From assembly GCA_013336525.1 (NCBI GenBank), contig JAAXTM010000001.1:186001-250000 (forward strand): a stretch of 64,000 nt of DNA, read 5' to 3'. Numbering within the stretch: position 1 is the first letter of the stretch; every line of letters begins with the position of its first letter. A model generated the notes under the pieces. It was not told where the DNA came from, made no database searches, and saw only the letters and a program-made list of their open reading frames with translations. Shown here in pieces: positions 1 through 64,000 of the stretch. Both the position numbers and the translations under genes were made by a program. The DNA is from Geobacteraceae bacterium. GTDB taxonomy: Bacteria > Desulfobacterota > Desulfuromonadia > Geobacterales > Pseudopelobacteraceae.

Positions 1-150
1 GCCAATCAGTTCTATAAACCCGTAATGATTATTGATACCGTACAGTAGGTGGGCAAGTGCTTCTTTATGATTCTTGCTGAGATAGATAAAACGAGGATTC
101 GGTGTTAGCGTAAATGGTTTCTCGTTGAATCCAAAATATTTTGTGTACAT
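1..150 (-). CDS. GspA/ExeA-like AAA+ ATPase, N-terminal fragment
   Basis: Reading the minus strand from an ATG at 150-148 gives 50 codons open to the window edge. The peptide begins MYTKYFGFNEKPFTLTPNPR and continues with a conserved LSKNHKEALAHLLYGI stretch. This is the N-terminal signature of the ExeA/GspA family (also the XrtA-associated ATPases), in which the short segment leads into a Walker A loop that here lies outside the window. Family members act at the inner membrane in secretion or exopolysaccharide export. No strong ribosome binding site is visible. The family assignment is firm, but which family member it is cannot be decided from 50 residues. Confidence 0.75.
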   Translation of the reverse strand, partial: MYTKYFGFNEKPFTLTPNPRFIYLSKNHKEALAHLLYGINNHYGFIELIG

Positions 151-318
151 GGCAGGTAACCAGTTTGAGGGCAGGGTAGCATAAAATATTATTTAGGAAG
201 CTGTTGAATTAAGTAGTTGTGTATTTCATAAAAGCTGACTATTTTCAAGAAAAATCAATGGCATCCGCTTTCATTACAGGGTTATCCTGTATTCAATTGC
301 CGGACAAGGTTACTGTTA

Positions 319-1347
319 ATGCAATACATTACTTACAGCAATATAACAATACGTAATAATAAAACAATCACTGAATCACTATGCAACTCAAGTTCAGTTT
401 CAGCACACTATCCTGTCCGGTTGACTGACTATTATACCGGTCTTATCAGGCAATCTGGCGACGCCATCTGGAAACAGTGCATGCCGGATGCACGTGAACT
501 TGAAGACCGGACCCAATGCCCGGACCCTTTGGACGAGTTGGCCTTAAGCCCGGTCCCGGGACTAATTCACCGCTATCCTGACAGGGTTGTTTTGCTGGTA
601 TCCAATCGCTGCCCGGTATACTGCCGCTTTTGCATGCGCAAACGTCTTGTAGGAAGTGGTGATGCCCCGATGGGGGAAGATGATCTCCATAATGTTCTTT
701 ACTATATTGCCGCGCATCCTGAAATTCACGATGTTATTTTATCTGGCGGCGACCCGTTAATGCTTGATAACGAGTCGTTATCAAAAATCCTTACCGGTCT
801 GCGGGCAATCCCCCATGTATCAATCATCCGAATCGGTACACGGATTCCGGTCACATTCCCTGAACGGATAACCCCGGATCTGTGTAAACTGCTCAGCACG
901 TTTCACCCGCTCTATATAAATACCCACTTCAATCATCCCAATGAAATAACCGGCGATTCCGCTACTGCCTGCACTTTATTGGCCGATGCCGGAATACCAT
1001 TGGGCAACCAAACGGTGCTGCTTAAAGGGGTTAACGATTCGGTTGATACCATGCGGAATCTGATGACCGGACTGTTAGCCATTCGGGTTAAACCATATTA
1101 TCTGCATCAAATGGACCTTGTTCAGGGTACAGCCCACTTCAGGACTTCTGTTAAAGCCGGCCTGGAAATAATGCGCGGATTGCGCGGTCATATATCCGGG
1201 ATGGCAGTACCGCACTATGTCATTGATCTGCCGGGAGGGAAGGGAAAGGTTGCCATTCTTCCTGATGATGTCGAAATTAACGGTTCGACACTTCTGCTTC
1301 GCACCTATACCGGGGAACGGGTGACATACCAGGATATCGTCACTTGA
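319..1347 (+). CDS. epmB: KamA-family radical SAM aminomutase, probable EF-P beta-lysylation enzyme EpmB
   Basis: The 342-residue protein carries a radical SAM cluster motif CxxxCxxC at C98, C102 and C105, the GGDPL segment near 143-147, and a PGGKGK motif at 305-310 whose last Lys matches the PLP-binding Lys of lysine 2,3-aminomutase. The length equals E. coli EpmB rather than the about 416-residue clostridial KAM, which has an extra C-terminal domain. EpmB isomerises alpha-lysine to (R)-beta-lysine for attachment to EF-P. The other two parts of that pathway, EpmA and EF-P, lie 5 kb away, which favours EpmB over a beta-lysine osmolyte role. The retained PGGxGK motif is KAM-like, so a free-lysine aminomutase remains possible. 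The first 30 or so residues are poorly conserved, so the start is uncertain. Confidence 0.8.
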   Translation: MQYITYSNITIRNNKTITESLCNSSSVSAHYPVRLTDYYTGLIRQSGDAIWKQCMPDARELEDRTQCPDPLDELALSPVPGLIHRYPDRVVLLVSNRCPVYCRFCMRKRLVGSGDAPMGEDDLHNVLYYIAAHPEIHDVILSGGDPLMLDNESLSKILTGLRAIPHVSIIRIGTRIPVTFPERITPDLCKLLSTFHPLYINTHFNHPNEITGDSATACTLLADAGIPLGNQTVLLKGVNDSVDTMRNLMTGLLAIRVKPYYLHQMDLVQGTAHFRTSVKAGLEIMRGLRGHISGMAVPHYVIDLPGGKGKVAILPDDVEINGSTLLLRTYTGERVTYQDIVT

Positions 1348-1367
1348 GAAAAGGATTGGTTGATCAT

Positions 1368-3218
1368 TCAGATTTTGCCCCCGATGATCTCGTCCACCCG
1401 TGCCCCGTCCAACGTTTCTTCCGCCTGTAGTGCCTCGGCGAGCCGATCCAGCGCGGCGCGGTTAGCGCTTAAAAGTTCGACGGCCTGCTGTTCCGCCTTG
1501 CTGATAAAGGAGGCTATTTCCCGGTCAATACGCCAGGCCATTGCCTCGGAGAAAGTCTTTTCCTCTGCGAGTTTTCTCCCCAGGAATGGGTGTTCCTCCC
1601 CCCTACTGAAGGTCATTGCTCCCACCTTTTCGCTCATCCCCCATTGGCAAACCATCTTCTCCGCAAGATCGGTGACAAGTTTCAGGTCGCTCTGGGCACC
1701 GGTGGAAACCTCACCGAACACCAGACGTTCGGCCACCCGTCCACCCATCGTCACCGCCAGCCGTTTTTCCAGATAGCTCTGCGGATAGTGATAGCGGTCA
1801 TCCTCCGGCAGCTGTTGGGTTATTCCGAGCGCCATGCCGCGAGCGATTATGGTTACCTTGTGAATCGGATCGGTGCCGGGGAGCAACCTTGCCACCAGAG
1901 CGTGCCCCGCTTCGTGGTATGCGGTGATCCGCTTCTCTTCCGGGGTGATGAACATTCTCCGTTCGCCACCCATCAGGATTTTGTCTTTTGCTTTTTCCAG
2001 ATGGTCAGCTGTGACCGCCTCAGCATCCTCACGAGAGGCTAGAATGGCAGCCTCATTCACGAGGTTTTCGAGGTCGGCACCGGTCATGCCAGGCGTGCCA
2101 CGGGCCACAACACCCAGATCGACTCCTCCGGCCAGAACGATCTTGCGGACATGGACCCGAAGGATTTTCTCCCGATCGCGCCAGTCTGGCCTTTCAATTA
2201 CTACGTGCCGGTCAAAACGGCCGGGGCGAAGCAGCGCCGGATCGAGAACGTCCGGGCGGTTGGTGGCCGCCAGCACGATCACCTCCTGGTGCTGGTCAAA
2301 GCCGTCCATCTCCGACAGAAGTTGGTTCAGGGTCTGCTCTCGCTCGTCGTGGCCGCCTCCGAAGCCTGCCCCCCGGCTCCGTCCTACTGCATCCAGTTCA
2401 TCGATGAAGATAATGCTGGGAGCTGCCTTTTTGGCACTGGCAAACAGATCCCGTACCCGGCTGGCACCGACGCCGACAAACATCTCGATAAACTGGGAAG
2501 CGGATATGGTAAAGAAGGTCACACCTGCTTCTCCTGCCACTGCCCGGGCCAGAAGGGTCTTGCCGGTACCCGGTGGACCGACCAGCAGGACCCCCTTCGG
2601 CACCTTGCCGCCGATCCGTTCGAACTGCTTCGGATTACGCAGATAATCAACAATTTCCTTCAGCTCCTGCTTGCTGTTTTCCATGCCGGCCACGTCATCA
2701 AAAGTCACGGATACCTTTTGCTGAGCTGTGTATGTACGAGCCCCGGAGCTGGCAAAACTGCCGAGAATTCCACCCGGTCCCTGGCTGCGCATGGCCCGCA
2801 TCCCCATAAACCAGATTGCAATAATAATCAGCCACGGTGCCAAAGAAATCAGCACAGTGACAAGAAAAGACGATTCCGTAGATGTCGCCGTAACCTCCAC
2901 CTTGTGCTGTGTCAGGTCGGGCATCAGGTTCTGGTCTGCAATCGGCGGCAAGACTGTACTGAAGGCACTGACCTCGCGAACTACAGCTTTCCCCTGAATC
3001 AGTTCGCTCACCTTGGACTTCGCCCGGAACTCGCCACTTATAACCGTTCCCTTGATAGTAATTTTCTTGATGTTGTCAGCCGTCAGCTCGCTGCGAAAAC
3101 GGCTGTAACTGATCTCCGCGCTATTGGCCGACTGTTTCGCAAGGTAGGAGTAATAGGCGTTGAATAACAGCATAAACAGCATGAAGATCAGCATCTGTTT
3201 CCAGATCGGTTGGGACAT
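1368..3218 (-). CDS. ftsH: ATP-dependent zinc metalloprotease FtsH
   Basis: This 616-residue membrane protease degrades misfolded and short-lived membrane and cytosolic proteins. Two membrane segments (about 8-25 and 118-138) flank a periplasmic FtsH_ext domain. The AAA module follows with Walker A GPPGTGKT at 214-221, Walker B FIDELD at 271-276 and a second region of homology near 319-337. The peptidase domain has the zinc motif HEAGH at 435-439, with D511 as likely third ligand. It is slightly shorter than E. coli FtsH (644) and lacks the long acidic tail. It stands alone on the minus strand, convergent with the KamA-like gene and with no obvious terminator in the 20-bp gap. It is not next to tilS or folP, so it may be one of several FtsH paralogues. 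Confidence 0.97.
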
Positions 3219-3489
3219 GGCGTGCGCCTCGCGACAAAAATGCCTGATGATAACAGTTTACCGCTAGCACTGGATTTGACAAGTGGAGTGCTCGTGTGGT
3301 GTTAATTCGTTTGTGAATTCGGTGTGGCGTTATTGGTTGAAAATGTGTACTGTTACAGCTTTATTTACCGATCTGTGAGTGCTTCAAGGGCCTCTACGAA
3401 CTATTTGGCTTGAATATACCCGTTTAAAGAGCGTTAAAAATCAGGTTATTATCCGGCGTAAACCAGATACTAATTATCAAGGGCATTTT

Positions 3490-4299
3490 GTGCATATAGT
3501 ACAACTCCAAAATGCGGTCAATCTGTTGTTTCCTGACTCCGATCTCAAAATCGCTTATTTCCAGAACCCAAGCCGTGAAATGCTTAAAAAGGCGTTCAGA
3601 TCGTTAGCGATGGCAGAGCACCCTGACCGGAACGGTGGCCGTTCTCATGAACGCTTCGTGACTATAAACAGAGCGTATACAGCGCTGTTAGATGTCCCGC
3701 CTGGCGATCTAAAGCGTATTTTTTTACAGAAACAGCTGGTCGCAAGCTTCGGGCGCTCTGCCAGTGTAGCGCCCACCCCGTATGCTCCCAATGCATTTGT
3801 AGCTGAAACATCCAGTCAGAGAAAAAACAAACAGCAGCAGCGAATGCCACACTCCAGCAGATCCGGAATCAGACAAATTCCGAAATACCAGCCTTTCAGC
3901 GAAGAATCATATTACGAAGGGGAGTTGCCGAAAAAGAGTTTATTACTCGGAATGTATCTGTATTACACCAGATATATTTCATTTCAGATGCTGGCTCATG
4001 CACTGGCATGGCAGAGAGATCTGAGACCGAGTATGGGGGAGCTTGCCAAGGCGTGGAAGTGGCTGGATGATCGCGATATTGACTGGATTCTCAAGTCAAC
4101 AACGATTCCAGGAAGATTTGCCGAAAGGGCCTGGCGCATGGGATATATAACCATCAAGCAACGCAACTTCCTGTTGATTCATCAGCGTTCGATGCAGTTG
4201 AAGGTAGGACAGTATTTCATTGCAAACGAGGTCCTGACGGCTTCTCAGCTGAACAAGGCTATCCGGGATTTTGAAAGACACAATCTCCTGCATTCGTAG
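3490..4299 (+). CDS. J-domain protein with uncharacterised C-terminal domain
   Basis: The N-terminal part contains a DnaJ-type J domain with the HPD motif (EHPDRNGG) followed by FVTINRAYTALL, the segment that contacts and stimulates a DnaK-type Hsp70. After a Gln/Ser-rich linker comes a conserved-looking segment of about 120 residues rich in Trp and Tyr (LGMYLYYTRYISF, GELAKAWKWLDD), which I do not recognise. I chose the GTG at 3490 because AAGGG lies six bases upstream. An in-frame ATG at 3379 would add 37 residues without family-like features. There is no zinc-finger or DnaJ C-terminal domain, so this is a specialised type III J protein with unknown client. It precedes two secreted-protein genes in the same direction. 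Confidence 0.75.
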   Translation: MHIVQLQNAVNLLFPDSDLKIAYFQNPSREMLKKAFRSLAMAEHPDRNGGRSHERFVTINRAYTALLDVPPGDLKRIFLQKQLVASFGRSASVAPTPYAPNAFVAETSSQRKNKQQQRMPHSSRSGIRQIPKYQPFSEESYYEGELPKKSLLLGMYLYYTRYISFQMLAHALAWQRDLRPSMGELAKAWKWLDDRDIDWILKSTTIPGRFAERAWRMGYITIKQRNFLLIHQRSMQLKVGQYFIANEVLTASQLNKAIRDFERHNLLHS

Positions 4300-4345
4300 T
4301 ACTCGGCATTACACCATTCAACATAACAAAACAGACAAGGTTCTC

Positions 4346-5188
4346 ATGCTGCAGCACCGTATTTCAAGACATATATTCCTGATATTTCTGGTTATCCTGA
4401 CTGTTGTAGTATCGGCGTCGGCACAGACTGGCACCGCCGCAATAATCTGGTATAGCGGGGGCGAGACCAAATTTAAACTTGCAGCGATACCAGACGGCTC
4501 ATCAGCCGACGTGTTATTATCCGGGAACACTTCGCAAAAAACTTTAATAGTAACTGTTACAAAAAAGGACGGCCCCACACGGATCAATCCAATCCCGCTA
4601 TCTACTGATGGTTCGTTCAATGTCCGTTATCTCATCAAAGATGGCATCGGTATTTACACCATAACGTTCTCCGGCAGTGAACAAAGCGACTCTCTGAACT
4701 ATCGGGGATTGGGCTATATCACTATTGCGGTCAAAAAAAAGCTTCCGCCTATTTATCACGCTTTTGAGTTGAACAGCAGGGTGATTGAGTTTGTAGACAG
4801 TGTCATGGGCACCACTTTTGGCCGTGGCGAGTGCTGGGATCTTGCTCAACAGGCGCTTGATCAGAACCTTGCAGACTGGACTCGGCCAACAGCCTACGGT
4901 CTCCCGCTTAACCCCGATATAAACGAAATCAGGGCTGGAGATATCATTCAGTTCCGCACTCTCAAAATAACCGAGCATCTCTCTGGTGGAACCACGAAAT
5001 GGGAAACCTTGGGCGCTCCCGATCACACCGCTATCATTTACAAAGTTCTTGGTAAAAAACATTTTACCCTGGCGCACCAGAATATTGGGGGCAAGAGAAG
5101 TGTTGTTAAGAGTGATATAAACCTTACAAAAGTTACAGGCGGAAAATACTGGATTTATCGTCCGGTAGCGCTGATGATTCCGCAATAA
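4346..5188 (+). CDS. secreted protein with papain/NlpC-like cysteine peptidase fold (BBC1/AIM3-type)
   Basis: The ATG at 4346 is preceded by AAGG and opens a Sec signal peptide (hydrophobic IFLIFLVILTVVV, then SASAQ), giving 280 residues. An upstream in-frame ATG at 4271 would overlap the J-domain gene and spoil the signal peptide. The middle region looks like a beta-rich domain. The C-terminal half has a Cys in GRGECWDLA, a His in DHTAII and an Asn/Gln in AHQN, in the order of a Cys-His-Asn catalytic site. The pattern resembles the cysteine-proteinase-fold domain of fungal BBC1/AIM3 and, more distantly, NlpC/P60 or CHAP hydrolases. That family link is from memory, and peptidase activity is inferred from the residues only. 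The next gene encodes another cell-wall type enzyme. Confidence 0.6.
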   Translation: MLQHRISRHIFLIFLVILTVVVSASAQTGTAAIIWYSGGETKFKLAAIPDGSSADVLLSGNTSQKTLIVTVTKKDGPTRINPIPLSTDGSFNVRYLIKDGIGIYTITFSGSEQSDSLNYRGLGYITIAVKKKLPPIYHAFELNSRVIEFVDSVMGTTFGRGECWDLAQQALDQNLADWTRPTAYGLPLNPDINEIRAGDIIQFRTLKITEHLSGGTTKWETLGAPDHTAIIYKVLGKKHFTLAHQNIGGKRSVVKSDINLTKVTGGKYWIYRPVALMIPQ

Positions 5189-5219
5189 ATAATAAACTCC
5201 GCCTTTGACAGGAACACAT

Positions 5220-6458
5220 GTGCGCACCTCTCTGATAATTACCCTGCTCCTCCTTTCCAGCACCTTTTCATCAGCACACGCCGCCACTCATAAAGTGCTC
5301 CCTGGTATCGATGTTGTTGCCGGACAGCACTTCTCCATTCTTAAAGGAAAGCGGGTAGGGCTGATCACCAACCACACCGGCCGTGCCGTTTCCGGTGTCA
5401 GCACAATAGATATGCTTTTCCATGCGCCGGGTGTTCAACTGGTCGCGCTCTTCAGTCCGGAACACGGTATTCGCGGTGATGCTGATGACAAGCTTGACTC
5501 GACAGTTGACAGCATAACTGGTTTGCCGGTCTACAGCCTGTACGGTAAAAGCTGCCGCCCTACGCCTGCAATGCTGGAAGGAGTTGACCTTCTTGTGTTT
5601 GATATTCAGGACATAGGCACCCGCTTTTATACCTATATCGGCACCCTTTCGCTGGTCATGCAGGCGGCAAAAGTGGCAGGTATCCCGCTGGTGGTTCTCG
5701 ACCGCCCGAACCCGATCGGCGGAGATGATGTTCAGGGAGCTATTCCGTCAGTAACAAAAACGGTAACCCTTGCAGCGGATAACGGCTGTGGTTCGCTGAC
5801 CAGCATCCAGCCGATACCGACCCGCCACGGCATGACTATGGGGGAACTTGCACGCCTGTTCAACACTGAATATGGCATAGGCTGCAACCTGACCGTCATT
5901 CCTGTGCAGGGATGGCGCCGAAGCATGTACTTTGATGATACCGGCCTCACATGGGTTAACCCATCACCGAATATGAAAAGCCAGACGGCCGCTATCCTCT
6001 ATCCTGGGTTTGGCATATTGGAGGCGGCCAACCTTTCTGTCGGTCGCGGCACGTCGCACCCTTTTGAGATGTACGGCGCTCCATGGGTTGACTCTGCGCC
6101 TGTTATGCATAATCTGTCAGCCCGCGCAACTCCAGGCGTCATCTTTGAATCATGCATATTTGTGCCAACAGCAGCGGGGCATCCGTATCGCGGAGAAACC
6201 TGCCACGGCATCTGTGTTTCGTCTATCGACCGCACCCGACTTGACCCGGTTCTGGCCGGCTTACATCTTCTGCAAGCGTTTTACGAGGCACATCCAACAC
6301 GATTCAAGAGCGGCAAAGGTTTTGCTGTAATGGTAGGTGATGATGACGCGTTGGAGCTGCTGACCGAACAGAGAAAAAGTCCGGAGTATACGATACATCG
6401 CTGGAAGGATGGTCTGGAGCGGTTTAAAAATGCAAGAGAAGCGTATTTATTGTATTAA
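5220..6458 (+). CDS. DUF1343 protein, NamZ-like exo-beta-N-acetylmuramidase, secreted
   Basis: The start is taken as GTG at 5220 with AGGA six bases upstream. An in-frame TTG at 5205 lies before the ribosome binding site. A signal peptide ends near AHA. The mature protein shows the DUF1343 landmarks: GLITNHTG, FSPEHGIRG, VFDIQDIGTRFYTY, VLDRPNPIGG and NPSPNM. B. subtilis NamZ, the founding characterised member, removes terminal MurNAc from peptidoglycan fragments, so a periplasmic role in cell-wall recycling is likely by family. The roughly 410-residue length is normal. The gene sits 31 bp after the predicted cysteine-peptidase gene and ends convergently 10 bp from epmA. Confidence 0.85.
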   Translation: MRTSLIITLLLLSSTFSSAHAATHKVLPGIDVVAGQHFSILKGKRVGLITNHTGRAVSGVSTIDMLFHAPGVQLVALFSPEHGIRGDADDKLDSTVDSITGLPVYSLYGKSCRPTPAMLEGVDLLVFDIQDIGTRFYTYIGTLSLVMQAAKVAGIPLVVLDRPNPIGGDDVQGAIPSVTKTVTLAADNGCGSLTSIQPIPTRHGMTMGELARLFNTEYGIGCNLTVIPVQGWRRSMYFDDTGLTWVNPSPNMKSQTAAILYPGFGILEAANLSVGRGTSHPFEMYGAPWVDSAPVMHNLSARATPGVIFESCIFVPTAAGHPYRGETCHGICVSSIDRTRLDPVLAGLHLLQAFYEAHPTRFKSGKGFAVMVGDDDALELLTEQRKSPEYTIHRWKDGLERFKNAREAYLLY

Positions 6459-6468
6459 ATTTGAGATA

Positions 6469-7377
6469 CTACAAATCTTCAGGTGTAAATGCGACTATTT
6501 CATCGATTGAATCTGTTCCGGCTGTCAGCATGACAAGCCTGTCAATTCCCAGGGCAATTCCTGCCGACGGCGGCATATAGGCAAGCGTATCAAGAAAAGG
6601 TTCCGGAAGTGGCAATACTGCCTGGCCAATATTACTACGGACACGATTTGCTTCTTCAAAACGAACGCGCTGTTCTAGCGGATCATTAAGCTCGCTAAAA
6701 CCGTTTGCCAACTCAAGACCGCCAAGATAAAGCTCAAACCGTTCCGACAGATTATTATCTCCAGGTTTTGTACGGGCCAGAGCAGCCAACTCTGCGGGAT
6801 AGTCCAGCAGAATAACCGGCGCATCAAATTTTGCCAAAGCCGGTTCAATAACCGACGTCAGTATTTCCTCGTAAAGCCCTTTTCTCAGACAGTCATATAC
6901 ATCGACCTGCCCAAAATGCAAGAACGCTTCCTGTACGCTTATGCGTTGCCATGGGATAAACGGATCAATCCTTGCGGAATTATACTCAAAGTAACCGCTT
7001 TCAGGTATACAGGTCTTGGCAATATGCTGCAGCATCTCTTCACAATCTACCATTAAAGTCTTATAATCACAACCAGCCCTGTACCATTCAAGCATGGTAA
7101 ACTCTGAAAGGTGGCGCGAGCCACGCTCATTAGAACGCCAGCAGTGCGATATTTGAAAGAGTTTCTGGTGACCGCGGCAAAGAAGCCGCTTCATGCATAT
7201 TTCAGGTGAGGTTTGAAGCTGCCAGGAGGGGAGGGTGATAATCGGATTAATGTATTCTTCAGGGGCGTTAGCGGGAATAAGAAGGGGGGTCTCAACTTCG
7301 AGAAACCCCCGTTCCCAGAAAAAATCACGTATGGTTTTTATTACATTCGCCCGTAACCACAAGGCGTCCATTTTCAT
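6469..7377 (-). CDS. epmA: EF-P lysine ligase EpmA (GenX/PoxA, LysRS-like)
   Basis: This 302-residue protein is a class II lysyl-tRNA synthetase paralogue reduced to the catalytic domain, without the N-terminal anticodon-binding fold, exactly as in EpmA. Motif 1 is around EVETPLL, motif 2 is the CWRSNERGSRHLSEFTMLEW region and motif 3 is GIALGIDRLVML. It activates (R)-beta-lysine with ATP and joins it to a conserved Lys of EF-P. The gene starts three bases after the efp stop codon on the minus strand, so co-transcription and translational coupling with its substrate are likely. The start could be either of two ATG codons two residues apart. Confidence 0.93.
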   Translation of the reverse strand: MKMDALWLRANVIKTIRDFFWERGFLEVETPLLIPANAPEEYINPIITLPSWQLQTSPEICMKRLLCRGHQKLFQISHCWRSNERGSRHLSEFTMLEWYRAGCDYKTLMVDCEEMLQHIAKTCIPESGYFEYNSARIDPFIPWQRISVQEAFLHFGQVDVYDCLRKGLYEEILTSVIEPALAKFDAPVILLDYPAELAALARTKPGDNNLSERFELYLGGLELANGFSELNDPLEQRVRFEEANRVRSNIGQAVLPLPEPFLDTLAYMPPSAGIALGIDRLVMLTAGTDSIDEIVAFTPEDL

Positions 7378-7380
7378 GGT

Positions 7381-7944
7381 TTAACCCTTAACGCGAGTTG
7401 AATATTCGCCGGTACGGGTATCAATAACGATAAGCTCACCTTCTTCAATGAAAGGTGGAACACGTAGAACGTAGCCTGTCTCAACAGTGGCCGGCTTAGA
7501 GTCGTTGCCGCTGGTGTCGCCCTTGGCCCACGGTTCAGTTGCAGTAACGCGCAGATTTACGAAGTTAGGTAGAGAAATACCGATAGCTTTTTCTCCGAAG
7601 AGCATTACTTCGACCTTCAGGTTTTCGAGCAGGTAATTCTTGGCATCACCCAGTGTATCTTCTTCCATTACAACCTGCTCAAATGTCTGCTGGTCCATGA
7701 AAGTGTAGTGATCACCTTCCTTGTAGAGATACTCCATCGAGCGCTCTTCCAGACTGGCCGGTTCAAAAGATTCGCCAGAGCGATAGGTTCTGTCAAGCAG
7801 TGATCCGTTAATCATATTACGCATCTTTGTGCGATAAAGAGCCTGACCTTTACCAGGTTTAACAAAATCAAATGCAACGACCAGGTATGGGTCGCCATCA
7901 AGTATAATTTTTAATCCCTTTTTTAAATCAGCAACAGTATACAT
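7381..7944 (-). CDS. efp: translation elongation factor P
   Basis: EF-P binds between the P and E sites and relieves ribosome stalling at polyproline stretches. The protein is 187 residues, with three beta domains. The modification loop reads KPGKGQ, placing the target Lys at residue 32, and a Lys here agrees with EpmA/EpmB-type lysylation rather than Arg rhamnosylation. The ATG at 7944-7942 has GAGGAA just upstream. A longer in-frame reading to 8013 adds 23 residues not seen in the family. It lies between infA and epmA in one minus-strand group. Confidence 0.97.
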   Translation of the reverse strand: MYTVADLKKGLKIILDGDPYLVVAFDFVKPGKGQALYRTKMRNMINGSLLDRTYRSGESFEPASLEERSMEYLYKEGDHYTFMDQQTFEQVVMEEDTLGDAKNYLLENLKVEVMLFGEKAIGISLPNFVNLRVTATEPWAKGDTSGNDSKPATVETGYVLRVPPFIEEGELIVIDTRTGEYSTRVKG

Positions 7945-7980
7945 TCGTTCCTCACAGAGTGTGTATTTGAAACAACACAA

Positions 7981-8000
7981 GCCCTCCAAAATGGATGGGC
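7981..8000 (-). terminator. possible attenuating hairpin between infA and efp
   Basis: Read on the minus strand this is GCCC, a one-base bulge, TCCA, a four-T loop, TGGA and GGGC, followed by moderately T-rich sequence. It lies in the 83-bp gap between infA and efp, and could lower read-through from infA into efp. No strong T tract follows, so terminator function is uncertain. Confidence 0.4.
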
Positions 8001-8027
8001 CTGTTTTATTCATTAAAAAAAGAGCAG

Positions 8028-8249
8028 TTATTTAGCGCGGTAGGTAATACGGCCACGAGTAAGATCGTATGGAGAAAGTTCAACAGTAACTTTGTCGCCA
8101 GGAAGGATCTTGATAAAATATTTGCGCATCTTGCCGGAAATATGTGCAAGAACAACATGATCGTTTTCTAGTCTAACGCGAAACATTGCATTTGGTAACG
8201 GCTCAATTACAGTACCTTCAACTTCAATTGCTTCTTCTTTATTACTCAT
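8028..8249 (-). CDS. infA: translation initiation factor IF-1
   Basis: The protein is 73 residues with the S1-like OB fold sequence: [39 protein letters not shown] and [11 protein letters not shown]-1 occupies the ribosomal A site during initiation and assists IF-2 and IF-3. AAGGAG lies 11 bases before the ATG. This copy is not in a ribosomal protein operon but upstream of efp and epmA. Desulfuromonadia can carry a second infA in the ribosomal cluster, which cannot be judged from this window. Confidence 0.95.
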
Positions 8250-8361
8250 ACGTTGACGAGCTCCTTCATGTTGCTTTTGATATTAATTTCGATACATTAC
8301 TTATAGAACCTTGAAAATGCAAGCTAATTGTATTTCTAAATCATTTTTTGTCCCATAAGAT

Positions 8362-8396
8362 ATATTATGTCAAGTACGTTGTCCTTGACATAATAT
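8362..8396. repeat. perfect 13-bp inverted repeat in the infA-aguA divergent region
   Basis: ATATTATGTCAAG at 8362-8374 is repeated as its exact inverted complement at 8384-8396 with a 9-bp spacer. It sits in the 307-bp non-coding gap between infA (minus) and aguA (plus). No T tract follows on either strand, so an operator for a dimeric regulator or a structured leader is more likely than a terminator. A second, weaker inverted repeat (ATCATTT / AAATGAT, 6-bp spacer) lies at 8429-8448. I see no open reading frame in this gap. Confidence 0.7.
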
Positions 8397-8556
8397 GCTG
8401 GTTTCTTTGTGACTGACCGGCGAAGTAAATCATTTGACATGAAATGATGGTGTCAGCTCATTCTATAAATTCAAATAACGTCTGGACTTGCATGGTAACA
8501 GGTAAATGTTCTATAGTGGCAACCCGCATAGTCAATACATTTCTGGAGATATTACC

Positions 8557-9582
8557 GTGAATCCACGATTACCAGCCGAATGGGAAATTCAAGACGGCGT
8601 GCTTATGGCATGGCCGCATGAAGGAACTGACTGGGCCTATATGCTTGAGGATGTCCGCCCGGTCTTTATAGACATTATTCGAAATATTTCCCGCTTTGAA
8701 CGCGTACTTCTTACCGCTCCGCATGCTGCATCTGCAACTGAATTTCTCGTCAAATCCGGTATAGATCTGACAAAAGTCACCGTCTGTGAAATCCCGAATA
8801 ACGACACCTGGGCCCGTGATTTCGGGCCAATCACAGTCATCTACAATAACAAACCGGTCCTGCTGGATTTTGGCTTCAACGGCTGGGGTCTCAAGTTCCC
8901 TGCAAACTTTGACAACCTGATTACAAAACGACTCAAGCAGCAAAGGGCCCTGCTCCCCAATTTGAACACGATCGGGCTGATAATGGAGGGCGGCAGTATC
9001 GAAAGTGACGGCCTCGGTACAATCCTGACCACTGCAGAATGCCTCCTTTCGCCTAACCGCAATCCTCAGTTGGAAAAGAGTGAAATCGAGCAGGCACTCG
9101 CTTCGCTCGTAGGAGCAAAGCGGGTTCTCTGGCTACATCATGGTTTTCTGGCTGGTGATGACACAGACTCACATGTCGACACCCTGGCCCGTATCTGCCC
9201 GGACAACACCATTGTCTACCAGGCATGTGACAATCCGGTCGATGAACATTTTGAAACTTTAAAACTTATGGAGAGTGAACTTAAAACATTCACCGCGCCG
9301 GACGGCTCACCCTATCGCCTGATCCCCCTCCCCTTGCCGGTGGCCCGCTTTGATGAGCAGGCCCATCGGCTTCCGGCGACCTACGCCAATTTTCTGATTA
9401 TCAACGGTGCGGTACTCGTGCCGATCTATCGTGATTCCGAAAACGACAGAACAGCCCTGGAGCGAATCTCACAAGCATTTCCCGGACGGGAAATCATCGC
9501 CATTGACTGCCTGCCTTTGCTTGAACAGCATGGTTCCCTGCACTGCGTTACCATGCAGCTCCCTCAGGGGGTTCTGGCATGA
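8557..9582 (+). CDS. aguA: agmatine deiminase
   Basis: The enzyme hydrolyses agmatine to N-carbamoylputrescine and ammonia in the arginine-decarboxylase route to putrescine. It belongs to the porphyromonas-type peptidyl-arginine deiminase fold: MAWPHEGTDW near the start, NNDTWARDFGP, EGGSIESDG and, close to the C-terminus, the catalytic Cys in SLHCVTMQ (residue 330 when counted from the GTG at 8557). That GTG has GGAG nine bases upstream, and homologues begin with a similar NPRLPAEW. An in-frame ATG at 8506 lacks such support. The stop overlaps the aguB start by four bases (ATGA), so the two are translationally coupled. Confidence 0.94.
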   Translation: MNPRLPAEWEIQDGVLMAWPHEGTDWAYMLEDVRPVFIDIIRNISRFERVLLTAPHAASATEFLVKSGIDLTKVTVCEIPNNDTWARDFGPITVIYNNKPVLLDFGFNGWGLKFPANFDNLITKRLKQQRALLPNLNTIGLIMEGGSIESDGLGTILTTAECLLSPNRNPQLEKSEIEQALASLVGAKRVLWLHHGFLAGDDTDSHVDTLARICPDNTIVYQACDNPVDEHFETLKLMESELKTFTAPDGSPYRLIPLPLPVARFDEQAHRLPATYANFLIINGAVLVPIYRDSENDRTALERISQAFPGREIIAIDCLPLLEQHGSLHCVTMQLPQGVLA

Positions 9583-10463
9583 CAAAACTTAAAGCTGCAT
9601 TGATTCAACAGAACTGCACCGATTGCCGGGAGGATAATCTCGCTAAAACCTCACAGATGGTCCGTCAGGCTGTTACCTCCGGCGCGCAGCTTGTAGTGCT
9701 GCAGGAGTTGCATACTTCAACCTATTTTTGTCAGGTTGAGTCCCCTGCCCTGTTTGATCTGGCAGAGCCGATCCCCGGCCCTTCCACCGAAACATTGGGA
9801 AAACTGGCCGAAGAATTAGGTGTGGTAATTGTCGCATCACTGTTTGAGCGCCGAGCAGCCGGACTGTATCATAATACAGCGGTTGTTCTCGAAAAAGACG
9901 GTTCCATCGCCGGTATCTACCGTAAGATGCACATCCCTGATGACCCCGGATTTTATGAAAAGTTCTATTTTACCCCCGGTGACCTCGGCTTCAATCCGAT
10001 CAAAACCTCTGTCGGCACGCTTGGCGTGTTGGTCTGCTGGGATCAATGGTACCCGGAAGCCGCACGTTTGATGGCTTTGGCAGGAGCAGATCTTCTTATC
10101 TATCCTACCGCTATAGGCTGGGATCGTGAAGATACAAAGGAGGAACAACAGCGTCAGTTTGACGCCTGGTTTACGGTACAACGGGGACATGCAGTTGCCA
10201 ATGGGTTGCCGCTACTAGCGGTCAACCGGGTCGGTTTCGAAAGTTCGCCACAGCAGGCGGATGTCGGTATTCAATTCTGGGGCGGCAGTTTTGTGGCCGG
10301 ACCGCAAGGGGAAGTTCTGGTTGAAGCGTCACGGGAGAACGAAGAAATTATCCAGGTGGAACTAGACCTTGCGAGGAGCGAGAGGGTTCGCCGTATCTGG
10401 CCTTTCCTCCGTGACAGAAGAATCGACGGGTACGGCGATTTGTCGAAACGGTTCAGGGACTGA
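9579..10463 (+). CDS. aguB: N-carbamoylputrescine amidase
   Basis: A nitrilase-superfamily enzyme of 294 residues with the Glu-Lys-Cys triad at E43 (QELHTSTYFC), K116 (YRKMHIPDD) and C153 (VLVCWDQWYPE). It converts N-carbamoylputrescine to putrescine, CO2 and ammonia, completing the pathway begun by AguA. The residues around the catalytic Cys (CWDQWYPEAARLMAL) are those of carbamoylputrescine amidases, and the coupling to aguA supports the substrate. The pair is probably one transcript driven from the region upstream of 8557. Confidence 0.95.
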   Translation: MTKLKAALIQQNCTDCREDNLAKTSQMVRQAVTSGAQLVVLQELHTSTYFCQVESPALFDLAEPIPGPSTETLGKLAEELGVVIVASLFERRAAGLYHNTAVVLEKDGSIAGIYRKMHIPDDPGFYEKFYFTPGDLGFNPIKTSVGTLGVLVCWDQWYPEAARLMALAGADLLIYPTAIGWDREDTKEEQQRQFDAWFTVQRGHAVANGLPLLAVNRVGFESSPQQADVGIQFWGGSFVAGPQGEVLVEASRENEEIIQVELDLARSERVRRIWPFLRDRRIDGYGDLSKRFRD

Positions 10464-10479
10464 AGATTAAACAAGCTCC

Positions 10480-11319
10480 TCAGAGTTTGACAACTGAGGT
10501 TATTTTCCGTTCGTGAAGATAACTCTCCAGCAGATAAAGCGGCACTCCCACCAGAGCGCTCATGAAGATAATGTTCAGAATTTCAATCAGATATCCACTG
10601 ATTGTGTGCGGTATCGGAGCCAGCACCCAATAAACAAAACTGATAACATATAACAACGGCACAAGAACTATGGTAGCCCACAACAAACCACTCAATGCCC
10701 GCAGCCCTATTTTCAGCCGTTTCATGAACAATAGGGAAACCGACAGTGCGATCACCCCATACATGAATTTGACCCAATTCAGTAAGCCATAATGCAGAAA
10801 AACATATATGCCTGAAACCTGCTCTCCTCTCTCCTCAATCAACGTAGTCTGGATTCTGGCACCGTCATATCCAATAATTCCCCACAATCCCAAGGCAAGA
10901 ATAATTATCGCGACTGCAGCAACTCCCCAGCTGATAAGATTAACCGGATGAAGGTTGTCGATGAAATCTGCAACAGGAGTTGTGTTAACTTCCGGCATAG
11001 GTGGAACTGCCCCGACATTATTAAGCTTTTTGCCAAGAAGTTCCTGATCATGCTTCAGTCGCTGCTCTTCTCTCTGCCGTTCAATAAAAATCTTGATTGC
11101 AACACCACATTTGGGGCATGTACCAAACGTCTCATCACCAAAAGTACTGAAACCGCAGGAAGGGCATGTGTCAACCAGATAGACATCATTCCCTGGACGG
11201 GGCTTGGTAACGGTAAATCCTTCGTTACAACGTGGACAGCTGATAAATCGACCTGATTCCGGGATTTCATGATCAGGAATAGTTCCACTGGCGTTGCATT
11301 TGGGACAGGATATTTTCAT
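10480..11319 (-). CDS. zinc-ribbon membrane protein of unknown function
   Basis: The first 80 residues hold four CxxC pairs (C5/C8, C28/C31, C52/C55, C68/C71), making two zinc ribbons; the first resembles the MJ0042-type N-terminal finger common in this lineage. A Lys/Glu/Gln-rich stretch (about 80-100) is followed by four predicted membrane helices (about 126-148, 180-197, 205-228, 240-262). The overall plan is a cytoplasmic metal-binding head on an inner-membrane anchor. No catalytic motif is visible, and I do not recognise a function. It is convergent with aguB and divergent from the DUF4388 gene. Confidence 0.8.
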   Translation of the reverse strand: MKISCPKCNASGTIPDHEIPESGRFISCPRCNEGFTVTKPRPGNDVYLVDTCPSCGFSTFGDETFGTCPKCGVAIKIFIERQREEQRLKHDQELLGKKLNNVGAVPPMPEVNTTPVADFIDNLHPVNLISWGVAAVAIIILALGLWGIIGYDGARIQTTLIEERGEQVSGIYVFLHYGLLNWVKFMYGVIALSVSLLFMKRLKIGLRALSGLLWATIVLVPLLYVISFVYWVLAPIPHTISGYLIEILNIIFMSALVGVPLYLLESYLHERKITSVVKL

Positions 11320-11488
11320 GTTTGAAAGGCTCCGATGGAGTAAGTTCTCTTCTTATGAGACGCCTTTTGTAGCAAAACATTTGCAGGATGTCACCAAGAC
11401 TCTCTGAAAACTGTAACAATCTTACACCTAAACGAAATATTATGCGGTATAATACGCGCCGTTTATGATTTGAAATGGGGGTTTTAGT

Positions 11489-13243
11489 ATGTCATTCAAT
11501 GGTGACCTTGAACATTTTCCTCTGGCAGATGTTATTCAACTACTGCACATGACCAGTAAAACCGGTATCTTGTACTTAAAAAGTCCTAAAGGCGAGAGTC
11601 AACTGGTTTTTCAAGACGGTTTTTTTGTCAGCGCGAACCATTTGAATAACAGTGTCAGGATTGGCAAAGTCCTGGTTGATATGAGCGCTATTACTCAGGA
11701 AACGCTCAATCAAGCACTGATAGACCAGAAAGAAGCCGGAAAGAATCGCAAGCCGCTGATCGCTACCTTGATCGAACAGGGCTCAATTGACAAGGATACT
11801 GCATTCAACGGGCTTGAAACATTGATTGAAATGACCATTGTAGAAGTTTTAACCTGGCCGAGCGGTACATTTACACTGGATGTATCAAAAGAAAATGTTT
11901 CAGATGAATATCGTTATTTCCCGGAAAAACTGAATCAGGAGATACTGCTGAACGCGCAAGGCGTTCTGATGGATTCATTGCGTATTTATGATGAAAAAAT
12001 GCGTGACGGGACGTTAAGTAAAATATTCTTTACCGAGGAAAGTTGCAGCAACACAGAAGTCTCTTCTCCTGACTATGATTCACCGGAAATAACGTCCGAC
12101 TTGCTCGGTCTCGACGTGCTTGACACAATTACCCGAAAGATACCGGATGTTTTTATTGGCCTTAAAGATCATGATATTGCTGATGAACACCAGCAGGCAG
12201 TTGCCAGTGCTCTTCCGGAAACAACTGCTGATCAACAGGAACAGCTTGTCTCCTTTTTGACCGGTTTGTCTACTCCGTCGCCATCTGCCTCAGTGGTACC
12301 TGTTACCGCAATTATCCTGCTGACACAAAACGAACTGCTTTCCCATGCAATTACAACAGTCTGTAAACACGAGAATCTGTTTATTTTTTCTTCAGATGAA
12401 GAGAACAGTCTGGATATTGTCATAGAACAGTCTCTTGGGAGAGATCTGCATCCGATTCTGCTAATTGACATTCCTCATGATAATGATGGAGTGGAGTACC
12501 TGGCTCTTGTACGGCAGAAAATTTCTGCCTACCCGCAAATTTCAATACTGATTGCCGCCTGCTGTCACGTTTGGCACTCAATCAGTATGGACGCTTTGGG
12601 AGCTGGAGCCAGATCATTTATTCCTCGACCCTGCAGGCACTGTCATGAAGATTCATATGTGCCGCATATGATATCGTTTCTGTCCGGAATCGGTTCATTC
12701 CTGAAAACAATTCTGCCAGTGCCGAATGCTGAAGTAGGCCACCAGTTTGTATTATCACTCAATCAACTGAAATCACTCTCAGAACCTCCTGAAATTGCGT
12801 TGGTAATGCTCCGGTTTGCAGCACTCCAGTTTGAGCGCGCTCTGACCTTTGTTGTTGCCAAGTCTGATTTGATTGCAGAAAAATCAATTGGGGTCACCAC
12901 TGACAAATCTGGTGGAGCAACGGCACCGCTAATGTTTCGCATCCCTCTTGATGGGCATTCGGTTCTTCAGGAGGTTGTTGAAAAAGGACGCCTTTATTAC
13001 GGACAGCGTAGCGATACTGTGCTTACAAGCCTGTTGCACAAGGAGATCGGAGCGCCGCACAGTCCAAAAGTAATGGTAGTTCCGTTGATCAGTCGTGGTA
13101 AGGTCATTGCCTTAACCTATGCTGATTTTGGTCCGAAGCCGGTTTCTCCACCTCAAATCAACCTGATTGAAGCGCTGGCTCAACATGCCGGCTCAATACT
13201 GGACAATGCCCTGTACCGGAAGAGCATTGAAAACAAGGCCTGA
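11489..13243 (+). CDS. DUF4388 (PATAN) regulatory protein with receiver-like and GAF-like regions
   Basis: The N-terminus (MSFNGDLEHFPLADVIQLLH, then GILYLKS) is a textbook DUF4388/PATAN domain, found in signalling proteins of this lineage. Residues 85-165 continue with a helical segment (IEQGSIDKDTAFNGLE). The middle part (about 270-380) looks like a degenerate receiver: beta-strand VTAIILL and ILLIDIPHDNDG in place of the usual phospho-Asp loop. The last 160 residues resemble a GAF-like sensor (GRLYYGQRSD, VVPLISRGKVIALTYADFG, EALAQHAGSILDNAL). No output domain is seen, so a protein-interaction or sensory role is inferred. GGGGG precedes the ATG, and a TATAAT at 11448-11453 is a possible -10. 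PilT-like and NtrC-type genes follow. Confidence 0.8.
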   Translation: MSFNGDLEHFPLADVIQLLHMTSKTGILYLKSPKGESQLVFQDGFFVSANHLNNSVRIGKVLVDMSAITQETLNQALIDQKEAGKNRKPLIATLIEQGSIDKDTAFNGLETLIEMTIVEVLTWPSGTFTLDVSKENVSDEYRYFPEKLNQEILLNAQGVLMDSLRIYDEKMRDGTLSKIFFTEESCSNTEVSSPDYDSPEITSDLLGLDVLDTITRKIPDVFIGLKDHDIADEHQQAVASALPETTADQQEQLVSFLTGLSTPSPSASVVPVTAIILLTQNELLSHAITTVCKHENLFIFSSDEENSLDIVIEQSLGRDLHPILLIDIPHDNDGVEYLALVRQKISAYPQISILIAACCHVWHSISMDALGAGARSFIPRPCRHCHEDSYVPHMISFLSGIGSFLKTILPVPNAEVGHQFVLSLNQLKSLSEPPEIALVMLRFAALQFERALTFVVAKSDLIAEKSIGVTTDKSGGATAPLMFRIPLDGHSVLQEVVEKGRLYYGQRSDTVLTSLLHKEIGAPHSPKVMVVPLISRGKVIALTYADFGPKPVSPPQINLIEALAQHAGSILDNALYRKSIENKA

Positions 13244-13288
13244 TATAGTATAGTTTTTTCAACATCTTATTTTACAGCGGAGGGTACG

Positions 13289-14359
13289 ATGGACACAAAA
13301 ATCTTGCATCAGATTCTGGAAATAGCATTCCAGAAGAAAGTTTCTGACCTCCACTTCGAGGTCGATAATCCACCTTTTTTTCGAGGAAGGGGCCAATTGG
13401 TCCGTGCCAAGATGCCTAATCTGACCCCTGATGATACTCAATTCATCGCTGAAACTGTCCTGGCTCACAATGGCCGCGAGATAAACAAAGATATTAAAGA
13501 GTGTGACGCTTCATACTCTCTGTCATCGGGGGGACGTTTCAGAGTCAGCATCTTCCGTCAGAAGGGATGTTTTGGAGTTGTAATGCGGGTGATTCCGCCA
13601 GTCATCGGGACTTTTGAAGACCTGAATCTGCCGCAGGTTTTAGCAGAAATTGCCCAGGTTCCAAACGGTCTGATTCTGGTGACAGGACCTACCGGCAACG
13701 GTAAGTCAACAACGCTGGCCTCTATGCTGAGACACCTAAATGAAAACTTTAGCTACAACATAATAACTATCGAAGATCCAATAGAATTTTTATTTACTTC
13801 TCAAAAAAGTTGTATCATTCAGCGTGAAATAGGTATCGACACCGACAGCTTCGCTTCCGCTCTGAAGGCTGCGCTCAGAATGGATCCTGATGTCATAATG
13901 GTCGGCGAAATGCGTGACAAGGAGACCATCGATTCATGCATAAAAGCCGCTGAAACCGGGCACCTGGTCCTTTCTACCCTGCACACTCAAGGAGCTGTCT
14001 CCACCATAAACAGGATAATCGGGCACTTTCCCCCTGATGCACAGGAAATAATGCGTCAACGATTGGCTGATATTCTTGTTGCAACTGTCTCAATTCGCCT
14101 GATCAAGGATAAAACCGGCGAAAGCATACTTCCGGTAGTCGAGATAATGCGGGCAACCACAACCATTCAGGCCTGCATTCGCGATGGACGTCTCGATGAA
14201 ATTGAACAGCACATTGAAAAAGGGGCATCCCAGTATCATATGCAAACTCTTGATATGCATCTTCTGCAGCTGTATCGCCAGGATCTTATTACCTTGAATG
14301 ATGCACAGCGGCTGACTCATTCGATGGATTTTGAACGAAAATTGATGTTCGACAACTAA
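13289..14359 (+). CDS. pilT: PilT-family type IV pilus retraction ATPase paralogue
   Basis: A 356-residue secretion ATPase with a PilT-like N-terminal domain (SDLHFEVDNPPFFRGRG), Walker A GPTGNGKS at 133-140, an Asp box (IITIEDPIEF), Walker B region (DPDVIMVGEMRD) and a His box (TGHLVLSTLHTQ). PilT powers pilus retraction and twitching. Compared with canonical PilT, Walker A has Asn for Ser, and the AIRNLIRE motif needed for retraction is changed to TIQACIRD. This suggests a PilT/PilU-like paralogue rather than the main motor. GGAGG precedes the start. It follows the PATAN gene by 45 bp and precedes the regulator by 34 bp. Confidence 0.85.
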   Translation: MDTKILHQILEIAFQKKVSDLHFEVDNPPFFRGRGQLVRAKMPNLTPDDTQFIAETVLAHNGREINKDIKECDASYSLSSGGRFRVSIFRQKGCFGVVMRVIPPVIGTFEDLNLPQVLAEIAQVPNGLILVTGPTGNGKSTTLASMLRHLNENFSYNIITIEDPIEFLFTSQKSCIIQREIGIDTDSFASALKAALRMDPDVIMVGEMRDKETIDSCIKAAETGHLVLSTLHTQGAVSTINRIIGHFPPDAQEIMRQRLADILVATVSIRLIKDKTGESILPVVEIMRATTTIQACIRDGRLDEIEQHIEKGASQYHMQTLDMHLLQLYRQDLITLNDAQRLTHSMDFERKLMFDN

Positions 14360-14393
14360 AAATCCGGCATATAACAGGCGAACAGCAATAATT

Positions 14394-15758
14394 ATGGAAA
14401 AAATTCTTATAATTGATGATGAATCTTTTATCCGCGAAACCGTTTCGCGGATTTTATCGGAAGAAGGGTATCAGGTCTGTCAGGCTTCCAATACCGTTGA
14501 AGCGAGTGAACAGGTAGCTTCTGGTGAAGTTGATCTTGCGCTGCTGGACCTGAACCTAGGTCCGGAAAATGGTATCGATGTCCTGAAAATACTGAAGGAG
14601 CTTGATCCGGAATTGCTGGTTATAATTATTACCGGTTTCGGATCGGTGGAAAGTGCCGTAGATGCGCTTAAGATGGGCGCTTTTCACTATATGAAAAAAC
14701 CTTTTAAAGCCGACGCACTGAGAGTAATTGTCAAGCTTGCGCTTCAAACACAGACCCTGAAACGTGAAGTACGAAACCTGAAACGTGCCGACAACTGCCT
14801 TCCGGGGCGCTCACCAATGATCGGCAGGAGCAAGCCTTTTTTAGAAGTAGTAGATCAGGTTAGAGAAATTGCCAGAATTCCCTCGACTGTCTTGATTACC
14901 GGCGAATCTGGCACGGGCAAGGAGCTGATTGCCCGGGCAATACACGACCTTTCCGACCGTCACGATGCCGCTTTTGTAGCCATTAATTGCGCTTCAATCC
15001 CTGCAGCGCTGCTGGAAAGTGAACTCTTTGGTTACGAAAAAGGTTCATTTACCGGTGCCGCCTCTCGGAAGATAGGCCTGCTTGAGGAGGCACATCATGG
15101 CACGGTTTTTCTTGATGAAATCGGTGAGATGGATTTTTCCATGCAGGCCAAGCTTCTCCGTGTACTTCAGGAACGAACAATCAGGCGTGTCGGTGGAGTC
15201 AATGATATCAGCATTGATGTCCGAATTATTGCGGCGACAAATCGCAACCTGCTGAATAAAATTTCTACCGGCACTTTTCGCGAAGATCTTTATTACCGAA
15301 TTAATGTATTCCCGATTCATGTCCCGCCACTAAGGGAGCGCAGAGGCGATATCAGTATGATTGCTTCCTATTTCCTTGATACATTCAGCCGCTCTTTTGG
15401 TCGCGACTTTAAGGCGTTGTCACCTGAGGCTGCAGGGTTGATGGAGGATTACAGCTGGCCGGGCAATATTCGTGAACTGAGGAATGTTATTGAGCGTATC
15501 TGCATTATGAAATATGGTCCAACACTCCTCCCGGAGCATCTGCCTCAGGAGATACGGGGGGGTAATGCTGGTAGTTCACTCTCGCAACCGGCACATCTTC
15601 CCATGGACACAGGATTAGATGAAGCCGTAATAAATTTTGAAAAAACTATCATCTGTCATGCCTTGGAGAAATGCGGTGGCAATGTTTTACAGACCGCTGC
15701 AGCACTTAAAATTCCACGTGGCACGCTCCGCTATAAAATGGATAAATACGAATTATGA
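14394..15758 (+). CDS. sigma-54-dependent response regulator (NtrC family)
   Basis: The protein has three parts: a receiver with phospho-acceptor D52, an AAA+ central domain with Walker A GESGTGKE at 170-177 and the sigma-54 contact loop GSFTGA at 217-222, and a Fis-type helix-turn-helix at the C-terminus (NVLQTAAALKIPRGTLRYK). The usual loop is GAFTGA, and the Ser at position 2 is a tolerated variant in many regulators. It would activate sigma-54 promoters after phosphorylation by a histidine kinase, none of which is adjacent. Its stop overlaps the next gene by four bases. A sigma-54 promoter lies 1 kb downstream in front of dctP, so that operon is a candidate target. Confidence 0.92.
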   Translation: MEKILIIDDESFIRETVSRILSEEGYQVCQASNTVEASEQVASGEVDLALLDLNLGPENGIDVLKILKELDPELLVIIITGFGSVESAVDALKMGAFHYMKKPFKADALRVIVKLALQTQTLKREVRNLKRADNCLPGRSPMIGRSKPFLEVVDQVREIARIPSTVLITGESGTGKELIARAIHDLSDRHDAAFVAINCASIPAALLESELFGYEKGSFTGAASRKIGLLEEAHHGTVFLDEIGEMDFSMQAKLLRVLQERTIRRVGGVNDISIDVRIIAATNRNLLNKISTGTFREDLYYRINVFPIHVPPLRERRGDISMIASYFLDTFSRSFGRDFKALSPEAAGLMEDYSWPGNIRELRNVIERICIMKYGPTLLPEHLPQEIRGGNAGSSLSQPAHLPMDTGLDEAVINFEKTIICHALEKCGGNVLQTAAALKIPRGTLRYKMDKYEL

Positions 15759-16582
15759 CAGAAAAACACGATATAAAACCCGGACAATCCATAGAGTTGC
15801 TAAAAGAGCTGCATATCCTCACCCGCGACGGAAAGATGAACCAGGATAGCAGGCGCAAACTCAAGCAGGTGAACCATCTTTATCAGTTCATTGAACCGTT
15901 GTTAAAAGAGATTCAACTGGATCACCCGGACATTACCCTGGTCGATCACGGTGCCGGAAAATCATATCTGGGGTTCATTCTGTATGACCTCTTCTTCAAG
16001 AGTCTGGAGAGTACCTCCCATATCTTTGGCATAGAGACGCGTGATGAACTGGTTGAAAAATCACTGGCACTTGCGGAGCGGCTTCAGTTTTCAGGGATGT
16101 CATTTTTAAATCTATCTGTTGCTGAGTCGATCGATTCAGATGCCCTTCCGGCAACAGTTGATATCGTCACAGCTTTGCACGCATGCAACACCGCCACAGA
16201 TGATGCTATCCTTTTTGCTCTTGAAAAGAAGGCCCGATTCATTGTTCTGGTGCCCTGCTGCCAAGCTGAAGTTGCTGCTGTCCTGCGCAAAAACAAGGCG
16301 ATAGCGCTCGGTTCGAGCAGTCTGGCGGAGATATGGCGCAACCCGCTGCACACTCGTGAATTCGGCAGCCTGGTCACCAATGTCCTGCGTTGCCTGCAAC
16401 TGGAGGCGCATGGCTATCAGGTGACCGTAACCGAGCTTGTTGGATGGGAACACTCCATGAAAAATGAGCTGATTATCGCTATCTACAAGGATCTGCCGCG
16501 CCGCAGACCAGCAGAGCGACTGAATGAACTATTGAACTCTCTGGGACTCGAAGAAATGAATCACCGTTTTTTTGTTTCTTAG
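15755..16582 (+). CDS. SAM-dependent methyltransferase, Methyltransf_32-like
   Basis: A 275-residue protein with a Rossmann-type methyltransferase core: VDHGAGKSYLGFILY forms the SAM-binding glycine loop, FGIETRDELVEKS ends the second strand with an acidic residue, and TALHACNTATDDAI followed by VLVPCCQ is typical of the Methyltransf_32 group. Substrate is unknown; relatives are annotated as RNA or protein methyltransferases. It starts inside the stop of the sigma-54 regulator (ATGA), so both come from one transcript, though a functional link is not obvious. Confidence 0.8.
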   Translation: MTEKHDIKPGQSIELLKELHILTRDGKMNQDSRRKLKQVNHLYQFIEPLLKEIQLDHPDITLVDHGAGKSYLGFILYDLFFKSLESTSHIFGIETRDELVEKSLALAERLQFSGMSFLNLSVAESIDSDALPATVDIVTALHACNTATDDAILFALEKKARFIVLVPCCQAEVAAVLRKNKAIALGSSSLAEIWRNPLHTREFGSLVTNVLRCLQLEAHGYQVTVTELVGWEHSMKNELIIAIYKDLPRRRPAERLNELLNSLGLEEMNHRFFVS

Positions 16583-16631
16583 CATCAAATACTTAACAGA
16601 CTACTCCAAAGCCCTTCCAATTTTAAAAAAA

Positions 16632-16671
16632 GTGGCTGATTATCGCCACCAAGCTGGCTGTTTTTGGCCAC
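16632..16671 (+). promoter_or_regulatory. paired palindromic upstream activator sites
   Basis: Two near-identical palindromes, GTGGCTGATTATCGCCAC (16632-16649) and CTGGCTGTTTTTGGCCAC (16654-16671), share TGGCTG-N6-GCCAC and are 22 bp apart, about two helical turns. They lie roughly 120-140 bp before the start expected from the -24/-12 element, the usual position of enhancer sites for NtrC-type activators. A partial third copy (CTGGTTG) follows at 16674. The binding protein is not known. Confidence 0.75.
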
Positions 16672-16753
16672 AACTGGTTGCTCAAATGAAGCATTTCAAC
16701 CGTATATTGTAAAACAGAACAGTATATTAGATTGTTACAGGGATAATTAAAAA

Positions 16754-16769
16754 TGGCACTGCTGTTGCA
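16754..16769 (+). promoter_or_regulatory. sigma-54 promoter of the dctPQM operon
   Basis: TGGCAC, five bases, then TTGCA matches the -24/-12 consensus with the required ten bases between the GG and GC dinucleotides. Transcription would start near 16780, leaving an untranslated leader of about 64 bases before dctP, whose ATG is preceded by AGGAGG. Confidence 0.88.
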
Positions 16770-16843
16770 GTATACAGTTAATGTATTATACTGAACACTG
16801 TTAGCTAACTGAGATGCACCAATAACCCAGAGGAGGAACACGT

Positions 16844-17854
16844 ATGAAACTGAATCGTTGTATTAAAACCCTGCTTATTGCTACTGCTCTAACCTTGCCG
16901 CTGACCGCAATGGCCGCCCCGACACCAATTGTAATCAAGTTCAGCCATGTTGTTGCCCAGCACACCCCTAAAGGACAGGCCGCTGATTATTTTAAAAAGA
17001 TTGCTGAGGAACGTACCAAAGGGCGGGTAAAGATCGAAGTTTATCCGAATAGCCAACTCTACAAGGACAAGGAAGAGATGGAAGCGCTGCAGCTTGGTGC
17101 TGTTCAGATGCTGGCACCTTCCCTCGCCAAGTTTGCACCGCTTGGTGTAAAAGAATTCGAAGTATTTGACCTCCCCTTCATATTTGACAATTACCAGGAG
17201 CTGCACAAGGTCACCCAGGGTCCGGTTGGCGCCAAACTGCTGAGCAAACTCGAATCAAAAGGTATTCATGGTTTGGCCTACTGGGACAACGGTTTCAAGG
17301 TTATGAGCGCGAATAAGCCACTCAAGACCCCTGAAGACTTCAAAGGGCAGAAATTACGCATTCAGTCATCAAAAGTGCTTGATGCTCAAATGCGCTCAGT
17401 GGGTGCTAATCCTCAGGTTATGGCATTCTCTGAAGTTTATCAGGCTCTCCAGACCGGCGTTGTAGATGGCACTGAGAATCCGCCTTCAAATCTTTTCACT
17501 CAGAAAATGCACGAAGTTCAGAAATACGTTACCCTCTCTGACCATGGTTACCTCGGGTATGCCGTTATTGTTAACAAAAAATACTGGGCTGGGTTACCTG
17601 CCGATATCCGCACTATTCTTGAAGGTGCTATGAAGGATGCCACAGTATATGCAAACGATATTGCTAAAAAAGATAATGAACAAGCTTTGGCAGGTGTTAA
17701 AAAATCTGGTAAGTCTCAATTCATAACCCTGACACCACAAGAGCGCGCAGCCTGGAAAAAGGCTATGGATAAGGCCCACAAAGACAACATGGGGCGTATC
17801 GGCGCTGATCTTGTTCAGGAAGTTTACAAGGCAACCGGTTACTCACCAAACTAA
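16844..17854 (+). CDS. dctP: TRAP transporter C4-dicarboxylate-type binding protein DctP
   Basis: A 336-residue periplasmic solute receptor with a signal peptide ending at AMAA. Family landmarks are KFSHVVAQHTPKGQAADYF, PNSQLYKD, FDLPFIF and GQKLRIQSS, whose Arg in family members clamps the substrate carboxylate, and QTGVVDGTENP. It captures a C4-dicarboxylate such as succinate, fumarate or malate and passes it to the DctQM permease for sodium-coupled uptake. It is the first gene after a sigma-54 promoter with paired activator sites. A strong hairpin with T tract after its stop should make receptor mRNA more abundant than permease mRNA. Confidence 0.93.
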   Translation: MKLNRCIKTLLIATALTLPLTAMAAPTPIVIKFSHVVAQHTPKGQAADYFKKIAEERTKGRVKIEVYPNSQLYKDKEEMEALQLGAVQMLAPSLAKFAPLGVKEFEVFDLPFIFDNYQELHKVTQGPVGAKLLSKLESKGIHGLAYWDNGFKVMSANKPLKTPEDFKGQKLRIQSSKVLDAQMRSVGANPQVMAFSEVYQALQTGVVDGTENPPSNLFTQKMHEVQKYVTLSDHGYLGYAVIVNKKYWAGLPADIRTILEGAMKDATVYANDIAKKDNEQALAGVKKSGKSQFITLTPQERAAWKKAMDKAHKDNMGRIGADLVQEVYKATGYSPN

Positions 17855-17870
17855 TTCCATTCTTTATTCA

Positions 17871-17901
17871 GGCCGCTGCGGCCAACGCAGCGGCCTTTTT
17901 T
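17871..17901 (+). terminator. rho-independent hairpin between dctP and dctQ
   Basis: GGCCGCTGCG and its perfect inverted complement CGCAGCGGCC (10-bp stem, 5-base loop) are followed by six Ts. Because dctQ and dctM follow at once with no obvious new promoter, it likely acts as a partial terminator setting the receptor to permease ratio. Confidence 0.9.
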
Positions 17902-17931
17902 ATGACATTTTTTTTATTCAGGAGTCTTGCC

Positions 17932-18606
17932 ATGATGAAATACCTAAACCATCTTGAGGAAATTATTATCACCTTCCTCATCGGCTCGGCGACGGTGGTA
18001 ATTTTTACCGCCGTTGCTCACCGCTATCTATCAGGAATCCCGATTCCAGGCGTACAGGACTGGCTGTTGACCATCAATATGAGCTGGTCACAGGAACTTT
18101 GCATCTATATGTTTGTCTGGATGGCAAAGTTCGGTGCTGCCTACGGTGTCCGTACCGGTATTCATGTCGGTGTTGATGTAATTGTCAACCGTCTGCCGGA
18201 ATCATGGAGAGTTAAGTGTGTCCTGATTGGTATTGCCGGTGGTGCTCTTTTTACCAGTTTGATCGGTACACTGGGAGCAAGGTTCGTCTGGGAAAACGGC
18301 ATGCACTATGCCGTGATAAACAAATTGGGAATGAATATCGGGGATCTTTATGAAGGGCCGATCACACCGGATCTGGAGTGGCCTACCTGGATTATCTATG
18401 CGGCTGTCCCGCTCGGTTCCTATCTTATGTGTTTCCGCTTCCTGCAGGTAGGGTGGAGTTTCTTCCGCACAGGGGAACTGCCGCATCATGATCACACCCA
18501 TGTCGACGGGATTGAAGAGCTGAAAGTCATGGATGCGACAGAGGCACTTGAGGAATATGAAGTCCATAAATTTGATGGACAGGAAAAAGATGGGGGTGCC
18601 AAATGA
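17932..18606 (+). CDS. dctQ: TRAP transporter small permease DctQ
   Basis: The small four-helix membrane subunit of the TRAP transporter (224 residues from the ATG at 17932, preceded by AGGAG at 17920). Typical features are the NHLEEIIITFLIG first helix, the WSQELCIYMFVWMAKFGAAYGVRTGIHVGVDV core, and C-terminal helices around FTSLIGTLGARFVW and IIYAAVPLGSYLM. A charged cytoplasmic tail rich in Glu, Asp and His closes the protein and is longer than in many DctQ proteins. The stop overlaps the dctM start by four bases. Confidence 0.9.
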   Translation: MMKYLNHLEEIIITFLIGSATVVIFTAVAHRYLSGIPIPGVQDWLLTINMSWSQELCIYMFVWMAKFGAAYGVRTGIHVGVDVIVNRLPESWRVKCVLIGIAGGALFTSLIGTLGARFVWENGMHYAVINKLGMNIGDLYEGPITPDLEWPTWIIYAAVPLGSYLMCFRFLQVGWSFFRTGELPHHDHTHVDGIEELKVMDATEALEEYEVHKFDGQEKDGGAK

Positions 18607-19985
18607 GTACAACTGCTGTAGCTGGATGGGAACAATTTAGCAAGCAAAAGGCAACGAAATGGCTGCTCTGTATTGCAGCGGCACTTGGTGCAATAGCTAT
18701 GCTTGGCAGCACCGGCATAGTATTTGCGCTCCTGCTGCTTCTGATGCTGACCGGCATGCCTATTTCAATCGCGCTCGGGCTCACCGTTCTCTCTTTCCTC
18801 TTCTTTTTTACAGAAATACCGACTGAAGCGGTGGCAATGAAACTTTTCACCGGCATCGAGAAGTTTGAGATCATGGCTATTCCGTTCTTTATTCTGGCCG
18901 GAAATTTCCTGACTCACGGTGGCGTAGCCAAAAGGATGATCAACTTTGCGACATCGATGGTCGGACACCTGTACGGGGGTCTGGCTTTATCAGGTGTCAT
19001 CGCCTGCGCCCTGTTCGCCGCCGTATCCGGGTCAAGCCCGGCAACAGTCGTGGCAATCGGCTCGATCCTGCTCCCGGCCATGGTAAAAGCAGGCTTTCCT
19101 AAACGCTTCGGGGCCGGCGTCATCACCACATCCGGGTCACTTGGAATTCTGATTCCCCCGTCAATCCCGATGGTTATCTACTGTGTTGCGACTAACTCAT
19201 CGGTTGGCGGTATGTTCATGGGTGGTGTTGTACCAGGATTGATGCTGGCAACCCTGTTGGGAGTCGTTTCCTGGTGGATAGCCCGCAAAAACGATTATCC
19301 TCGTATGGCAAAAGCCACATGGTCAGAGCGTGGCAAGGCTTTTCGCGAGAGTGTCTGGGGACTGCTGCTGATTGTGATCGTACTCGGTGGTATATACAGC
19401 GGTATGTTCACCCCGACTGAGGCTGCTGCCATGAGTGCTGTCTATGCATTCTTCGTTGCAGTATTTGTTTACAGAGATATCACTTTCAAAAAAATACCGA
19501 AAGTTCTGCTCGATTCGGCAAGTATGTCGGCCATGCTGCTGTATATCATTACCAACGCGGTACTGTTCTCCTTCCTGATGACTCATGAGCAGATCCCCCA
19601 GATCATGGCAGACTGGATTCTGGGCCATAACCTCGGCGTAGTTGCGTTTCTATTGGTCACTAACGTACTGCTGCTGCTGGCCGGCAACGTCATGGAACCA
19701 TCTTCAATCATCCTGATTCTTGCACCGATTCTGTTTCCGGTGGCTATGAAGCTTGGTATTGATCCTATTCATTTCGGTGTTCTTATCACCGTCAATATGG
19801 AGGTCGGCATGTGCCACCCACCGGTGGGTCTTAACCTCTACGTGGCCAGCGGTATTACCAAGATGGGTATTTCAGAGCTCTCGGTGGCGGTCCTGCCATG
19901 GCTGGTTGCTATGATTGGGTTCATGCTGCTGATTACCTATGTACCGATTATTTCGCTCTGGCTACCGCGTCTGCTTGGTTACTGA
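18603..19985 (+). CDS. dctM: TRAP transporter large permease DctM
   Basis: A 460-residue membrane protein with about twelve hydrophobic segments, the ion-coupled transport subunit of the TRAP system. Conserved signatures are FFILAGNFLTHGGVAKRMI, AVSGSSPATVVAIGSI, TTSGSLGILIPPSIPMV, MFTPTEAAAMSAVYA and MCHPPVGLNLYVASG. It is about 30 residues longer at the N-terminus than many DctM proteins, with a short soluble extension before the first helix. Overlap with dctQ shows translational coupling. A terminator at 20012 ends the operon. Confidence 0.95.
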   Translation: MSTTAVAGWEQFSKQKATKWLLCIAAALGAIAMLGSTGIVFALLLLLMLTGMPISIALGLTVLSFLFFFTEIPTEAVAMKLFTGIEKFEIMAIPFFILAGNFLTHGGVAKRMINFATSMVGHLYGGLALSGVIACALFAAVSGSSPATVVAIGSILLPAMVKAGFPKRFGAGVITTSGSLGILIPPSIPMVIYCVATNSSVGGMFMGGVVPGLMLATLLGVVSWWIARKNDYPRMAKATWSERGKAFRESVWGLLLIVIVLGGIYSGMFTPTEAAAMSAVYAFFVAVFVYRDITFKKIPKVLLDSASMSAMLLYIITNAVLFSFLMTHEQIPQIMADWILGHNLGVVAFLLVTNVLLLLAGNVMEPSSIILILAPILFPVAMKLGIDPIHFGVLITVNMEVGMCHPPVGLNLYVASGITKMGISELSVAVLPWLVAMIGFMLLITYVPIISLWLPRLLGY

Positions 19986-20011
19986 CATTTTCAACACCAT
20001 CACTAATCATG

Positions 20012-20037
20012 GGGCCTGTCAATTGACAGGCCCTTTT
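20012..20037 (+). terminator. terminator of the dctPQM operon
   Basis: GGGCCTGTC, loop AATT, GACAGGCCC: a perfect 9-bp stem followed by four Ts. The remaining sequence to the next gene end (20038-20252) shows no gene or clear signal. Confidence 0.9.
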
Positions 20038-20252
20038 GTTTAGTAAAATTAAGGCTCATTGAAGAGGAAGAGAAAATAGAGCGGTGATGACAGTACATTG
20101 CTTATAAGGTAAGGCTAACCGTGAACGGCAGTTTATACTACTTATGTTTGAAATTATTTATTGTCGAGTGATTTCCAAAGCACAATTACTGCAGTATTTC
20201 AAGAGACAGTATTTAGGACGTTAGAAGTTATCGTATGAACAGATGAAACAGA

Positions 20253-21113
20253 TTAGCTCTTCACACGAGGGTCAAGGGCGTCACGGATTCCCTCACCCAG
20301 AAGGTTATAAGCCAGTACGGTCACCAAAATAGACAAACCCGGGAAGAGTGATAACCACCAGGCAAATTCAATGTAATCCTTGCCCGATGTAAGGATGTTT
20401 CCCCAACTGGGTGTCGGTGGCTGGACACCAATACCGAGAAAAGACAGGGCTGACTCAGTCAAGATTGCTCCGGCAATACCAAGTGTTGCCGAGACAAGTA
20501 CCGGCGAGACAGCATTGGGGAGAATATGACGGAATATGATGCGGGCATTGGAACAGCCGATACATCGGGCAGCAAGAATATAATCCATTTCACGTATTGA
20601 AAGTGTTTCCGCCCTGACCAATCGCGCCACACCCATCCAGCCTGTCAGACCTATCACCATCATGATGTACCAGATAGATGGCTCCAGAAAGGTGATAATC
20701 GCCAGAATCAGAAAAAAAGACGGGAAACAGAGCATGACATCTACTGCCCTCATCAGCGTTGCATCAACCAGTCCGCTGTAATAACCGGACACTAATCCGA
20801 CCACCGTTCCAATTGAAACAGCTATTCCTACCGCCACAAAACCAACCTTGAGTGAAACTCGCGAGCCGTAGAGAACCCTGCTGAGAACGTCCCTGCCAAG
20901 TTCATCAGTGCCGAACCAATGCTGCCAGGAAGGTGGTGAGAGGACCTTCCAGGCATTGATGGCACTGGGATCATATGGTGAAATAAGCGGGGCCAGCAGA
21001 GAGATTAAAAAAAGGGCGAGAACTACACTGCCGCCGAACAGGGCCAGGCGGTTACGCCGGAGGCGCGGCCAGAAGATCGATACCAGATATGAATGCCTGA
21101 TGTCCATAGCCAT
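20253..21113 (-). CDS. peptide-type ABC transporter permease (DppC/OppC family)
   Basis: An inner-membrane permease with an N-terminal OppC-like extension (WPRLRRNRLALFGG), six predicted helices and the EAA loop region (DYILAARCIGCSNARIIFRHILPN) that docks on the ATPase. FGTDELGRDVLSRVLYGSR is diagnostic for DppC/OppC/NikC proteins. The ATG at 21113-21111 is preceded by GAGGGG; an earlier in-frame ATG would overlap the upstream permease. It is the last gene of the group: no ATP-binding subunit follows before the convergent dctM gene. Confidence 0.92.
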   Translation of the reverse strand: MAMDIRHSYLVSIFWPRLRRNRLALFGGSVVLALFLISLLAPLISPYDPSAINAWKVLSPPSWQHWFGTDELGRDVLSRVLYGSRVSLKVGFVAVGIAVSIGTVVGLVSGYYSGLVDATLMRAVDVMLCFPSFFLILAIITFLEPSIWYIMMVIGLTGWMGVARLVRAETLSIREMDYILAARCIGCSNARIIFRHILPNAVSPVLVSATLGIAGAILTESALSFLGIGVQPPTPSWGNILTSGKDYIEFAWWLSLFPGLSILVTVLAYNLLGEGIRDALDPRVKS

Positions 21114-21117
21114 AGCC

Positions 21118-22098
21118 CTACCCCTCCCCATGCCTGATACGTGGATCGGCCATGGCATAGCAGAGATCAGCAATCAGATTGCCTATCAGAGTTAAAAAAG
21201 CTCCGATCACCAGAATCCCCATGACCACAGGATAGTCTCGCGACATTACTCCTTGATAAAAGAGTTGTCCCATCCCCGGAATGGCAAAGATGGTCTCAAA
21301 AATAACACTGCCGCCGATGAGGCCAGGGATGGAGAAGCCGAGCAGCGTTATCAGCGGCAGCAGAGCATTTCGCAAGGCATGCTTCCAGATAACGACCTGT
21401 TCGGAAAGACCTTTGGCACGTGCAGTGGTGATATAATCCTGACTGATGACGTTCAACATGGCAGAGCGCATATAGCGGGACAGTCCGGCCAGACTACCGA
21501 AAGAAGCAACCATAACCGGCATGATCAGATGCTTGGCAAGATCCCATAGATAAGGGAAAGTTCCCCAGGAATCGCTCCCCAGAGTATGCAGGCCTGAAAT
21601 AGGCAGCCACCCGAGTTTGACACCGAAAAAATACATCAGCAAAAGCGCCAGCCAGAATGTAGGTACGGCAAAACCGACAAACACAAAAACTGTAATTCCC
21701 TTGTCAAACAAGGTGTCGCGACGGGTGGCAGCCAGAACTCCGATTGGTATTGCCAGGCCGAATTCAATTAACAGGGCAACCATATTTAAAGATATGGTTA
21801 CCGGAAGTCGCTCCTTGATCTTGTCCAGCACCGGACGATTATCAGAAGAAAACGACCGCCCCAGGTCAAGCCGTACGATCTTGCCGACCCAGCTGAAGTA
21901 CTGTTCATGCAGCGGCTTATCAAGTCCATAAAACTTCGTGAGTCGTTCTTTGGCTTCTTTGCCGACCTTGGGATTCATCGCCATCTGCATCTCAACCGGT
22001 TCACCGGGCGCCAGATGGATAACAGAGAAGGTGATCAGTGTAATTCCGATCATCAGCGGAACAAGCATCAGGATGCGTTTTATAAGATAACGGGGCAT
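21118..22098 (-). CDS. peptide-type ABC transporter permease (DppB/OppB family)
   Basis: The protein begins [19 protein letters not shown], the standard DppB/OppB first helix, which fixes the start at 22098; a longer reading would run into the upstream gene. HLAPGEP, the DLGRSF segment, the EAA loop [24 protein letters not shown] and [21 protein letters not shown] are family signatures. It pairs with the DppC-like permease to form the membrane channel for di- or oligopeptides (or nickel, in related systems). The start is one base after the binding-protein stop codon, indicating coupling. Confidence 0.93.
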
Positions 22099-22099
22099 C

Positions 22100-23737
22100 T
22101 TAATACACCTGCTCATTCTTCGGCACATACCAGCGGTTCTGGTTATGGCCGATGCCGGCAGGCGCTGGCTCAACACCACGAATTCTGGCACTTACTACAG
22201 GCAGGGCATCGGGTACATAGAGAAAAGTATACGGCTGCTCTTCAGCAAGGATGTCCTGAATCCGGAAATAGGCTTTTTTGCGTTTTTCAATATCGAAGGT
22301 ATTGCGTCCTTCAATAAGCAGGCGATCGACTTCCGGGTTATTAAAACCAATAAAATTCAATTCACCTGGCTTGTTCTTGCTTGAATGCCAAATATCATAC
22401 ATATCAGGGTCCTGAGAGATACTCCAGGCCAGCATGACAACTTCGAAATTACCTTTGTTGATAAATTCTTTCAAAAAAGCTGCCCATTCCACAACCCTTA
22501 TTTTAACGTCAATCCCTACTTGACGCAGACGTTGTTGCACTATCTGGGCTGTCATCAGGCGCTGCTGGTTACCCTGATTGGTCAGAATGGTAAACTTGAA
22601 CGGTGTGCCATTTTTTACCAGGATTCCGTCACTGTTTTTCTCTTTCCAGCCAGCCTGCGCCAACAGTTCAATTGCATGTTTCGGGTTATATCCGATGTCT
22701 TTAACAGCAGGATTATAGGCCCAGCGCCCCGGCACTATCGGGCCATGAGCCTTCTGCCCCATACCAAAAAGGACCCCCTGGATAAGTTCATCTTTGTTGA
22801 TTGCAGCTGTCATGGCCTGCCGGATACGCTTGTCACCAAATAGCGGGTGGCGTAGATTGTACCCCATATACAGATAATTGGATGATGGATACCGATATTT
22901 GTTAAACCGACTGGTAAAACTTTTTGCTGCAGTCTGGCGGGCATACTGCACCGGTGTCAGGTTCATGAGGTCTATTCCACCGGCTTTAAGCTCCATATAC
23001 ATGGTAGAGCTGTCCGGTATAATTCGATAAATAAAGCGGTCTATATATGGGCGCCCTTCGAAATAATCCTTGTTCGCCTCCAGCACTATTTTTTGGCCCG
23101 ACACCCATTCAACAAAACGATACGGACCGGTGCCAACCGGGTTTCGAGCAAGAGGACTCTTGGTTATATCCTTCCCTTCTAAAAGGTGGGCAGGAAGTAT
23201 ATTCACTCCCCATGATGCAAGGGCGGGCGCAAAGGGGGATTTATAAGTCACCCGTATCGTATATGAATCCGGAGCTGTAATGGTTTTGACCTGTTTGAAA
23301 TCTTCGGCGTACGCGGTAGGGGTTTTAGGATCTATTGTGACTTGATATGTATACAGTACGTCTTTGGAGGTCAGCGGAGCGCCATCATGCCATTTCACAG
23401 AACGGTGGAGATGAAAAGTAATGACCAGGCCATCCGGAGATATATCGAAGGATTCTGCCAGATCACCAACAATGTTGAGGTTTTTATCGTATTTTACCAG
23501 TCCATTGTAAATCTGTCCGGCTACGGCATGAGATGATGAATCTGTTGCGAGGAGAGGAATAAGAGTGGAGGCTTCGCCAATAGTTCCTTCAACAAGGGAA
23601 TCACCGGTGGCGGGAACGGCAGATGATTCATTATGAATCGGTGTTGTAGATGAGGTTTCTGAGCTCTTGCAAGCAACAAAAAAAATACATAACAGTAGCG
23701 CCATCAGCAGGCATTGCACGCCCGGAGATGGTTTCAT
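22100..23737 (-). CDS. ABC transporter solute-binding lipoprotein (peptide/nickel type, SBP_bac_5)
   Basis: A 545-residue family 5 binding protein. The N-terminal signal ends in FVAC, a slightly atypical lipobox, so anchoring to the membrane is probable. The SBP_bac_5 markers are present: [56 protein letters not shown], and the peptide-pocket region around [23 protein letters not shown]. It delivers substrate to the following DppB/DppC-like permeases. It overlaps the upstream TPR lipoprotein gene by four bases, so a four-gene transcript is likely. Confidence 0.92.
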
Positions 23738-25440
23738 TTTTCGCTTAGCTCCCCTTTAATCTTATTTATCTTTTCAAGCAGTTCTTTACGTTCCGGGGCC
23801 AGGTCAAACGCTCTTTGATACTGTTTCAGGGCTTTCTTGTTTGCTCGGCGAGCAGCATGAACATCACCAAGATGTTCAACGATAGTTGAATCGTCATCAA
23901 CCAAATCAATCGCCTCTTCCAGCGCTTCTATCGCCTCATCATAGCGTTTCAGTTTGAAGTAGGTCCAACCCAGACTGTCGAGTATAAAAGCATCACGCGG
24001 ACGTAACGCAACGGCCTGCTTGATATATTTCAGAGCTTCTTCAAGGTGTATCCCCATTTCTGCGTAGGTATACCCCAAATAATTAAGGGCCTGGGCATCG
24101 TTTGGGTCAAGCAGTAATACCTGTTTCATCCGGGTGATAGTTTCGTTGCGCTTACCAAGCTTATCCAGTAGCACCCCGATCCGGAAGTGCAGCCTAGACT
24201 CTTTCTGAAAAGATTGTTCATTCTCAAGCAGTATTTCAAGACCGGCTTGTGGCCTGTCAATTGATTCGTACAAAGATGACAGGTTCAAATACAACTCAAG
24301 ACGCCCACGGTTTTCATTAATAGCTTCCCTGAGAACGGCAATAGCAGCGTCTACTTTGCCCTGCTCCTTCAGTATCTGAGCAATATGGCTGACCGCTTCC
24401 AAATAAATGTGGGAATCACGAGAAATCTTATTGAACTCGGAATAAGCATTGTCGAGTTCACCTTTTTCTTCGTAGGCGATGCCGCGATATAGCCGGATAT
24501 TTTCGGCAGAAGGATCTTTTTCAAGCATTTCACCAAAAATAGCAATCGCTTCATCAAACTGTTCAAGTTCGAGGTGGACAAGCCCAATTTTCCGGTTTGT
24601 TTCCTGCCCCCCCAAGCCGTACTGAGCCGCCAAACGGAGATATTCAAGTGCTTCGGCAAAACGGCGCTGCTGGAGCAGCAACTGGGTCAGGCGCTGCAGC
24701 ACTGAAGTACGATGCTCATCCCGATCAACCAAAGAGCGATAGGTTTCGATTGCATTAGGGTAGTCACCCAATGCCTCATAGGTTGCAGCCTTATCAATAA
24801 CCGCCTGGTCAAATTCAGGCTTTAGTTCTAACACCTTGGTAAAATATCCGAGTGCATCTCGATAGAGTTTCATTTGACTATAAGTACGACCGAGATAGTA
24901 ATAGCCGAGAATCGAATCAGGATTGAGTTTGACCAGTGCCTTAAGGGTGGAGACCGCTTCTTCATATTCAAACAAACGTGTCAATGTCAGAGCCAAGTGC
25001 AGATAGGCTTCTTCTTTGGAAGGGTCAATTTTTACGGCTTTACGAAAATAATTAGCCGCCTCCAGATCTTTTCCTGTCGACGACATCAGGACGCCCCCCA
25101 GGAGATAAGGAGGACGGTAGTTAGGGTCAAGTACAATTGCCTTGTCTATATATTCAAGGGCTTCCGGGATCTGACCTATTTTGAGCTTGATGTCAGCCAT
25201 TTCTCCGTGCAGTTTAGCCGAAGTTGGATCAAGAGTAATCGCTTCACGTAGTAGATTCAAGGCTTCAGGGAAGTTACCTTCATGAGCTGAAATACGTGCA
25301 CGAGAGAAAAGATATAAAGAGCGGGAATGATTCTCATGGTTATTTGGAGTGACAGGCGATGCGTTTTCCGGAATCGGAGCTACGACGGCGCAAGCGGTGA
25401 GAAGCAGAAGGGACAGCAGTATGATCAAACGTATGTGCAT
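23734..25440 (-). CDS. tetratricopeptide-repeat lipoprotein
   Basis: A lipoprotein signal with lipobox LTAC precedes about fifteen tandem 34-residue TPR units, clear in repeats such as AYLHLALTLTRLFEYEEAVSTL and ALNYLGYTYAEMGIHLEEAL. The C-terminus ends in a Lys/Glu-rich helix. Such proteins serve as outer- or inner-membrane scaffolds for protein complexes. It heads the peptide ABC group and overlaps the binding-protein gene by four bases. That pairing occurs in this lineage, but whether the two proteins interact is not known. No enzymatic motif is visible. Confidence 0.88.
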   Translation of the reverse strand: MHIRLIILLSLLLLTACAVVAPIPENASPVTPNNHENHSRSLYLFSRARISAHEGNFPEALNLLREAITLDPTSAKLHGEMADIKLKIGQIPEALEYIDKAIVLDPNYRPPYLLGGVLMSSTGKDLEAANYFRKAVKIDPSKEEAYLHLALTLTRLFEYEEAVSTLKALVKLNPDSILGYYYLGRTYSQMKLYRDALGYFTKVLELKPEFDQAVIDKAATYEALGDYPNAIETYRSLVDRDEHRTSVLQRLTQLLLQQRRFAEALEYLRLAAQYGLGGQETNRKIGLVHLELEQFDEAIAIFGEMLEKDPSAENIRLYRGIAYEEKGELDNAYSEFNKISRDSHIYLEAVSHIAQILKEQGKVDAAIAVLREAINENRGRLELYLNLSSLYESIDRPQAGLEILLENEQSFQKESRLHFRIGVLLDKLGKRNETITRMKQVLLLDPNDAQALNYLGYTYAEMGIHLEEALKYIKQAVALRPRDAFILDSLGWTYFKLKRYDEAIEALEEAIDLVDDDSTIVEHLGDVHAARRANKKALKQYQRAFDLAPERKELLEKINKIKGELSEK

Positions 25441-25565
25441 TGAGATAAAATCCCATTTCGGAGATAACTAAGTTGTCAAAATTAACATGAATCAAAATAT
25501 TGGTCAAACGATAATAATTGGAAGTTGCAGTTGACATAGTTACTTTTCGGATGGAATATACAGCC

Positions 25566-26873
25566 ATGAATAACACGTTACTATATCTTTTTCTTGTACT
25601 GCTGCTCGTGGCTTCCAACGGTTTTTTCGTAGCTGCTGAATTTTCGCTGGTTTCGGTGCGCAGATCACGGATTGCCTCTCTTGCGGAGAGTGGCGATACT
25701 CGTGCTGTAACACTTTTGGGTTTACTGGACAATCTTAACTCCTACATATCTGCAACTCAACTTGGCATTACCATGGCGTCGCTGGCGTTGGGCTGGATTG
25801 GCGAACCTGCTCTTTCCCGACTATTGGAAGCCCCCCTGCACGGCATGGTTTCTGATACAATCCGCCACACAATCGCGTTTACTGCCGCTTTTACAATTAT
25901 TACTTTTCTACATATTGTGCTTGGTGAACTTGCGCCAAAAACGTTGGCGCTGGATAGAGCAGAGCGCGTTGCAATGGCTGTTGCCTGGCCGTTACATCTT
26001 TTTCATACACTTTTCAGCTGGCCGATACGTGTGCTTGACTATGCCGGCAGAAGCACTGTCAGATTGTTAGGATTACACTGTTCGTCCGACCACACGAGTA
26101 TTTATACTGTTGATGAGTTGCGTCAGATAATCAATGTCTCCCACACCAGTGGCACTTTAGAGGCTGATGAACAGCAATTACTCCATAGAATATTTGAATT
26201 CTCTGATTCTGAAGTCAAGGATGTTATGATACCTCGAAATGCCGTGTCTGCACTCCCTTCTACCGCCACTCTTAAAGAGACGCAGTGCGCTTTTAATTCT
26301 CTCGGGTTTTCACGCATACCGGTTTACCAGGATCAACTGGATAATATCATTGGAATTGCCGTCAGAAGAGACCTTGAACCATTCCTGGCTCAAACAGATC
26401 CAGATGATTTTAATCTGGGCAGACTCGCCCACCCTCCCCGTTTTATACCGGATAACGCTCAATTAAGTACGGCTTTAAAACAGATGCAGTCATCACGTAC
26501 CCATATGTTATTTGTGGTTGATGAATACGGTGGGTTCGAGGGCATAATAACCCTTGAAGACCTGCTCGAGGAAATAGTAGGTGAAATAGACGATGAGTTT
26601 GATGATGTTTCTACGGATCAGTGTATTGAAGATAATGATGATTTCCTGCTTGACGGCATGCTGACCATGCGAGAAGTAAATCTCAGGCTTAATCTCCACC
26701 TTCCTGAAGATGCTCCCTATTCTACAATTGCCGGTTTCCTTCTGGCACAGGCCGGTCGCCTGTTGCAACAGGGTGAAAGTGTCATGTTTGAGGGCACCTG
26801 TTTTACAGTAGAAAATGTAGATCGAAAAAGAATCCGACTTGTCAGGGTCGCAAAAGTGGGGCCGACTGCGTGA
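25566..26873 (+). CDS. CorC/HlyC family protein (CNNM domain, CBS pair)
   Basis: The 436-residue protein has a DUF21/CNNM membrane domain with four hydrophobic segments (start [20 protein letters not shown], then [14 protein letters not shown]), two CBS domains ([27 protein letters not shown]) and a C-terminal CorC_HlyC domain ([20 protein letters not shown]). Relatives are implicated in magnesium/cobalt efflux or sensing, and the haemolysin label is historical. The ATG at 25566 is chosen because the conserved membrane segment starts there; another ATG lies five codons upstream. Its stop overlaps the AsmA gene start. Confidence 0.88.
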
Positions 26874-29800
26874 AGATGACCTCCCGTTTTATTAAATTAT
26901 CTGGAGTTTTATTTGTAACCATCGCAACCTTGGTAACTGCAACGGCACTTTTCCTACCTTATCTGTTGGATGTCAACGCCTACCGCACTGAAATCGTAAC
27001 GGCTCTCCAGCAAAGCCTCAATCGCCCTGTCAGCTTCAGCTCAGGATCATTTGCCTGGGATTTCGGTCCAGCATTCGAATTCAAGTCATTAAATGTTAAA
27101 GAACGTGACGGTGATGCAGATTTTGTTACTGCGCGCAAGATCACTGTTAAATTGGCTCTGATTCCGTTGCTGGAAAAAAAGATCGAATTGAAAAATATAA
27201 TTTTGATCGAACCGACTATCTCAATCTTTCGCCGTTTGGATGGTACATTAAATATTGATGACTTATTAAAACCGGGCGATGGTTCCGTTCAAGTCAATTT
27301 TAAAAAAATCCGTATAAGCAAGGGTGCGATACTCTGGAGTGATATGTTTGGTCAGAAAAAACCACTGACTGCTACCCTGCGTAACATCTCTCTGACTGCG
27401 AACCATATGGTACGGGGACAGAAAGGTCATCTCAAATTAACCGCTGAAATTCCTGCAGCGAGCGGTGACCACACCCACATCAATTTTTCCGGAAAACTGA
27501 ATCTCCCCGCAAACGGAAAATCGTTACTGGAAACCGCTCTGGATTGTAATCTTTCAGTTAAACAGGCCGAAATCGGCAAATTCTGGCCTTATTTCAAACA
27601 GTTTGTCCCATTTGCCAATACCGGCGGCAGGCTTGATTTTGCGACCAGTTTCAAGGGTAAACCTCAAGACTTTTCTGCCAAAGGAAAAATATCTATCAAT
27701 GGCGCAACCGTAACTTGGCCAACTATATTTCATGCATCGCTTTCTCCTAAAGCTCTTCAACTGCAGTATACCGTCGCACTGACCAAGCAGCAGATCGATT
27801 TTTCTGCTGTAGATCTTAGTATGGAGGGTTTCAGGATTAAGGGCAGCTTTCAGATGCAAGACTACATGACCAAAGATCCGCGCATTATTGCCAAAGCAAG
27901 TACTCCGTCAACATTCCGCTACGAAGATGTCAGAAATTATGTTCCGTACGGGATTATCGATATTGACACTGCTGACTATATTGAAAACAAGATAAAATCG
28001 GGTGTGTTCAAGCTTGATACCGGCATCCTGGACGGCAGGGTAAGCCAGATCGCCCATATGGAGGTAGGACAGAACTACAACACCCTCATGATTCGCGGTC
28101 CGGTAGAAAAAGCCGTGCTGAGTTATGGACCAAAAGCCCCGACATTCAATAACTTAAAAGGAACTATTGAACTAAAGGGTAAAAATTTCAACCTGATCGG
28201 CATGACCGGAAACTTCGGGATTTCCCCATTCTCTTTGGACGGTTCTATAACTGAATACAATACCGATAAGCCTGCCGATTATCCTGTTAAGATGAAAATT
28301 GCACCACAAACCCCTGAAATAGCCTGGCTAACTAAATTTGCAGGTATTCCTAAACTGGAATACAACAACAGCTCTTTGTTACAGCTGGTCGGGAGCGGCC
28401 ACTACTCTTCATACAAATTAAACGGCGACTGGGATCTCAGGCAGGCATCTTACAGATTGCCAGGCTACGTCAACAAACCACTTTTAATGCCGAATACACT
28501 CAAATTCAATACGGTTATCGGCAAAGAGTCCGCCAAAGTTACTTCTGTTAACTATAATCTTCAGCCGCTGGTTATCACCGGCAGTGGTCTGATTGGCTAC
28601 GGCGAAAAACCGTATTTAGGTTTCGATCTCCAGACCAACCGGTTCGCAATGAGTGAAACTATGCCAATCCTCTCCATGTGGCAGAAGTACAAACCACAAG
28701 GGATAGTGCAGGCTCACATCAGAGGAGGAGGAGATCCGGATGATCTCAGTGCTATGGATTACAACGGCACTGTGAACCTCACTAAATTAAGTTTCCTGCC
28801 AGGTAATAGCCTTAAGCAAATCAGTGATATGAACGGTTCAATTATTTTTAAAGGCAACAGCCTTGAGACGTCCAAAATGCCAGCTCGTTTCGGGAACTCT
28901 GTGATTACTGTAAAAGCTGCTGTAAAGAGCCTTAAAAACCCAGAAGCGGATATTTCCCTTTTTTCGCCTCATCTCTTTATGCGGGACCTAAACGTTACAG
29001 AGGGTCTTCCCGATTCCGGTATAAAAAACTTGAACTTAGGCTGTACACTTCACAAAGACGCCATCACTTTAAGAAGCGCATCCGGGCTGGTTAATTCATC
29101 CAATTTTAACCTTAGTGGAATATATCTGACCGGACGAAACCCACAGGCAACATTCTCAGTTACTTCAACAAAACTGGATCTGGATGACTTGCGTTTGTTT
29201 GTGTCACCTGCGCAAAATACGCAGAGCAAGCAAAGCTCTGATTTGGATGTGAAGCTAACTATGAGTGTTGAAAATGGTAATTTCAGGAAGTTGGCATTCA
29301 GTAAATTGAATGCAGTTATTCATCAGGAAAAAGGCTTTATTTATCTGCAAAATCTGACAGCTGGAGTATTGGGAGGTAAGCTTGTTGCAAAAGGGAGAAT
29401 TGCCCCCGGTGGCGAGCAGGGCGACCGTTACGACCTGACTCTGGATATTGCCAAGGCTGATGCAGAAAAGCTTTTCGCGGCTTTGGATATTTCCCGTGAA
29501 GTTACCGGCACGTTAACACTTCATGGAAATTTGACGGCCATGGGTAATACTCTTCTTGATATAAAAAAGAGTGCATTGGGGAATGTACGTCTCAGTATGA
29601 GCGATGGAAAATTACGAAAGCTCAACACACTATCCAAGGTTTTTTCAATTCTAAATGTTTCTCAATTGCTTAAATTCAAACTACCGGATATGGTTTCAGG
29701 TGGTATGCCGTACAGCAGCATAAAGGGAAGTTTCTCGGTTAAGGAGGGGATTGTTTCTACCCAGGATCTCTTCATAAGCAGTAATGCCATCAATATTTCG

Positions 29801-30097
29801 ATAATCGGAAATGCTGATATTGTTAAAGAGCAGCTGAATCTTACGCTTGGAGCTCAGCCGCTTCAAACAGTGGACAAGGTCATTAACCGTATCCCGATAG
29901 TCGGCTGGCTATTGACGGGAAAAGACAAGGATTTGATTACCGCCTATTTCGAGGCTAAAGGGAAATGGTCCGACCCCCAGGTTAGTGCTATTCCAGTGAA
30001 ATCTCTCGGGAAGAGTGTTCTGAATATATTTATCAGGACTTTTCAATTGCCGGTGAAGCTGTTCACCGATAGCGGAGAAGTGATACTAGGTCAATAG
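26870..30097 (+). CDS. AsmA-family protein, large envelope protein
   Basis: A 1075-residue protein with one N-terminal membrane helix (about 11-31) followed by LLDVNAYRTEIVTALQQSLNRP, the AsmA N-terminal signature. The rest is long beta-strand-rich sequence of the AsmA/TamB type, ending with an AsmA_2-like C-terminal segment (DLFISSNAINISIIGNADI ... AYFEAKGKWSDPQVS). Such repeating-beta-groove proteins are proposed to bridge the periplasm and move phospholipids towards the outer membrane. Translation starts at GTG 26870 in a GTGA overlap with the CorC gene (or at ATG 26876). Its last seven bases overlap lpxC on the other strand. Confidence 0.88.
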   Translation: MKMTSRFIKLSGVLFVTIATLVTATALFLPYLLDVNAYRTEIVTALQQSLNRPVSFSSGSFAWDFGPAFEFKSLNVKERDGDADFVTARKITVKLALIPLLEKKIELKNIILIEPTISIFRRLDGTLNIDDLLKPGDGSVQVNFKKIRISKGAILWSDMFGQKKPLTATLRNISLTANHMVRGQKGHLKLTAEIPAASGDHTHINFSGKLNLPANGKSLLETALDCNLSVKQAEIGKFWPYFKQFVPFANTGGRLDFATSFKGKPQDFSAKGKISINGATVTWPTIFHASLSPKALQLQYTVALTKQQIDFSAVDLSMEGFRIKGSFQMQDYMTKDPRIIAKASTPSTFRYEDVRNYVPYGIIDIDTADYIENKIKSGVFKLDTGILDGRVSQIAHMEVGQNYNTLMIRGPVEKAVLSYGPKAPTFNNLKGTIELKGKNFNLIGMTGNFGISPFSLDGSITEYNTDKPADYPVKMKIAPQTPEIAWLTKFAGIPKLEYNNSSLLQLVGSGHYSSYKLNGDWDLRQASYRLPGYVNKPLLMPNTLKFNTVIGKESAKVTSVNYNLQPLVITGSGLIGYGEKPYLGFDLQTNRFAMSETMPILSMWQKYKPQGIVQAHIRGGGDPDDLSAMDYNGTVNLTKLSFLPGNSLKQISDMNGSIIFKGNSLETSKMPARFGNSVITVKAAVKSLKNPEADISLFSPHLFMRDLNVTEGLPDSGIKNLNLGCTLHKDAITLRSASGLVNSSNFNLSGIYLTGRNPQATFSVTSTKLDLDDLRLFVSPAQNTQSKQSSDLDVKLTMSVENGNFRKLAFSKLNAVIHQEKGFIYLQNLTAGVLGGKLVAKGRIAPGGEQGDRYDLTLDIAKADAEKLFAALDISREVTGTLTLHGNLTAMGNTLLDIKKSALGNVRLSMSDGKLRKLNTLSKVFSILNVSQLLKFKLPDMVSGGMPYSSIKGSFSVKEGIVSTQDLFISSNAINISIIGNADIVKEQLNLTLGAQPLQTVDKVINRIPIVGWLLTGKDKDLITAYFEAKGKWSDPQVSAIPVKSLGKSVLNIFIRTFQLPVKLFTDSGEVILGQ

Positions 30098-30918
30098 ATG
30101 CTGTAATTTTGTGGATCGGAGAACAGCTCTTTCAGAAAAAGGTTGTTAAGGTAATGTCCAGTCTTGTTGGCTTCAACTTTTCCGAGAATTCGATAGCCGC
30201 TCGTGTAAAAATCGCCGATCAGGTCAAGTATTTTATGGTTGACCAGCTCTTTTTTATAGCGGAGACCGCGAGGATTCATTATTTCATCACTCCCGATTAC
30301 CACAGCATTGTCAAGTGTTCCACCTTTGGCCAGGCCGATTTTTTGAATGGCTTCGATCTCTTCCTGAAGCACAAACGTACGGGAATTAATTATAGCAAAA
30401 GCGTTCTCAACGTCAGTTACCCGTTTTTTTTGTTTTCCAACCGGCGGGCGAAACTCAATTGACATAGTTATTTCGAGCGTATTGAGCGGCTTAACCTTGA
30501 CCCAGGAATCTTTGTATTGTACTTCTACCGGGCGCTGTACTTTCAAATAAACTCCAGACTCCGGAAACTCATAAACCCCAGCCTTCCATATCCCCTGATA
30601 AAATTCCCATGCCGAACCATCCAGAATCGGTACTTCCGGACCATCAATATAAACCAGGCAGTTCGTGATTCCAGAAAAATAGAGTGCTGCCATCAGGTGT
30701 TCAATTGTCGAAACAGCTACGCCATCACAGCTGATCTGAGTTGAGAGGCGTGTGTCTCCTACCATGTCATAGCGTGCAGGAATAAGCTGACCGTTATGCA
30801 CAAAAGCGATACCGAATTCACGACGTGGAAGAAATTCCAGAGTTACTTCCTTGCCACTGTGCAGCCCGATGCCGGATACTTTAAAAATGCTGTTTATAGT
30901 CGTTTGTCTCTTTATCAT
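30091..30918 (-). CDS. lpxC: UDP-3-O-acyl-N-acetylglucosamine deacetylase LpxC
   Basis: The zinc deacetylase that commits precursors to lipid A. Catalytic residues are all visible: E73-H74 in STIEHLMAAL, H228/K229/D232 in NHKILDLIGD, and H255 in TGHYLNNL. At 275 residues it is about 30 shorter than E. coli LpxC, the tail being absent. It proves a lipopolysaccharide-bearing outer membrane. The start codon abuts the cysE stop codon (TAA ATG) on the minus strand. The 3' end overlaps the convergent AsmA gene by seven bases. Confidence 0.95.
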   Translation of the reverse strand: MIKRQTTINSIFKVSGIGLHSGKEVTLEFLPRREFGIAFVHNGQLIPARYDMVGDTRLSTQISCDGVAVSTIEHLMAALYFSGITNCLVYIDGPEVPILDGSAWEFYQGIWKAGVYEFPESGVYLKVQRPVEVQYKDSWVKVKPLNTLEITMSIEFRPPVGKQKKRVTDVENAFAIINSRTFVLQEEIEAIQKIGLAKGGTLDNAVVIGSDEIMNPRGLRYKKELVNHKILDLIGDFYTSGYRILGKVEANKTGHYLNNLFLKELFSDPQNYSIY

Positions 30919-31593
30919 TTAGCCGATGACCCTCTTTTTAAGCTCTGCATGTTCTGCTGCAAGAGCATCATATTTCCGCTCCAGTTCTCTAATCTGGTCA
31001 AACAGACAGGCAATTGCCTTAGCCTCAGGATCTGGTAGTTGATCATGCTGTAAATCGGCCCGACCAACATCCTTCTTTTCCTGCTCTATTACCATGCGGC
31101 CCGGGATCCCTACGACAGTGGCGTTCTCAGGAACCGCTTTGACCACTACCGAATTGGAACCGATCTTGGCTCCTTTTCCAACTGTAAATGGACCAAGAAT
31201 CTTGGCTCCTGATCCAATCACTACGTTATCCTGCAGAGTTGGGTGACGTTTGACCTTATCCCATGTAACCCCGCCCAATGTGACACCGTGATAGAGAGTT
31301 ACATTATCACCGATCTCGGCCGTCTCACCGATAACGACACCCATGCCGTGATCAATAAAGAATTTACGACCGATCTTGGCTCCGGGATGGATTTCAACCC
31401 CGGTCAGAAAGCGACCTATGTGTGAGATAAAACGACCGAGGAAGAAAAACTCGTGAATCCAGAAAAAGTGGGCAATACGATAGAACCAAAGGGCGTGCAA
31501 GCCGGGATAGCAGAAAATAATCTCAAAAATATTTCGCGCGGCAGGATCACGTTCAAAAACCGAGTTTATGTCTTCACGTATATTTTTAAACAT
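30919..31593 (-). CDS. cysE: serine O-acetyltransferase
   Basis: CysE acetylates L-serine with acetyl-CoA for cysteine synthesis. The 224-residue protein has the helical N-terminal region ([31 protein letters not shown]) and left-handed beta-helix hexapeptide repeats with active-site His ([28 protein letters not shown]). It is the short form of the enzyme, with an added charged C-terminal tail (EQEKKDVG ... ELKKR) that looks coiled-coil. The ATG at 31593 follows AGGAG at the right distance; an in-frame start seven codons upstream lacks support. lpxC follows without a gap. Confidence 0.94.
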
Positions 31594-31775
31594 GTGCCTA
31601 ACTCCTTTACTCAATACACAATAGCATTTTCAGAGTTAGCACAATGCCAGTAAACCTGTCAAATTCATTTCATGCCGCCCCGGGTAAATCAGTTTACTAA
31701 AAAAACATGCTCGACAAAAAAGCTGTTTATTCTTATAACAAGCACGATATGCTACTTACACTGATAGGAGTTCAT

Positions 31776-32618
31776 GTGGAAACATTGACACTGTTCGCCC
31801 CGGCAAAAATAAACTACCTGCTTGATGTCATAGGAAAACGAGCCGATGGCTATCACGATCTTCGCATGATCATGCAGCGCGTAAATCTGTGTGACAAAAT
31901 CACACTTACCCTGACTAACACCCCAGGTATCACAGTTATATGCAATTCGAACGGGGTTCCGAACGGCCCAAACAATATTGCCTGGAAAGCTGCACAGGCG
32001 CTCCTTGATATCGCTGAATCTGATAACGGCGTAAATATCTCTATCACGAAAAACATACCTGTTGCGGCTGGTTTGGGGGGGGGCAGCAGTGATGCTGCAA
32101 CTGTTCTAATGGGACTGAATGAGTTGTTAAAACTAGGACTTACTGATCAACAACTTATGGATACAGGCCGCAAACTTGGAGCTGACGTACCTTTTTTCAT
32201 TTTCAAAAAAACAGCGCTTGCAGAGGGTATCGGCGAAAGACTTACTCATCTGCCGGAAACACCTAAGTGCTGGATTGTATTAATAAATCCAGGTGTTCAT
32301 ATTTCAACTGCCTGGGTTTATAGATCTTTACAGTTGACAAACAAGGGTGAGTTGAATAATATACCGAAGTTTTTCAAGTCAATTGAAGATATTGTTGCAA
32401 TTTTGTCAAACGATCTTGAATCAGTAACAATCCAGGCATTTCAGGTGATTGCAAGAATCAAGGAACGTCTGATGGATTTGGGAGCAATGGGAAGCATGAT
32501 GTCTGGTAGCGGCCCAACGGTTTTTGGAATTTTTAAAAGTTTTGATGCAGCAGAGGCTGCCCGCCTCGAGGCCACAAAAGATACAAACTGGTTTTCCGTG
32601 ACTGTAGAAACACTCTGA
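31776..32618 (+). CDS. ispE: 4-diphosphocytidyl-2-C-methyl-D-erythritol kinase
   Basis: A GHMP kinase of the MEP isoprenoid pathway, phosphorylating CDP-methylerythritol. From the GTG at 31776 (AGGAG five bases upstream) the protein has 280 residues. It shows catalytic K11 in FAPAKIN, the glycine-rich phosphate loop [14 protein letters not shown] at 95-108, catalytic D137 in GADVPFF and the C-terminal [12 protein letters not shown] motif. A longer in-frame ATG at 31707 lacks a binding site. Only 16 bp separate its stop from tRNA-Gln, so the two are likely transcribed together. Confidence 0.95.
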
Positions 32619-32634
32619 TTTTCCATTTTTTAAT

Positions 32635-32709
32635 TGGGGCGTCGCCAAGCGGTAAGGCACCGGATTTTGATTCCGGCATTCCCAGGTTCGATCCCTGGCG
32701 CCCCAGCCA
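32635..32709 (+). tRNA. tRNA-Gln (UUG)
   Basis: A complete cloverleaf of 75 bases. The acceptor pairs TGGGGCG with CGCCCCA, the anticodon stem CCGGA/TCCGG encloses loop TTTTGAT with anticodon TTG at 32667-32669, and the T arm contains GGTTCGATCC. The discriminator is G and the CCA end is encoded. It lies 16 bp after ispE and is followed by a terminator. Confidence 0.97.
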
Positions 32710-32718
32710 ATAAACAAG

Positions 32719-32751
32719 CGGGTTCACATATTTTGTGAATCCGTTTTTTTT
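32719..32751 (+). terminator. terminator after tRNA-Gln
   Basis: CGGGTTCAC and GTGAATCCG form a 9-bp stem with one G-T pair and a 7-base loop, followed by eight Ts. It ends the ispE/tRNA-Gln transcript. Confidence 0.9.
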
Positions 32752-32812
32752 GGACTATGGGTTACCAGTAGGATAGAATATAATTAATTTAAAACTTGGG
32801 GTAATACAAAAA

Positions 32813-33091
32813 ATGAAAAAGCGATATTCTCTTATATTTACTATCACTGCGGCGGCTGTACTCGTAGGCAGTATTGCTTATGCATCAAAAAAGAAATTAC
32901 AGCCTAAGTTAGAACCCTTGAAACAGGAAATGTCTGAAGTTGATCTGGCGGCAAATCTAATGGACTCAGGCAAGGGACAGATGCCAGCAACAAAAGAAGA
33001 CTATTCAAAGAAGGTGCATGGTGATAGTGAATTAAAAGACCTATCAATGCTAGACAAGCTTGTATCCCCTGACAAAGTGCCTCCCAGGTGA
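32813..33091 (+). CDS. small secreted protein of unknown function
   Basis: A 92-residue protein with a clear signal peptide (Lys-Lys-Arg start, hydrophobic LIFTITAAAVLVGSIAYAS). The mature part is about 68 residues, hydrophilic and rich in Lys, Asp, Glu and Met, without cysteines or a recognisable domain. A weak GGGG lies 10 bases before the ATG. It sits between tRNA-Gln and a radical SAM gene, in what looks like a small accessory stretch. I do not recognise a family. Confidence 0.65.
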   Translation: MKKRYSLIFTITAAAVLVGSIAYASKKKLQPKLEPLKQEMSEVDLAANLMDSGKGQMPATKEDYSKKVHGDSELKDLSMLDKLVSPDKVPPR

Positions 33092-33189
33092 TCTCCATCT
33101 ATCAGACTCAAGAGCCTGTCTATTTTAAATTATAATTATACTCGCTATAAATATTTTTAAACAGACTGTTATTTGATGCTTGTAATGTT

Positions 33190-33441
33190 ATAATTAAACT
33201 GTAGGGAAGAAGCATAGAAACACAAAAGGAGGGCTTACATATTATGCCAGACACTCCACCACGTAGTAACCAGACATATTGATTAACGAATTTACCGGTT
33301 AAGCTATTGAACCGGATGAAAACCTAAGGGTGAAGCAAATATGCATCGAAGAAAGGAGCCCACTGTATGACTCGGTGGGCTTTTATATATGTAGCAACAT
33401 TGGCAGTGCTTTAATTCCTCCATCTGATAATTAAACTGTAG
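33190..33441 (+). other. non-coding element flanked by a 15-bp direct repeat
   Basis: ATAATTAAACTGTAG occurs exactly at 33190-33204 and 33427-33441. The segment between holds AGGAGG at 33227, a 12-codon reading frame at 33244-33282 (MPDTPPRSNQTY), a perfect stem CCGGTT/AACCGG at 33295-33315, a compact sequence that can fold as GAT...ATC enclosing two short hairpins (33315-33347), and a terminator-like hairpin at 33357. The arrangement looks like a structured RNA or leader, or a very small inserted element. It fills most of the 412-bp gap before the radical SAM gene. I could not match it to a known RNA family by eye. Confidence 0.5.
33357..33384 (+). terminator. terminator-like hairpin upstream of the radical SAM gene
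   Basis: AGCCCAC (33357-33363) pairs with GTGGGCT (33375-33381) across an 11-base loop, followed by a short T run (33381-33384) and AT-rich sequence. It may end a small RNA or act as an attenuator 120 bp before the radical SAM start. Confidence 0.6.
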
Positions 33442-33503
33442 TAAATGAATTAATTTACATGATGACCACGATTCCAGTGGCGCCTTGACAAGGATCTGGC
33501 AGT

Positions 33504-35345
33504 ATGTTGATAAATCTGGTTTCTATCCACCCCACTCCCTCCCCACAATCGATTCCTTTGGCAAACTCCTTCCTTAAGGCGTTTGCGTCTGAGAGTAATG
33601 TTTCCATTAGTCTGATTGATTTTTTTGTTGGAGATGTTGTTACAGATTGCGCTTCAAATCTCGTCGCCCCACTCCCGGTCGCTGTAGGCTTTTCGATTTA
33701 TGTCTGGAACCGTGATCTCTCCTTCGAAATAGCTGCTGAATTGCACCGTACAAATCCGAATATCAAGCTCTTTTGCGGTGGTCCGGAAGTTACTGCCGAT
33801 CCTGAATCTTTTACAACTGCGGGGATTTTTGACTTTGTTATTGTCGGCGAAGGAGAGGTTCCGTTTTTATCATTTTGTCAAACTCTGGCTGATGGTGAAG
33901 ACTATTCTAAAATACCCGGCATACATTTACCAGGTTCCACTATACTTCCCCCTCCTGCACCCCTTACAGACCTGGATCTAATTCCATCACCTTACCTGAG
34001 CGGTGTGATCGACACTTGTTCCAACCCTGGTATCCTCTGGCAGTTATCACGGGGATGCAGCTTTACCTGTGACTTCTGTTTTGATTCACGCGGAATACAT
34101 GGTGTACGGCACTTTTCATTTGAACGACTGGAATCAGAATTAAGACATTTCACTGCTAACGGCGTCAGGCAGATCTTTGTTCTTGATTCGACCTTTAACC
34201 TTGACGTTAAACGAGCTAAAAAACTTCTGCGGATGATTAAAAACATTGCCCCTGACATACATTTCCATTTTGAGGTACGCAACGAGTTTATTGACCGTGA
34301 AATGGCAAAACTTTTCGCTCAGATTGCATGTTCATTGCAAATAGGATTACAGAGTGCTGATAGAGAGGTTCTTAAACGGGTTGGGCGATCATTTGACAAA
34401 GCTGATTTTGCTGCAAAGGTAGGCTTGTTGAATGAAAGCGGTGCGGTTTTCGGCTTTGATCTTATCTATGGCCTTCCAGGAGACACTTTGGATGGTTTTA
34501 GAGTCACTCTGGATTATGCCCTGTCTCTTTACCCAAACCATCTTGATATTTTTCCACTTGCTGTTCTGCCAGGAACCAGATTGGCGTCACGGGGAACATC
34601 TCTAAACCTCCTTTGGGATACTAAACCACCCTATATACTCAAAGCAACCGACAGCTTTAGTACAAACGAAATGTCCGCAGCCGCCGAACTGGCATCAGCA
34701 TGTGATGTTTTTTATACTCGTGGAAAAGCTGTCGCTTGGTTTAATGCTGTAGTTACCGTTCTTGGCCTGAAACCAACAGATTTTTTGCAGAAATTCAGTC
34801 ACTGGCTGATTGAAGTCAGGGGCCAAGTTACAAATGAGTCTGACTTCAGTGATGAAGAGATATGGAAGATGCAGCAGCTTTTTATGAAGCAGCTTTTTAG
34901 CGCCAAAAAAATAATTCGATTTCTGCCACTTGTTCTTGACCTGGTAAACTATCACCATCATTATGCATCAGTTCTTCTTTCAATATCACCTGATCCTGTT
35001 ATTGATTATCAGTTTCCTGACAATTCATGCGGTACTGGTTTCAGGCTTACTGCAACAGCCAGAATAATTGATTTTACATATGATATTGAGGAACTTCTCG
35101 ATTGCGGAGAACCTCGTATCCTGTGGATGTACAAGAACCTCCAGCAATCTGGTTCTCAAGCAGTTATATACCTGAATAATGGATTGGTATGCACCGAAGC
35201 ATTCGCCGCTCCCTATATTCTTTTGTTAGAACATATTCGTGATGGGAGTGTTAGCGATTTTGAGTCCGGTACCGGGCTCACTTCTGATGAGGCCAATGAG
35301 TTCGTTGTCTTTGCTCTTCAAGAAGGAATCATTGTGAATACCTGA
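33504..35345 (+). CDS. B12-binding-domain radical SAM protein (DUF4080-like)
   Basis: A 613-residue protein. Residues 1-165 form a Rossmann-like B12-binding-type domain (VGFSIYVWNRD, LFCGGPEVTADPE, VIVGEGE), without the DxHxxG motif, so cobalamin would bind base-on if at all. The radical SAM core follows with C185, C189 and C192 in RGCSFTCDFC, then the Elp3-like region (FEVRNEFID, LQIGLQSADREVLKRVGR, DLIYGLPGDT). The last 200 residues resemble the DUF4080 tail. The substrate is unknown. It is preceded by an unusual non-coding element and lies between tRNA-Gln and prs, outside the conserved run of housekeeping genes. Confidence 0.82.
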   Translation: MLINLVSIHPTPSPQSIPLANSFLKAFASESNVSISLIDFFVGDVVTDCASNLVAPLPVAVGFSIYVWNRDLSFEIAAELHRTNPNIKLFCGGPEVTADPESFTTAGIFDFVIVGEGEVPFLSFCQTLADGEDYSKIPGIHLPGSTILPPPAPLTDLDLIPSPYLSGVIDTCSNPGILWQLSRGCSFTCDFCFDSRGIHGVRHFSFERLESELRHFTANGVRQIFVLDSTFNLDVKRAKKLLRMIKNIAPDIHFHFEVRNEFIDREMAKLFAQIACSLQIGLQSADREVLKRVGRSFDKADFAAKVGLLNESGAVFGFDLIYGLPGDTLDGFRVTLDYALSLYPNHLDIFPLAVLPGTRLASRGTSLNLLWDTKPPYILKATDSFSTNEMSAAAELASACDVFYTRGKAVAWFNAVVTVLGLKPTDFLQKFSHWLIEVRGQVTNESDFSDEEIWKMQQLFMKQLFSAKKIIRFLPLVLDLVNYHHHYASVLLSISPDPVIDYQFPDNSCGTGFRLTATARIIDFTYDIEELLDCGEPRILWMYKNLQQSGSQAVIYLNNGLVCTEAFAAPYILLLEHIRDGSVSDFESGTGLTSDEANEFVVFALQEGIIVNT

Positions 35346-35544
35346 GCCTGACAAAAATTGAATAATTCTTATGTAAAGACAAAGCAAACATCAAGTTTTG
35401 CGAGGAAAGCCGACCCTTACATCACTAATATTATGTCAGCATATTTCGAAAGAGGTTGCATTTTAGTAAATTTTTTAGTATTACTCTCTTTTCTTTTTCA
35501 CATACTCTATTACTCTGCTCCCATTCGAAAGGTGTTTGATCACC

Positions 35545-36489
35545 ATGCATGACAAAATCAAGATTTTTTCCGGTAACTCAAATCCAGATCTAGCCCTGAA
35601 AATATGCGACTGCCTCGGCGTTCCGCTTGGTGCGGCACGTGTTCGACGTTTTTCTGATGGTGAAGTTATGGTTGAAATCGGTGAAAACGTTCGAGGTCGC
35701 GATGTGTATGTTGTTCAATCAACTTGCGCTCCGACCAATGATAACCTGATGGAACTGCTGGTCATTACCGACGCGCTGAAACGGGCTTCTGCAGCTACAA
35801 TAACTGCAGTAATTCCATATTACGGCTATGCCCGCCAGGATCGCAAAGCTGCGCCGCGTACTCCCATTACTGCTAAGCTGGTTGCAGATCTAATAACAAC
35901 AGCCGGCGTCAACAGAGTTGTTACTATCGACCTTCACGCTGGTCAGATTCAAGGTTTTTTTAATATTCCTGTAGACAATCTATACGCAGCACCTGTAATT
36001 ATTAATTATCTTAAAGACCGTTTTAGCGGCGAACAAGTGGTTATGGTCTCCCCTGACGCCGGAGGTACCGAGAGAGCCCGTGCTTTTGCCAAGCGCCTTG
36101 AATATTCACTCGCTGTAATTGACAAACGCCGGACCGGACCTAATGTGGCTGAAGTAATGCACCTGATCGGTGATGTACGGGATAAGATTGCTATAATTCT
36201 GGATGACATGGTTGATACTGCCGGTACATTGACACAGGCCGCCAAAGCACTCAAGGCAAATGGCGCCAAAGCTATCTATGCCTGTGCAACACATGGTGTA
36301 CTTTCAGGACCTGCAATCGAGCGTATAAATGATTCGGATATTGAAGAAATTGTTTTAACTGATACAATACCCAATTGTACCAATCAAGACTTAACATCCA
36401 AAATAAAAATGCTTTCTGTAGCTGAACTGCTGGCAGAAGCAATCAGACGTATTCATGAGGATGAATCAGTAAGTTCACTATTTGCTTAG
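35545..36489 (+). CDS. prs: ribose-phosphate pyrophosphokinase
   Basis: PRPP synthetase, class I, about 314 residues. Hallmarks are [40 protein letters not shown], the ATP-binding flexible loop ([14 protein letters not shown]), the metal-binding VDNLYAAP segment and the PRPP loop [10 protein letters not shown]. It feeds purine, pyrimidine, histidine and tryptophan synthesis, and a PRPP-using trpD lies downstream in this window. The ATG at 35545 is preferred; a TTG three codons upstream is closer to the AAGG and cannot be excluded. rplY follows after 59 bp. Confidence 0.96.
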
Positions 36490-36548
36490 AATAAATATTT
36501 AATTATGAATAGGACGGGGTTGACCCGTCACTACACGTGGAGGAACGT

Positions 36549-37133
36549 ATGCAACAGAAACAAATGAATATCGAACTGCGCACAAAGACCGGTACTGGCG
36601 TAAGCCGAAAACTTCGCGTTGCTGATATGGTACCTGGTGTTGTTTATGGCAAGGGACTTGATCCTATGCCGGTCAGCATTAAATACCGTGATCTGCAGGA
36701 TGCAATTTCCGGTGCAGGTGGACAGAACAACCTGATTACCCTGATTGGTGGCGGAAGTCTCGACCAGAATATTGCAATTGTTGCCGATATTCAGCGCGAT
36801 GCAATCAAGCGTACCATCAAGCACGTCGATCTTCATCGCATCAATCCGAAAGAGAAGCTCCGTGTCACCGTACCTGTAGTTCTGACCGGTACTGCAATCG
36901 GCGTAAAAGAAGGTGGACTGCTTGATCTGGCACACCACGAATTACATATAGAATGTCTTCCTGGTAATATCCCGGACAGCATTACCATCGATGTCTCTGG
37001 TCTAAAGATTGCTCACTCGATTCATGTCAGCGAGATTTCACTCCCTGAAGGTATTGTTCTCCTTGATCAGCCAAAGATTCCGGTTGTCAGCGTTCTTGGC
37101 AGAGCCAAGGAAGAAGCTCCGGCTGCCGCATAG
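36549..37133 (+). CDS. rplY: ribosomal protein bL25 (general stress protein Ctc form)
   Basis: The two-domain Ctc/L25 protein that binds 5S rRNA. The N-terminal L25 domain ([28 protein letters not shown]) is followed by the TL5/Ctc C-terminal beta domain ([27 protein letters not shown]) and an Ala/Pro-rich tail. The ATG at 36549 has GGAGGAA immediately upstream, which itself overlaps an in-frame GTG at 36537 that is therefore not the start. A short hairpin, GACGGG/CCCGTC at 36513-36529, lies in the leader. Next comes pth, the usual neighbour. Confidence 0.96.
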
Positions 37134-37149
37134 CTGAAAACAATTGAGC

Positions 37150-37731
37150 ATGAATACCTATATAGTTGCGGGGCTGGGTAATCCCGGCCCCACCTATCAA
37201 TGGACCCGCCATAATGCGGGTTTTCTTTTTTTGGACCGTCTTGCAGAGTTGGAAAATATTTCCATTTCCAAAAAATCTTTCTCAGGTTTTTGTGGAGAAT
37301 GGAATTATGCCGGAAACCGATTAATACTTCTTAAGCCGCAAACGTTCATGAATCTGTCCGGGATCTCTATCATGCAGTCTCTTCAATTCCATAAGCTGCC
37401 GATTTCAAATCTGATAGTCATACATGATGAACTTGATTTACCGTTTGGAACTGTACGCTTTAAGAATGGTGGCGGGCATGGTGGTCACAATGGCTTACGT
37501 TCAATAATTGAAAATCTGGGTAAAGGTGATTTTATTCGACTCCGTATAGGCATTGGCAAGTCGCCACATGGTGATACAACCGGTCATGTTCTCGGGAAAA
37601 TTCCTCCAGACCAGATGGAAGGGCTTTCCGGCATTCTTGATGGCGGCATAGAAATGCTTAAAGTTATGCTTAAAGAAGGTCTTGCTAAATCAATGAGTTT
37701 ATTTAATAACAAAAATTTTTTGGAAGGATAG
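37150..37731 (+). CDS. pth: peptidyl-tRNA hydrolase
   Basis: Pth cleaves peptidyl-tRNA released from stalled ribosomes. The 193-residue protein has AGLGNPGPTYQWTRHNAGF with catalytic H21, KPQTFMNLSG, VIHDELDLPFG with the conserved Asp, and GGHGGHNGLRSI. The ATG at 37150 matches the family start; an in-frame TTG two codons earlier is unlikely. It is sandwiched between rplY (16 bp) and ychF (3 bp), indicating a single transcript. Confidence 0.96.
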   Translation: MNTYIVAGLGNPGPTYQWTRHNAGFLFLDRLAELENISISKKSFSGFCGEWNYAGNRLILLKPQTFMNLSGISIMQSLQFHKLPISNLIVIHDELDLPFGTVRFKNGGGHGGHNGLRSIIENLGKGDFIRLRIGIGKSPHGDTTGHVLGKIPPDQMEGLSGILDGGIEMLKVMLKEGLAKSMSLFNNKNFLEG

Positions 37732-37734
37732 AAT

Positions 37735-38829
37735 ATGGGTTTTAACTGCGGAATTGTCGGACTGCCCAATGTAGGCAAGTCCACTATCTTTAATGCTCTT
37801 ACCTCTGCGGGTGCTGAATCTGCAAATTATCCATTTTGCACAATTGAACCGAATGTCGGCATTGTTCAGGTTCCTGATCCACGAATGGATAAATTAGCAG
37901 AAATCGTCAACCCACAAAAGATGCAGCCAACGACAATTGAATTTGTTGATATTGCCGGACTTGTCAAGGGGGCCAGTCAGGGTGAAGGACTCGGCAACCA
38001 GTTTCTGGGGCACATCCGTAGTGTTGATGCAATTGTTCATGTTGTACGCTGTTTCGATGACGACAATATTGTCCATGTAAATGGGCGTGTTTCTCCTGCC
38101 GATGATATCGAAGTTATTAATACAGAGCTCGCTCTGGCTGACCTCGATACAGTAGAAAAGAAACTGCAGCGGGCAGAAAAAATGGCGCGCAGCGGTGACA
38201 CAAAAGCAAAGGAAGAGGTTGCTTTTTATATAAGGGTCAGAGAACTTCTCGAGCAGGTCAAAAAGCTTCAGGGGATTGCCCAGAATGAGGACGAAAAGAT
38301 CTGGATGCGCGATCTCCATCTTTTGACTGATAAACCGGTACTTTATGTCGCAAATGTAGCTGAAGATGATTTGGAAGGTAAACACCCTAATGTGGCCAAG
38401 GTCCGTGAGATTGCTGCTTCTGAAGGAGCCGGGGTTGTCGTTATTTGCGGTAAACTGGAAGCAGAAATTGCCGAGCTTGATGGCCCTGAAAAAAAAGGAT
38501 TTCTTGATGATATGGGTTTAGAGGAAGCCGGCCTTGATCGACTAATCCGAAATGGCTATGCATTACTGGGACTCATCACCTATTTTACTGCAGGTGTCAA
38601 GGAGGTCCGTGCCTGGACAATAGTTAATGGCACCAAAGCGCCGCAGGCCGCCGGAGTTATCCACACGGATTTTGAAAAAGGTTTTATTCGTGCTGAAGTA
38701 ATTGCGTTCGATGATTACATAAACTGCAATGGGGAATCCGGCTCCAAAGAAAAAGGTTTAATGCGTCTGGAAGGAAAAGATTACGTTGTCAAAGATGGTG
38801 ACGTAATGCACTTCAGATTTAACGTGTAA
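37735..38829 (+). CDS. ychF: redox-regulated ATPase YchF (Obg-family)
   Basis: A TRAFAC P-loop protein that prefers ATP and binds ribosomes. The G1 motif GLPNVGKST is at 9-17, the switch region reads [20 protein letters not shown], and the specificity motif is NVAEDD in place of the NKxD of GTPases. A helical coiled segment and a C-terminal TGS domain ([32 protein letters not shown]) complete the 364-residue standard length. It starts three bases after the pth stop. Confidence 0.97.
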
Positions 38830-38943
38830 AGGCCGGTTTAAAATAGTTACAGCACAGAGATCAAAGGGTTATGGTAAAATCTGACTGTTTATGGTATCAA
38901 GACAAGTTATGTTCACTTATTTAACCTTCGGGAGATAATTTAA

Positions 38944-41637
38944 ATGTTCAGTTCCATTATAACAAAGTTTTTCGGCAGCAAGAATGAACGCGAACTTAAA
39001 AAAATGTGGCCGATCGTTGATAAAATTAATGCTCTTGAAGCTTCCATCTCTACTCTTTCTGATGAGCAGCTGACCAATAAAACCAGGGAATTCAAGGAGC
39101 GGCATGCAAAGGGAGAATCTCTGGATTCACTCCTCCCAGAAGCCTTTGCCGTCTGCCGCGAAGGCGGCAAACGTATACTCGGCATGCGCCATTTTGACGT
39201 ACAGTTAATAGGTGGCATGGTACTGCATTCAGGGAAAATTGCCGAAATGAAAACCGGTGAGGGAAAAACGCTTGTAGCCACCCTCCCCGCTTATCTTAAT
39301 GCAATTTCCGGTAAGGGTGTTCACGTCGTTACTGTCAACGATTATCTGGCAAAACGTGACTCTGAGTGGATGGGTAAACTTTATAACTTCCTTGGACTGA
39401 CTGTCGGCATTATTGTTCATGGTGTCGAAGATGATCAACGCCGCATTAACTATGCTGCAGATATTACCTATGGAACTAACAACGAGTTTGGCTTTGATTA
39501 TCTGCGGGATAATATGAAGTTTGACCTGGATGATTACGTTCAGCGCGGCTTCAACTACTCCATTGTGGACGAAGTTGACTCTATTTTGATTGATGAAGCA
39601 AGAACACCGCTGATTATCTCCGGCCCCACCGAAGACTCAACAGATAAATATTATGTTATTAATGCCATTATTCCAAAACTGGAGAGAGGTGAAGTGCTTG
39701 AAGTCGAGGCAAACACTCTCTCCGGAAAGCGCAAGAAATACACCGGCGATTTTACTATTGATGAAAAAGCCAAGAGTGCAGCCTTGACCGAACAGGGTGT
39801 TCTAAAGGTTGAAAAACTTTTAAAAATCGACAACCTTTATGACCCGCGCAATATAGAAATCCTTCATCATGTTAACCAGGCTTTGCGCGCACATGCCATG
39901 TACAAGGTTGACGTGGATTATGTGGTAAAAGATGGCGAAGTCTTGATTGTAGACGAATTTACCGGTCGTCTCATGCCCGGACGCCGCTGGTCTGATGGTC
40001 TGCACCAGGCTATTGAGGCGAAGGAAGGGGTTAAAATTGAAAATGAAAACCAGACCCTTGCAACAATAACCTTTCAGAATTTTTTCCGTATGTACACCAA
40101 GCTATCCGGGATGACCGGTACAGCAGACACTGAGGCAGAGGAATTTCACAAGATATACAAACTAGATGTTGCTGTTATCCCGACTAATCGACCACTCGTG
40201 CGTCCGGATTTCCCTGATGTTATATACAAGACTGAACTTGAAAAATTCAAGGCGGTAATAGAGGATATCAAAGAACATTATGCTGTCGGCCAACCCTGTC
40301 TCGTTGGTACCATATCGATCGAAAAATCGGAAGTATTGGCAGAGATGCTTAAGCGACAGGGCATACCACACAACGTACTTAATGCTAAACAGCATGAACG
40401 TGAAGCAGAAATCGTATCTCAAGCCGGACGTAAAGGCGCCATAACAATCGCCACTAACATGGCTGGCCGTGGAACCGATATTGTACTTGGTGGCAACCCG
40501 GATGCTCTTGCCAAGCAGTGGCAACGGGCAAATCCGGAAGCAACTGATGAAGAATATGAAGCGATACTTGCCAAGTATAAAGCTGAATGTCTAGCCGAGC
40601 ATGAAGAAGTTATTAAACTGGGTGGTCTTCACATTCTTGGAACAGAAAGACACGAATCACGCCGTATTGACAACCAGCTGCGTGGTCGTTCCGGTCGCCA
40701 GGGTGACCCTGGTTCATCAAAATTCTATCTGTCACTTGAAGATGACCTGCTACGCATTTTCGGATCAGAGCGCGTCGCCAAGATTATGGATCTACTCAAA
40801 ATTGAAGAGGGTGAGGCCATTACTCACAGCATGATTTCAAGGTCGATTGAAAATGCTCAGAAAAAAGTAGAAGCGCATAACTTCGATATACGTAAACATC
40901 TCATAGAATACGATGATGTCATGAACAAACAGCGCGAAGTTATTTATACCCAGCGCCGCGAAATCCTGGCTGGGCAGGACATCCGCGAAAACTTTCTGGA
41001 AATGCTGAATGAGACGATCGAAGAGATTGTTTCCGCTTATGCCATAGATAAAGTATCACCGCATGAATGGGATTTACAGGGGATAAGCGACAGCGTTTAT
41101 AAATACTTCAATCTTCAACTTGATCTTCCGCATGAGATAGTAAGCCGACTGACACCAGTCAACTTTCATGACACACTAAGTGAACAGGTCCATGCCATAT
41201 TCAAGGCACGGGTTGATGATATGGGTAACGAACTAGTTGATCACCTCATCAAGGTTATGATGCTGCAGGCAATTGACACACATTGGAAAGACCACCTCCT
41301 GAACATCGACCACCTGAAGGAAGGAATCGGTCTGCGCGGATACGGGCAGAAAGACCCCAAACAGGAATACAAAAAAGAGGCGTATAATCTTTTCATGGAA
41401 TTGATGGTTCGCATCCGTGAAGAGGTTGTAGAACGTGTTTTTTGGGTCCAGATTAATCATGATGGTGAAGAAATTGAAGAAATGGAAGAAGAGATGCAAA
41501 GCAAGAAGCTGATTTTTAATCTTGGTGGCGGAGAAGAGCATGTCCAGGAACCAGCCAAAAGTCAAAGAGTTGCTGGCCGGAATGATGCCTGCCCTTGCGG
41601 AAGTGGTAAAAAGTACAAAAAATGCTGCGGAAAATAA
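38944..41637 (+). CDS. secA: preprotein translocase ATPase SecA
   Basis: The motor of the Sec export system, 897 residues. Walker A GEGKT is at 105-109, the [13 protein letters not shown] Walker B follows near 210, and the second helicase motor contains [11 protein letters not shown] and the [13 protein letters not shown] motif. The C-terminus carries the SecB/zinc-binding motif [18 protein letters not shown] precedes the ATG. It is separated by 114 bp from ychF, so an own promoter is likely, and argJ follows after 26 bp. Confidence 0.98.
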
Positions 41638-41663
41638 AAATACCTGTGTCTAATGAGGTTTAG

Positions 41664-42845
41664 ATGGACATCAAAGGATTTCGTTTTTCAACTGTAGAAG
41701 CTGCAATTAAAAAACCGGGGCGTAAAGATTTAGCGCTGATTTTTTCTGAAGTACCTGCTATCGCTTCGGCGGTTTTTACCACCAGCACTGTCAAAGCCGC
41801 CCCGGTGTTAGTATCAAGCGAACACATTAAGAGTGGACGTGCCCAGGCATTGATCGTTAACAGCGGCAATGCTAACGCTTGTACTGGTGAACCAGGAATG
41901 GTGGTTGCAAGAGAGACAACTCGTCTGGTCGCAGTCGCTCTCGGCATTAATGATGAGGCCGTTCAGGTCTGTTCAACCGGAGTCATAGGCGTTCAGATGC
42001 CCATGGAGCGTATTCAGGGCGCAATTACACCTCTTGTAGACGGTCTTGTTTCCGGAACGCTGAATGACATAGCTCAGGCTATCATGACTACCGACACCTT
42101 TCCGAAAATGGAAACCAGGAACGGTGAGGCGGGAGGTATCGGCTATACTGTTGCCGGCATTGCCAAAGGGGCTGGCATGATAATGCCCAACATGGCCACA
42201 ATGCTGTCGTTTATTTTAACTGATGCATCTGTAGAGTCAGGCTTTCTTGATAAATCCTTCCGTAAGGCCGTTAACCAGTCTTTTAATGCCATCACTGTTG
42301 ACGGCGATATGTCAACAAACGATACCTGTCTGATTATGGCTAACGGCGCGTCAGGGAACCCAACCATCACTGAAGGTTCACCGGAAGGAATTGCTTTTAC
42401 AGCTACATTGAATAGTGTCTTGCTTTCTCTGGCGAAACAGATTGTAAAAGATGGTGAAGGAGCAACAAAGTTTGTAGAAATACGCGTCAGTGGAGCTAAA
42501 GACGATTCTGACGCAAAGCGTGCTGCTATGGCAATCGCTAACTCTAGTTTGGTTAAAACTGCTTTTTTTGGACAGGATGCAAACTGGGGACGAATCTTTG
42601 CTGCGATCGGCTATTCCGGAGCTGAAGTCGACCAATCATTGCTTTCTCTCTGTTTTGATGATGTCTGTATGGCCAAAAAAGGTGTTTTTGCCGGTGATGA
42701 TGCCGAAGCCAGGGGCACAGAGATTCTTAAACAAAAAGAGTTCACCGTAACTGTTGACCTTGGAATAGGTAGTGGCACTGCCACCGTGTATACCTCGGAC
42801 CTGACCCACGAATATATCAGCATCAACGCCGACTATCGATCCTGA
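41664..42845 (+). CDS. argJ: bifunctional glutamate N-acetyltransferase/ornithine acetyltransferase
   Basis: ArgJ transfers the acetyl group from N-acetylornithine to glutamate in the cyclic arginine pathway. The 393-residue proenzyme is cleaved before T179 in MIMPNMATML, giving alpha and beta chains; the conserved TTDTFPK and GDMSTNDT motifs are present. Whether it also uses acetyl-CoA (bifunctional form) cannot be read from sequence alone. It follows secA and is closed by a strong terminator. Arginine supply fits with the aguA/aguB agmatine route elsewhere in the window. Confidence 0.95.
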   Translation: MDIKGFRFSTVEAAIKKPGRKDLALIFSEVPAIASAVFTTSTVKAAPVLVSSEHIKSGRAQALIVNSGNANACTGEPGMVVARETTRLVAVALGINDEAVQVCSTGVIGVQMPMERIQGAITPLVDGLVSGTLNDIAQAIMTTDTFPKMETRNGEAGGIGYTVAGIAKGAGMIMPNMATMLSFILTDASVESGFLDKSFRKAVNQSFNAITVDGDMSTNDTCLIMANGASGNPTITEGSPEGIAFTATLNSVLLSLAKQIVKDGEGATKFVEIRVSGAKDDSDAKRAAMAIANSSLVKTAFFGQDANWGRIFAAIGYSGAEVDQSLLSLCFDDVCMAKKGVFAGDDAEARGTEILKQKEFTVTVDLGIGSGTATVYTSDLTHEYISINADYRS

Positions 42846-42874
42846 AACACTTAGGATCTTATATTCTATTATCA

Positions 42875-42899
42875 AGCCTCCGCATGCGGAGGCTTTTTT
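42875..42899 (+). terminator. terminator after argJ
   Basis: AGCCTCCGC, a two-base centre and GCGGAGGCT form a 9-bp stem, or a tight palindrome, followed by six Ts. Confidence 0.92.
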
Positions 42900-42927
42900 G
42901 TCGTAAAGCAGGATACAGAGTGAACTC

Positions 42928-44100
42928 GTGATTAAATTTTTTATAATTATTGCCGCAATATCCCTTTCATTTTCAACCACCCTTAACGCTGCAGATGACC
43001 TGATGGATGTCGGACGAGCTGTATCCATCGACGTTATGTTGGAAAACGCTATCCGTCGCGGTTTGATTTCCGGCGGGGTTGTCGCTGTAGGCAACCATAC
43101 CGGTCAACTTTATGGCACAGCACAGGGCAGGCTTTATCCAGACAGCTCTGCCCCACCTCTTTCAGACCGGACGTTGTTTGACACCGCATCACTCACAAAG
43201 GTCATTGCCACAGCACCAGCCATTATGAAATTGCTTGAGCAGGGGAAAATCAACCTGCTTGATCCACTGACTCGATGGTTCCCTGAATTTGAAGGTACGG
43301 ATCGTGATGAAATTACCATCCTCAATTTATTAACCCACACGTCCGGGATGAATGATGTTGAAATTGCAAGTAACGATCCCCTCAGGAGCCTGATAGAAAA
43401 AGCTATTATTCAAAACCATGCTTCCCTGCCTGGAAACCGGTTTCGTTACGCCGATATCAACTTCATACTTCTTGGAGAACTGGTCAGGCGTGCAGCTCAA
43501 GAACCATTGGACAGATTTTGTACTGAGTATATATACGCACCAATGGGCATGGCTGAAACCGGATTTCTGCCTCAGGCTGAACTCAATACAATCGCCCCGA
43601 CAGCGGGCTACAACAAAACGCTCACAGCCGGTGTTGTCCAGGATATTAACGCCCGCCGTTTTGGCGGAGTAGCTGGGCATGCCGGATTATTCAGCACCGC
43701 CAGCGATTTAAACAGATTCGCAATCATGATTCTTAACCATGGGAAATATAATGGTGTACAGGCCTTCACGGAAAGGGCCATAAGCCAGATGACATCACCG
43801 TACTTTTATAGCAATGGCAGAGTTGTCAGGGGACTTGGATGGGATATCAATTCACCGTTTTCGTCGCCTCGCGGTAACTACTTTTCTGATATGTCTTTCG
43901 GCCACACCGGATACAGCGGTTCATCAATCTGGATTGACCCTGAACAGGATTTATACGTAATTCTTTTGACAGTACGCCTTGATTACAACGGTGTACGGCA
44001 GTTTAACCAATTACGAAGTGATATATCGAGTCTGGCAGTCTCAATATTTTCGACCCCGCGAATTGCGGAAGAGATTATCAATGAAATGAAAATCCCTTGA
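42928..44100 (+). CDS. secreted serine hydrolase, beta-lactamase/class C-like
   Basis: A 390-residue protein with a signal peptide (IKFFIIIAAISLSFSTTLNA) and a beta-lactamase-family (PF00144) domain. The catalytic S-x-x-K is in FDTASLTKVIATAP, the second motif is near FRYADINFILLGELV (Tyr-x-Asn type), and the third is the HTGYSGSSIWIDP region. Such proteins are esterases, D-aminopeptidases or PBP-like peptidases; substrate cannot be told from sequence. The GTG start is weakly supported by GAG. It lies alone between two terminators or promoter gaps. Confidence 0.88.
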   Translation: MIKFFIIIAAISLSFSTTLNAADDLMDVGRAVSIDVMLENAIRRGLISGGVVAVGNHTGQLYGTAQGRLYPDSSAPPLSDRTLFDTASLTKVIATAPAIMKLLEQGKINLLDPLTRWFPEFEGTDRDEITILNLLTHTSGMNDVEIASNDPLRSLIEKAIIQNHASLPGNRFRYADINFILLGELVRRAAQEPLDRFCTEYIYAPMGMAETGFLPQAELNTIAPTAGYNKTLTAGVVQDINARRFGGVAGHAGLFSTASDLNRFAIMILNHGKYNGVQAFTERAISQMTSPYFYSNGRVVRGLGWDINSPFSSPRGNYFSDMSFGHTGYSGSSIWIDPEQDLYVILLTVRLDYNGVRQFNQLRSDISSLAVSIFSTPRIAEEIINEMKIP

Positions 44101-44189
44101 AACGCTAATGCCTTGACACGATATTGCTCCTGTGTTAGTTGTTTCCGGTGTAGTTATTCTTGCGTACCCACTCAGCAAGGGAGGGATCG

Positions 44190-45380
44190 ATGAGCATTAA
44201 AATTCTTGTTGCCGACGACAGTATCACCATCCAGAAAGTTATCGGCATCATTTTTGGCGGAGACGAATATTCCTTAACAGTAGTTGATAACGGTAAAGCC
44301 GCTGTTGATAAGGCACGAGAAATCAATCCTGATATATTGCTGATTGATGCACTGATGCCAGGAATGACAGGTTACGAAGTGGCTGAAGCCGTTCGCTCTA
44401 CTCCGTCACTGGCGGACAAGCCGATATTGATCCTGACTGGTACATTTGAAGTATTTGACGAAGAAAAAGCAAAGAAAAGCGGTGCAGACGACTTTATCGC
44501 CAAGCCGTTTGAATCTCAACAAATCATAACTAAGGTAAAAGAACTCCTGGAGTTAGGAAAATCCAGAGTCATGCCAACACAAGCCCCGCTATTACAACCT
44601 GTCACTGAAACATTCAGCGAACAGACAACGGATGATTCAATCCCAACTTTCGATTCGACTACTGTTACCGAGCAACAGCTCGAAACTCCACAAACTGCCG
44701 CACCGGCTGATATATGGGGAGCTTTTACCCCTGAAGTTGAACTACCGGTTGAGCCGCCAGTTGAAGCATTTGCCTCTCCGGATGTTGATGCAATATCAGA
44801 AGATAAATTCGAACCAGATGTCTTTGCAATAGTCACTGAAGAAAATGATGCTGAACTCGTACAAAACACAGCCCCAGCAAACACCTCCCCTCAACTCACC
44901 GGTACTCAATGGGTTCCAATTGAGGAAAATACCTTTGAATTTGAAGAAGAAACAAGTTCAGATAAGCTCCAGACATCTCTTGCTGATCAAGAAATTCCAG
45001 TTCATGAGCCGGCATTCGGAGATATTTCTTTTGAAAAAGAGATCGAGGCTCCGGCATCTCAGGCTTTCCCAGATATTTCAGAAATGGATTCTACTGAAAC
45101 CATCCCCGCTTTCGATGTTCCCTCTACCCCTATTGCACCATTCGCCCCGTTGGCTGACCCTACCCCGGTTTTTGCCGCTCCAGTAGATCTGGATCAGGTT
45201 GCGCCTATGGATTCAGTCTCTGCCACGGCTCCTGCGTCTGCAATAACTGATGAGCAACTCAAAGCCATCCTGGCTGGAGTATCGAAAGATGTCATTGAAA
45301 GAATTGTCTGGGAAGTTGTTCCAGACCTGGCTGAGGCAATGATCCGCGAAGCAATACAGAAGATTAAAGAAGGGGTCTAA
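44190..45380 (+). CDS. response regulator with long acidic linker and PopZ-like C-terminal helix
   Basis: A receiver domain (residues 1-120) with phospho-acceptor D53 ([14 protein letters not shown]) and K105 is followed by about 220 residues of low-complexity Pro/Glu/Ala-rich linker. The last 45 residues ([20 protein letters not shown], then [19 protein letters not shown]) form amphipathic helices. Such C-termini recall the oligomerisation or polar-localisation tails of RomR and PopZ-type proteins. That is a resemblance by eye, not a family match. There is no DNA-binding domain, so a scaffold or polarity role is inferred. The ATG at 44190 follows GGGAGGG. Confidence 0.82.
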
Positions 45381-45405
45381 TACCCCTTGCAGTCATAACA
45401 ACCGT

Positions 45406-45431
45406 AAGGGGATGGCAACATCCCCTTTTTT
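45406..45431 (+). terminator. terminator between response regulator and trpD
   Basis: AAGGGGATG, loop GCAA and CATCCCCTT form a 9-bp stem followed by six Ts. It ends the response-regulator transcript. The trpD ribosome binding site lies just beyond it, so an attenuation role for trpD is conceivable, but no leader peptide with Trp codons is visible. Confidence 0.85.
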
Positions 45432-45448
45432 CGTATGGAGGAACGGAA

Positions 45449-46504
45449 ATGATCAAAAAAGCCATTACTAAAGTTGTTGAACGTGAAGACCTGACTGAAG
45501 GCGAGATGATCGAAGTTATGAACCAGATTATGTCAGGTGAATGTACACCGGCACAGATTGGTGCATTCATTACCGCCCTGCGCATGAAAGGCGAAACTGT
45601 TGAGGAAATCACCGGGGCGGCGCGCGTCATGCGCGACCGGGCCACTCCGATACGTGTCGGAAAAGGTGTACTTGATATCGACCGTGATGACATCAATATC
45701 GATCAGGAAACCATATTGGACGTCGTTGGTACAGGCGGCGACGGCACTAACACCTTCAATATTTCCACCACTGTTTCTTTTGTAGTCTCGGCTTGCGGCG
45801 TTAAAGTTGCCAAGCACGGAAACCGCTCAGTCTCTTCGGCCTGCGGCAGCGCAGACGTATTGGAAAAATTGGGCATTAATCTGGATGTCACCCCGGAAAC
45901 AGTTGAAAACTGCATAGATCAAATCGGCATCGGTTTCCTCTTCGCCCCTGCCCTGCACGGTGCCATGAAACACGCCATCGGCCCCCGTCGCGAGATCGGC
46001 ATCCGCACCATATTTAATATTCTGGGCCCACTTACAAACCCTGCCGGTGCTGATTGTCAGGTGATGGGTGTTTACCGTGCTGACCTTGTAGAAAAACTGG
46101 CCGGAGTGTTACAAAAGCTTGGATGCCGTCACGGCTTTGTAGTGCATGGATCTGACGGCATGGACGAGATGACTCTGACCGGTGAAACATTAGTGGCCGA
46201 AGTCACCCATGCTGGTGTTACGTTGAGCAAAGTCACCCCTGAACAGTTGGGCCTTACCCGTTGCCAGATGTCTGAGCTCAAAGGGGGAGATGCTGTTGCC
46301 AACGCTGCAATAGTTAAAGCAGTACTATCCGGTGAACGCGGGCCGAGGAGAGATATTGTCCTTCTGAATGCCGCATACGCTCTGGTAGCCGCCGGTAAAG
46401 CGGAAACGCCGGCAGAGGGGATGTCACTGGCTGCAAAATCCATCGACTCCGGAATGGCCTTGCTACAGGTAGAACGATTAGCGGCTTTGACGAACAAGCA
46501 ATAA
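45449..46504 (+). CDS. trpD: anthranilate phosphoribosyltransferase
   Basis: TrpD joins anthranilate to PRPP in tryptophan synthesis. The 351-residue enzyme has the glycine loop [14 protein letters not shown] at 94-107, the KHGNRSVSS segment at 122-130, and the GPLTNPA motif. It has the two-domain helical/alpha-beta plan of the nucleoside phosphorylase fold. GGAGGAA precedes the ATG. trpC follows after 18 bp; trpE, trpG, trpF, trpB and trpA are not in this window. Confidence 0.96.
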
Positions 46505-46522
46505 AGGGAGAATATTTTTAAT

Positions 46523-47329
46523 ATGACCATCGACACGCCCGATATCTTGAAAGAAATAGTTGCCCACAAAATTGAAGAGGTAAGAACCGCCAGAAATAAT
46601 ACTCCTCTCTCAGAAATAAAAGATCGCATAAATGATCTTGAGGACGTACCGCGTGGTTTTGAGCGACATTTGCGCGGCGCTGTTGCCTCGAATTGGACCG
46701 CCATCATCGCTGAGATAAAGAAGGCTTCACCAAGTAAAGGGATAATCCGAGAAGATTTCGACCCGATGGAAATCTCAGAAATATACCAGAACAATGGCGC
46801 AACCTGCCTGTCTGTGCTGACTGATGAAAAGTTTTTTATGGGCAACCTTCGCTACCTGGCCTTGATCCGTGAGACTGTGTCACTACCGTTGCTGCGTAAG
46901 GACTTTATATGTGATCCGTACCAGATTTATGAAGCCCGCGCCGCCGGAGCCGACGCAATCTTGCTGATCGCTGCCATGCTTGATCTGAATCAATTGCGTG
47001 ATTTCAGCGCAGCAGCAGACGAGATACACCTGGATGTTCTGCTGGAAGTACATGATGAAGCGGAGATGGAGAAAGCGCTTCAAACCGATTGTACCCTGAT
47101 CGGAGTTAATAACCGCAATTTAAGAACGTTTGAAACAGATCTCGGCACAACCGGCCGCCTCGCTTTAATGATGCCGTCAGATCGCCTTTTGGTTGCGGAG
47201 AGTGGTATTTACAACCGGTCGGACATTGTACGGCTGAAAGCAGAGGGCGCGGGTGCGTTTTTAATCGGAGAATCAATGATGAGGGAAGACGATATCGGAG
47301 CTAAACTGCAGGAACTGCTGAACGACTGA
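46523..47329 (+). CDS. trpC: indole-3-glycerol phosphate synthase
   Basis: A TIM-barrel enzyme of 268 residues that closes the indole ring from carboxyphenylamino-deoxyribulose phosphate. Signatures are AEIKKASPSKG, LLRKDFI, GVNNRNLRTF and AESGI, supplying the catalytic Lys and Glu residues. It is the monofunctional form without a fused TrpF. It is coupled to trpD and ends convergently with ctpA; the 72-bp gap shows no clear terminator. Confidence 0.96.
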   Translation: MTIDTPDILKEIVAHKIEEVRTARNNTPLSEIKDRINDLEDVPRGFERHLRGAVASNWTAIIAEIKKASPSKGIIREDFDPMEISEIYQNNGATCLSVLTDEKFFMGNLRYLALIRETVSLPLLRKDFICDPYQIYEARAAGADAILLIAAMLDLNQLRDFSAAADEIHLDVLLEVHDEAEMEKALQTDCTLIGVNNRNLRTFETDLGTTGRLALMMPSDRLLVAESGIYNRSDIVRLKAEGAGAFLIGESMMREDDIGAKLQELLND

Positions 47330-47401
47330 GATTTTTTTTAAAAACAATCTATACTGGTGAAGCTCGACCATCGCAGTAAAATCCCGCTTATGTAGAGTTT
47401 A

Positions 47402-48742
47402 CTAAAACCCTTTTTGCTTTAACATGCTGATGGACTGCAGCAATTCAAGAGCCCGTCTGAGTTGATAGTCTTTCTGAATATCAGTAACTTTGCCAGCAAC
47501 CCCATGATGAATTTCTTTACTATTGGGTTGCTGTGCTTCCTGCTTTCCGTCTGAAGCAAGGCTTTTTTCCAGATCTTTTTCTTTAAGTTCCATCCCCTTC
47601 TCTTTTGCCGGCAAAGGTGTGATATTTGGTACCTCAATATCCGGAACAATCCCTTTTGCCTGAATTGAACGTCCGCTCGGAGTATAATAGCGTGCTGTTG
47701 TCAGCTTAAGAGCCGCATTACCTTTCATCGGAATAATTGACTGGACAGAGCCTTTTCCGAAACTTTGTGTTCCCATTATGATGGCACGCTTATGATCCTG
47801 CAGAGCACCGGCAACTATTTCAGAAGCACTGGCGCTGCCGCCGTTGATAAGCACAACTATCGGATATTGCGGTTCCTTAGACCCCACAGTCCCGTTATAA
47901 ACATGATTTGATTCAGGGGTCCGACCTTTAATACTTACAACTACAGCGTTGTTAATGTCATCTCCTACAAAGCAGTTCACAACCTCGATGCACGAATTTA
48001 TCAAACCGCCCGGATTATAACGCAGATCCAGAATCAGCCCCTTCATCAGTCCACCAGATTTAGTATGAAGATCTCTCAAGGCCTCCTTGAACTCACCTCC
48101 AGTACGCTCCTGAAACTGTGATATCCTGATTAATCCATAACCGGATTCAAGCAGCTTTGACTTCAAACTTTTCAGCTTTATGATATCTCGTACCAATTTA
48201 AAAACCAGTGGCTTGGCGTTTTCGGCGCGTAAAATGGTCAAGGTTACCGGCGTTCCCTTCTCGCCGCGAAGTTTTTTAACAACATTCGTGATATTAACTC
48301 CATCGGTGGGTATCCCATCGATCTTCCAGATGTGATCATTAGCCCGAATTCCGGCACGGGAAGACGGGGTGTCGTCAATTGGAGCAATAACAGTCAGTTT
48401 GCCATCTTTTGTTCCAAGTTCAATGCCGACACCACCAAATGAACCGGACATGGCAATTCCCATTTCGTTGTACGGCTCTGGAGGCAGATAGGCACTGTGC
48501 GGGTCAAGGGCAGCAAGCATGCCGTCCACCATTTTAAGTACCAGTTTTTTTGAATCAGGTTTTTCCACATGTTTCTCTAAAACAGTCAAATATGCTTCGC
48601 GCAGAAGAATAAGATATTTTTCATCAGTAGCGGTATTGCGTACACGCCACTGAACAGCTAAAACAACCACTAGACATGCAGCAGTCACCAATAATATTAT
48701 CAGGGTCGACTTCCTGGAGCGTATATTAAGGACAGGCAGCAT
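47402..48742 (-). CDS. ctpA: carboxy-terminal processing protease CtpA (S41)
   Basis: A 446-residue periplasmic serine protease. One N-terminal membrane helix (about 14-30) is followed by a short helical cap, a PDZ domain (about 95-175) and the S41 catalytic domain with Ser305 in GGSASASEI and Lys330 in FGKGSVQ, spaced 25 residues as in Prc. The long acidic/basic tail ends near LQSISMLKQKGF. Its gene starts six bases after the ntrX stop on the minus strand, so it is probably co-transcribed with ntrY-ntrX. Confidence 0.93.
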   Translation of the reverse strand: MLPVLNIRSRKSTLIILLVTAACLVVVLAVQWRVRNTATDEKYLILLREAYLTVLEKHVEKPDSKKLVLKMVDGMLAALDPHSAYLPPEPYNEMGIAMSGSFGGVGIELGTKDGKLTVIAPIDDTPSSRAGIRANDHIWKIDGIPTDGVNITNVVKKLRGEKGTPVTLTILRAENAKPLVFKLVRDIIKLKSLKSKLLESGYGLIRISQFQERTGGEFKEALRDLHTKSGGLMKGLILDLRYNPGGLINSCIEVVNCFVGDDINNAVVVSIKGRTPESNHVYNGTVGSKEPQYPIVVLINGGSASASEIVAGALQDHKRAIIMGTQSFGKGSVQSIIPMKGNAALKLTTARYYTPSGRSIQAKGIVPDIEVPNITPLPAKEKGMELKEKDLEKSLASDGKQEAQQPNSKEIHHGVAGKVTDIQKDYQLRRALELLQSISMLKQKGF

Positions 48743-48747
48743 TCCAA

Positions 48748-50109
48748 TTATCTCCGCACATCAATTCCATAACTTTTAATTTTACGATGTAGATTACTCC
48801 GTTCGAGCTCAATCAGTTCAGCAGTACGTGAAATATTCCAGTCATTTTCCTCAAGTTTTTGAATAATGAACTCCCGTTCAAAATCCTCTCTGGCGTCTCG
48901 CAGTGCCGAACGTGTATGATAACCTTCCAGAACAGCGCCAGTTGACGATTCTACTGATAAAATGGGTATGTCCTCGGCAGATATAACGTGTTCTGGTGAC
49001 ACAATAAGTATTCGTTCAATTACATTTTTTAATTCACGCAGATTGCCTGGCCATGAATATTGACGCAATCTGTCGAGTGCCTCCGGAAGAAAAGTCTTAA
49101 TTTCACCGCCTTCCCTGCGAAAAAACTGAGAAACAAAATACTGAACAAGTGGCCCTATATCATCTAAACGCTCACGTAATGCCGGTGCCCTAAATTGTAT
49201 TGTGCTCAATTGATAATAAAGATCGGAGCTGAATTTGCCTGAAGCCATATCCTGCTCCAGGGATTTAGTGGTAGCAGCTACAATCCTGATATCGGCAGTC
49301 AGACGGCGGATACCGCCAACTCTTTCAAAACGGCCTTCCTGAATAAACCGTAGAATTTTTGTCTGTGTATTGAGTGGTAACTCACCGATCTCGTCCAATA
49401 ACAGTGTGCCACCATCAGCCTGATCAAAGCGCCCTTTTTTATGTGATAATGCTCCGATAAAAGCACCCTTCTCATGGCCAAAAAGCTCACTATCAATCAA
49501 CTCTTCCGGAATCGCAGAGCAGTGCACAACGATAAAAGGTCGCTCCCGCCGTTGACTGTTGCAGTGTATTGAACACGCGATAAGTTCTTTTCCAGAACCG
49601 TTTTCACCGTTAATCAGCACAGAGGCGGAGGTTAATGCTACAAGTTTTATCTGCTCCCGTAATTTGACAACCTCTTCAGACTCTCCTATCAACTCTGCTT
49701 CCGTAGACACTGAACGTTTAAGTTCGGCATTTTCCACTTTTAATTCCTGCAACTGTAGCGCGTTGGCAACGCTTATTAATACTTTTTCCAGCGAAAGTGG
49801 TTTTTCAATGAAATCAAATGCCCCCAGTTTAGTGGCACGAACCGCCGTCTCAATCGTACCATGTCCTGAAATCATGATTACGGTCACATTAGGAAACTGT
49901 ATTTTAAGCTTTTCAAGGGTTTCCAGGCCATCCATACCTGGCATCCAAATATCAAGCAGAATCAGATCAGGGAGTTCATGCCGGGCGCACTCAATACCTT
50001 CAGCTCCACTTTCTGCGTTCAGAACCAGATACCCCTCATCCTCAAGGATCCCGGTCAGTGCGGTTCTAATATCCTTCTCATCATCAATAATTAAAATAGT
50101 GTGTTGCAT
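48748..50109 (-). CDS. ntrX: NtrX-like sigma-54 response regulator with GAFIGA loop
   Basis: A receiver (D53 in LLDIWMPGMDG), an AAA+ domain with Walker A GENGSGKE at 168-175 and Walker B GGTLLLDEIGEL, and a Fis-type HTH (NDWNISRTAELIELERSNLHRK). The loop that contacts sigma-54 reads GAFIGA at 215-220, Thr replaced by Ile, which in NtrC-class activators is expected to weaken or abolish sigma-54 remodelling. It may therefore work as a repressor, or with changed partner contact. It is paired with the NtrY-like kinase upstream and ctpA downstream. Confidence 0.9.
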   Translation of the reverse strand: MQHTILIIDDEKDIRTALTGILEDEGYLVLNAESGAEGIECARHELPDLILLDIWMPGMDGLETLEKLKIQFPNVTVIMISGHGTIETAVRATKLGAFDFIEKPLSLEKVLISVANALQLQELKVENAELKRSVSTEAELIGESEEVVKLREQIKLVALTSASVLINGENGSGKELIACSIHCNSQRRERPFIVVHCSAIPEELIDSELFGHEKGAFIGALSHKKGRFDQADGGTLLLDEIGELPLNTQTKILRFIQEGRFERVGGIRRLTADIRIVAATTKSLEQDMASGKFSSDLYYQLSTIQFRAPALRERLDDIGPLVQYFVSQFFRREGGEIKTFLPEALDRLRQYSWPGNLRELKNVIERILIVSPEHVISAEDIPILSVESSTGAVLEGYHTRSALRDAREDFEREFIIQKLEENDWNISRTAELIELERSNLHRKIKSYGIDVRR

Positions 50110-50134
50110 GACATCTCCTTAATATTCTTAACGG

Positions 50135-52351
50135 TCAACCGGCGGGCAACTCTACAACAAATACTGCTCCATGCGGCTTGTTATCGCGAACTCGTACAAA
50201 ACCACCATGATCAGTAACAATACTGCTTACAATGGCCAACCCGAGTCCGGTGCCACTCTTTTTGGTTGAAAAGTATGGCTCAAACAAGCGCGGTTTGTCT
50301 TCTGGCGAAATTCCAGGTCCATCATCAGCTATGCTTATAGTCGCCATTTTCAACACACTATCAAAGTATGTTGTCAGGGTAACAGTACCCTCTTCCGCCA
50401 TAGCTGCGACAGCATTTTCAAGTATATTAATCAGTACTCGTTTGATTTGATCGTGATCAATCAATAAAAGCGGCATCCGGTCATCCATAGTGACATCAAA
50501 TTTAACGCCGCGATGCGCTTCCTGATACAGCGTCAAAGACTCGCGAATCAACCTGTTGAGATCGTTGGGTTCAGGTTGTATGGCGGGCATGCGGGCAAAA
50601 TTGGAAAATTCATTGACCAGATTTTTAAGATCATCTACCGATTTAATAATCATCTCGGTACATTCGTCAAAAACCTTCTCATCGTCACTAAAACGAGAAA
50701 GATAGCGTTTTCTGAGACGTTGGGCAGAAAGCTGGATCGGGGTCAGCGGATTTTTAATTTCATGGGCTATTCTACGTGCGACCTCACGCCAGGCCGCCAT
50801 CCGTTGTGCCCGCATCATCTGAGTCAAATCGTCCAACACTGCTACCATCCCCAGTATTTCACCATTGCCAGCGCGCAGCAGCGTTAAATGAAGCTGTAAG
50901 GCAAGCCGGGAGCCGCGTAGATCCAGAAAAACCTGTTTACTGATGGCACCCTGTTTTGAATTTAAAAGTTCTCTGATCGATTCCGATGCCATCTCGAGGT
51001 GTTTTTCACTTATAACCTCGCGGTAGCTTTTACCTATCACGTTCGCAGCACTTAATCCCAGCAAACGTTCGGCAGATGTATTAAGTGTACGCAGAATTCC
51101 CTCGCTGTCTATTGATATAACGCCAGCAGCAATATTGCGTAAAACAATTTCCATATACTGTTGACGACGTTCTATCTCCTGATTACTTCTGAGTAGTTCT
51201 AGATTGGAAACATTAAGTGCATACTGTTTGGCACGTAAATCATCTGTCATGAGATTGAATGATTGCACCAGCATACCTATTTCATCCGCTGAATAAGAAT
51301 CAATCTTAACGTCAAGGTTGCCACCTGCGACTGCGTGAGTTGCGTCTACCAGTTCCTGAAGAGGTCTGGTCATACTGTTGGCAAGATATACGCCCATCCA
51401 GTACGCAAAAAAAACAATCACCATTGCTATTAAAAACAGTGTGGCTATATAAGCGGTTCGGATCGGATTTTTCAGGATCTTAAGCTGACGAAACTCATGG
51501 TACGACGCAGTAATCTCCTTCATTTTATTCACCAGTGAATATGGCACATAATAGTTAACGACAACAACGCCGACAATATCCGACTCGTTCCAGGTAGAAC
51601 GGATCGGCACAATGCCGCGTATTAAATCAGCCTTTCCTGCCTGGTTGACCCTGGTAAGTTCTTCACCGGACAAGGCGCGCTTGATATCTTCTGAAGATGG
51701 ATTAGTAAATTCACCCTTGGGTACAGATGGATTTGAGGCTCGCACCAGTTCTTCACGCTGGGCGGAATAGACTTCAACCACTCCGAGATTGTATTCACGC
51801 TGCTTCTGGTGGATAAGCCGCTTGAGCTGTGGCAGATTCTCCTCGTTAAGCAATTTTTGATCTTTAATGAAATTGCTAATTTGTTTGCCGTAATACAGAG
51901 AGTTTTCAGCTGAATTTTTGTAATATGTCTGTGCAACTTCAAGCGACTCACTTAATGATGTTTCAACCTGAGTGTTAAACCAGTTATGTACGGTATTATT
52001 AATAAAACCGGCAGCGGCAAAGAAGAGAAGCAGAGTTGGAACCAGTGAAAGTGCGACAAATGAAAGAACAAGTTTTGTTCGGAGTTTTTTCGCAAACGGG
52101 TTTGAGCGGCTTTCTACAAACAGTTTAACAACATTGCGACTAACCAGGTAAACAAGCAGAATAACGAGTAAAATAACTATATTAATGACTGCGAAAATAG
52201 CAATATTACTGCCCAGTTTGGCACCAACGCTTAGCTGAGTCAGACTGATTTCAGTTCTGGTCAAAAAAGCAATTAATATGACGGCCAATACGATAATGAT
52301 CGCTTCGCGAAATCTTTTTTTCCGTTCTTCCTGTGAAACTCTGGTATTCAT
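50135..52351 (-). CDS. ntrY: NtrY-like membrane sensor histidine kinase
   Basis: A 738-residue kinase when started at the ATG at 52351 (AAGGAA upstream); a longer reading adds 23 residues without support. Three N-terminal membrane helices (about 16-30, 49-70, 93-115) and a fourth near 310-330 bracket a periplasmic sensor region. HAMP, PAS (LLGLSAANVIGKSY), HisKA with the phosphorylated His in RRIAHEIKNPLTPIQLSAQR, and HATPase (ILENAVAAMAEEG, DDGPGI, GTGLGLAI) follow. It should phosphorylate the adjacent NtrX. The signal sensed is unknown; NtrYX in other phyla responds to nitrogen or redox state. Confidence 0.92.
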   Translation of the reverse strand: MNTRVSQEERKKRFREAIIIVLAVILIAFLTRTEISLTQLSVGAKLGSNIAIFAVINIVILLVILLVYLVSRNVVKLFVESRSNPFAKKLRTKLVLSFVALSLVPTLLLFFAAAGFINNTVHNWFNTQVETSLSESLEVAQTYYKNSAENSLYYGKQISNFIKDQKLLNEENLPQLKRLIHQKQREYNLGVVEVYSAQREELVRASNPSVPKGEFTNPSSEDIKRALSGEELTRVNQAGKADLIRGIVPIRSTWNESDIVGVVVVNYYVPYSLVNKMKEITASYHEFRQLKILKNPIRTAYIATLFLIAMVIVFFAYWMGVYLANSMTRPLQELVDATHAVAGGNLDVKIDSYSADEIGMLVQSFNLMTDDLRAKQYALNVSNLELLRSNQEIERRQQYMEIVLRNIAAGVISIDSEGILRTLNTSAERLLGLSAANVIGKSYREVISEKHLEMASESIRELLNSKQGAISKQVFLDLRGSRLALQLHLTLLRAGNGEILGMVAVLDDLTQMMRAQRMAAWREVARRIAHEIKNPLTPIQLSAQRLRKRYLSRFSDDEKVFDECTEMIIKSVDDLKNLVNEFSNFARMPAIQPEPNDLNRLIRESLTLYQEAHRGVKFDVTMDDRMPLLLIDHDQIKRVLINILENAVAAMAEEGTVTLTTYFDSVLKMATISIADDGPGISPEDKPRLFEPYFSTKKSGTGLGLAIVSSIVTDHGGFVRVRDNKPHGAVFVVELPAG

Positions 52352-52498
52352 TCGGCCGAAATTCCTTTCCACTAATATTGTTGACGATATTAACATAGAC
52401 AGGATTTGTTTAAAACTCATTGTTGCATTTTTGCATCAATTGCCGATTAGGTCTTGATGTGATACTGTTCAAAACAATAAATTGACTGGAGTCAGGTT

Positions 52499-52945
52499 AT
52501 GCGCATTCAGGACTCATCATCACTACGGGAACTTGATAAAAACACAAGAAGTTCCTCTCCAATTAAGAAAATCATGAATTCGTTTTTTGCGGAAGAATTG
52601 AGCCACCATGAGGAGGCGGGCAGTACATATCAAGATGACATTGAAAACCTCAGGACTGAAATTGAGAAAGCAGGAAACCTCCTGACATCTGAGCCAATAC
52701 TGACTAACTTCAAGCAGTTTCGCGATCTGTTAAGTAAGCTTGCAAAGAAGGTGAATGCTGAGGCATACCGTCTTGATAAAACCGGCGGAACGCCTCAGAA
52801 TCCACGCTATTACGAAATAATCACGGTAATTGATAGAGAAGCCGATAGCCTTTACAATCTTATTGTCAAAGAAAATCGCGACCCTATGGCAATCACCGCA
52901 AAGGTTATTGGAATCAAGGGGTTGGTTGTTGATTTAGTTACCTGA
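52499..52945 (+). CDS. YaaR/DUF327 family protein
   Basis: A 148-residue soluble helical protein matching the DUF327/YaaR pattern (FFAEELSHHEE, LLTSEPILTNFKQFRDLLSKLAKKVNAEAYRLDK, IKGLVVDL). Function is unknown in the family, though members lie beside flagellar or cyclic-di-GMP genes in some lineages. GGAG is eight bases before the ATG. It is divergent from ntrY and precedes a TPR gene by 124 bp. Confidence 0.82.
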   Translation: MRIQDSSSLRELDKNTRSSSPIKKIMNSFFAEELSHHEEAGSTYQDDIENLRTEIEKAGNLLTSEPILTNFKQFRDLLSKLAKKVNAEAYRLDKTGGTPQNPRYYEIITVIDREADSLYNLIVKENRDPMAITAKVIGIKGLVVDLVT

Positions 52946-53069
52946 TACGGTTAAACAGCATTAAAAGCGTAAACGAAGTTATTTTATGCCAAAAACAACT
53001 TCAAACTAATTAAAGCACCAAATATCCTCCATGCAAAATATTAAAATATTAAAAACAAAGGAGCAGATC

Positions 53070-53867
53070 ATGAGCAATACAGAATTGAACGTAACAGTAC
53101 AAAAGGGGCTTGATCTCCTCGATCATGGTGATACAAAGCAAGCCATTTCTGTTTTTGAAGGGTATTTGAATAGCAACAAAAGTAAACCTGATGGCTGGTT
53201 CTATCTTGGAGATGCATTGGCTGAAGACGGACGACTGGATGATGCAATTGCCCGCTACCGTGAAGGTCTAAAACTGTCACCTGATGATGCCGACGCCCTG
53301 ACAACTCTGGGGGATATGTTGCTGGAAGCCGGCGACCACAAAGAGTCGCTCGCCTGTTATAAAAAAGTACTGGAGATAGATCCGAAGGATGCTGATGCAC
53401 TCGTAAGTATCGGCCTGGTTTACAACAGCCAGGATCGCTGTGACGATGCAATTGCTGCCTTTAGTCAGGCACTTGAGCTCGAACCTGACAATGTCTTTGC
53501 ACTCAATGCCATGGGGGACGCTCTTTACGGAAAGGGAGATGTCGATGGAGCTATCGCCGCCTTCACTAAAGGCGTTGAAATTGATCCGGAAGATCCGGCG
53601 GCCCATTTTAATCTGGGTGAGCTGTATTATGATCTGGAAGAGTTGGAAGAAGCAGAGGATGCCTGCCTTGAAGCGGTTCGCTGTGACCCGACATACAGCA
53701 TGGCATACCTGACAATGGGTGGCATCTGCATGGACCAGGACCGCACGGCCGATGCTATCGCATATTTTGAGAGCTACCTGAAATATGAAAAGTCAGCCCA
53801 GGCAACAGACATGATCGGCGAGGTCAAGGCAGTTATCGAAGGTCTCAAAGAAGAATTAAAGGGGTAA
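53070..53867 (+). CDS. tetratricopeptide repeat protein, cytoplasmic
   Basis: A 265-residue protein of seven or so TPR units (for example AISVFEGYLNSNKSKPDGWFY, DDAIARYREGLKLSPDDADA), with no signal peptide or membrane segment. The composition is very acidic. The ATG at 53070 has AGGAG at the right distance, so the earlier in-frame ATG at 53031 is rejected. It ends two bases before the TatD/radical SAM start, so the two are probably co-expressed. TPRs mediate protein contacts; the partner is unknown. Confidence 0.88.
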   Translation: MSNTELNVTVQKGLDLLDHGDTKQAISVFEGYLNSNKSKPDGWFYLGDALAEDGRLDDAIARYREGLKLSPDDADALTTLGDMLLEAGDHKESLACYKKVLEIDPKDADALVSIGLVYNSQDRCDDAIAAFSQALELEPDNVFALNAMGDALYGKGDVDGAIAAFTKGVEIDPEDPAAHFNLGELYYDLEELEEAEDACLEAVRCDPTYSMAYLTMGGICMDQDRTADAIAYFESYLKYEKSAQATDMIGEVKAVIEGLKEELKG

Positions 53868-53869
53868 CA

Positions 53870-55255
53870 ATGCCGCACCTAAAGCCCGTCTTGATCGACT
53901 CTCATGCTCATATATACTACCGCGACTATGCCGGCGACTTTGATGACATGTTAAATCGTGCCGCAGATGCCGGTGTATCAGCTATCCTGGTAGTCGGCAC
54001 CGATATCGAATCAAGTCGTGAATCGGTCGAGCTTGCCGAAAAATACCCGCAGTTATACGCCGCTGTCGGTATTCACCCTCATGATGCCGGCCGAGTTACC
54101 GATGCCTGTTACGATATCATTCGAAATCTTGCGCTCTCCAGCAAGAAGGTTGTTGCTATCGGTGAAATAGGACTTGATTTTTTCCGCGACCGATCGCCAC
54201 GCGACCTGCAGGAGCTTGTCTTTCGCCATTTTCTCCAGATCGCAGCTGAACTGAACAAACCGGTTATCATTCATGATCGTGAAGCTCATGACCGTGTCAT
54301 GATGATCCTCAGAGAGGAAACCGTACGAAGGGGAGTGCTGCACTGTTTTTCCGGAGATGCAACTATGGCTTTAGACGCATCTGCCCTTGGATTTTATATT
54401 TCTATACCAGGAACAATAACCTATCCTGGAAACCAAACTCTTCGGGATGTTGTTCAGGCGGTCAGTATTGACCGTATGCTGGTCGAGACCGACTGTCCTT
54501 ATCTGACTCCTGTTCCACATCGTGGCAAGCGCAACGAACCTGCTTATGTTCGTCTGGCTGCCGAGAAACTGGCTGAAGTGAAGGGACTGACTCTGGAAGA
54601 CGTTGCCCGTATAACGACCAAAAATGCCGGCGACTTATTCGGAATAAGACTCTGGGACCAATCGACGAAGATCGCCTACCAAATTCGTAACTCGCTCTAC
54701 CTGAACATAACCAACCGTTGTTCCAATCACTGTACATTTTGCCCTAAATTCGACGATTTCACAGTTAAGGGGCATAATTTGCTGTTGGACAGGGAACCAT
54801 CCTTCGATGAAATTATGGAGGCGATAGGTCAACCGATGGGAACTGATGAGGTCGTCTTTTGCGGCTACGGTGAACCGCTGATCCGTCTGGATCTGGTTAA
54901 ACAGGTAGCTGGTGCCCTTAAGGCCCGTGGCTACAAGATTCGTATCAACACCGATGGACAGGCCAATCTGGCCCATGGAAGGGATATTCTGCCGGAGTTG
55001 GCGGGCCTTGTGGACAGCATCTCCGTCAGCCTGAATGCCCCGGATGCTGCAACATACAGCCGCCTCTGCAACACACCCTTTGGTGAAAAAGGTTTCAGTG
55101 GTGTCTGTGACTTTATCCGTGCTGCATCTGCGCACATTCCGCAGGTAGTGGCAACTGCAGTGACAGTGCCGGGGATTGATGTTGATGCATGCAGAACCCT
55201 TGCGGAATCACTGGGAGCGGAGTTCCGGGTGCGGGAATATGCAGAAGTTGGATAG
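53870..55255 (+). CDS. TatD-family nuclease fused to a radical SAM domain
   Basis: Residues 1-262 are a TatD metal-dependent deoxyribonuclease: H12/H14 in DSHAHIY, E99 in GEIGLDF, H135 in VIIHDRE, H158 in LHCFSG, D208 in ETDCPYL. A short linker leads to a radical SAM domain (about 275-461) with CxxxCxxC at C284, C288 and C291 in TNRCSNHCTFC. The second domain matches the family known as TatD-associated radical SAM protein. Its length is compact, without a SPASM extension. Substrates of the fusion are unknown; quality control of nucleic acids or a tRNA-linked modification are possible roles. The 461-residue gene is preceded by the TPR gene by two bases. Confidence 0.92.
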   Translation: MPHLKPVLIDSHAHIYYRDYAGDFDDMLNRAADAGVSAILVVGTDIESSRESVELAEKYPQLYAAVGIHPHDAGRVTDACYDIIRNLALSSKKVVAIGEIGLDFFRDRSPRDLQELVFRHFLQIAAELNKPVIIHDREAHDRVMMILREETVRRGVLHCFSGDATMALDASALGFYISIPGTITYPGNQTLRDVVQAVSIDRMLVETDCPYLTPVPHRGKRNEPAYVRLAAEKLAEVKGLTLEDVARITTKNAGDLFGIRLWDQSTKIAYQIRNSLYLNITNRCSNHCTFCPKFDDFTVKGHNLLLDREPSFDEIMEAIGQPMGTDEVVFCGYGEPLIRLDLVKQVAGALKARGYKIRINTDGQANLAHGRDILPELAGLVDSISVSLNAPDAATYSRLCNTPFGEKGFSGVCDFIRAASAHIPQVVATAVTVPGIDVDACRTLAESLGAEFRVREYAEVG

Positions 55256-55266
55256 ATTTATAGATT

Positions 55267-55391
55267 ATTCCATTTCTAAATCAAGAGTGATACCAAGGCG
55301 GCGAGGACTGAGGCGACGGAGGCATACATACCGTATGTTGAGGAGCCGAAAACGAGCCAACGAAGATAGCGCCTTGATTTGAAATTGGAAT
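55267..55391. repeat. 125-bp imperfect palindromic intergenic repeat
   Basis: The outer arms ATTCCATTTCTAAATCAAG (55267-55285) and CTTGATTTGAAATTGGAAT (55373-55391) are nearly inverted complements. CAAGGCG/CGCCTTG pairs inside, and the centre has the palindrome ACATAC-C-GTATGT at 55326-55338. Between them lies GC-rich sequence with GGCGACGGAGG, a style I associate with dispersed palindromic intergenic elements of Geobacter-type genomes. It abuts the stop codon of the ABC ATPase gene, and may serve as a bidirectional terminator or a MITE-like element. Copy number cannot be judged here. Confidence 0.65.
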
Positions 55392-56122
55392 TAATACCTC
55401 ATTACCCTGCCTAAAAACTGCTGTAACTCACTACTCTGCGGCTCGGCGAACAAACGTTCAGCCGGGCCGCTTTCCAATACTTTCCCTTCAGCTACAAACA
55501 GACAGTGGTCGCCTACAGTGCGGGCAAACCCCATATGATGTGTTACCAGCAGTAGATCACGACCTTCTTCCCGCAATTCTCCGATTATATCCAACACCTC
55601 TGAGGTCATTTCTGGATCAAGAGCTGAAGTTGGTTCATCAAAAAGGAGAAAACGCGGCTTGATAGCGATAGCTCTGGCAATGGCCACCCGCTGCTGCTGG
55701 CCGCCTGATAGTTGAGCCGGTTTTTTATCGGCATGACCCGTCAGTTGAAAGCGTTTCAGGATAGCCTGAGCGGTTTCAACTGCGTGCAGATGTTCATAGC
55801 CATGGGCTTTTTCAAGAGGCAGGAGAATGTTATCAAGCGCAGTCAAGTGGGGAAAAAGGTTGAAAGCCTGAAAAACCGTCCCTATGCTGCGACGATGCTT
55901 CAGAAGTGATTCGTCATCAAAATGAAGCGGTTCTCCGTCAATGCACAGTTGCCCTGAATCCGGTCGTTCAAGACCGGCAACCGTCCGCAGCAGGGTTGTC
56001 TTACCTCCTCCGGACGGACCGATTACGACCAGGGAATGAACATCATGCAGATCAAAGGAAATGTTGTTCAGTACCAGATTCTGGCCGTAGGATTTAGTAA
56101 TGTTTGTAAGGCTAAGTTGCAT
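55391..56122 (-). CDS. polar amino-acid ABC transporter ATP-binding protein (GlnQ/ArtP type)
   Basis: A 243-residue ATPase with Walker [11 protein letters not shown]-loop [13 protein letters not shown], signature LSGGQQQRV, Walker [14 protein letters not shown] and switch His in LLVTHHMG. The sequence is of the polar amino-acid (glutamine, arginine, histidine) group. It powers uptake through the permease whose gene overlaps by eleven bases upstream. The gene ends at the palindromic repeat. Confidence 0.94.
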
Positions 56123-56915
56123 AACGGTATTTTTGTTCCAGATAGCGACTGAGAAGGGAAATTGGCAGGGTTAGAAGCAGATATCCCACTGCCAGCGGCA
56201 GATAACTTTCCATTGTGCTGAAAGTAAAAGAGTTAACCTCCTGTGCGTTAAGGGTAAATTCGCTGACTGCAATGATTGACAGTAGCGAGGAGTCCTTGAT
56301 CAGTGAAGCGAACTGCCCTGCCAGTGGTGGCAGAATACGCCGTACAACCTGAGGAAATATAACATAACGGTAGGTTTGGAAGCGTGTCAGACCAATGGCA
56401 TATGCCGATTCAAGCTGTGACTCTCCAACGCTCTCAATACCGGCCCGAATGATTTCGCTCAGATAGGCACCAGCGAACAGGGCGAGCGTCAAAATACCGA
56501 CTGCATAGCGATTGCTGACGCCGAATGCATCGGCCACTACATAGAAAAAAACCAGGATTTGAACAAGCAGAGGTGTTCCACGCACAACTTCGACATACAA
56601 CATCGCCAGGTAACGGAGCGGCAGCAGGCAGGATCGACGTGCGAGGGCAAAGAAAACGCTGATCAAAAGACTGAGACATAGGGCTACAGCTGAGATTAAA
56701 ACAGTGATCAGCCAGCCCTGTAAAAACTTTTGCCGGTACTGCCAGACCGCTTGCCAGTTCCAGCCATATTGCAATTGGCTGAAGGCAAACAAAAACACGG
56801 CTGATACCAGCAGAAACACGACGGTAAATGCCACAATTCGCGATAACAGCCTTGCATTACTGCCGTCATCAGGCTGAAACCATATTGCCGGTATCAATCT
56901 ACCACGACTGCTCAC
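56112..56915 (-). CDS. polar amino-acid ABC transporter permease (HisM/GlnP type)
   Basis: A 267-residue permease. An N-terminal extension and first helix are followed by VWQYRQKFLQGWLITVLISAVAL and YVEVVRGTPLLVQI, the family start. The EAA loop (ESAYAIGLTRFQTYRYVIFPQVVRRILPPL) docks on the ATPase. It is a single permease, likely forming a homodimer in the complex. It overlaps both neighbours, the binding protein by four bases and the ATPase by eleven, a tightly coupled three-gene operon. Confidence 0.93.
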   Translation of the reverse strand: MSSRGRLIPAIWFQPDDGSNARLLSRIVAFTVVFLLVSAVFLFAFSQLQYGWNWQAVWQYRQKFLQGWLITVLISAVALCLSLLISVFFALARRSCLLPLRYLAMLYVEVVRGTPLLVQILVFFYVVADAFGVSNRYAVGILTLALFAGAYLSEIIRAGIESVGESQLESAYAIGLTRFQTYRYVIFPQVVRRILPPLAGQFASLIKDSSLLSIIAVSEFTLNAQEVNSFTFSTMESYLPLAVGYLLLTLPISLLSRYLEQKYRYAT

Positions 56916-57712
56916 AGAAAAAACGGATAGCCGAGCTGTTTGAATTGCTGTTTTTGCTCCTTCAACCAGGTATCTCCAAGTCTTTCAAACCCCCCGGTCG
57001 CTCGATACTCCTTCAGAAAGGCATTGATGCGGATTTTAAGGGGGTCATTACCCTTGCGAATGCCGACCGCCCACGATTCCTGCTGAAACGGTTTCAATAA
57101 GGCCCTGGTTGTTTGCTGATTGCGCTGCCAGTTGCTGTAGGTAGACATCTGGTCATAGATGAAGGCATCAGCCTTTCCCTGTACAACCTCCAGTACAGCA
57201 GCCGCTTCCTTGTCCAGCACCAATACTCTGGCATGTTTCAGTTGTTTGCTGGCATAACTGTGACCGGTTGTCCCTTTTTTTACCGCAACCGTCATGCCCG
57301 CTTTGTCCAGGTCAGAAACCCCCTGGACCGTAGAATTTTTACGTACCAGCAAACAGAGGCCGGTCTGTAGATACGGATCAGAAAAATCGATCGACTGGGC
57401 CCGTTCTGCCGTAGCTGTCATTGACGAAATAATCAGGTCGATCTTACCGGTCTTGAGTGAAGGGATAAGGCCGTCATAGGACATGTTCTGGATCTGCACA
57501 TGAATCCCCAGAGCAGTTCCAAGAGCTTTTGCAAGATCAACACTTACTCCGGTCGGTTGCCCCTTTGTGTCAGTCATCTCAAAAGGAGGATAAGCCAACT
57601 CCATTCCTACTATCAGTGTATCCTTCTTTTCAGCACCAAATCCGGTTCCGAATAAGGCAAGATTTACAATTAGCGTACACATACAGACGCACAAACAGTT
57701 TGCAAGTTTCAT
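56912..57712 (-). CDS. polar amino-acid ABC transporter periplasmic binding protein
   Basis: A 266-residue family 3 binding protein with a signal peptide cut near FGA. Landmarks are YPPFEMTDTKGQPTGVSVDLAKALG, IISSMTATAERAQSIDFSDPYLQTG, AVKKGTTGHSYASKQL and AFIYDQMS. The Arg/Thr/Asp set of the pocket is typical for glutamine or arginine type receptors; the ligand cannot be fixed. AGGAGG precedes the ATG. It heads the operon with the permease and ATPase genes. Confidence 0.93.
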   Translation of the reverse strand: MKLANCLCVCMCTLIVNLALFGTGFGAEKKDTLIVGMELAYPPFEMTDTKGQPTGVSVDLAKALGTALGIHVQIQNMSYDGLIPSLKTGKIDLIISSMTATAERAQSIDFSDPYLQTGLCLLVRKNSTVQGVSDLDKAGMTVAVKKGTTGHSYASKQLKHARVLVLDKEAAAVLEVVQGKADAFIYDQMSTYSNWQRNQQTTRALLKPFQQESWAVGIRKGNDPLKIRINAFLKEYRATGGFERLGDTWLKEQKQQFKQLGYPFFL

Positions 57713-57814
57713 TGCTTCCTCCTATTTTTTGTTTTTGTTAACGTAACGTAAAAACTGAATTGTTTCAACTGATAGTAGCGAGTGAGGGAAAGTGGGGGGG
57801 AAAGAAAAATAAAA

Positions 57815-57840
57815 AAAGCCACGTCAATCGACGTGGCTTT
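57815..57840 (-). terminator. terminator after tRNA-His
   Basis: AAAGCCACGTC, loop AATC and GACGTGGCTTT form a perfect 11-bp stem. A run of A on the plus strand side supplies the T tract for minus-strand transcripts leaving tRNA-His. Confidence 0.88.
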
Positions 57841-57848
57841 TGAATGTT

Positions 57849-57925
57849 TGGGGTGGCTGGAGGGTATCGAACCCTCGAATATGCGAGTCACAGTCGCACG
57901 TGTTGACCGCTTCACCACAGCCACC
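57849..57925 (-). tRNA. tRNA-His (GUG)
   Basis: Read on the minus strand, the acceptor GTGGCTG pairs with CAGCCAC, preceded by the extra G-1 that marks tRNA-His. The anticodon stem TGCGA/TCGCA holds loop CTGTGAC with anticodon GTG. The discriminator is C and CCA is encoded. The T arm contains GGTTCGATACC. Confidence 0.96.
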
Positions 57926-57965
57926 ATATAAGAAGGAATTTAATAGCTTAAATGGTGTCCGTAAG

Positions 57966-59894
57966 TCAAGATATTTTTGATCCAAAAGAATTCAAGCTCA
58001 GAAGTATATGCTTTAAAGTGAGATACTCGTCATCCGTAAGCCGACGATCATGATATACAGCTCCAGCATAAATCTCTACAAAGCTTGAAACATGACTATT
58101 ATCTGCTAACGATGCTATTTCAAACAACCCCACCCCGCCTTCCGCTGTTGAAATGGAGAAATCACGCTCAACAATTTCCAGAAAACGGCTCAATACGCGC
58201 TGCTCACGGGTATGAAAAATTGACGTCCTCCTGACAGCAAATAATAGAATGGCAAGCAGTATTATTCCAGCTAAATATGGGACAAAATTCAGCAGAATCT
58301 TTGATGGGTTGATCCCCTGTAAACGTGAGCCAACCTGGCGGGCAATATTCACCTGTTGCTCAAAGTCATAGCTTATAACAGACCGGTTCCAAAAGTAATT
58401 TAACGAATCAAGTGCCATGGAGAAACGAAGAAAAAGAGAACGTGATCTTGATGCTACCCATACCTCTCCGGCGTTAGCAGCGAAACTGCTTGGATCAATT
58501 CTTTCCCATCCACTCCCTTCGATATAAGCTTCTACCCAGACATGAGCTTTGGCATCTGTGACAAGATAATAACCGCCAAAGTCGTTATATTCACCCCCAA
58601 GGTACCCACCCACCAATCGGCATGGAACACCAGCAGCACGCAAAAGCAGGGCAAATGAAGAAGCAAAAAACTCGCAGTTTCCTTGCTTTTTATTAAAGAG
58701 AAACTGCTCGAGAGCCCTGTTACCGGTCACCAGATCTACTGTCGAATAGCGATAGCCTCCATTACGGAAATAATTCTCCAGAAGTGCGACTCTGGTACGA
58801 TCATCTTCTCCACTACTAATAATTTCCGAGGCAAGGTCATTTATCCTGGACGGAAGCAGGTCAGGTAATTGCGTGTAAAATCGCCTGTTGATAGCGTTGC
58901 GCTGTGCAATCACACCATTTGTTTGAGAATCCACCGTATAGCTAAGACGTCCACTGGTTATTCGCGAGAGCTCAAAAACCCCGTCCGGAGAACGTAATGC
59001 ACGTTGCAGAGCAAAAACTGCAGGACGATCTAGCGCTATGAGAGTACGGACGGCTGAAGGCTCCGGATAGATAAGCTGCCTGACGGTCTGCCCGGTGAAT
59101 TCAGCCTGTTCAGTGGGAGCTTTATTTACCCGTGTCCATTTATTTCCATCTGTCCAGTTGAATACAGTTCCGCGCCAATAGAGCTGCTTCTGCACCTGAC
59201 GCGGCATCTCAGCCCGAAAAGCCAGCGAGCGGGATTCGGCTATACTGCTCTGACTGCCAGGTTCTACCGCGTCTGAGTAACCGGTTATTCGCGTTGGCGG
59301 GGGGCTCAGAAAATGCCAGAGAGGCATTTGAGTGCGAGGCATGATTGGAAAAAACAACAGTAACAGCGGGACGGTAAGCACAGGCATCAACAGGGCAGAA
59401 AAAATAATTCTTTTAAGATCCGGCTTTGACACTGTCATGTCGTGACCCTGATTTTGAAATGTCAATAACACCAGCGCGAGAGCTACCAGAAACAACAGCA
59501 AGCCGAGATATATCAGGAAAACCGGGTTTAAATCAAAAAGCGAGGAGGAGGCAAGGCAGAACATCGAAAGGGTATATATCTGCAGACTGTGGCGAACCGA
59601 CTTCTCACCGCTAAGGCGCACTGCCAGCATGACTGCCAGCACACTGATTACAGGCTGAGCTGGATTAGTACGATTAAATTGAAGTGCGTAATAAATAAAA
59701 ACTGGAACAATAGCGACATTCTGCATCCATGGTTTCAGCAGCCACTCCCCCCTGCGATCCTGCCAGAGTCCGATCAGCAGCCCGACTATAAGAATCACGC
59801 GGGGAAACGCGCTCAACCATGGAAAAAGCGGGATCATTCCGCATAATCCTATGACATAGGTCAATATGGCTGTCAGTGATCTAATCGCTACCAT
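57966..59894 (-). CDS. TgpA-like transglutaminase membrane protein (DUF3488)
   Basis: The protein begins with about six hydrophobic helices (residues 5-190), then a periplasmic transglutaminase-like domain with the Cys-His-Asp triad at C407 (GNCEFFASSFALLL), H451 (AHVWVEAY) and D467 (ERIDPSSF). A further helix (about 540-560) leads to a cytoplasmic DUF4129-like tail. TgpA in Pseudomonas is essential and thought to act on periplasmic proteins or peptidoglycan. It overlaps the DUF58 gene by 14 bases, and forms the MoxR-DUF58-TgpA arrangement widespread in bacteria. Confidence 0.9.
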   Translation of the reverse strand: MVAIRSLTAILTYVIGLCGMIPLFPWLSAFPRVILIVGLLIGLWQDRRGEWLLKPWMQNVAIVPVFIYYALQFNRTNPAQPVISVLAVMLAVRLSGEKSVRHSLQIYTLSMFCLASSSLFDLNPVFLIYLGLLLFLVALALVLLTFQNQGHDMTVSKPDLKRIIFSALLMPVLTVPLLLLFFPIMPRTQMPLWHFLSPPPTRITGYSDAVEPGSQSSIAESRSLAFRAEMPRQVQKQLYWRGTVFNWTDGNKWTRVNKAPTEQAEFTGQTVRQLIYPEPSAVRTLIALDRPAVFALQRALRSPDGVFELSRITSGRLSYTVDSQTNGVIAQRNAINRRFYTQLPDLLPSRINDLASEIISSGEDDRTRVALLENYFRNGGYRYSTVDLVTGNRALEQFLFNKKQGNCEFFASSFALLLRAAGVPCRLVGGYLGGEYNDFGGYYLVTDAKAHVWVEAYIEGSGWERIDPSSFAANAGEVWVASRSRSLFLRFSMALDSLNYFWNRSVISYDFEQQVNIARQVGSRLQGINPSKILLNFVPYLAGIILLAILLFAVRRTSIFHTREQRVLSRFLEIVERDFSISTAEGGVGLFEIASLADNSHVSSFVEIYAGAVYHDRRLTDDEYLTLKHILLSLNSFGSKIS

Positions 59895-60747
59895 ATAACG
59901 CCAATTCCTTCAGCAACATCAATCCATGTTGCTTGCCAATTCCAGCCAAAAGAACACGTCCTCCGAGCAGCAACCCGACCGGTCGTTCACGCACCCAGCG
60001 TTTAACCAGCCAGGCAGCCCTTGATACGCGTTCTTCTACTCCTTGGCCAGGCAAAGCATCCAGATCAATCACCAGTGGATCAACCACACATCGACCAAAA
60101 CCCTTAACCATAAGATCGTGACTGCGAGCCGAATGTTTCCAATGAATCATCCTGAGCGGTTCTGAACCTGAATATGGATAGATTCGCTCCAATTCTCCAC
60201 TCAAGCCACGTTCACGGCGCAAGGCATTTCCGGTTGTTTGAGATTCATCCCCACCATCGCTTGAGGTGGTGGGGATTGGATGCGGAAAGACTGTCATTTC
60301 ACCATCAATTTCAAAACTCCAGTAGCGGGTAAAAAAACCGACCGGATACGGTGATTTGACTGTTATCCTGCCAAGAGGTACACGTCCACGCTGGCTGAAG
60401 GTAAACAAAACCGTGCCATAACTTGTCGAGTTTTGGAGAACAACCGGCAAAACAATGAATTGATCAGCTTGGCACTCAAGGCGGATAAGAAATGATGGCA
60501 GGTAACGACCGTTGTTTTTTACAGAGAGGCGGAAGGTTGCCGGAATCCCGGCGTAGATTTCTTCTGGTGGATGCAGATCAGGGACCAGCTTCTTAATATT
60601 ATACATTCCGGCCAGACCGGTAACTGACATAAAGGCGAGCAAACCGGCAACTATCAGAAACAGCAGGTTATTACCGGTATTGACCGCAGCAAAACCGAGA
60701 AGGAGCGTAATCAGAACGAAGAGCGCTCCAGATTTGCTGATTTTCAG
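59881..60747 (-). CDS. DUF58 domain protein with likely CTG start
   Basis: The recognised part contains two membrane helices and the DUF58 domain (RIYPYSGSEPLRMIHWKHSARSHDLMVKGF), a von Willebrand A-like fold partnering MoxR ATPases. The first usual in-frame ATG is at 60642, but the frame stays open and conserved upstream: KISKSGALFVLITLLLGFAA, then VNTGNNLLFLIVAGLLAFM, the normal DUF58 N-terminus. No ATG, GTG or TTG precedes this segment. The CTG at 60747-60745, overlapping the moxR stop as CTGA, is the best start. An in-frame TTG at 60657 would cut a helix. Membrane-anchored function with MoxR and TgpA is inferred. Confidence 0.85.
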   Translation of the reverse strand: MKISKSGALFVLITLLLGFAAVNTGNNLLFLIVAGLLAFMSVTGLAGMYNIKKLVPDLHPPEEIYAGIPATFRLSVKNNGRYLPSFLIRLECQADQFIVLPVVLQNSTSYGTVLFTFSQRGRVPLGRITVKSPYPVGFFTRYWSFEIDGEMTVFPHPIPTTSSDGGDESQTTGNALRRERGLSGELERIYPYSGSEPLRMIHWKHSARSHDLMVKGFGRCVVDPLVIDLDALPGQGVEERVSRAAWLVKRWVRERPVGLLLGGRVLLAGIGKQHGLMLLKELALYGSD

Positions 60748-61685
60748 GCCAAAGGCAACGCTATGCTGGAGATGATTGTTCGTACCACCCCTCCCCTATC
60801 GGCGTTTGTCATTTCATTTCGCATGATCAGTCGGTGCGCACAGACAGCAACAGCGATACTTTTAACATCATCCGGGGCAACATAATCACGCCCGCAAAGA
60901 AAAGCGGACGCTTTGGCCGCCTGAGCCAGATTGATGGCGGCTCGTGTTGAAAGTCCGGTCAGAATCAGATCGTGCCTGCGGGTGGCCAATATTATATTAT
61001 GGATATAGGAAAGCACTTTGTCAGACAAATAGACCGCGTGAACCTCTTTCTTGGCTGCGATAATTTCAGCGGAGGTCACCAGCGGCACCAGATTGCTGAC
61101 CAGTTCGCGAATACCACCGCCGGCAATAATTTGTCGTTCGAGCTGTTCATCAGGATAACCGATGCCCGTGCAGATCAAGAAACGATCAAGCTGTGATTCC
61201 GGCAACAAAAAGGTGCCGCTCTGATCGGATGGATTCTGAGTGGCAAATACCATAAATGGATCTGGCAGTGGATGTGTTACACCCTCAATAGTAACCCGCC
61301 GCTCTTCCATCGCCTCCAGCATGGCACTCTGTGTGCGCGGCATGGCACGATTGATCTCATCCAGCAGAACAATATTGTTAAAGATCGGGCCGGGCTGGAA
61401 ACTAAAATGTCCCTCTTCACGGTTATAGATCGATAGTCCGGTGATATCGGATGGCAGAAGATCACTGGTACACTGTACTCTGCCGAAGGAGAGACCGGTA
61501 ACGCCCGCAAGTGCAAGGGCAACAGTCGTTTTGCCAAGGCCTGGCAAGTCCTCTACAAGAATGTGGCCGCCCACGAGGAGTGCGATTACAGATAAGCGCA
61601 ACACCTCATCCTTACCCTGTAAATAATCACGTGAAAGAGTCTCAAAAACATTCGTAAAAGCATGTGGATGAATTGATCTATTCAC
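60744..61685 (-). CDS. MoxR-family AAA+ ATPase
   Basis: A 313-residue AAA+ chaperone with Walker A in LPGLGKTTVA (about 47-56), Walker B VLLDEINRAMP, the sensor 1 FATQNPSDQSGTFLLPESQLDRF and a C-terminal sensor 2 region. MoxR proteins insert metals or remodel partners that carry VWA domains, here the DUF58 protein encoded next. It is the first gene of the three-gene operon; a hairpin lies 50 bp upstream. Confidence 0.93.
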   Translation of the reverse strand: MNRSIHPHAFTNVFETLSRDYLQGKDEVLRLSVIALLVGGHILVEDLPGLGKTTVALALAGVTGLSFGRVQCTSDLLPSDITGLSIYNREEGHFSFQPGPIFNNIVLLDEINRAMPRTQSAMLEAMEERRVTIEGVTHPLPDPFMVFATQNPSDQSGTFLLPESQLDRFLICTGIGYPDEQLERQIIAGGGIRELVSNLVPLVTSAEIIAAKKEVHAVYLSDKVLSYIHNIILATRRHDLILTGLSTRAAINLAQAAKASAFLCGRDYVAPDDVKSIAVAVCAHRLIMRNEMTNADRGGVVRTIISSIALPLA

Positions 61686-61735
61686 AAAAAGCCTCTTTAA
61701 ATCATCTGATTTAGTAACAGCATAACATCAAACTG

Positions 61736-61769
61736 AACGACCCCCATGAAAATTATCATGGGGGTCGTT
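61736..61769. repeat. perfect 14-bp hairpin between the DUF1858 gene and moxR
   Basis: AACGACCCCCATGA (61736-61749) and TCATGGGGGTCGTT (61756-61769) pair fully across a 6-base loop. On the minus strand it lies 22 bases past the DUF1858 stop. No clear T tract follows on either strand, so it may be a factor-assisted terminator, mRNA-stabilising hairpin or operator. Confidence 0.75.
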
Positions 61770-61791
61770 GTAAGTATTACAGTGGCCTTTA

Positions 61792-61992
61792 TTAACCAAT
61801 CGCTGCGTTTAAATCACTCAAAAGTGTATCAACATCCAGGCCGTGTGCTCTGGCACCCTGTTCAAGGCTTTCGTTCTGAGCTCCCATGCACCCCACACAT
61901 CCAAGGTTATGTTTTTGAAGGACCTTGACTGACTCGGGATAAGTGCGCATTAACTCAAAAAATGTCATATCTTTGGAAATTTTGTCTGCCAT
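61792..61992 (-). CDS. DUF1858 small redox protein
   Basis: A 66-residue protein with the DUF1858 pattern: MADKISKDMTFFELMRTYPE, then the redox pair C32-V-G-C35 in NLGCVGCMGAQNE. The family is described as a hybrid-cluster-protein-associated redox disulfide domain. No hybrid cluster protein lies in the window. A CxxC of this kind may bind a metal or cycle disulfides. GGAG precedes the ATG. It stands 39 bp beyond greA on the minus strand and could be co-transcribed with it. Confidence 0.88.
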   Translation of the reverse strand: MADKISKDMTFFELMRTYPESVKVLQKHNLGCVGCMGAQNESLEQGARAHGLDVDTLLSDLNAAIG

Positions 61993-62031
61993 GGTGGCTC
62001 CTTTTATTAAGATAGAGCGCTCATTAAGCGC

Positions 62032-62508
62032 CTACTCGTACTTTATATCGATAATTTCGTATTCTTTTGTTCCAGATGGAACTATTACCCTGACGGAATC
62101 GTCAAGCTTATGGCCGATCAGAGCTTTTCCTACAGGTGAAGTACAGGATATCTTGCTCAGCTTTATATCAGCTTCATCTTCACCGACAATCTTGTAGGTC
62201 ACCTCTTCCTCTGAAGTAGTGTCATATACGGTTACAGTGCAACCAAACACGACTTTATCCGGTTTCATGCCGGATAGATCGACAACATGCGCACGGGCAA
62301 GTTTGCCATTTATTTCCTGAATGCGCCCTTCAATAAAACCCTGACGGTTCTTGGCAGCATCGTATTCGGCATTTTCTGACAGATCACCATGATCGCGGGC
62401 TTCAGAAATATCCTGGATTACCTTGGGACGTTCTTCACGGACAAGTCTCTTTAATTCTTCTTGAAGTGATTCAAAGCTCTCTTTTGTTAATGGTATTGAA
62501 TGAGACAT
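62032..62508 (-). CDS. greA: transcript cleavage factor GreA
   Basis: A 158-residue GreA with an N-terminal coiled coil bearing the acidic tip DHGDLSENAEYDAAK, which reaches into the RNA polymerase secondary channel to stimulate cleavage of backtracked RNA, and a C-terminal FKBP-like domain (CTSPVGKALIGHKLDDSVRVIVPSG). It follows carB on the minus strand, a neighbour pair known in this lineage, separated by a 101-bp gap with a strong hairpin. Confidence 0.96.
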   Translation of the reverse strand: MSHSIPLTKESFESLQEELKRLVREERPKVIQDISEARDHGDLSENAEYDAAKNRQGFIEGRIQEINGKLARAHVVDLSGMKPDKVVFGCTVTVYDTTSEEEVTYKIVGEDEADIKLSKISCTSPVGKALIGHKLDDSVRVIVPSGTKEYEIIDIKYE

Positions 62509-62570
62509 CGAGTAGTCTGCTCCTGTAAAAAAATTCAGTTCGCCCTGATAAACAGGATAAGTGCGTTAAC

Positions 62571-62610
62571 GAAGCTGTTTTCTGCAACAAATAATGCAGA
62601 AAACAGCTTC
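62571..62610. repeat. perfect 15-bp hairpin between carB and greA
   Basis: GAAGCTGTTTTCTGC (62571-62585) and GCAGAAAACAGCTTC (62596-62610) pair fully across a 10-base loop. The right arm touches the carB stop codon. No T tract follows on the minus strand. It may cut read-through into greA or protect the carB message. A smaller stem CCTG/CAGG lies at about 62544-62556. Confidence 0.75.
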
Positions 62611-64000
62611 TAACTTACTAAAAGATAGTCCTGAATCGGCTTGACGCATAAATCCTGAGTCTGCAGAGAAAGAATACTATCAGCTACCGCTTTTGCACCG
62701 GCAACGGTTGTATAATAAGCGAGACCATGCATCAAGGCCTCACGACGGATTGAAAAAGAATCAGCCACCGCTTGAGCACCATGGGTGGTGTTAAATACCA
62801 ACTGTACTTCTCCGTTCTTGATAGCATCAACAATATGAGGCCGTCCCTCCAGCACCTTGTTGACGCGCCTGACCGGAATTCCCTTATCTTCCAGGTATTG
62901 GGCTGTACCACCGGTGGCCAGAATACCGAATCCGGATTTATACAGTTTTTCCGCAGCGCTGACAACATGTTTCTTGTCAGCATCCCGCACACTGATAAAG
63001 ACGTTTCCGGACAGCGGCAGCTTTACATTTGCCCCCAGTTGCGATTTGGCAAAGGCCTCGGCAAACGTTTCACCAACCCCCATAACCTCCCCCGTTGACT
63101 TCATCTCAGGTCCCAGCAGAGTATCAACACCGGGAAACTTTACAAAAGGAAAGACCGCTTCTTTTACTGAAATGTGCTTTGGAATGATATCGTTGATTAT
63201 CCCCAGCTCTTTAAGTGTTTTACCGGCCATAACGCGGGCTGCTATTTTGGCAAGCGGACGTCCGGTCGCTTTGGATACAAACGGTGATGTGCGTGAGGCA
63301 CGCGGATTTACCTCAAGGATATATACAACGGTGCCTTTGACAGCATACTGTACGTTCATTAGTCCTTTAACGTTCAGCTCAAGTGCCATTAAAACAGTCT
63401 GGCGCCGAATCTCGGCAACTATTTCCTGGCTGATAGAGTATGGCGGCAGACTGCAGGCAGAATCTCCGGAATGAATACCCGCCTCCTCGATATGCTCCAT
63501 GATTCCGCCAATCACCACATCAGTCCCGTCACAGAGTGCGTCAACATCAATCTCGATCGCCTCATCCAGAAAACTGTCGATCAGTATGGGATGTTCAGGA
63601 GACACCAGAACAGCTGTTTTCATATAGCGCTGCAAGTTTTCCGAATCATACACTATTTCCATCGCACGGCCACCCAGCACATATGATGGACGAACTACAA
63701 CAGGATAACCTATACGTTCAACAACTTTTACTGCTTCCTCAAAAGAACGGGCAGTGCCGTTTTCCGGCTGCAGCAGCCCTAATTTATGAAGCATTTCCTG
63801 GAACCGCTCCCGATCCTCGGCTCTATCAATCGCATCAGGTGACGTTCCGATAATAGGCACACCAGCCTTTTCAAGGGCAACCGCCAGCTTAAGCGGTGTC
63901 TGTCCACCAAACTGTACGATCACACCGACCGGTTTCTCGACTGCAACGATTTCAAGGACATCTTCAAGTGTCAAGGGTTCAAAATAAAGCCGGTCCGAAG
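62610..64000 (-). CDS. carB: carbamoyl-phosphate synthase large subunit, C-terminal part
   Basis: The gene runs off the right edge; about 463 residues are present of a usual length near 1080. The visible part holds the second ATP-grasp half ([73 protein letters not shown]) and the C-terminal MGS-like allosteric domain ([24 protein letters not shown], then [10 protein letters not shown]). It makes carbamoyl phosphate for arginine and pyrimidine synthesis, consistent with argJ and prs elsewhere here. No internal disruption is seen. Confidence 0.97.

Follow-up and report, generated by a model that had tools for sequence, protein, structure and literature searches.

We identified a pair of tandem DNA boxes upstream of the sigma-54 promoter of a TRAP transporter operon (dctPQM) in a stretch of 64,000 nucleotides of Geobacteraceae DNA, hereafter the window. 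The boxes are very probably the tandem enhancer sites of the NtrC-family activator encoded at 14394-15758, and this activator, together with a dCache-HAMP-HisKA kinase, very probably forms a two-component system dedicated to dicarboxylate-type uptake, as judged by comparison of the window with related genomes. An uncharacterised Geobacter-type two-component system hereby gains a probable binding box, a probable target and a probable partner kinase, and the box could be used for reading the regulon in related genomes. The observation made in the original prediction was confirmed, and its interpretation is supported on comparative evidence.

The two boxes, which have no assigned strand, are GTGGCTGATTATCGCCAC at 16632-16649 (box 1) and CTGGCTGTTTTTGGCCAC at 16654-16671 (box 2), and both were recognised by their sequence and by the conservation of the pair in relatives. 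The motif TGGCTG-N6-GCCAC, which was predicted to occur twice, is present exactly at 16633-16649 and 16655-16671, with 22 bp from start to start. Two copies in 64 kb compare with an expected number of 0.10, and two copies were present in none of 100 shuffled sequences. The -24/-12 (sigma-54) promoter TGGCACTGCTGTTGCA (16754-16769, plus strand) is the only stretch in the window that matches TGGCAC-N5-TTGC without any mismatch, as expected of a sigma-54 promoter element. The boxes start 121 and 99 bp before the start of this promoter, in line with the predicted placement about 120 bp upstream of a consensus promoter before dctP, and transcription would be expected to start near 16780. As for the motif itself, its exact double occurrence stood, but the TG that follows TGGC is not a conserved part, since the relatives keep TGGC-N8-GCCA (16633-16648 in box 1 and 16655-16670 in box 2). 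Palindromy is confined to the outer arms: box 1 has GTGGC/GCCAC, with symmetry at 10 of its 18 positions, and box 2 has TGGC/GCCA, with symmetry at 8 of 18. Alignment of the relatives' sites in both directions gave the full box TGGCNRAWWTYNGCCA with an A/T-rich core, in which the information content of the inner R, A/T and Y positions is 0.6-0.9 bit (maximum 0.87) despite these being free in the search pattern. A wide regulon of single boxes in the window's own genome (G000) was considered and rejected: apart from the pair, single TGGCNRNWWNYNGCCA sites are near background there, because 8 were found compared to 5 for the reversed control.

The operon behind the promoter consists of dctP (16844-17854, PF03480 and TIGR00787), dctQ (17902-18606 from the listed ORF start, PF04290) and dctM (18603-19985, PF06808 and TIGR00786), all on the plus strand, and encodes the TRAP solute-binding protein, the small permease and the large permease, respectively. 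PF03480, PF04290 and PF06808 follow each other consecutively in this one operon, the arrangement of a TRAP DctPQM transporter. The true start of dctQ may be a later ATG. The solved chains nearest to the dctP product carry the titles of C4-dicarboxylate-binding DctP proteins, and these titles together with the TRAP DctP/DctA family names suggest a substrate of dicarboxylate type; it may instead be a C5-dicarboxylate or an amino acid. A terminator-like hairpin with an 11-pair stem and a T-run lies between dctP and dctQ (17870-17896, plus strand) and is a possible partial terminator. A strong hairpin at this position suggests that the binding protein would be made in excess of the permease. The dctP loci nearest to that of the window, which belongs to a 3.5-Mb genome, are from Pelobacter, Geobacteraceae, Geomonas and Citrifermentans, and by these names the genome is placed in the Geobacter group.

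The predicted box binder is encoded on the plus strand at 14394-15758 and contains the Pfam domains Response_reg, Sigma54_activat, AAA_lid_14 and HTH_8. With its receiver, its AAA+ domain with an EKGSFTGA loop and its C-terminal Fis-type HTH, it has the architecture of a group I enhancer-binding protein. A PRGTLRY motif in the recognition-helix region is common to all eight aligned orthologues. The sigma-54 contact loop varies among orthologues and reads GSFTGA in the window and in L034, GAFTGA in L048 and GAFTDA in five others; the orthologues cited for this variation beside 14394-15758 are those of L113, L114, L205, L267 and L269. Both GSFTGA and GAFTDA are listed as tolerated loop variants in the excerpt of PMC4641369. 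Among the 27 named Geobacter-type dctP loci (L031-L057), 24 include an orthologue of the regulator (62-85% identical) within the DNA retrieved around dctPQM. The genes between regulator and dctPQM vary, and in L054 the regulator gene is inverted and lies downstream. The proposal that the regulator at 14394-15758 is the candidate activator is supported by this linkage and by its co-occurrence with the box pair, described below.

The proposed partner is a kinase of about 845 amino acids with the domain order dCache_1-HAMP-HisKA-HATPase, encoded directly upstream of the activator gene in many relatives. In the window's own genome it is unlinked to the activator (G000:C24:303758-306241). The dCache domain of the kinase scores under the Pfam cut-off except in L055 (53.6 vs 45). 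Minus-strand proteins of about 850 amino acids encoded downstream of dctM in L031 and L041 were also considered as the kinase and rejected, as they are MMPL-family transporters.

The check for the pair in orthologous promoters that came with the original prediction was carried out on the named Geobacter-type dctP loci. L033 was excluded as its upstream DNA was too short, and 22 of the remaining 26 loci have the exact pair. L048 and L053 have the pair with a single mismatch in either or both of its boxes, and upstream of dctP in L039 and L051 no pair was found. This 26-locus count is limited to the named loci, whereas the scans for pair plus promoter read loci in both directions. At the genome level, the exact pair is present in 33 of 58 genomes (the window's own genome and 57 relatives), in single copy in 31 of these 33, compared to 3 of 58 genomes for the reversed-pattern control. 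In the class-wide set of 277 genomes, the exact pair was found in 82 and the reversed control in 5. These numbers bear on the reading in which the pair has nothing to do with activation and is either a hairpin for termination or attenuation or a repeat that arose by chance. On the minus strand, box 1 could indeed fold into a hairpin of 6 pairs with a T-run behind it. However, the pair stays in place before the -24/-12 promoter although the genes upstream of it vary, and this conserved placement speaks against a terminator hairpin; two exact copies are also unexpected by chance, given the shuffled sequences and the reversed control, so that a chance repeat was rejected as well. We consider this reading very improbable.

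Enhancer sites of the regulator at 14394-15758 remain the preferred explanation of the boxes, and for this explanation the co-occurrence of pair, regulator and kinase is informative. An orthologue of the regulator (E ≤ 1e-180) is present in 35 of the 58 genomes, 30 of which also have the exact pair (Fisher p = 4e-8, phylogeny ignored). The cut-off was 1e-140 for the class genomes and 1e-115 for a re-search of 20 genomes; full-length orthologues are at least 55% identical and the next matches at most 48%. The genomes that have the pair but fall outside the regulator count are G042 and G051, in which the regulator is present below the 1e-180 cut-off, and G036, in which a fragment of the regulator shares a short contig (L042) with the pair. 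Conversely, G035 and G049 were counted with the regulator only and have a degenerate pair with a promoter. In G049, this is a one-mismatch pair (L203:7500-7539) that lies before a Liv-type gene and adjoins the activator gene. A kinase orthologue is present in 39 of the 58 genomes, and none of the genomes that pass the strict cut-off for the activator lacks it. The exact pair was found in 32 of these 39 kinase-positive genomes and a degenerate pair with a promoter in three more (G013, G035 and G049). No pair was found in the kinase-positive genomes G002, G021, G028 and G056, of which the first three were also counted with the regulator only. In all four the regulator gene is situated at a contig end or close to one, and it is possible that the target was cut off there. 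In G008, which has dctP, no kinase, regulator or pair was found, and no promoter in the dctP upstream region read. The re-search at 1e-115 covered the 19 kinase-negative genomes and G013 and gave regulator matches in 13 and none in 7. The full-length matches listed among them are 45-48% identical, and the match in G013 is a fragment of 222 residues, 93% identical, at a contig end.

The boxes could also bind another activator or a repressor, with the regulator at 14394-15758 being merely a neighbour. There are 29 PF00158 matches in the window's own genome, and the next most similar activators in it are about 45% identical to the regulator. Directly upstream of the regulator gene (11489-14359) lie genes for a PilT-like ATPase and a DUF4388 protein, and because the regulator follows these genes and the kinase is unlinked, adjacency alone is weak in this genome. 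The same PilT-like/DUF4388 arrangement upstream of the activator, with the kinase elsewhere, was found in L038, L046 and L049, and the activator may also have gained a link to these genes. Four genomes of genus g50 (G122, G124, G125 and G128) have the regulator but no exact pair. Against this alternative, the presence of the pair tracks regulator plus kinase, even when the transporter is a different one or is on another contig, and among the 20 re-searched genomes only G036, with its regulator fragment, has the exact pair. This pattern, with the exact pair missing from genomes that have neither protein, agrees with the predicted NtrC-type control of the uptake operon and makes it quite unlikely that the regulator is only a neighbour.

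In the class-wide scan, the exact pair was found outside the order in five of nine genomes of g50 and in G186. At 1e-140, a regulator orthologue (55-58% identical) is present in eight of the nine g50 genomes. The exception, G121, has the pair without a regulator match, and the discordance within g50 slightly lowers confidence in the two-component explanation. In four of the five g50 genomes with the pair, it precedes a divergent TRAP-type binding-protein gene and is flanked on its other side by a gene that by eye resembles IspE. The g50 pairs of L231, L233, L234 and L235 have a box spacing of 20 bp and lie 122-124 bp from the promoter. The pair of G121 (L232) precedes a periplasmic-binding-protein-like gene and has no -24/-12 match. 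In G100, G181 and G231 the pair is present with no regulator match at 1e-140, and these pairs look like chance: in G100 there is no promoter by the pair, and in G181 (row L236) the promoter scores 26 and no known transporter follows. In G203 one of the two pairs (L240) is without a promoter. The dctP relatives L058-L110, mostly from Betaproteobacteria but also from other groups and a few with little upstream DNA, have pair plus promoter only in L084.

The distances between the elements are restricted. The spacing from box to box is 20-24 bp, which is partly fixed by the search pattern; in a scan of the loci with gaps of 0-20, no other pair spacings were found. The distance from the start of box 2 to the promoter falls into four classes among 70 promoters with a score of at least 26.5: 87-91 bp (23 promoters), 97-103 bp (41), 112-114 bp (2) and 122-124 bp (4), and no distances between these classes occurred in this set. 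The steps are about 11-12 bp, and the best period, which was selected after the data had been seen, is nearer 12 than 10.5 bp for the 22 genus-collapsed distances, compiled by hand. Within several genera (g1, g9 and g10 among them) the distance shifts by about one step. These stepped distances make up a natural series with which a face-of-helix constraint could be tested in a sigma-54 enhancer that has an IHF-like site.

The IHF-like site TATTAGATTGTTA is located between the boxes and the promoter at 16725-16737 on the plus strand and has one mismatch to the IHF consensus WATCARNNNNTTR. Its position is conserved across promoters: a conserved block centred on TATCAGNNNNTTA precedes the -24 element by 29 bp (by 27-28 bp in most promoters of the class at about 88 bp). 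With at most one mismatch allowed, a match to the consensus 26-32 bp from -24 was found in 39 of the 70 promoters and in none of the 70 on the other strand. When matches anywhere in the spacer are taken, the gain is slight (1.81 vs 2.26 mismatches for shuffled spacers), until position is considered. In the six rows with distances of 112-124 bp, the IHF-like site is absent from the 26-32 bp position. The window's own genome has 9 HU/IHF-family matches. Among the 8 that were scanned, 3 pass the IHF-alpha cut-off and two are nearest to IHF-beta, under its cut-off.

The arrangement suggests the following mechanism, which is modelled on established NtrC-family activators. The kinase would respond to a signal outside the membrane, either the substrate or a cue related to it, by phosphorylating the activator (14394-15758). 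Activator dimers would then sit on the two boxes, separated by about two helical turns, and form an ATPase ring. The DNA would be bent by IHF, bound about 29 bp before the -24 element, allowing the ring to reach the sigma-54 polymerase at 16754-16769; the closed complex would be opened and dctPQM transcribed.

To see which genes are preceded by the pair, we collected the distinct rows in which a pair is followed by a promoter with a score of at least 25. In these scans 76 pair occurrences scored below 25 and were dropped; about as many were expected because each pair is read on both strands. Among the 72 rows obtained, 56 precede TRAP dctP-type genes, 9 Liv-type ABC genes, and 3 genes for a dctA-type symporter, and 4 were not assigned to a gene type. 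Two of these last four are cut by the locus ends (L138 and L259), one is probable chance (L236) and one is on the wrong strand (L293). A Liv-type binding protein (Peripla_BP_6) is encoded behind pair and promoter in G039, G044, G048, G041, G020 and others, and LivHMGF-type genes follow that of the binding protein in G044, the genome tested. The DctA-type symporter is encoded behind the pair in G041, G223 and G226 (PF00375 and the NCBIfam DctA model above cut-off in G041, the genome tested). In each of these three genomes one regulator orthologue was found, with the pair before two unlinked operons. Each of the genomes that contribute to the 12 Liv and DctA rows, G247 included, carries a regulator orthologue. 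The exact pair occurs without dctP in G020, G039, G041, G044 and G048, and all five of these genomes have both kinase and regulator.

The Liv-type protein and dctP tend to avoid each other. The former is present in 17 and the latter in 30 of the 58 genomes, and both occur together in one (G035) vs about 9 expected (p = 5e-6, phylogeny ignored; the genome sets for the Fisher tests were compiled by hand). In G035, which is the genome of locus L039, dctP is without a pair and a degenerate pair lies before the Liv gene instead. No such avoidance was found for dctA towards the Liv protein or dctP in the same 58 genomes (Fisher p = 0.8 and 1.0). Eight Liv genomes have the kinase, five with the exact pair and three with a degenerate pair (G013, G035 and G049). 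None of the nine Liv genomes lacking the kinase has an exact pair in the genome-wide pattern search, and in eight of them (all but G029) the upstream region was read as well. Among these eight, G019 (L315) and G034 (L317) retain before the Liv gene a pair with a single mismatch in either or both of its boxes, along with a poor promoter. With no kinase or regulator match in these two genomes, their pairs are probable relics after regulator loss. G040, also a Liv genome without kinase, has one near-box and a fair promoter. Upstream of dctA in G020, G021, G055 and G038 no box was found, and a sigma-54-like site with a score of 25-30 is present. Good sigma-54-like sites without a box pair precede Liv or dctA genes in L321, L322, L323 and L324, pointing to other activators.

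It is possible, and we propose this tentatively, that one two-component system and its DNA address have commanded TRAP, Liv and DctA transporters that replaced each other for one substrate class, that the Liv operon encodes an importer of C4-dicarboxylates or analogues, and that the distance between enhancer and promoter evolved in whole helical turns only. The same box before three transporter families leads to a testable prediction of substrate equivalence and, if true, the Liv-type transporter would have a substrate that its family names, which refer to branched-chain amino acids, do not suggest. The solved structures closest to the Liv protein bear the titles of amino-acid-binding proteins, and a dicarboxylate as its substrate is therefore disfavoured, as far as titles go.

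In the literature search, which covered open-licence papers, no paper was found for the box strings, and no description of the regulator or the box was found in the passages of related papers that were covered. The proposed system would work like the rhizobial DctBD-dctA system, in which an NtrC-family regulator likewise acts with two upstream sites and a sigma-54 promoter of a dicarboxylate transporter. The DctD box is given as TGTGCGgaaatCCGCACA, with at least two sites upstream of dctA, in the excerpt of PMC11077940. Its inner 12 bases are identical to those of a site in G039, ATGGCGGAAATCCGCCAC, and a DctD-type box in Rhizobium gallicum starts 124 bp before -24. The system described here might be a genuine orthologue of DctBD whose box has drifted, and not a separate look-alike two-component system. 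Several differences make this unlikely and led us to reject DctBD orthology as a classification, although the system would act like rhizobial DctBD-dctA. The outer half-sites are GTGGC/GCCAC here and TGTGC/GCACA in the rhizobial box as excerpted (PMC11077940), and neither box in the window matches TGTGCG-N6-CGCACA. The kinase has dCache and HAMP domains, and its best NCBIfam match is AtoS, under the cut-off. The regulator shares 36% identity with the protein resembling DctD that is encoded adjoining dctA in an unannotated R. gallicum record, compared to about 45% with annotated E. coli atoC. In a tree of 41 activators the orthologue clade is firm (100/99) and R. gallicum DctD falls outside it, although on a long branch and with weak deep forks. 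Finally, the pair here also precedes TRAP and Liv-type ABC genes.

The AtoS-AtoC system of E. coli supplies the top-scoring NCBIfam models for both kinase and regulator, but the scores are well below the curated cut-offs (473.9 vs 714 for the regulator and 251.6 vs 646 for the kinase of L045) and the target genes differ. A further set of systems comes from a 2010 study of G. bemidjiensis, reportedly by Aklujkar and colleagues. Kinase/regulator pairs near dcuB and dctA were suggested there to be linked to dicarboxylate transport, as two-component systems from the same bacterial group, and dctPQM was called a proton/fumarate symporter complex (excerpt of PMC2996986). Unlike the present analysis, no box or promoter is assigned to these pairs in section 9 of that paper (PMC2996986). 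In G. sulfurreducens, dcuB is RpoN-dependent according to the excerpt of Leang 2009 (PMC2725144). A further parallel is DVU2827 of Desulfovibrio, a sigma-54 activator whose predicted regulon contains a C4-dicarboxylate or MFS transporter, depending on the genome; unlike the regulator at 14394-15758, it is a one-component regulator with a regulon around pyruvate formate-lyase genes (excerpt of PMC4641369).
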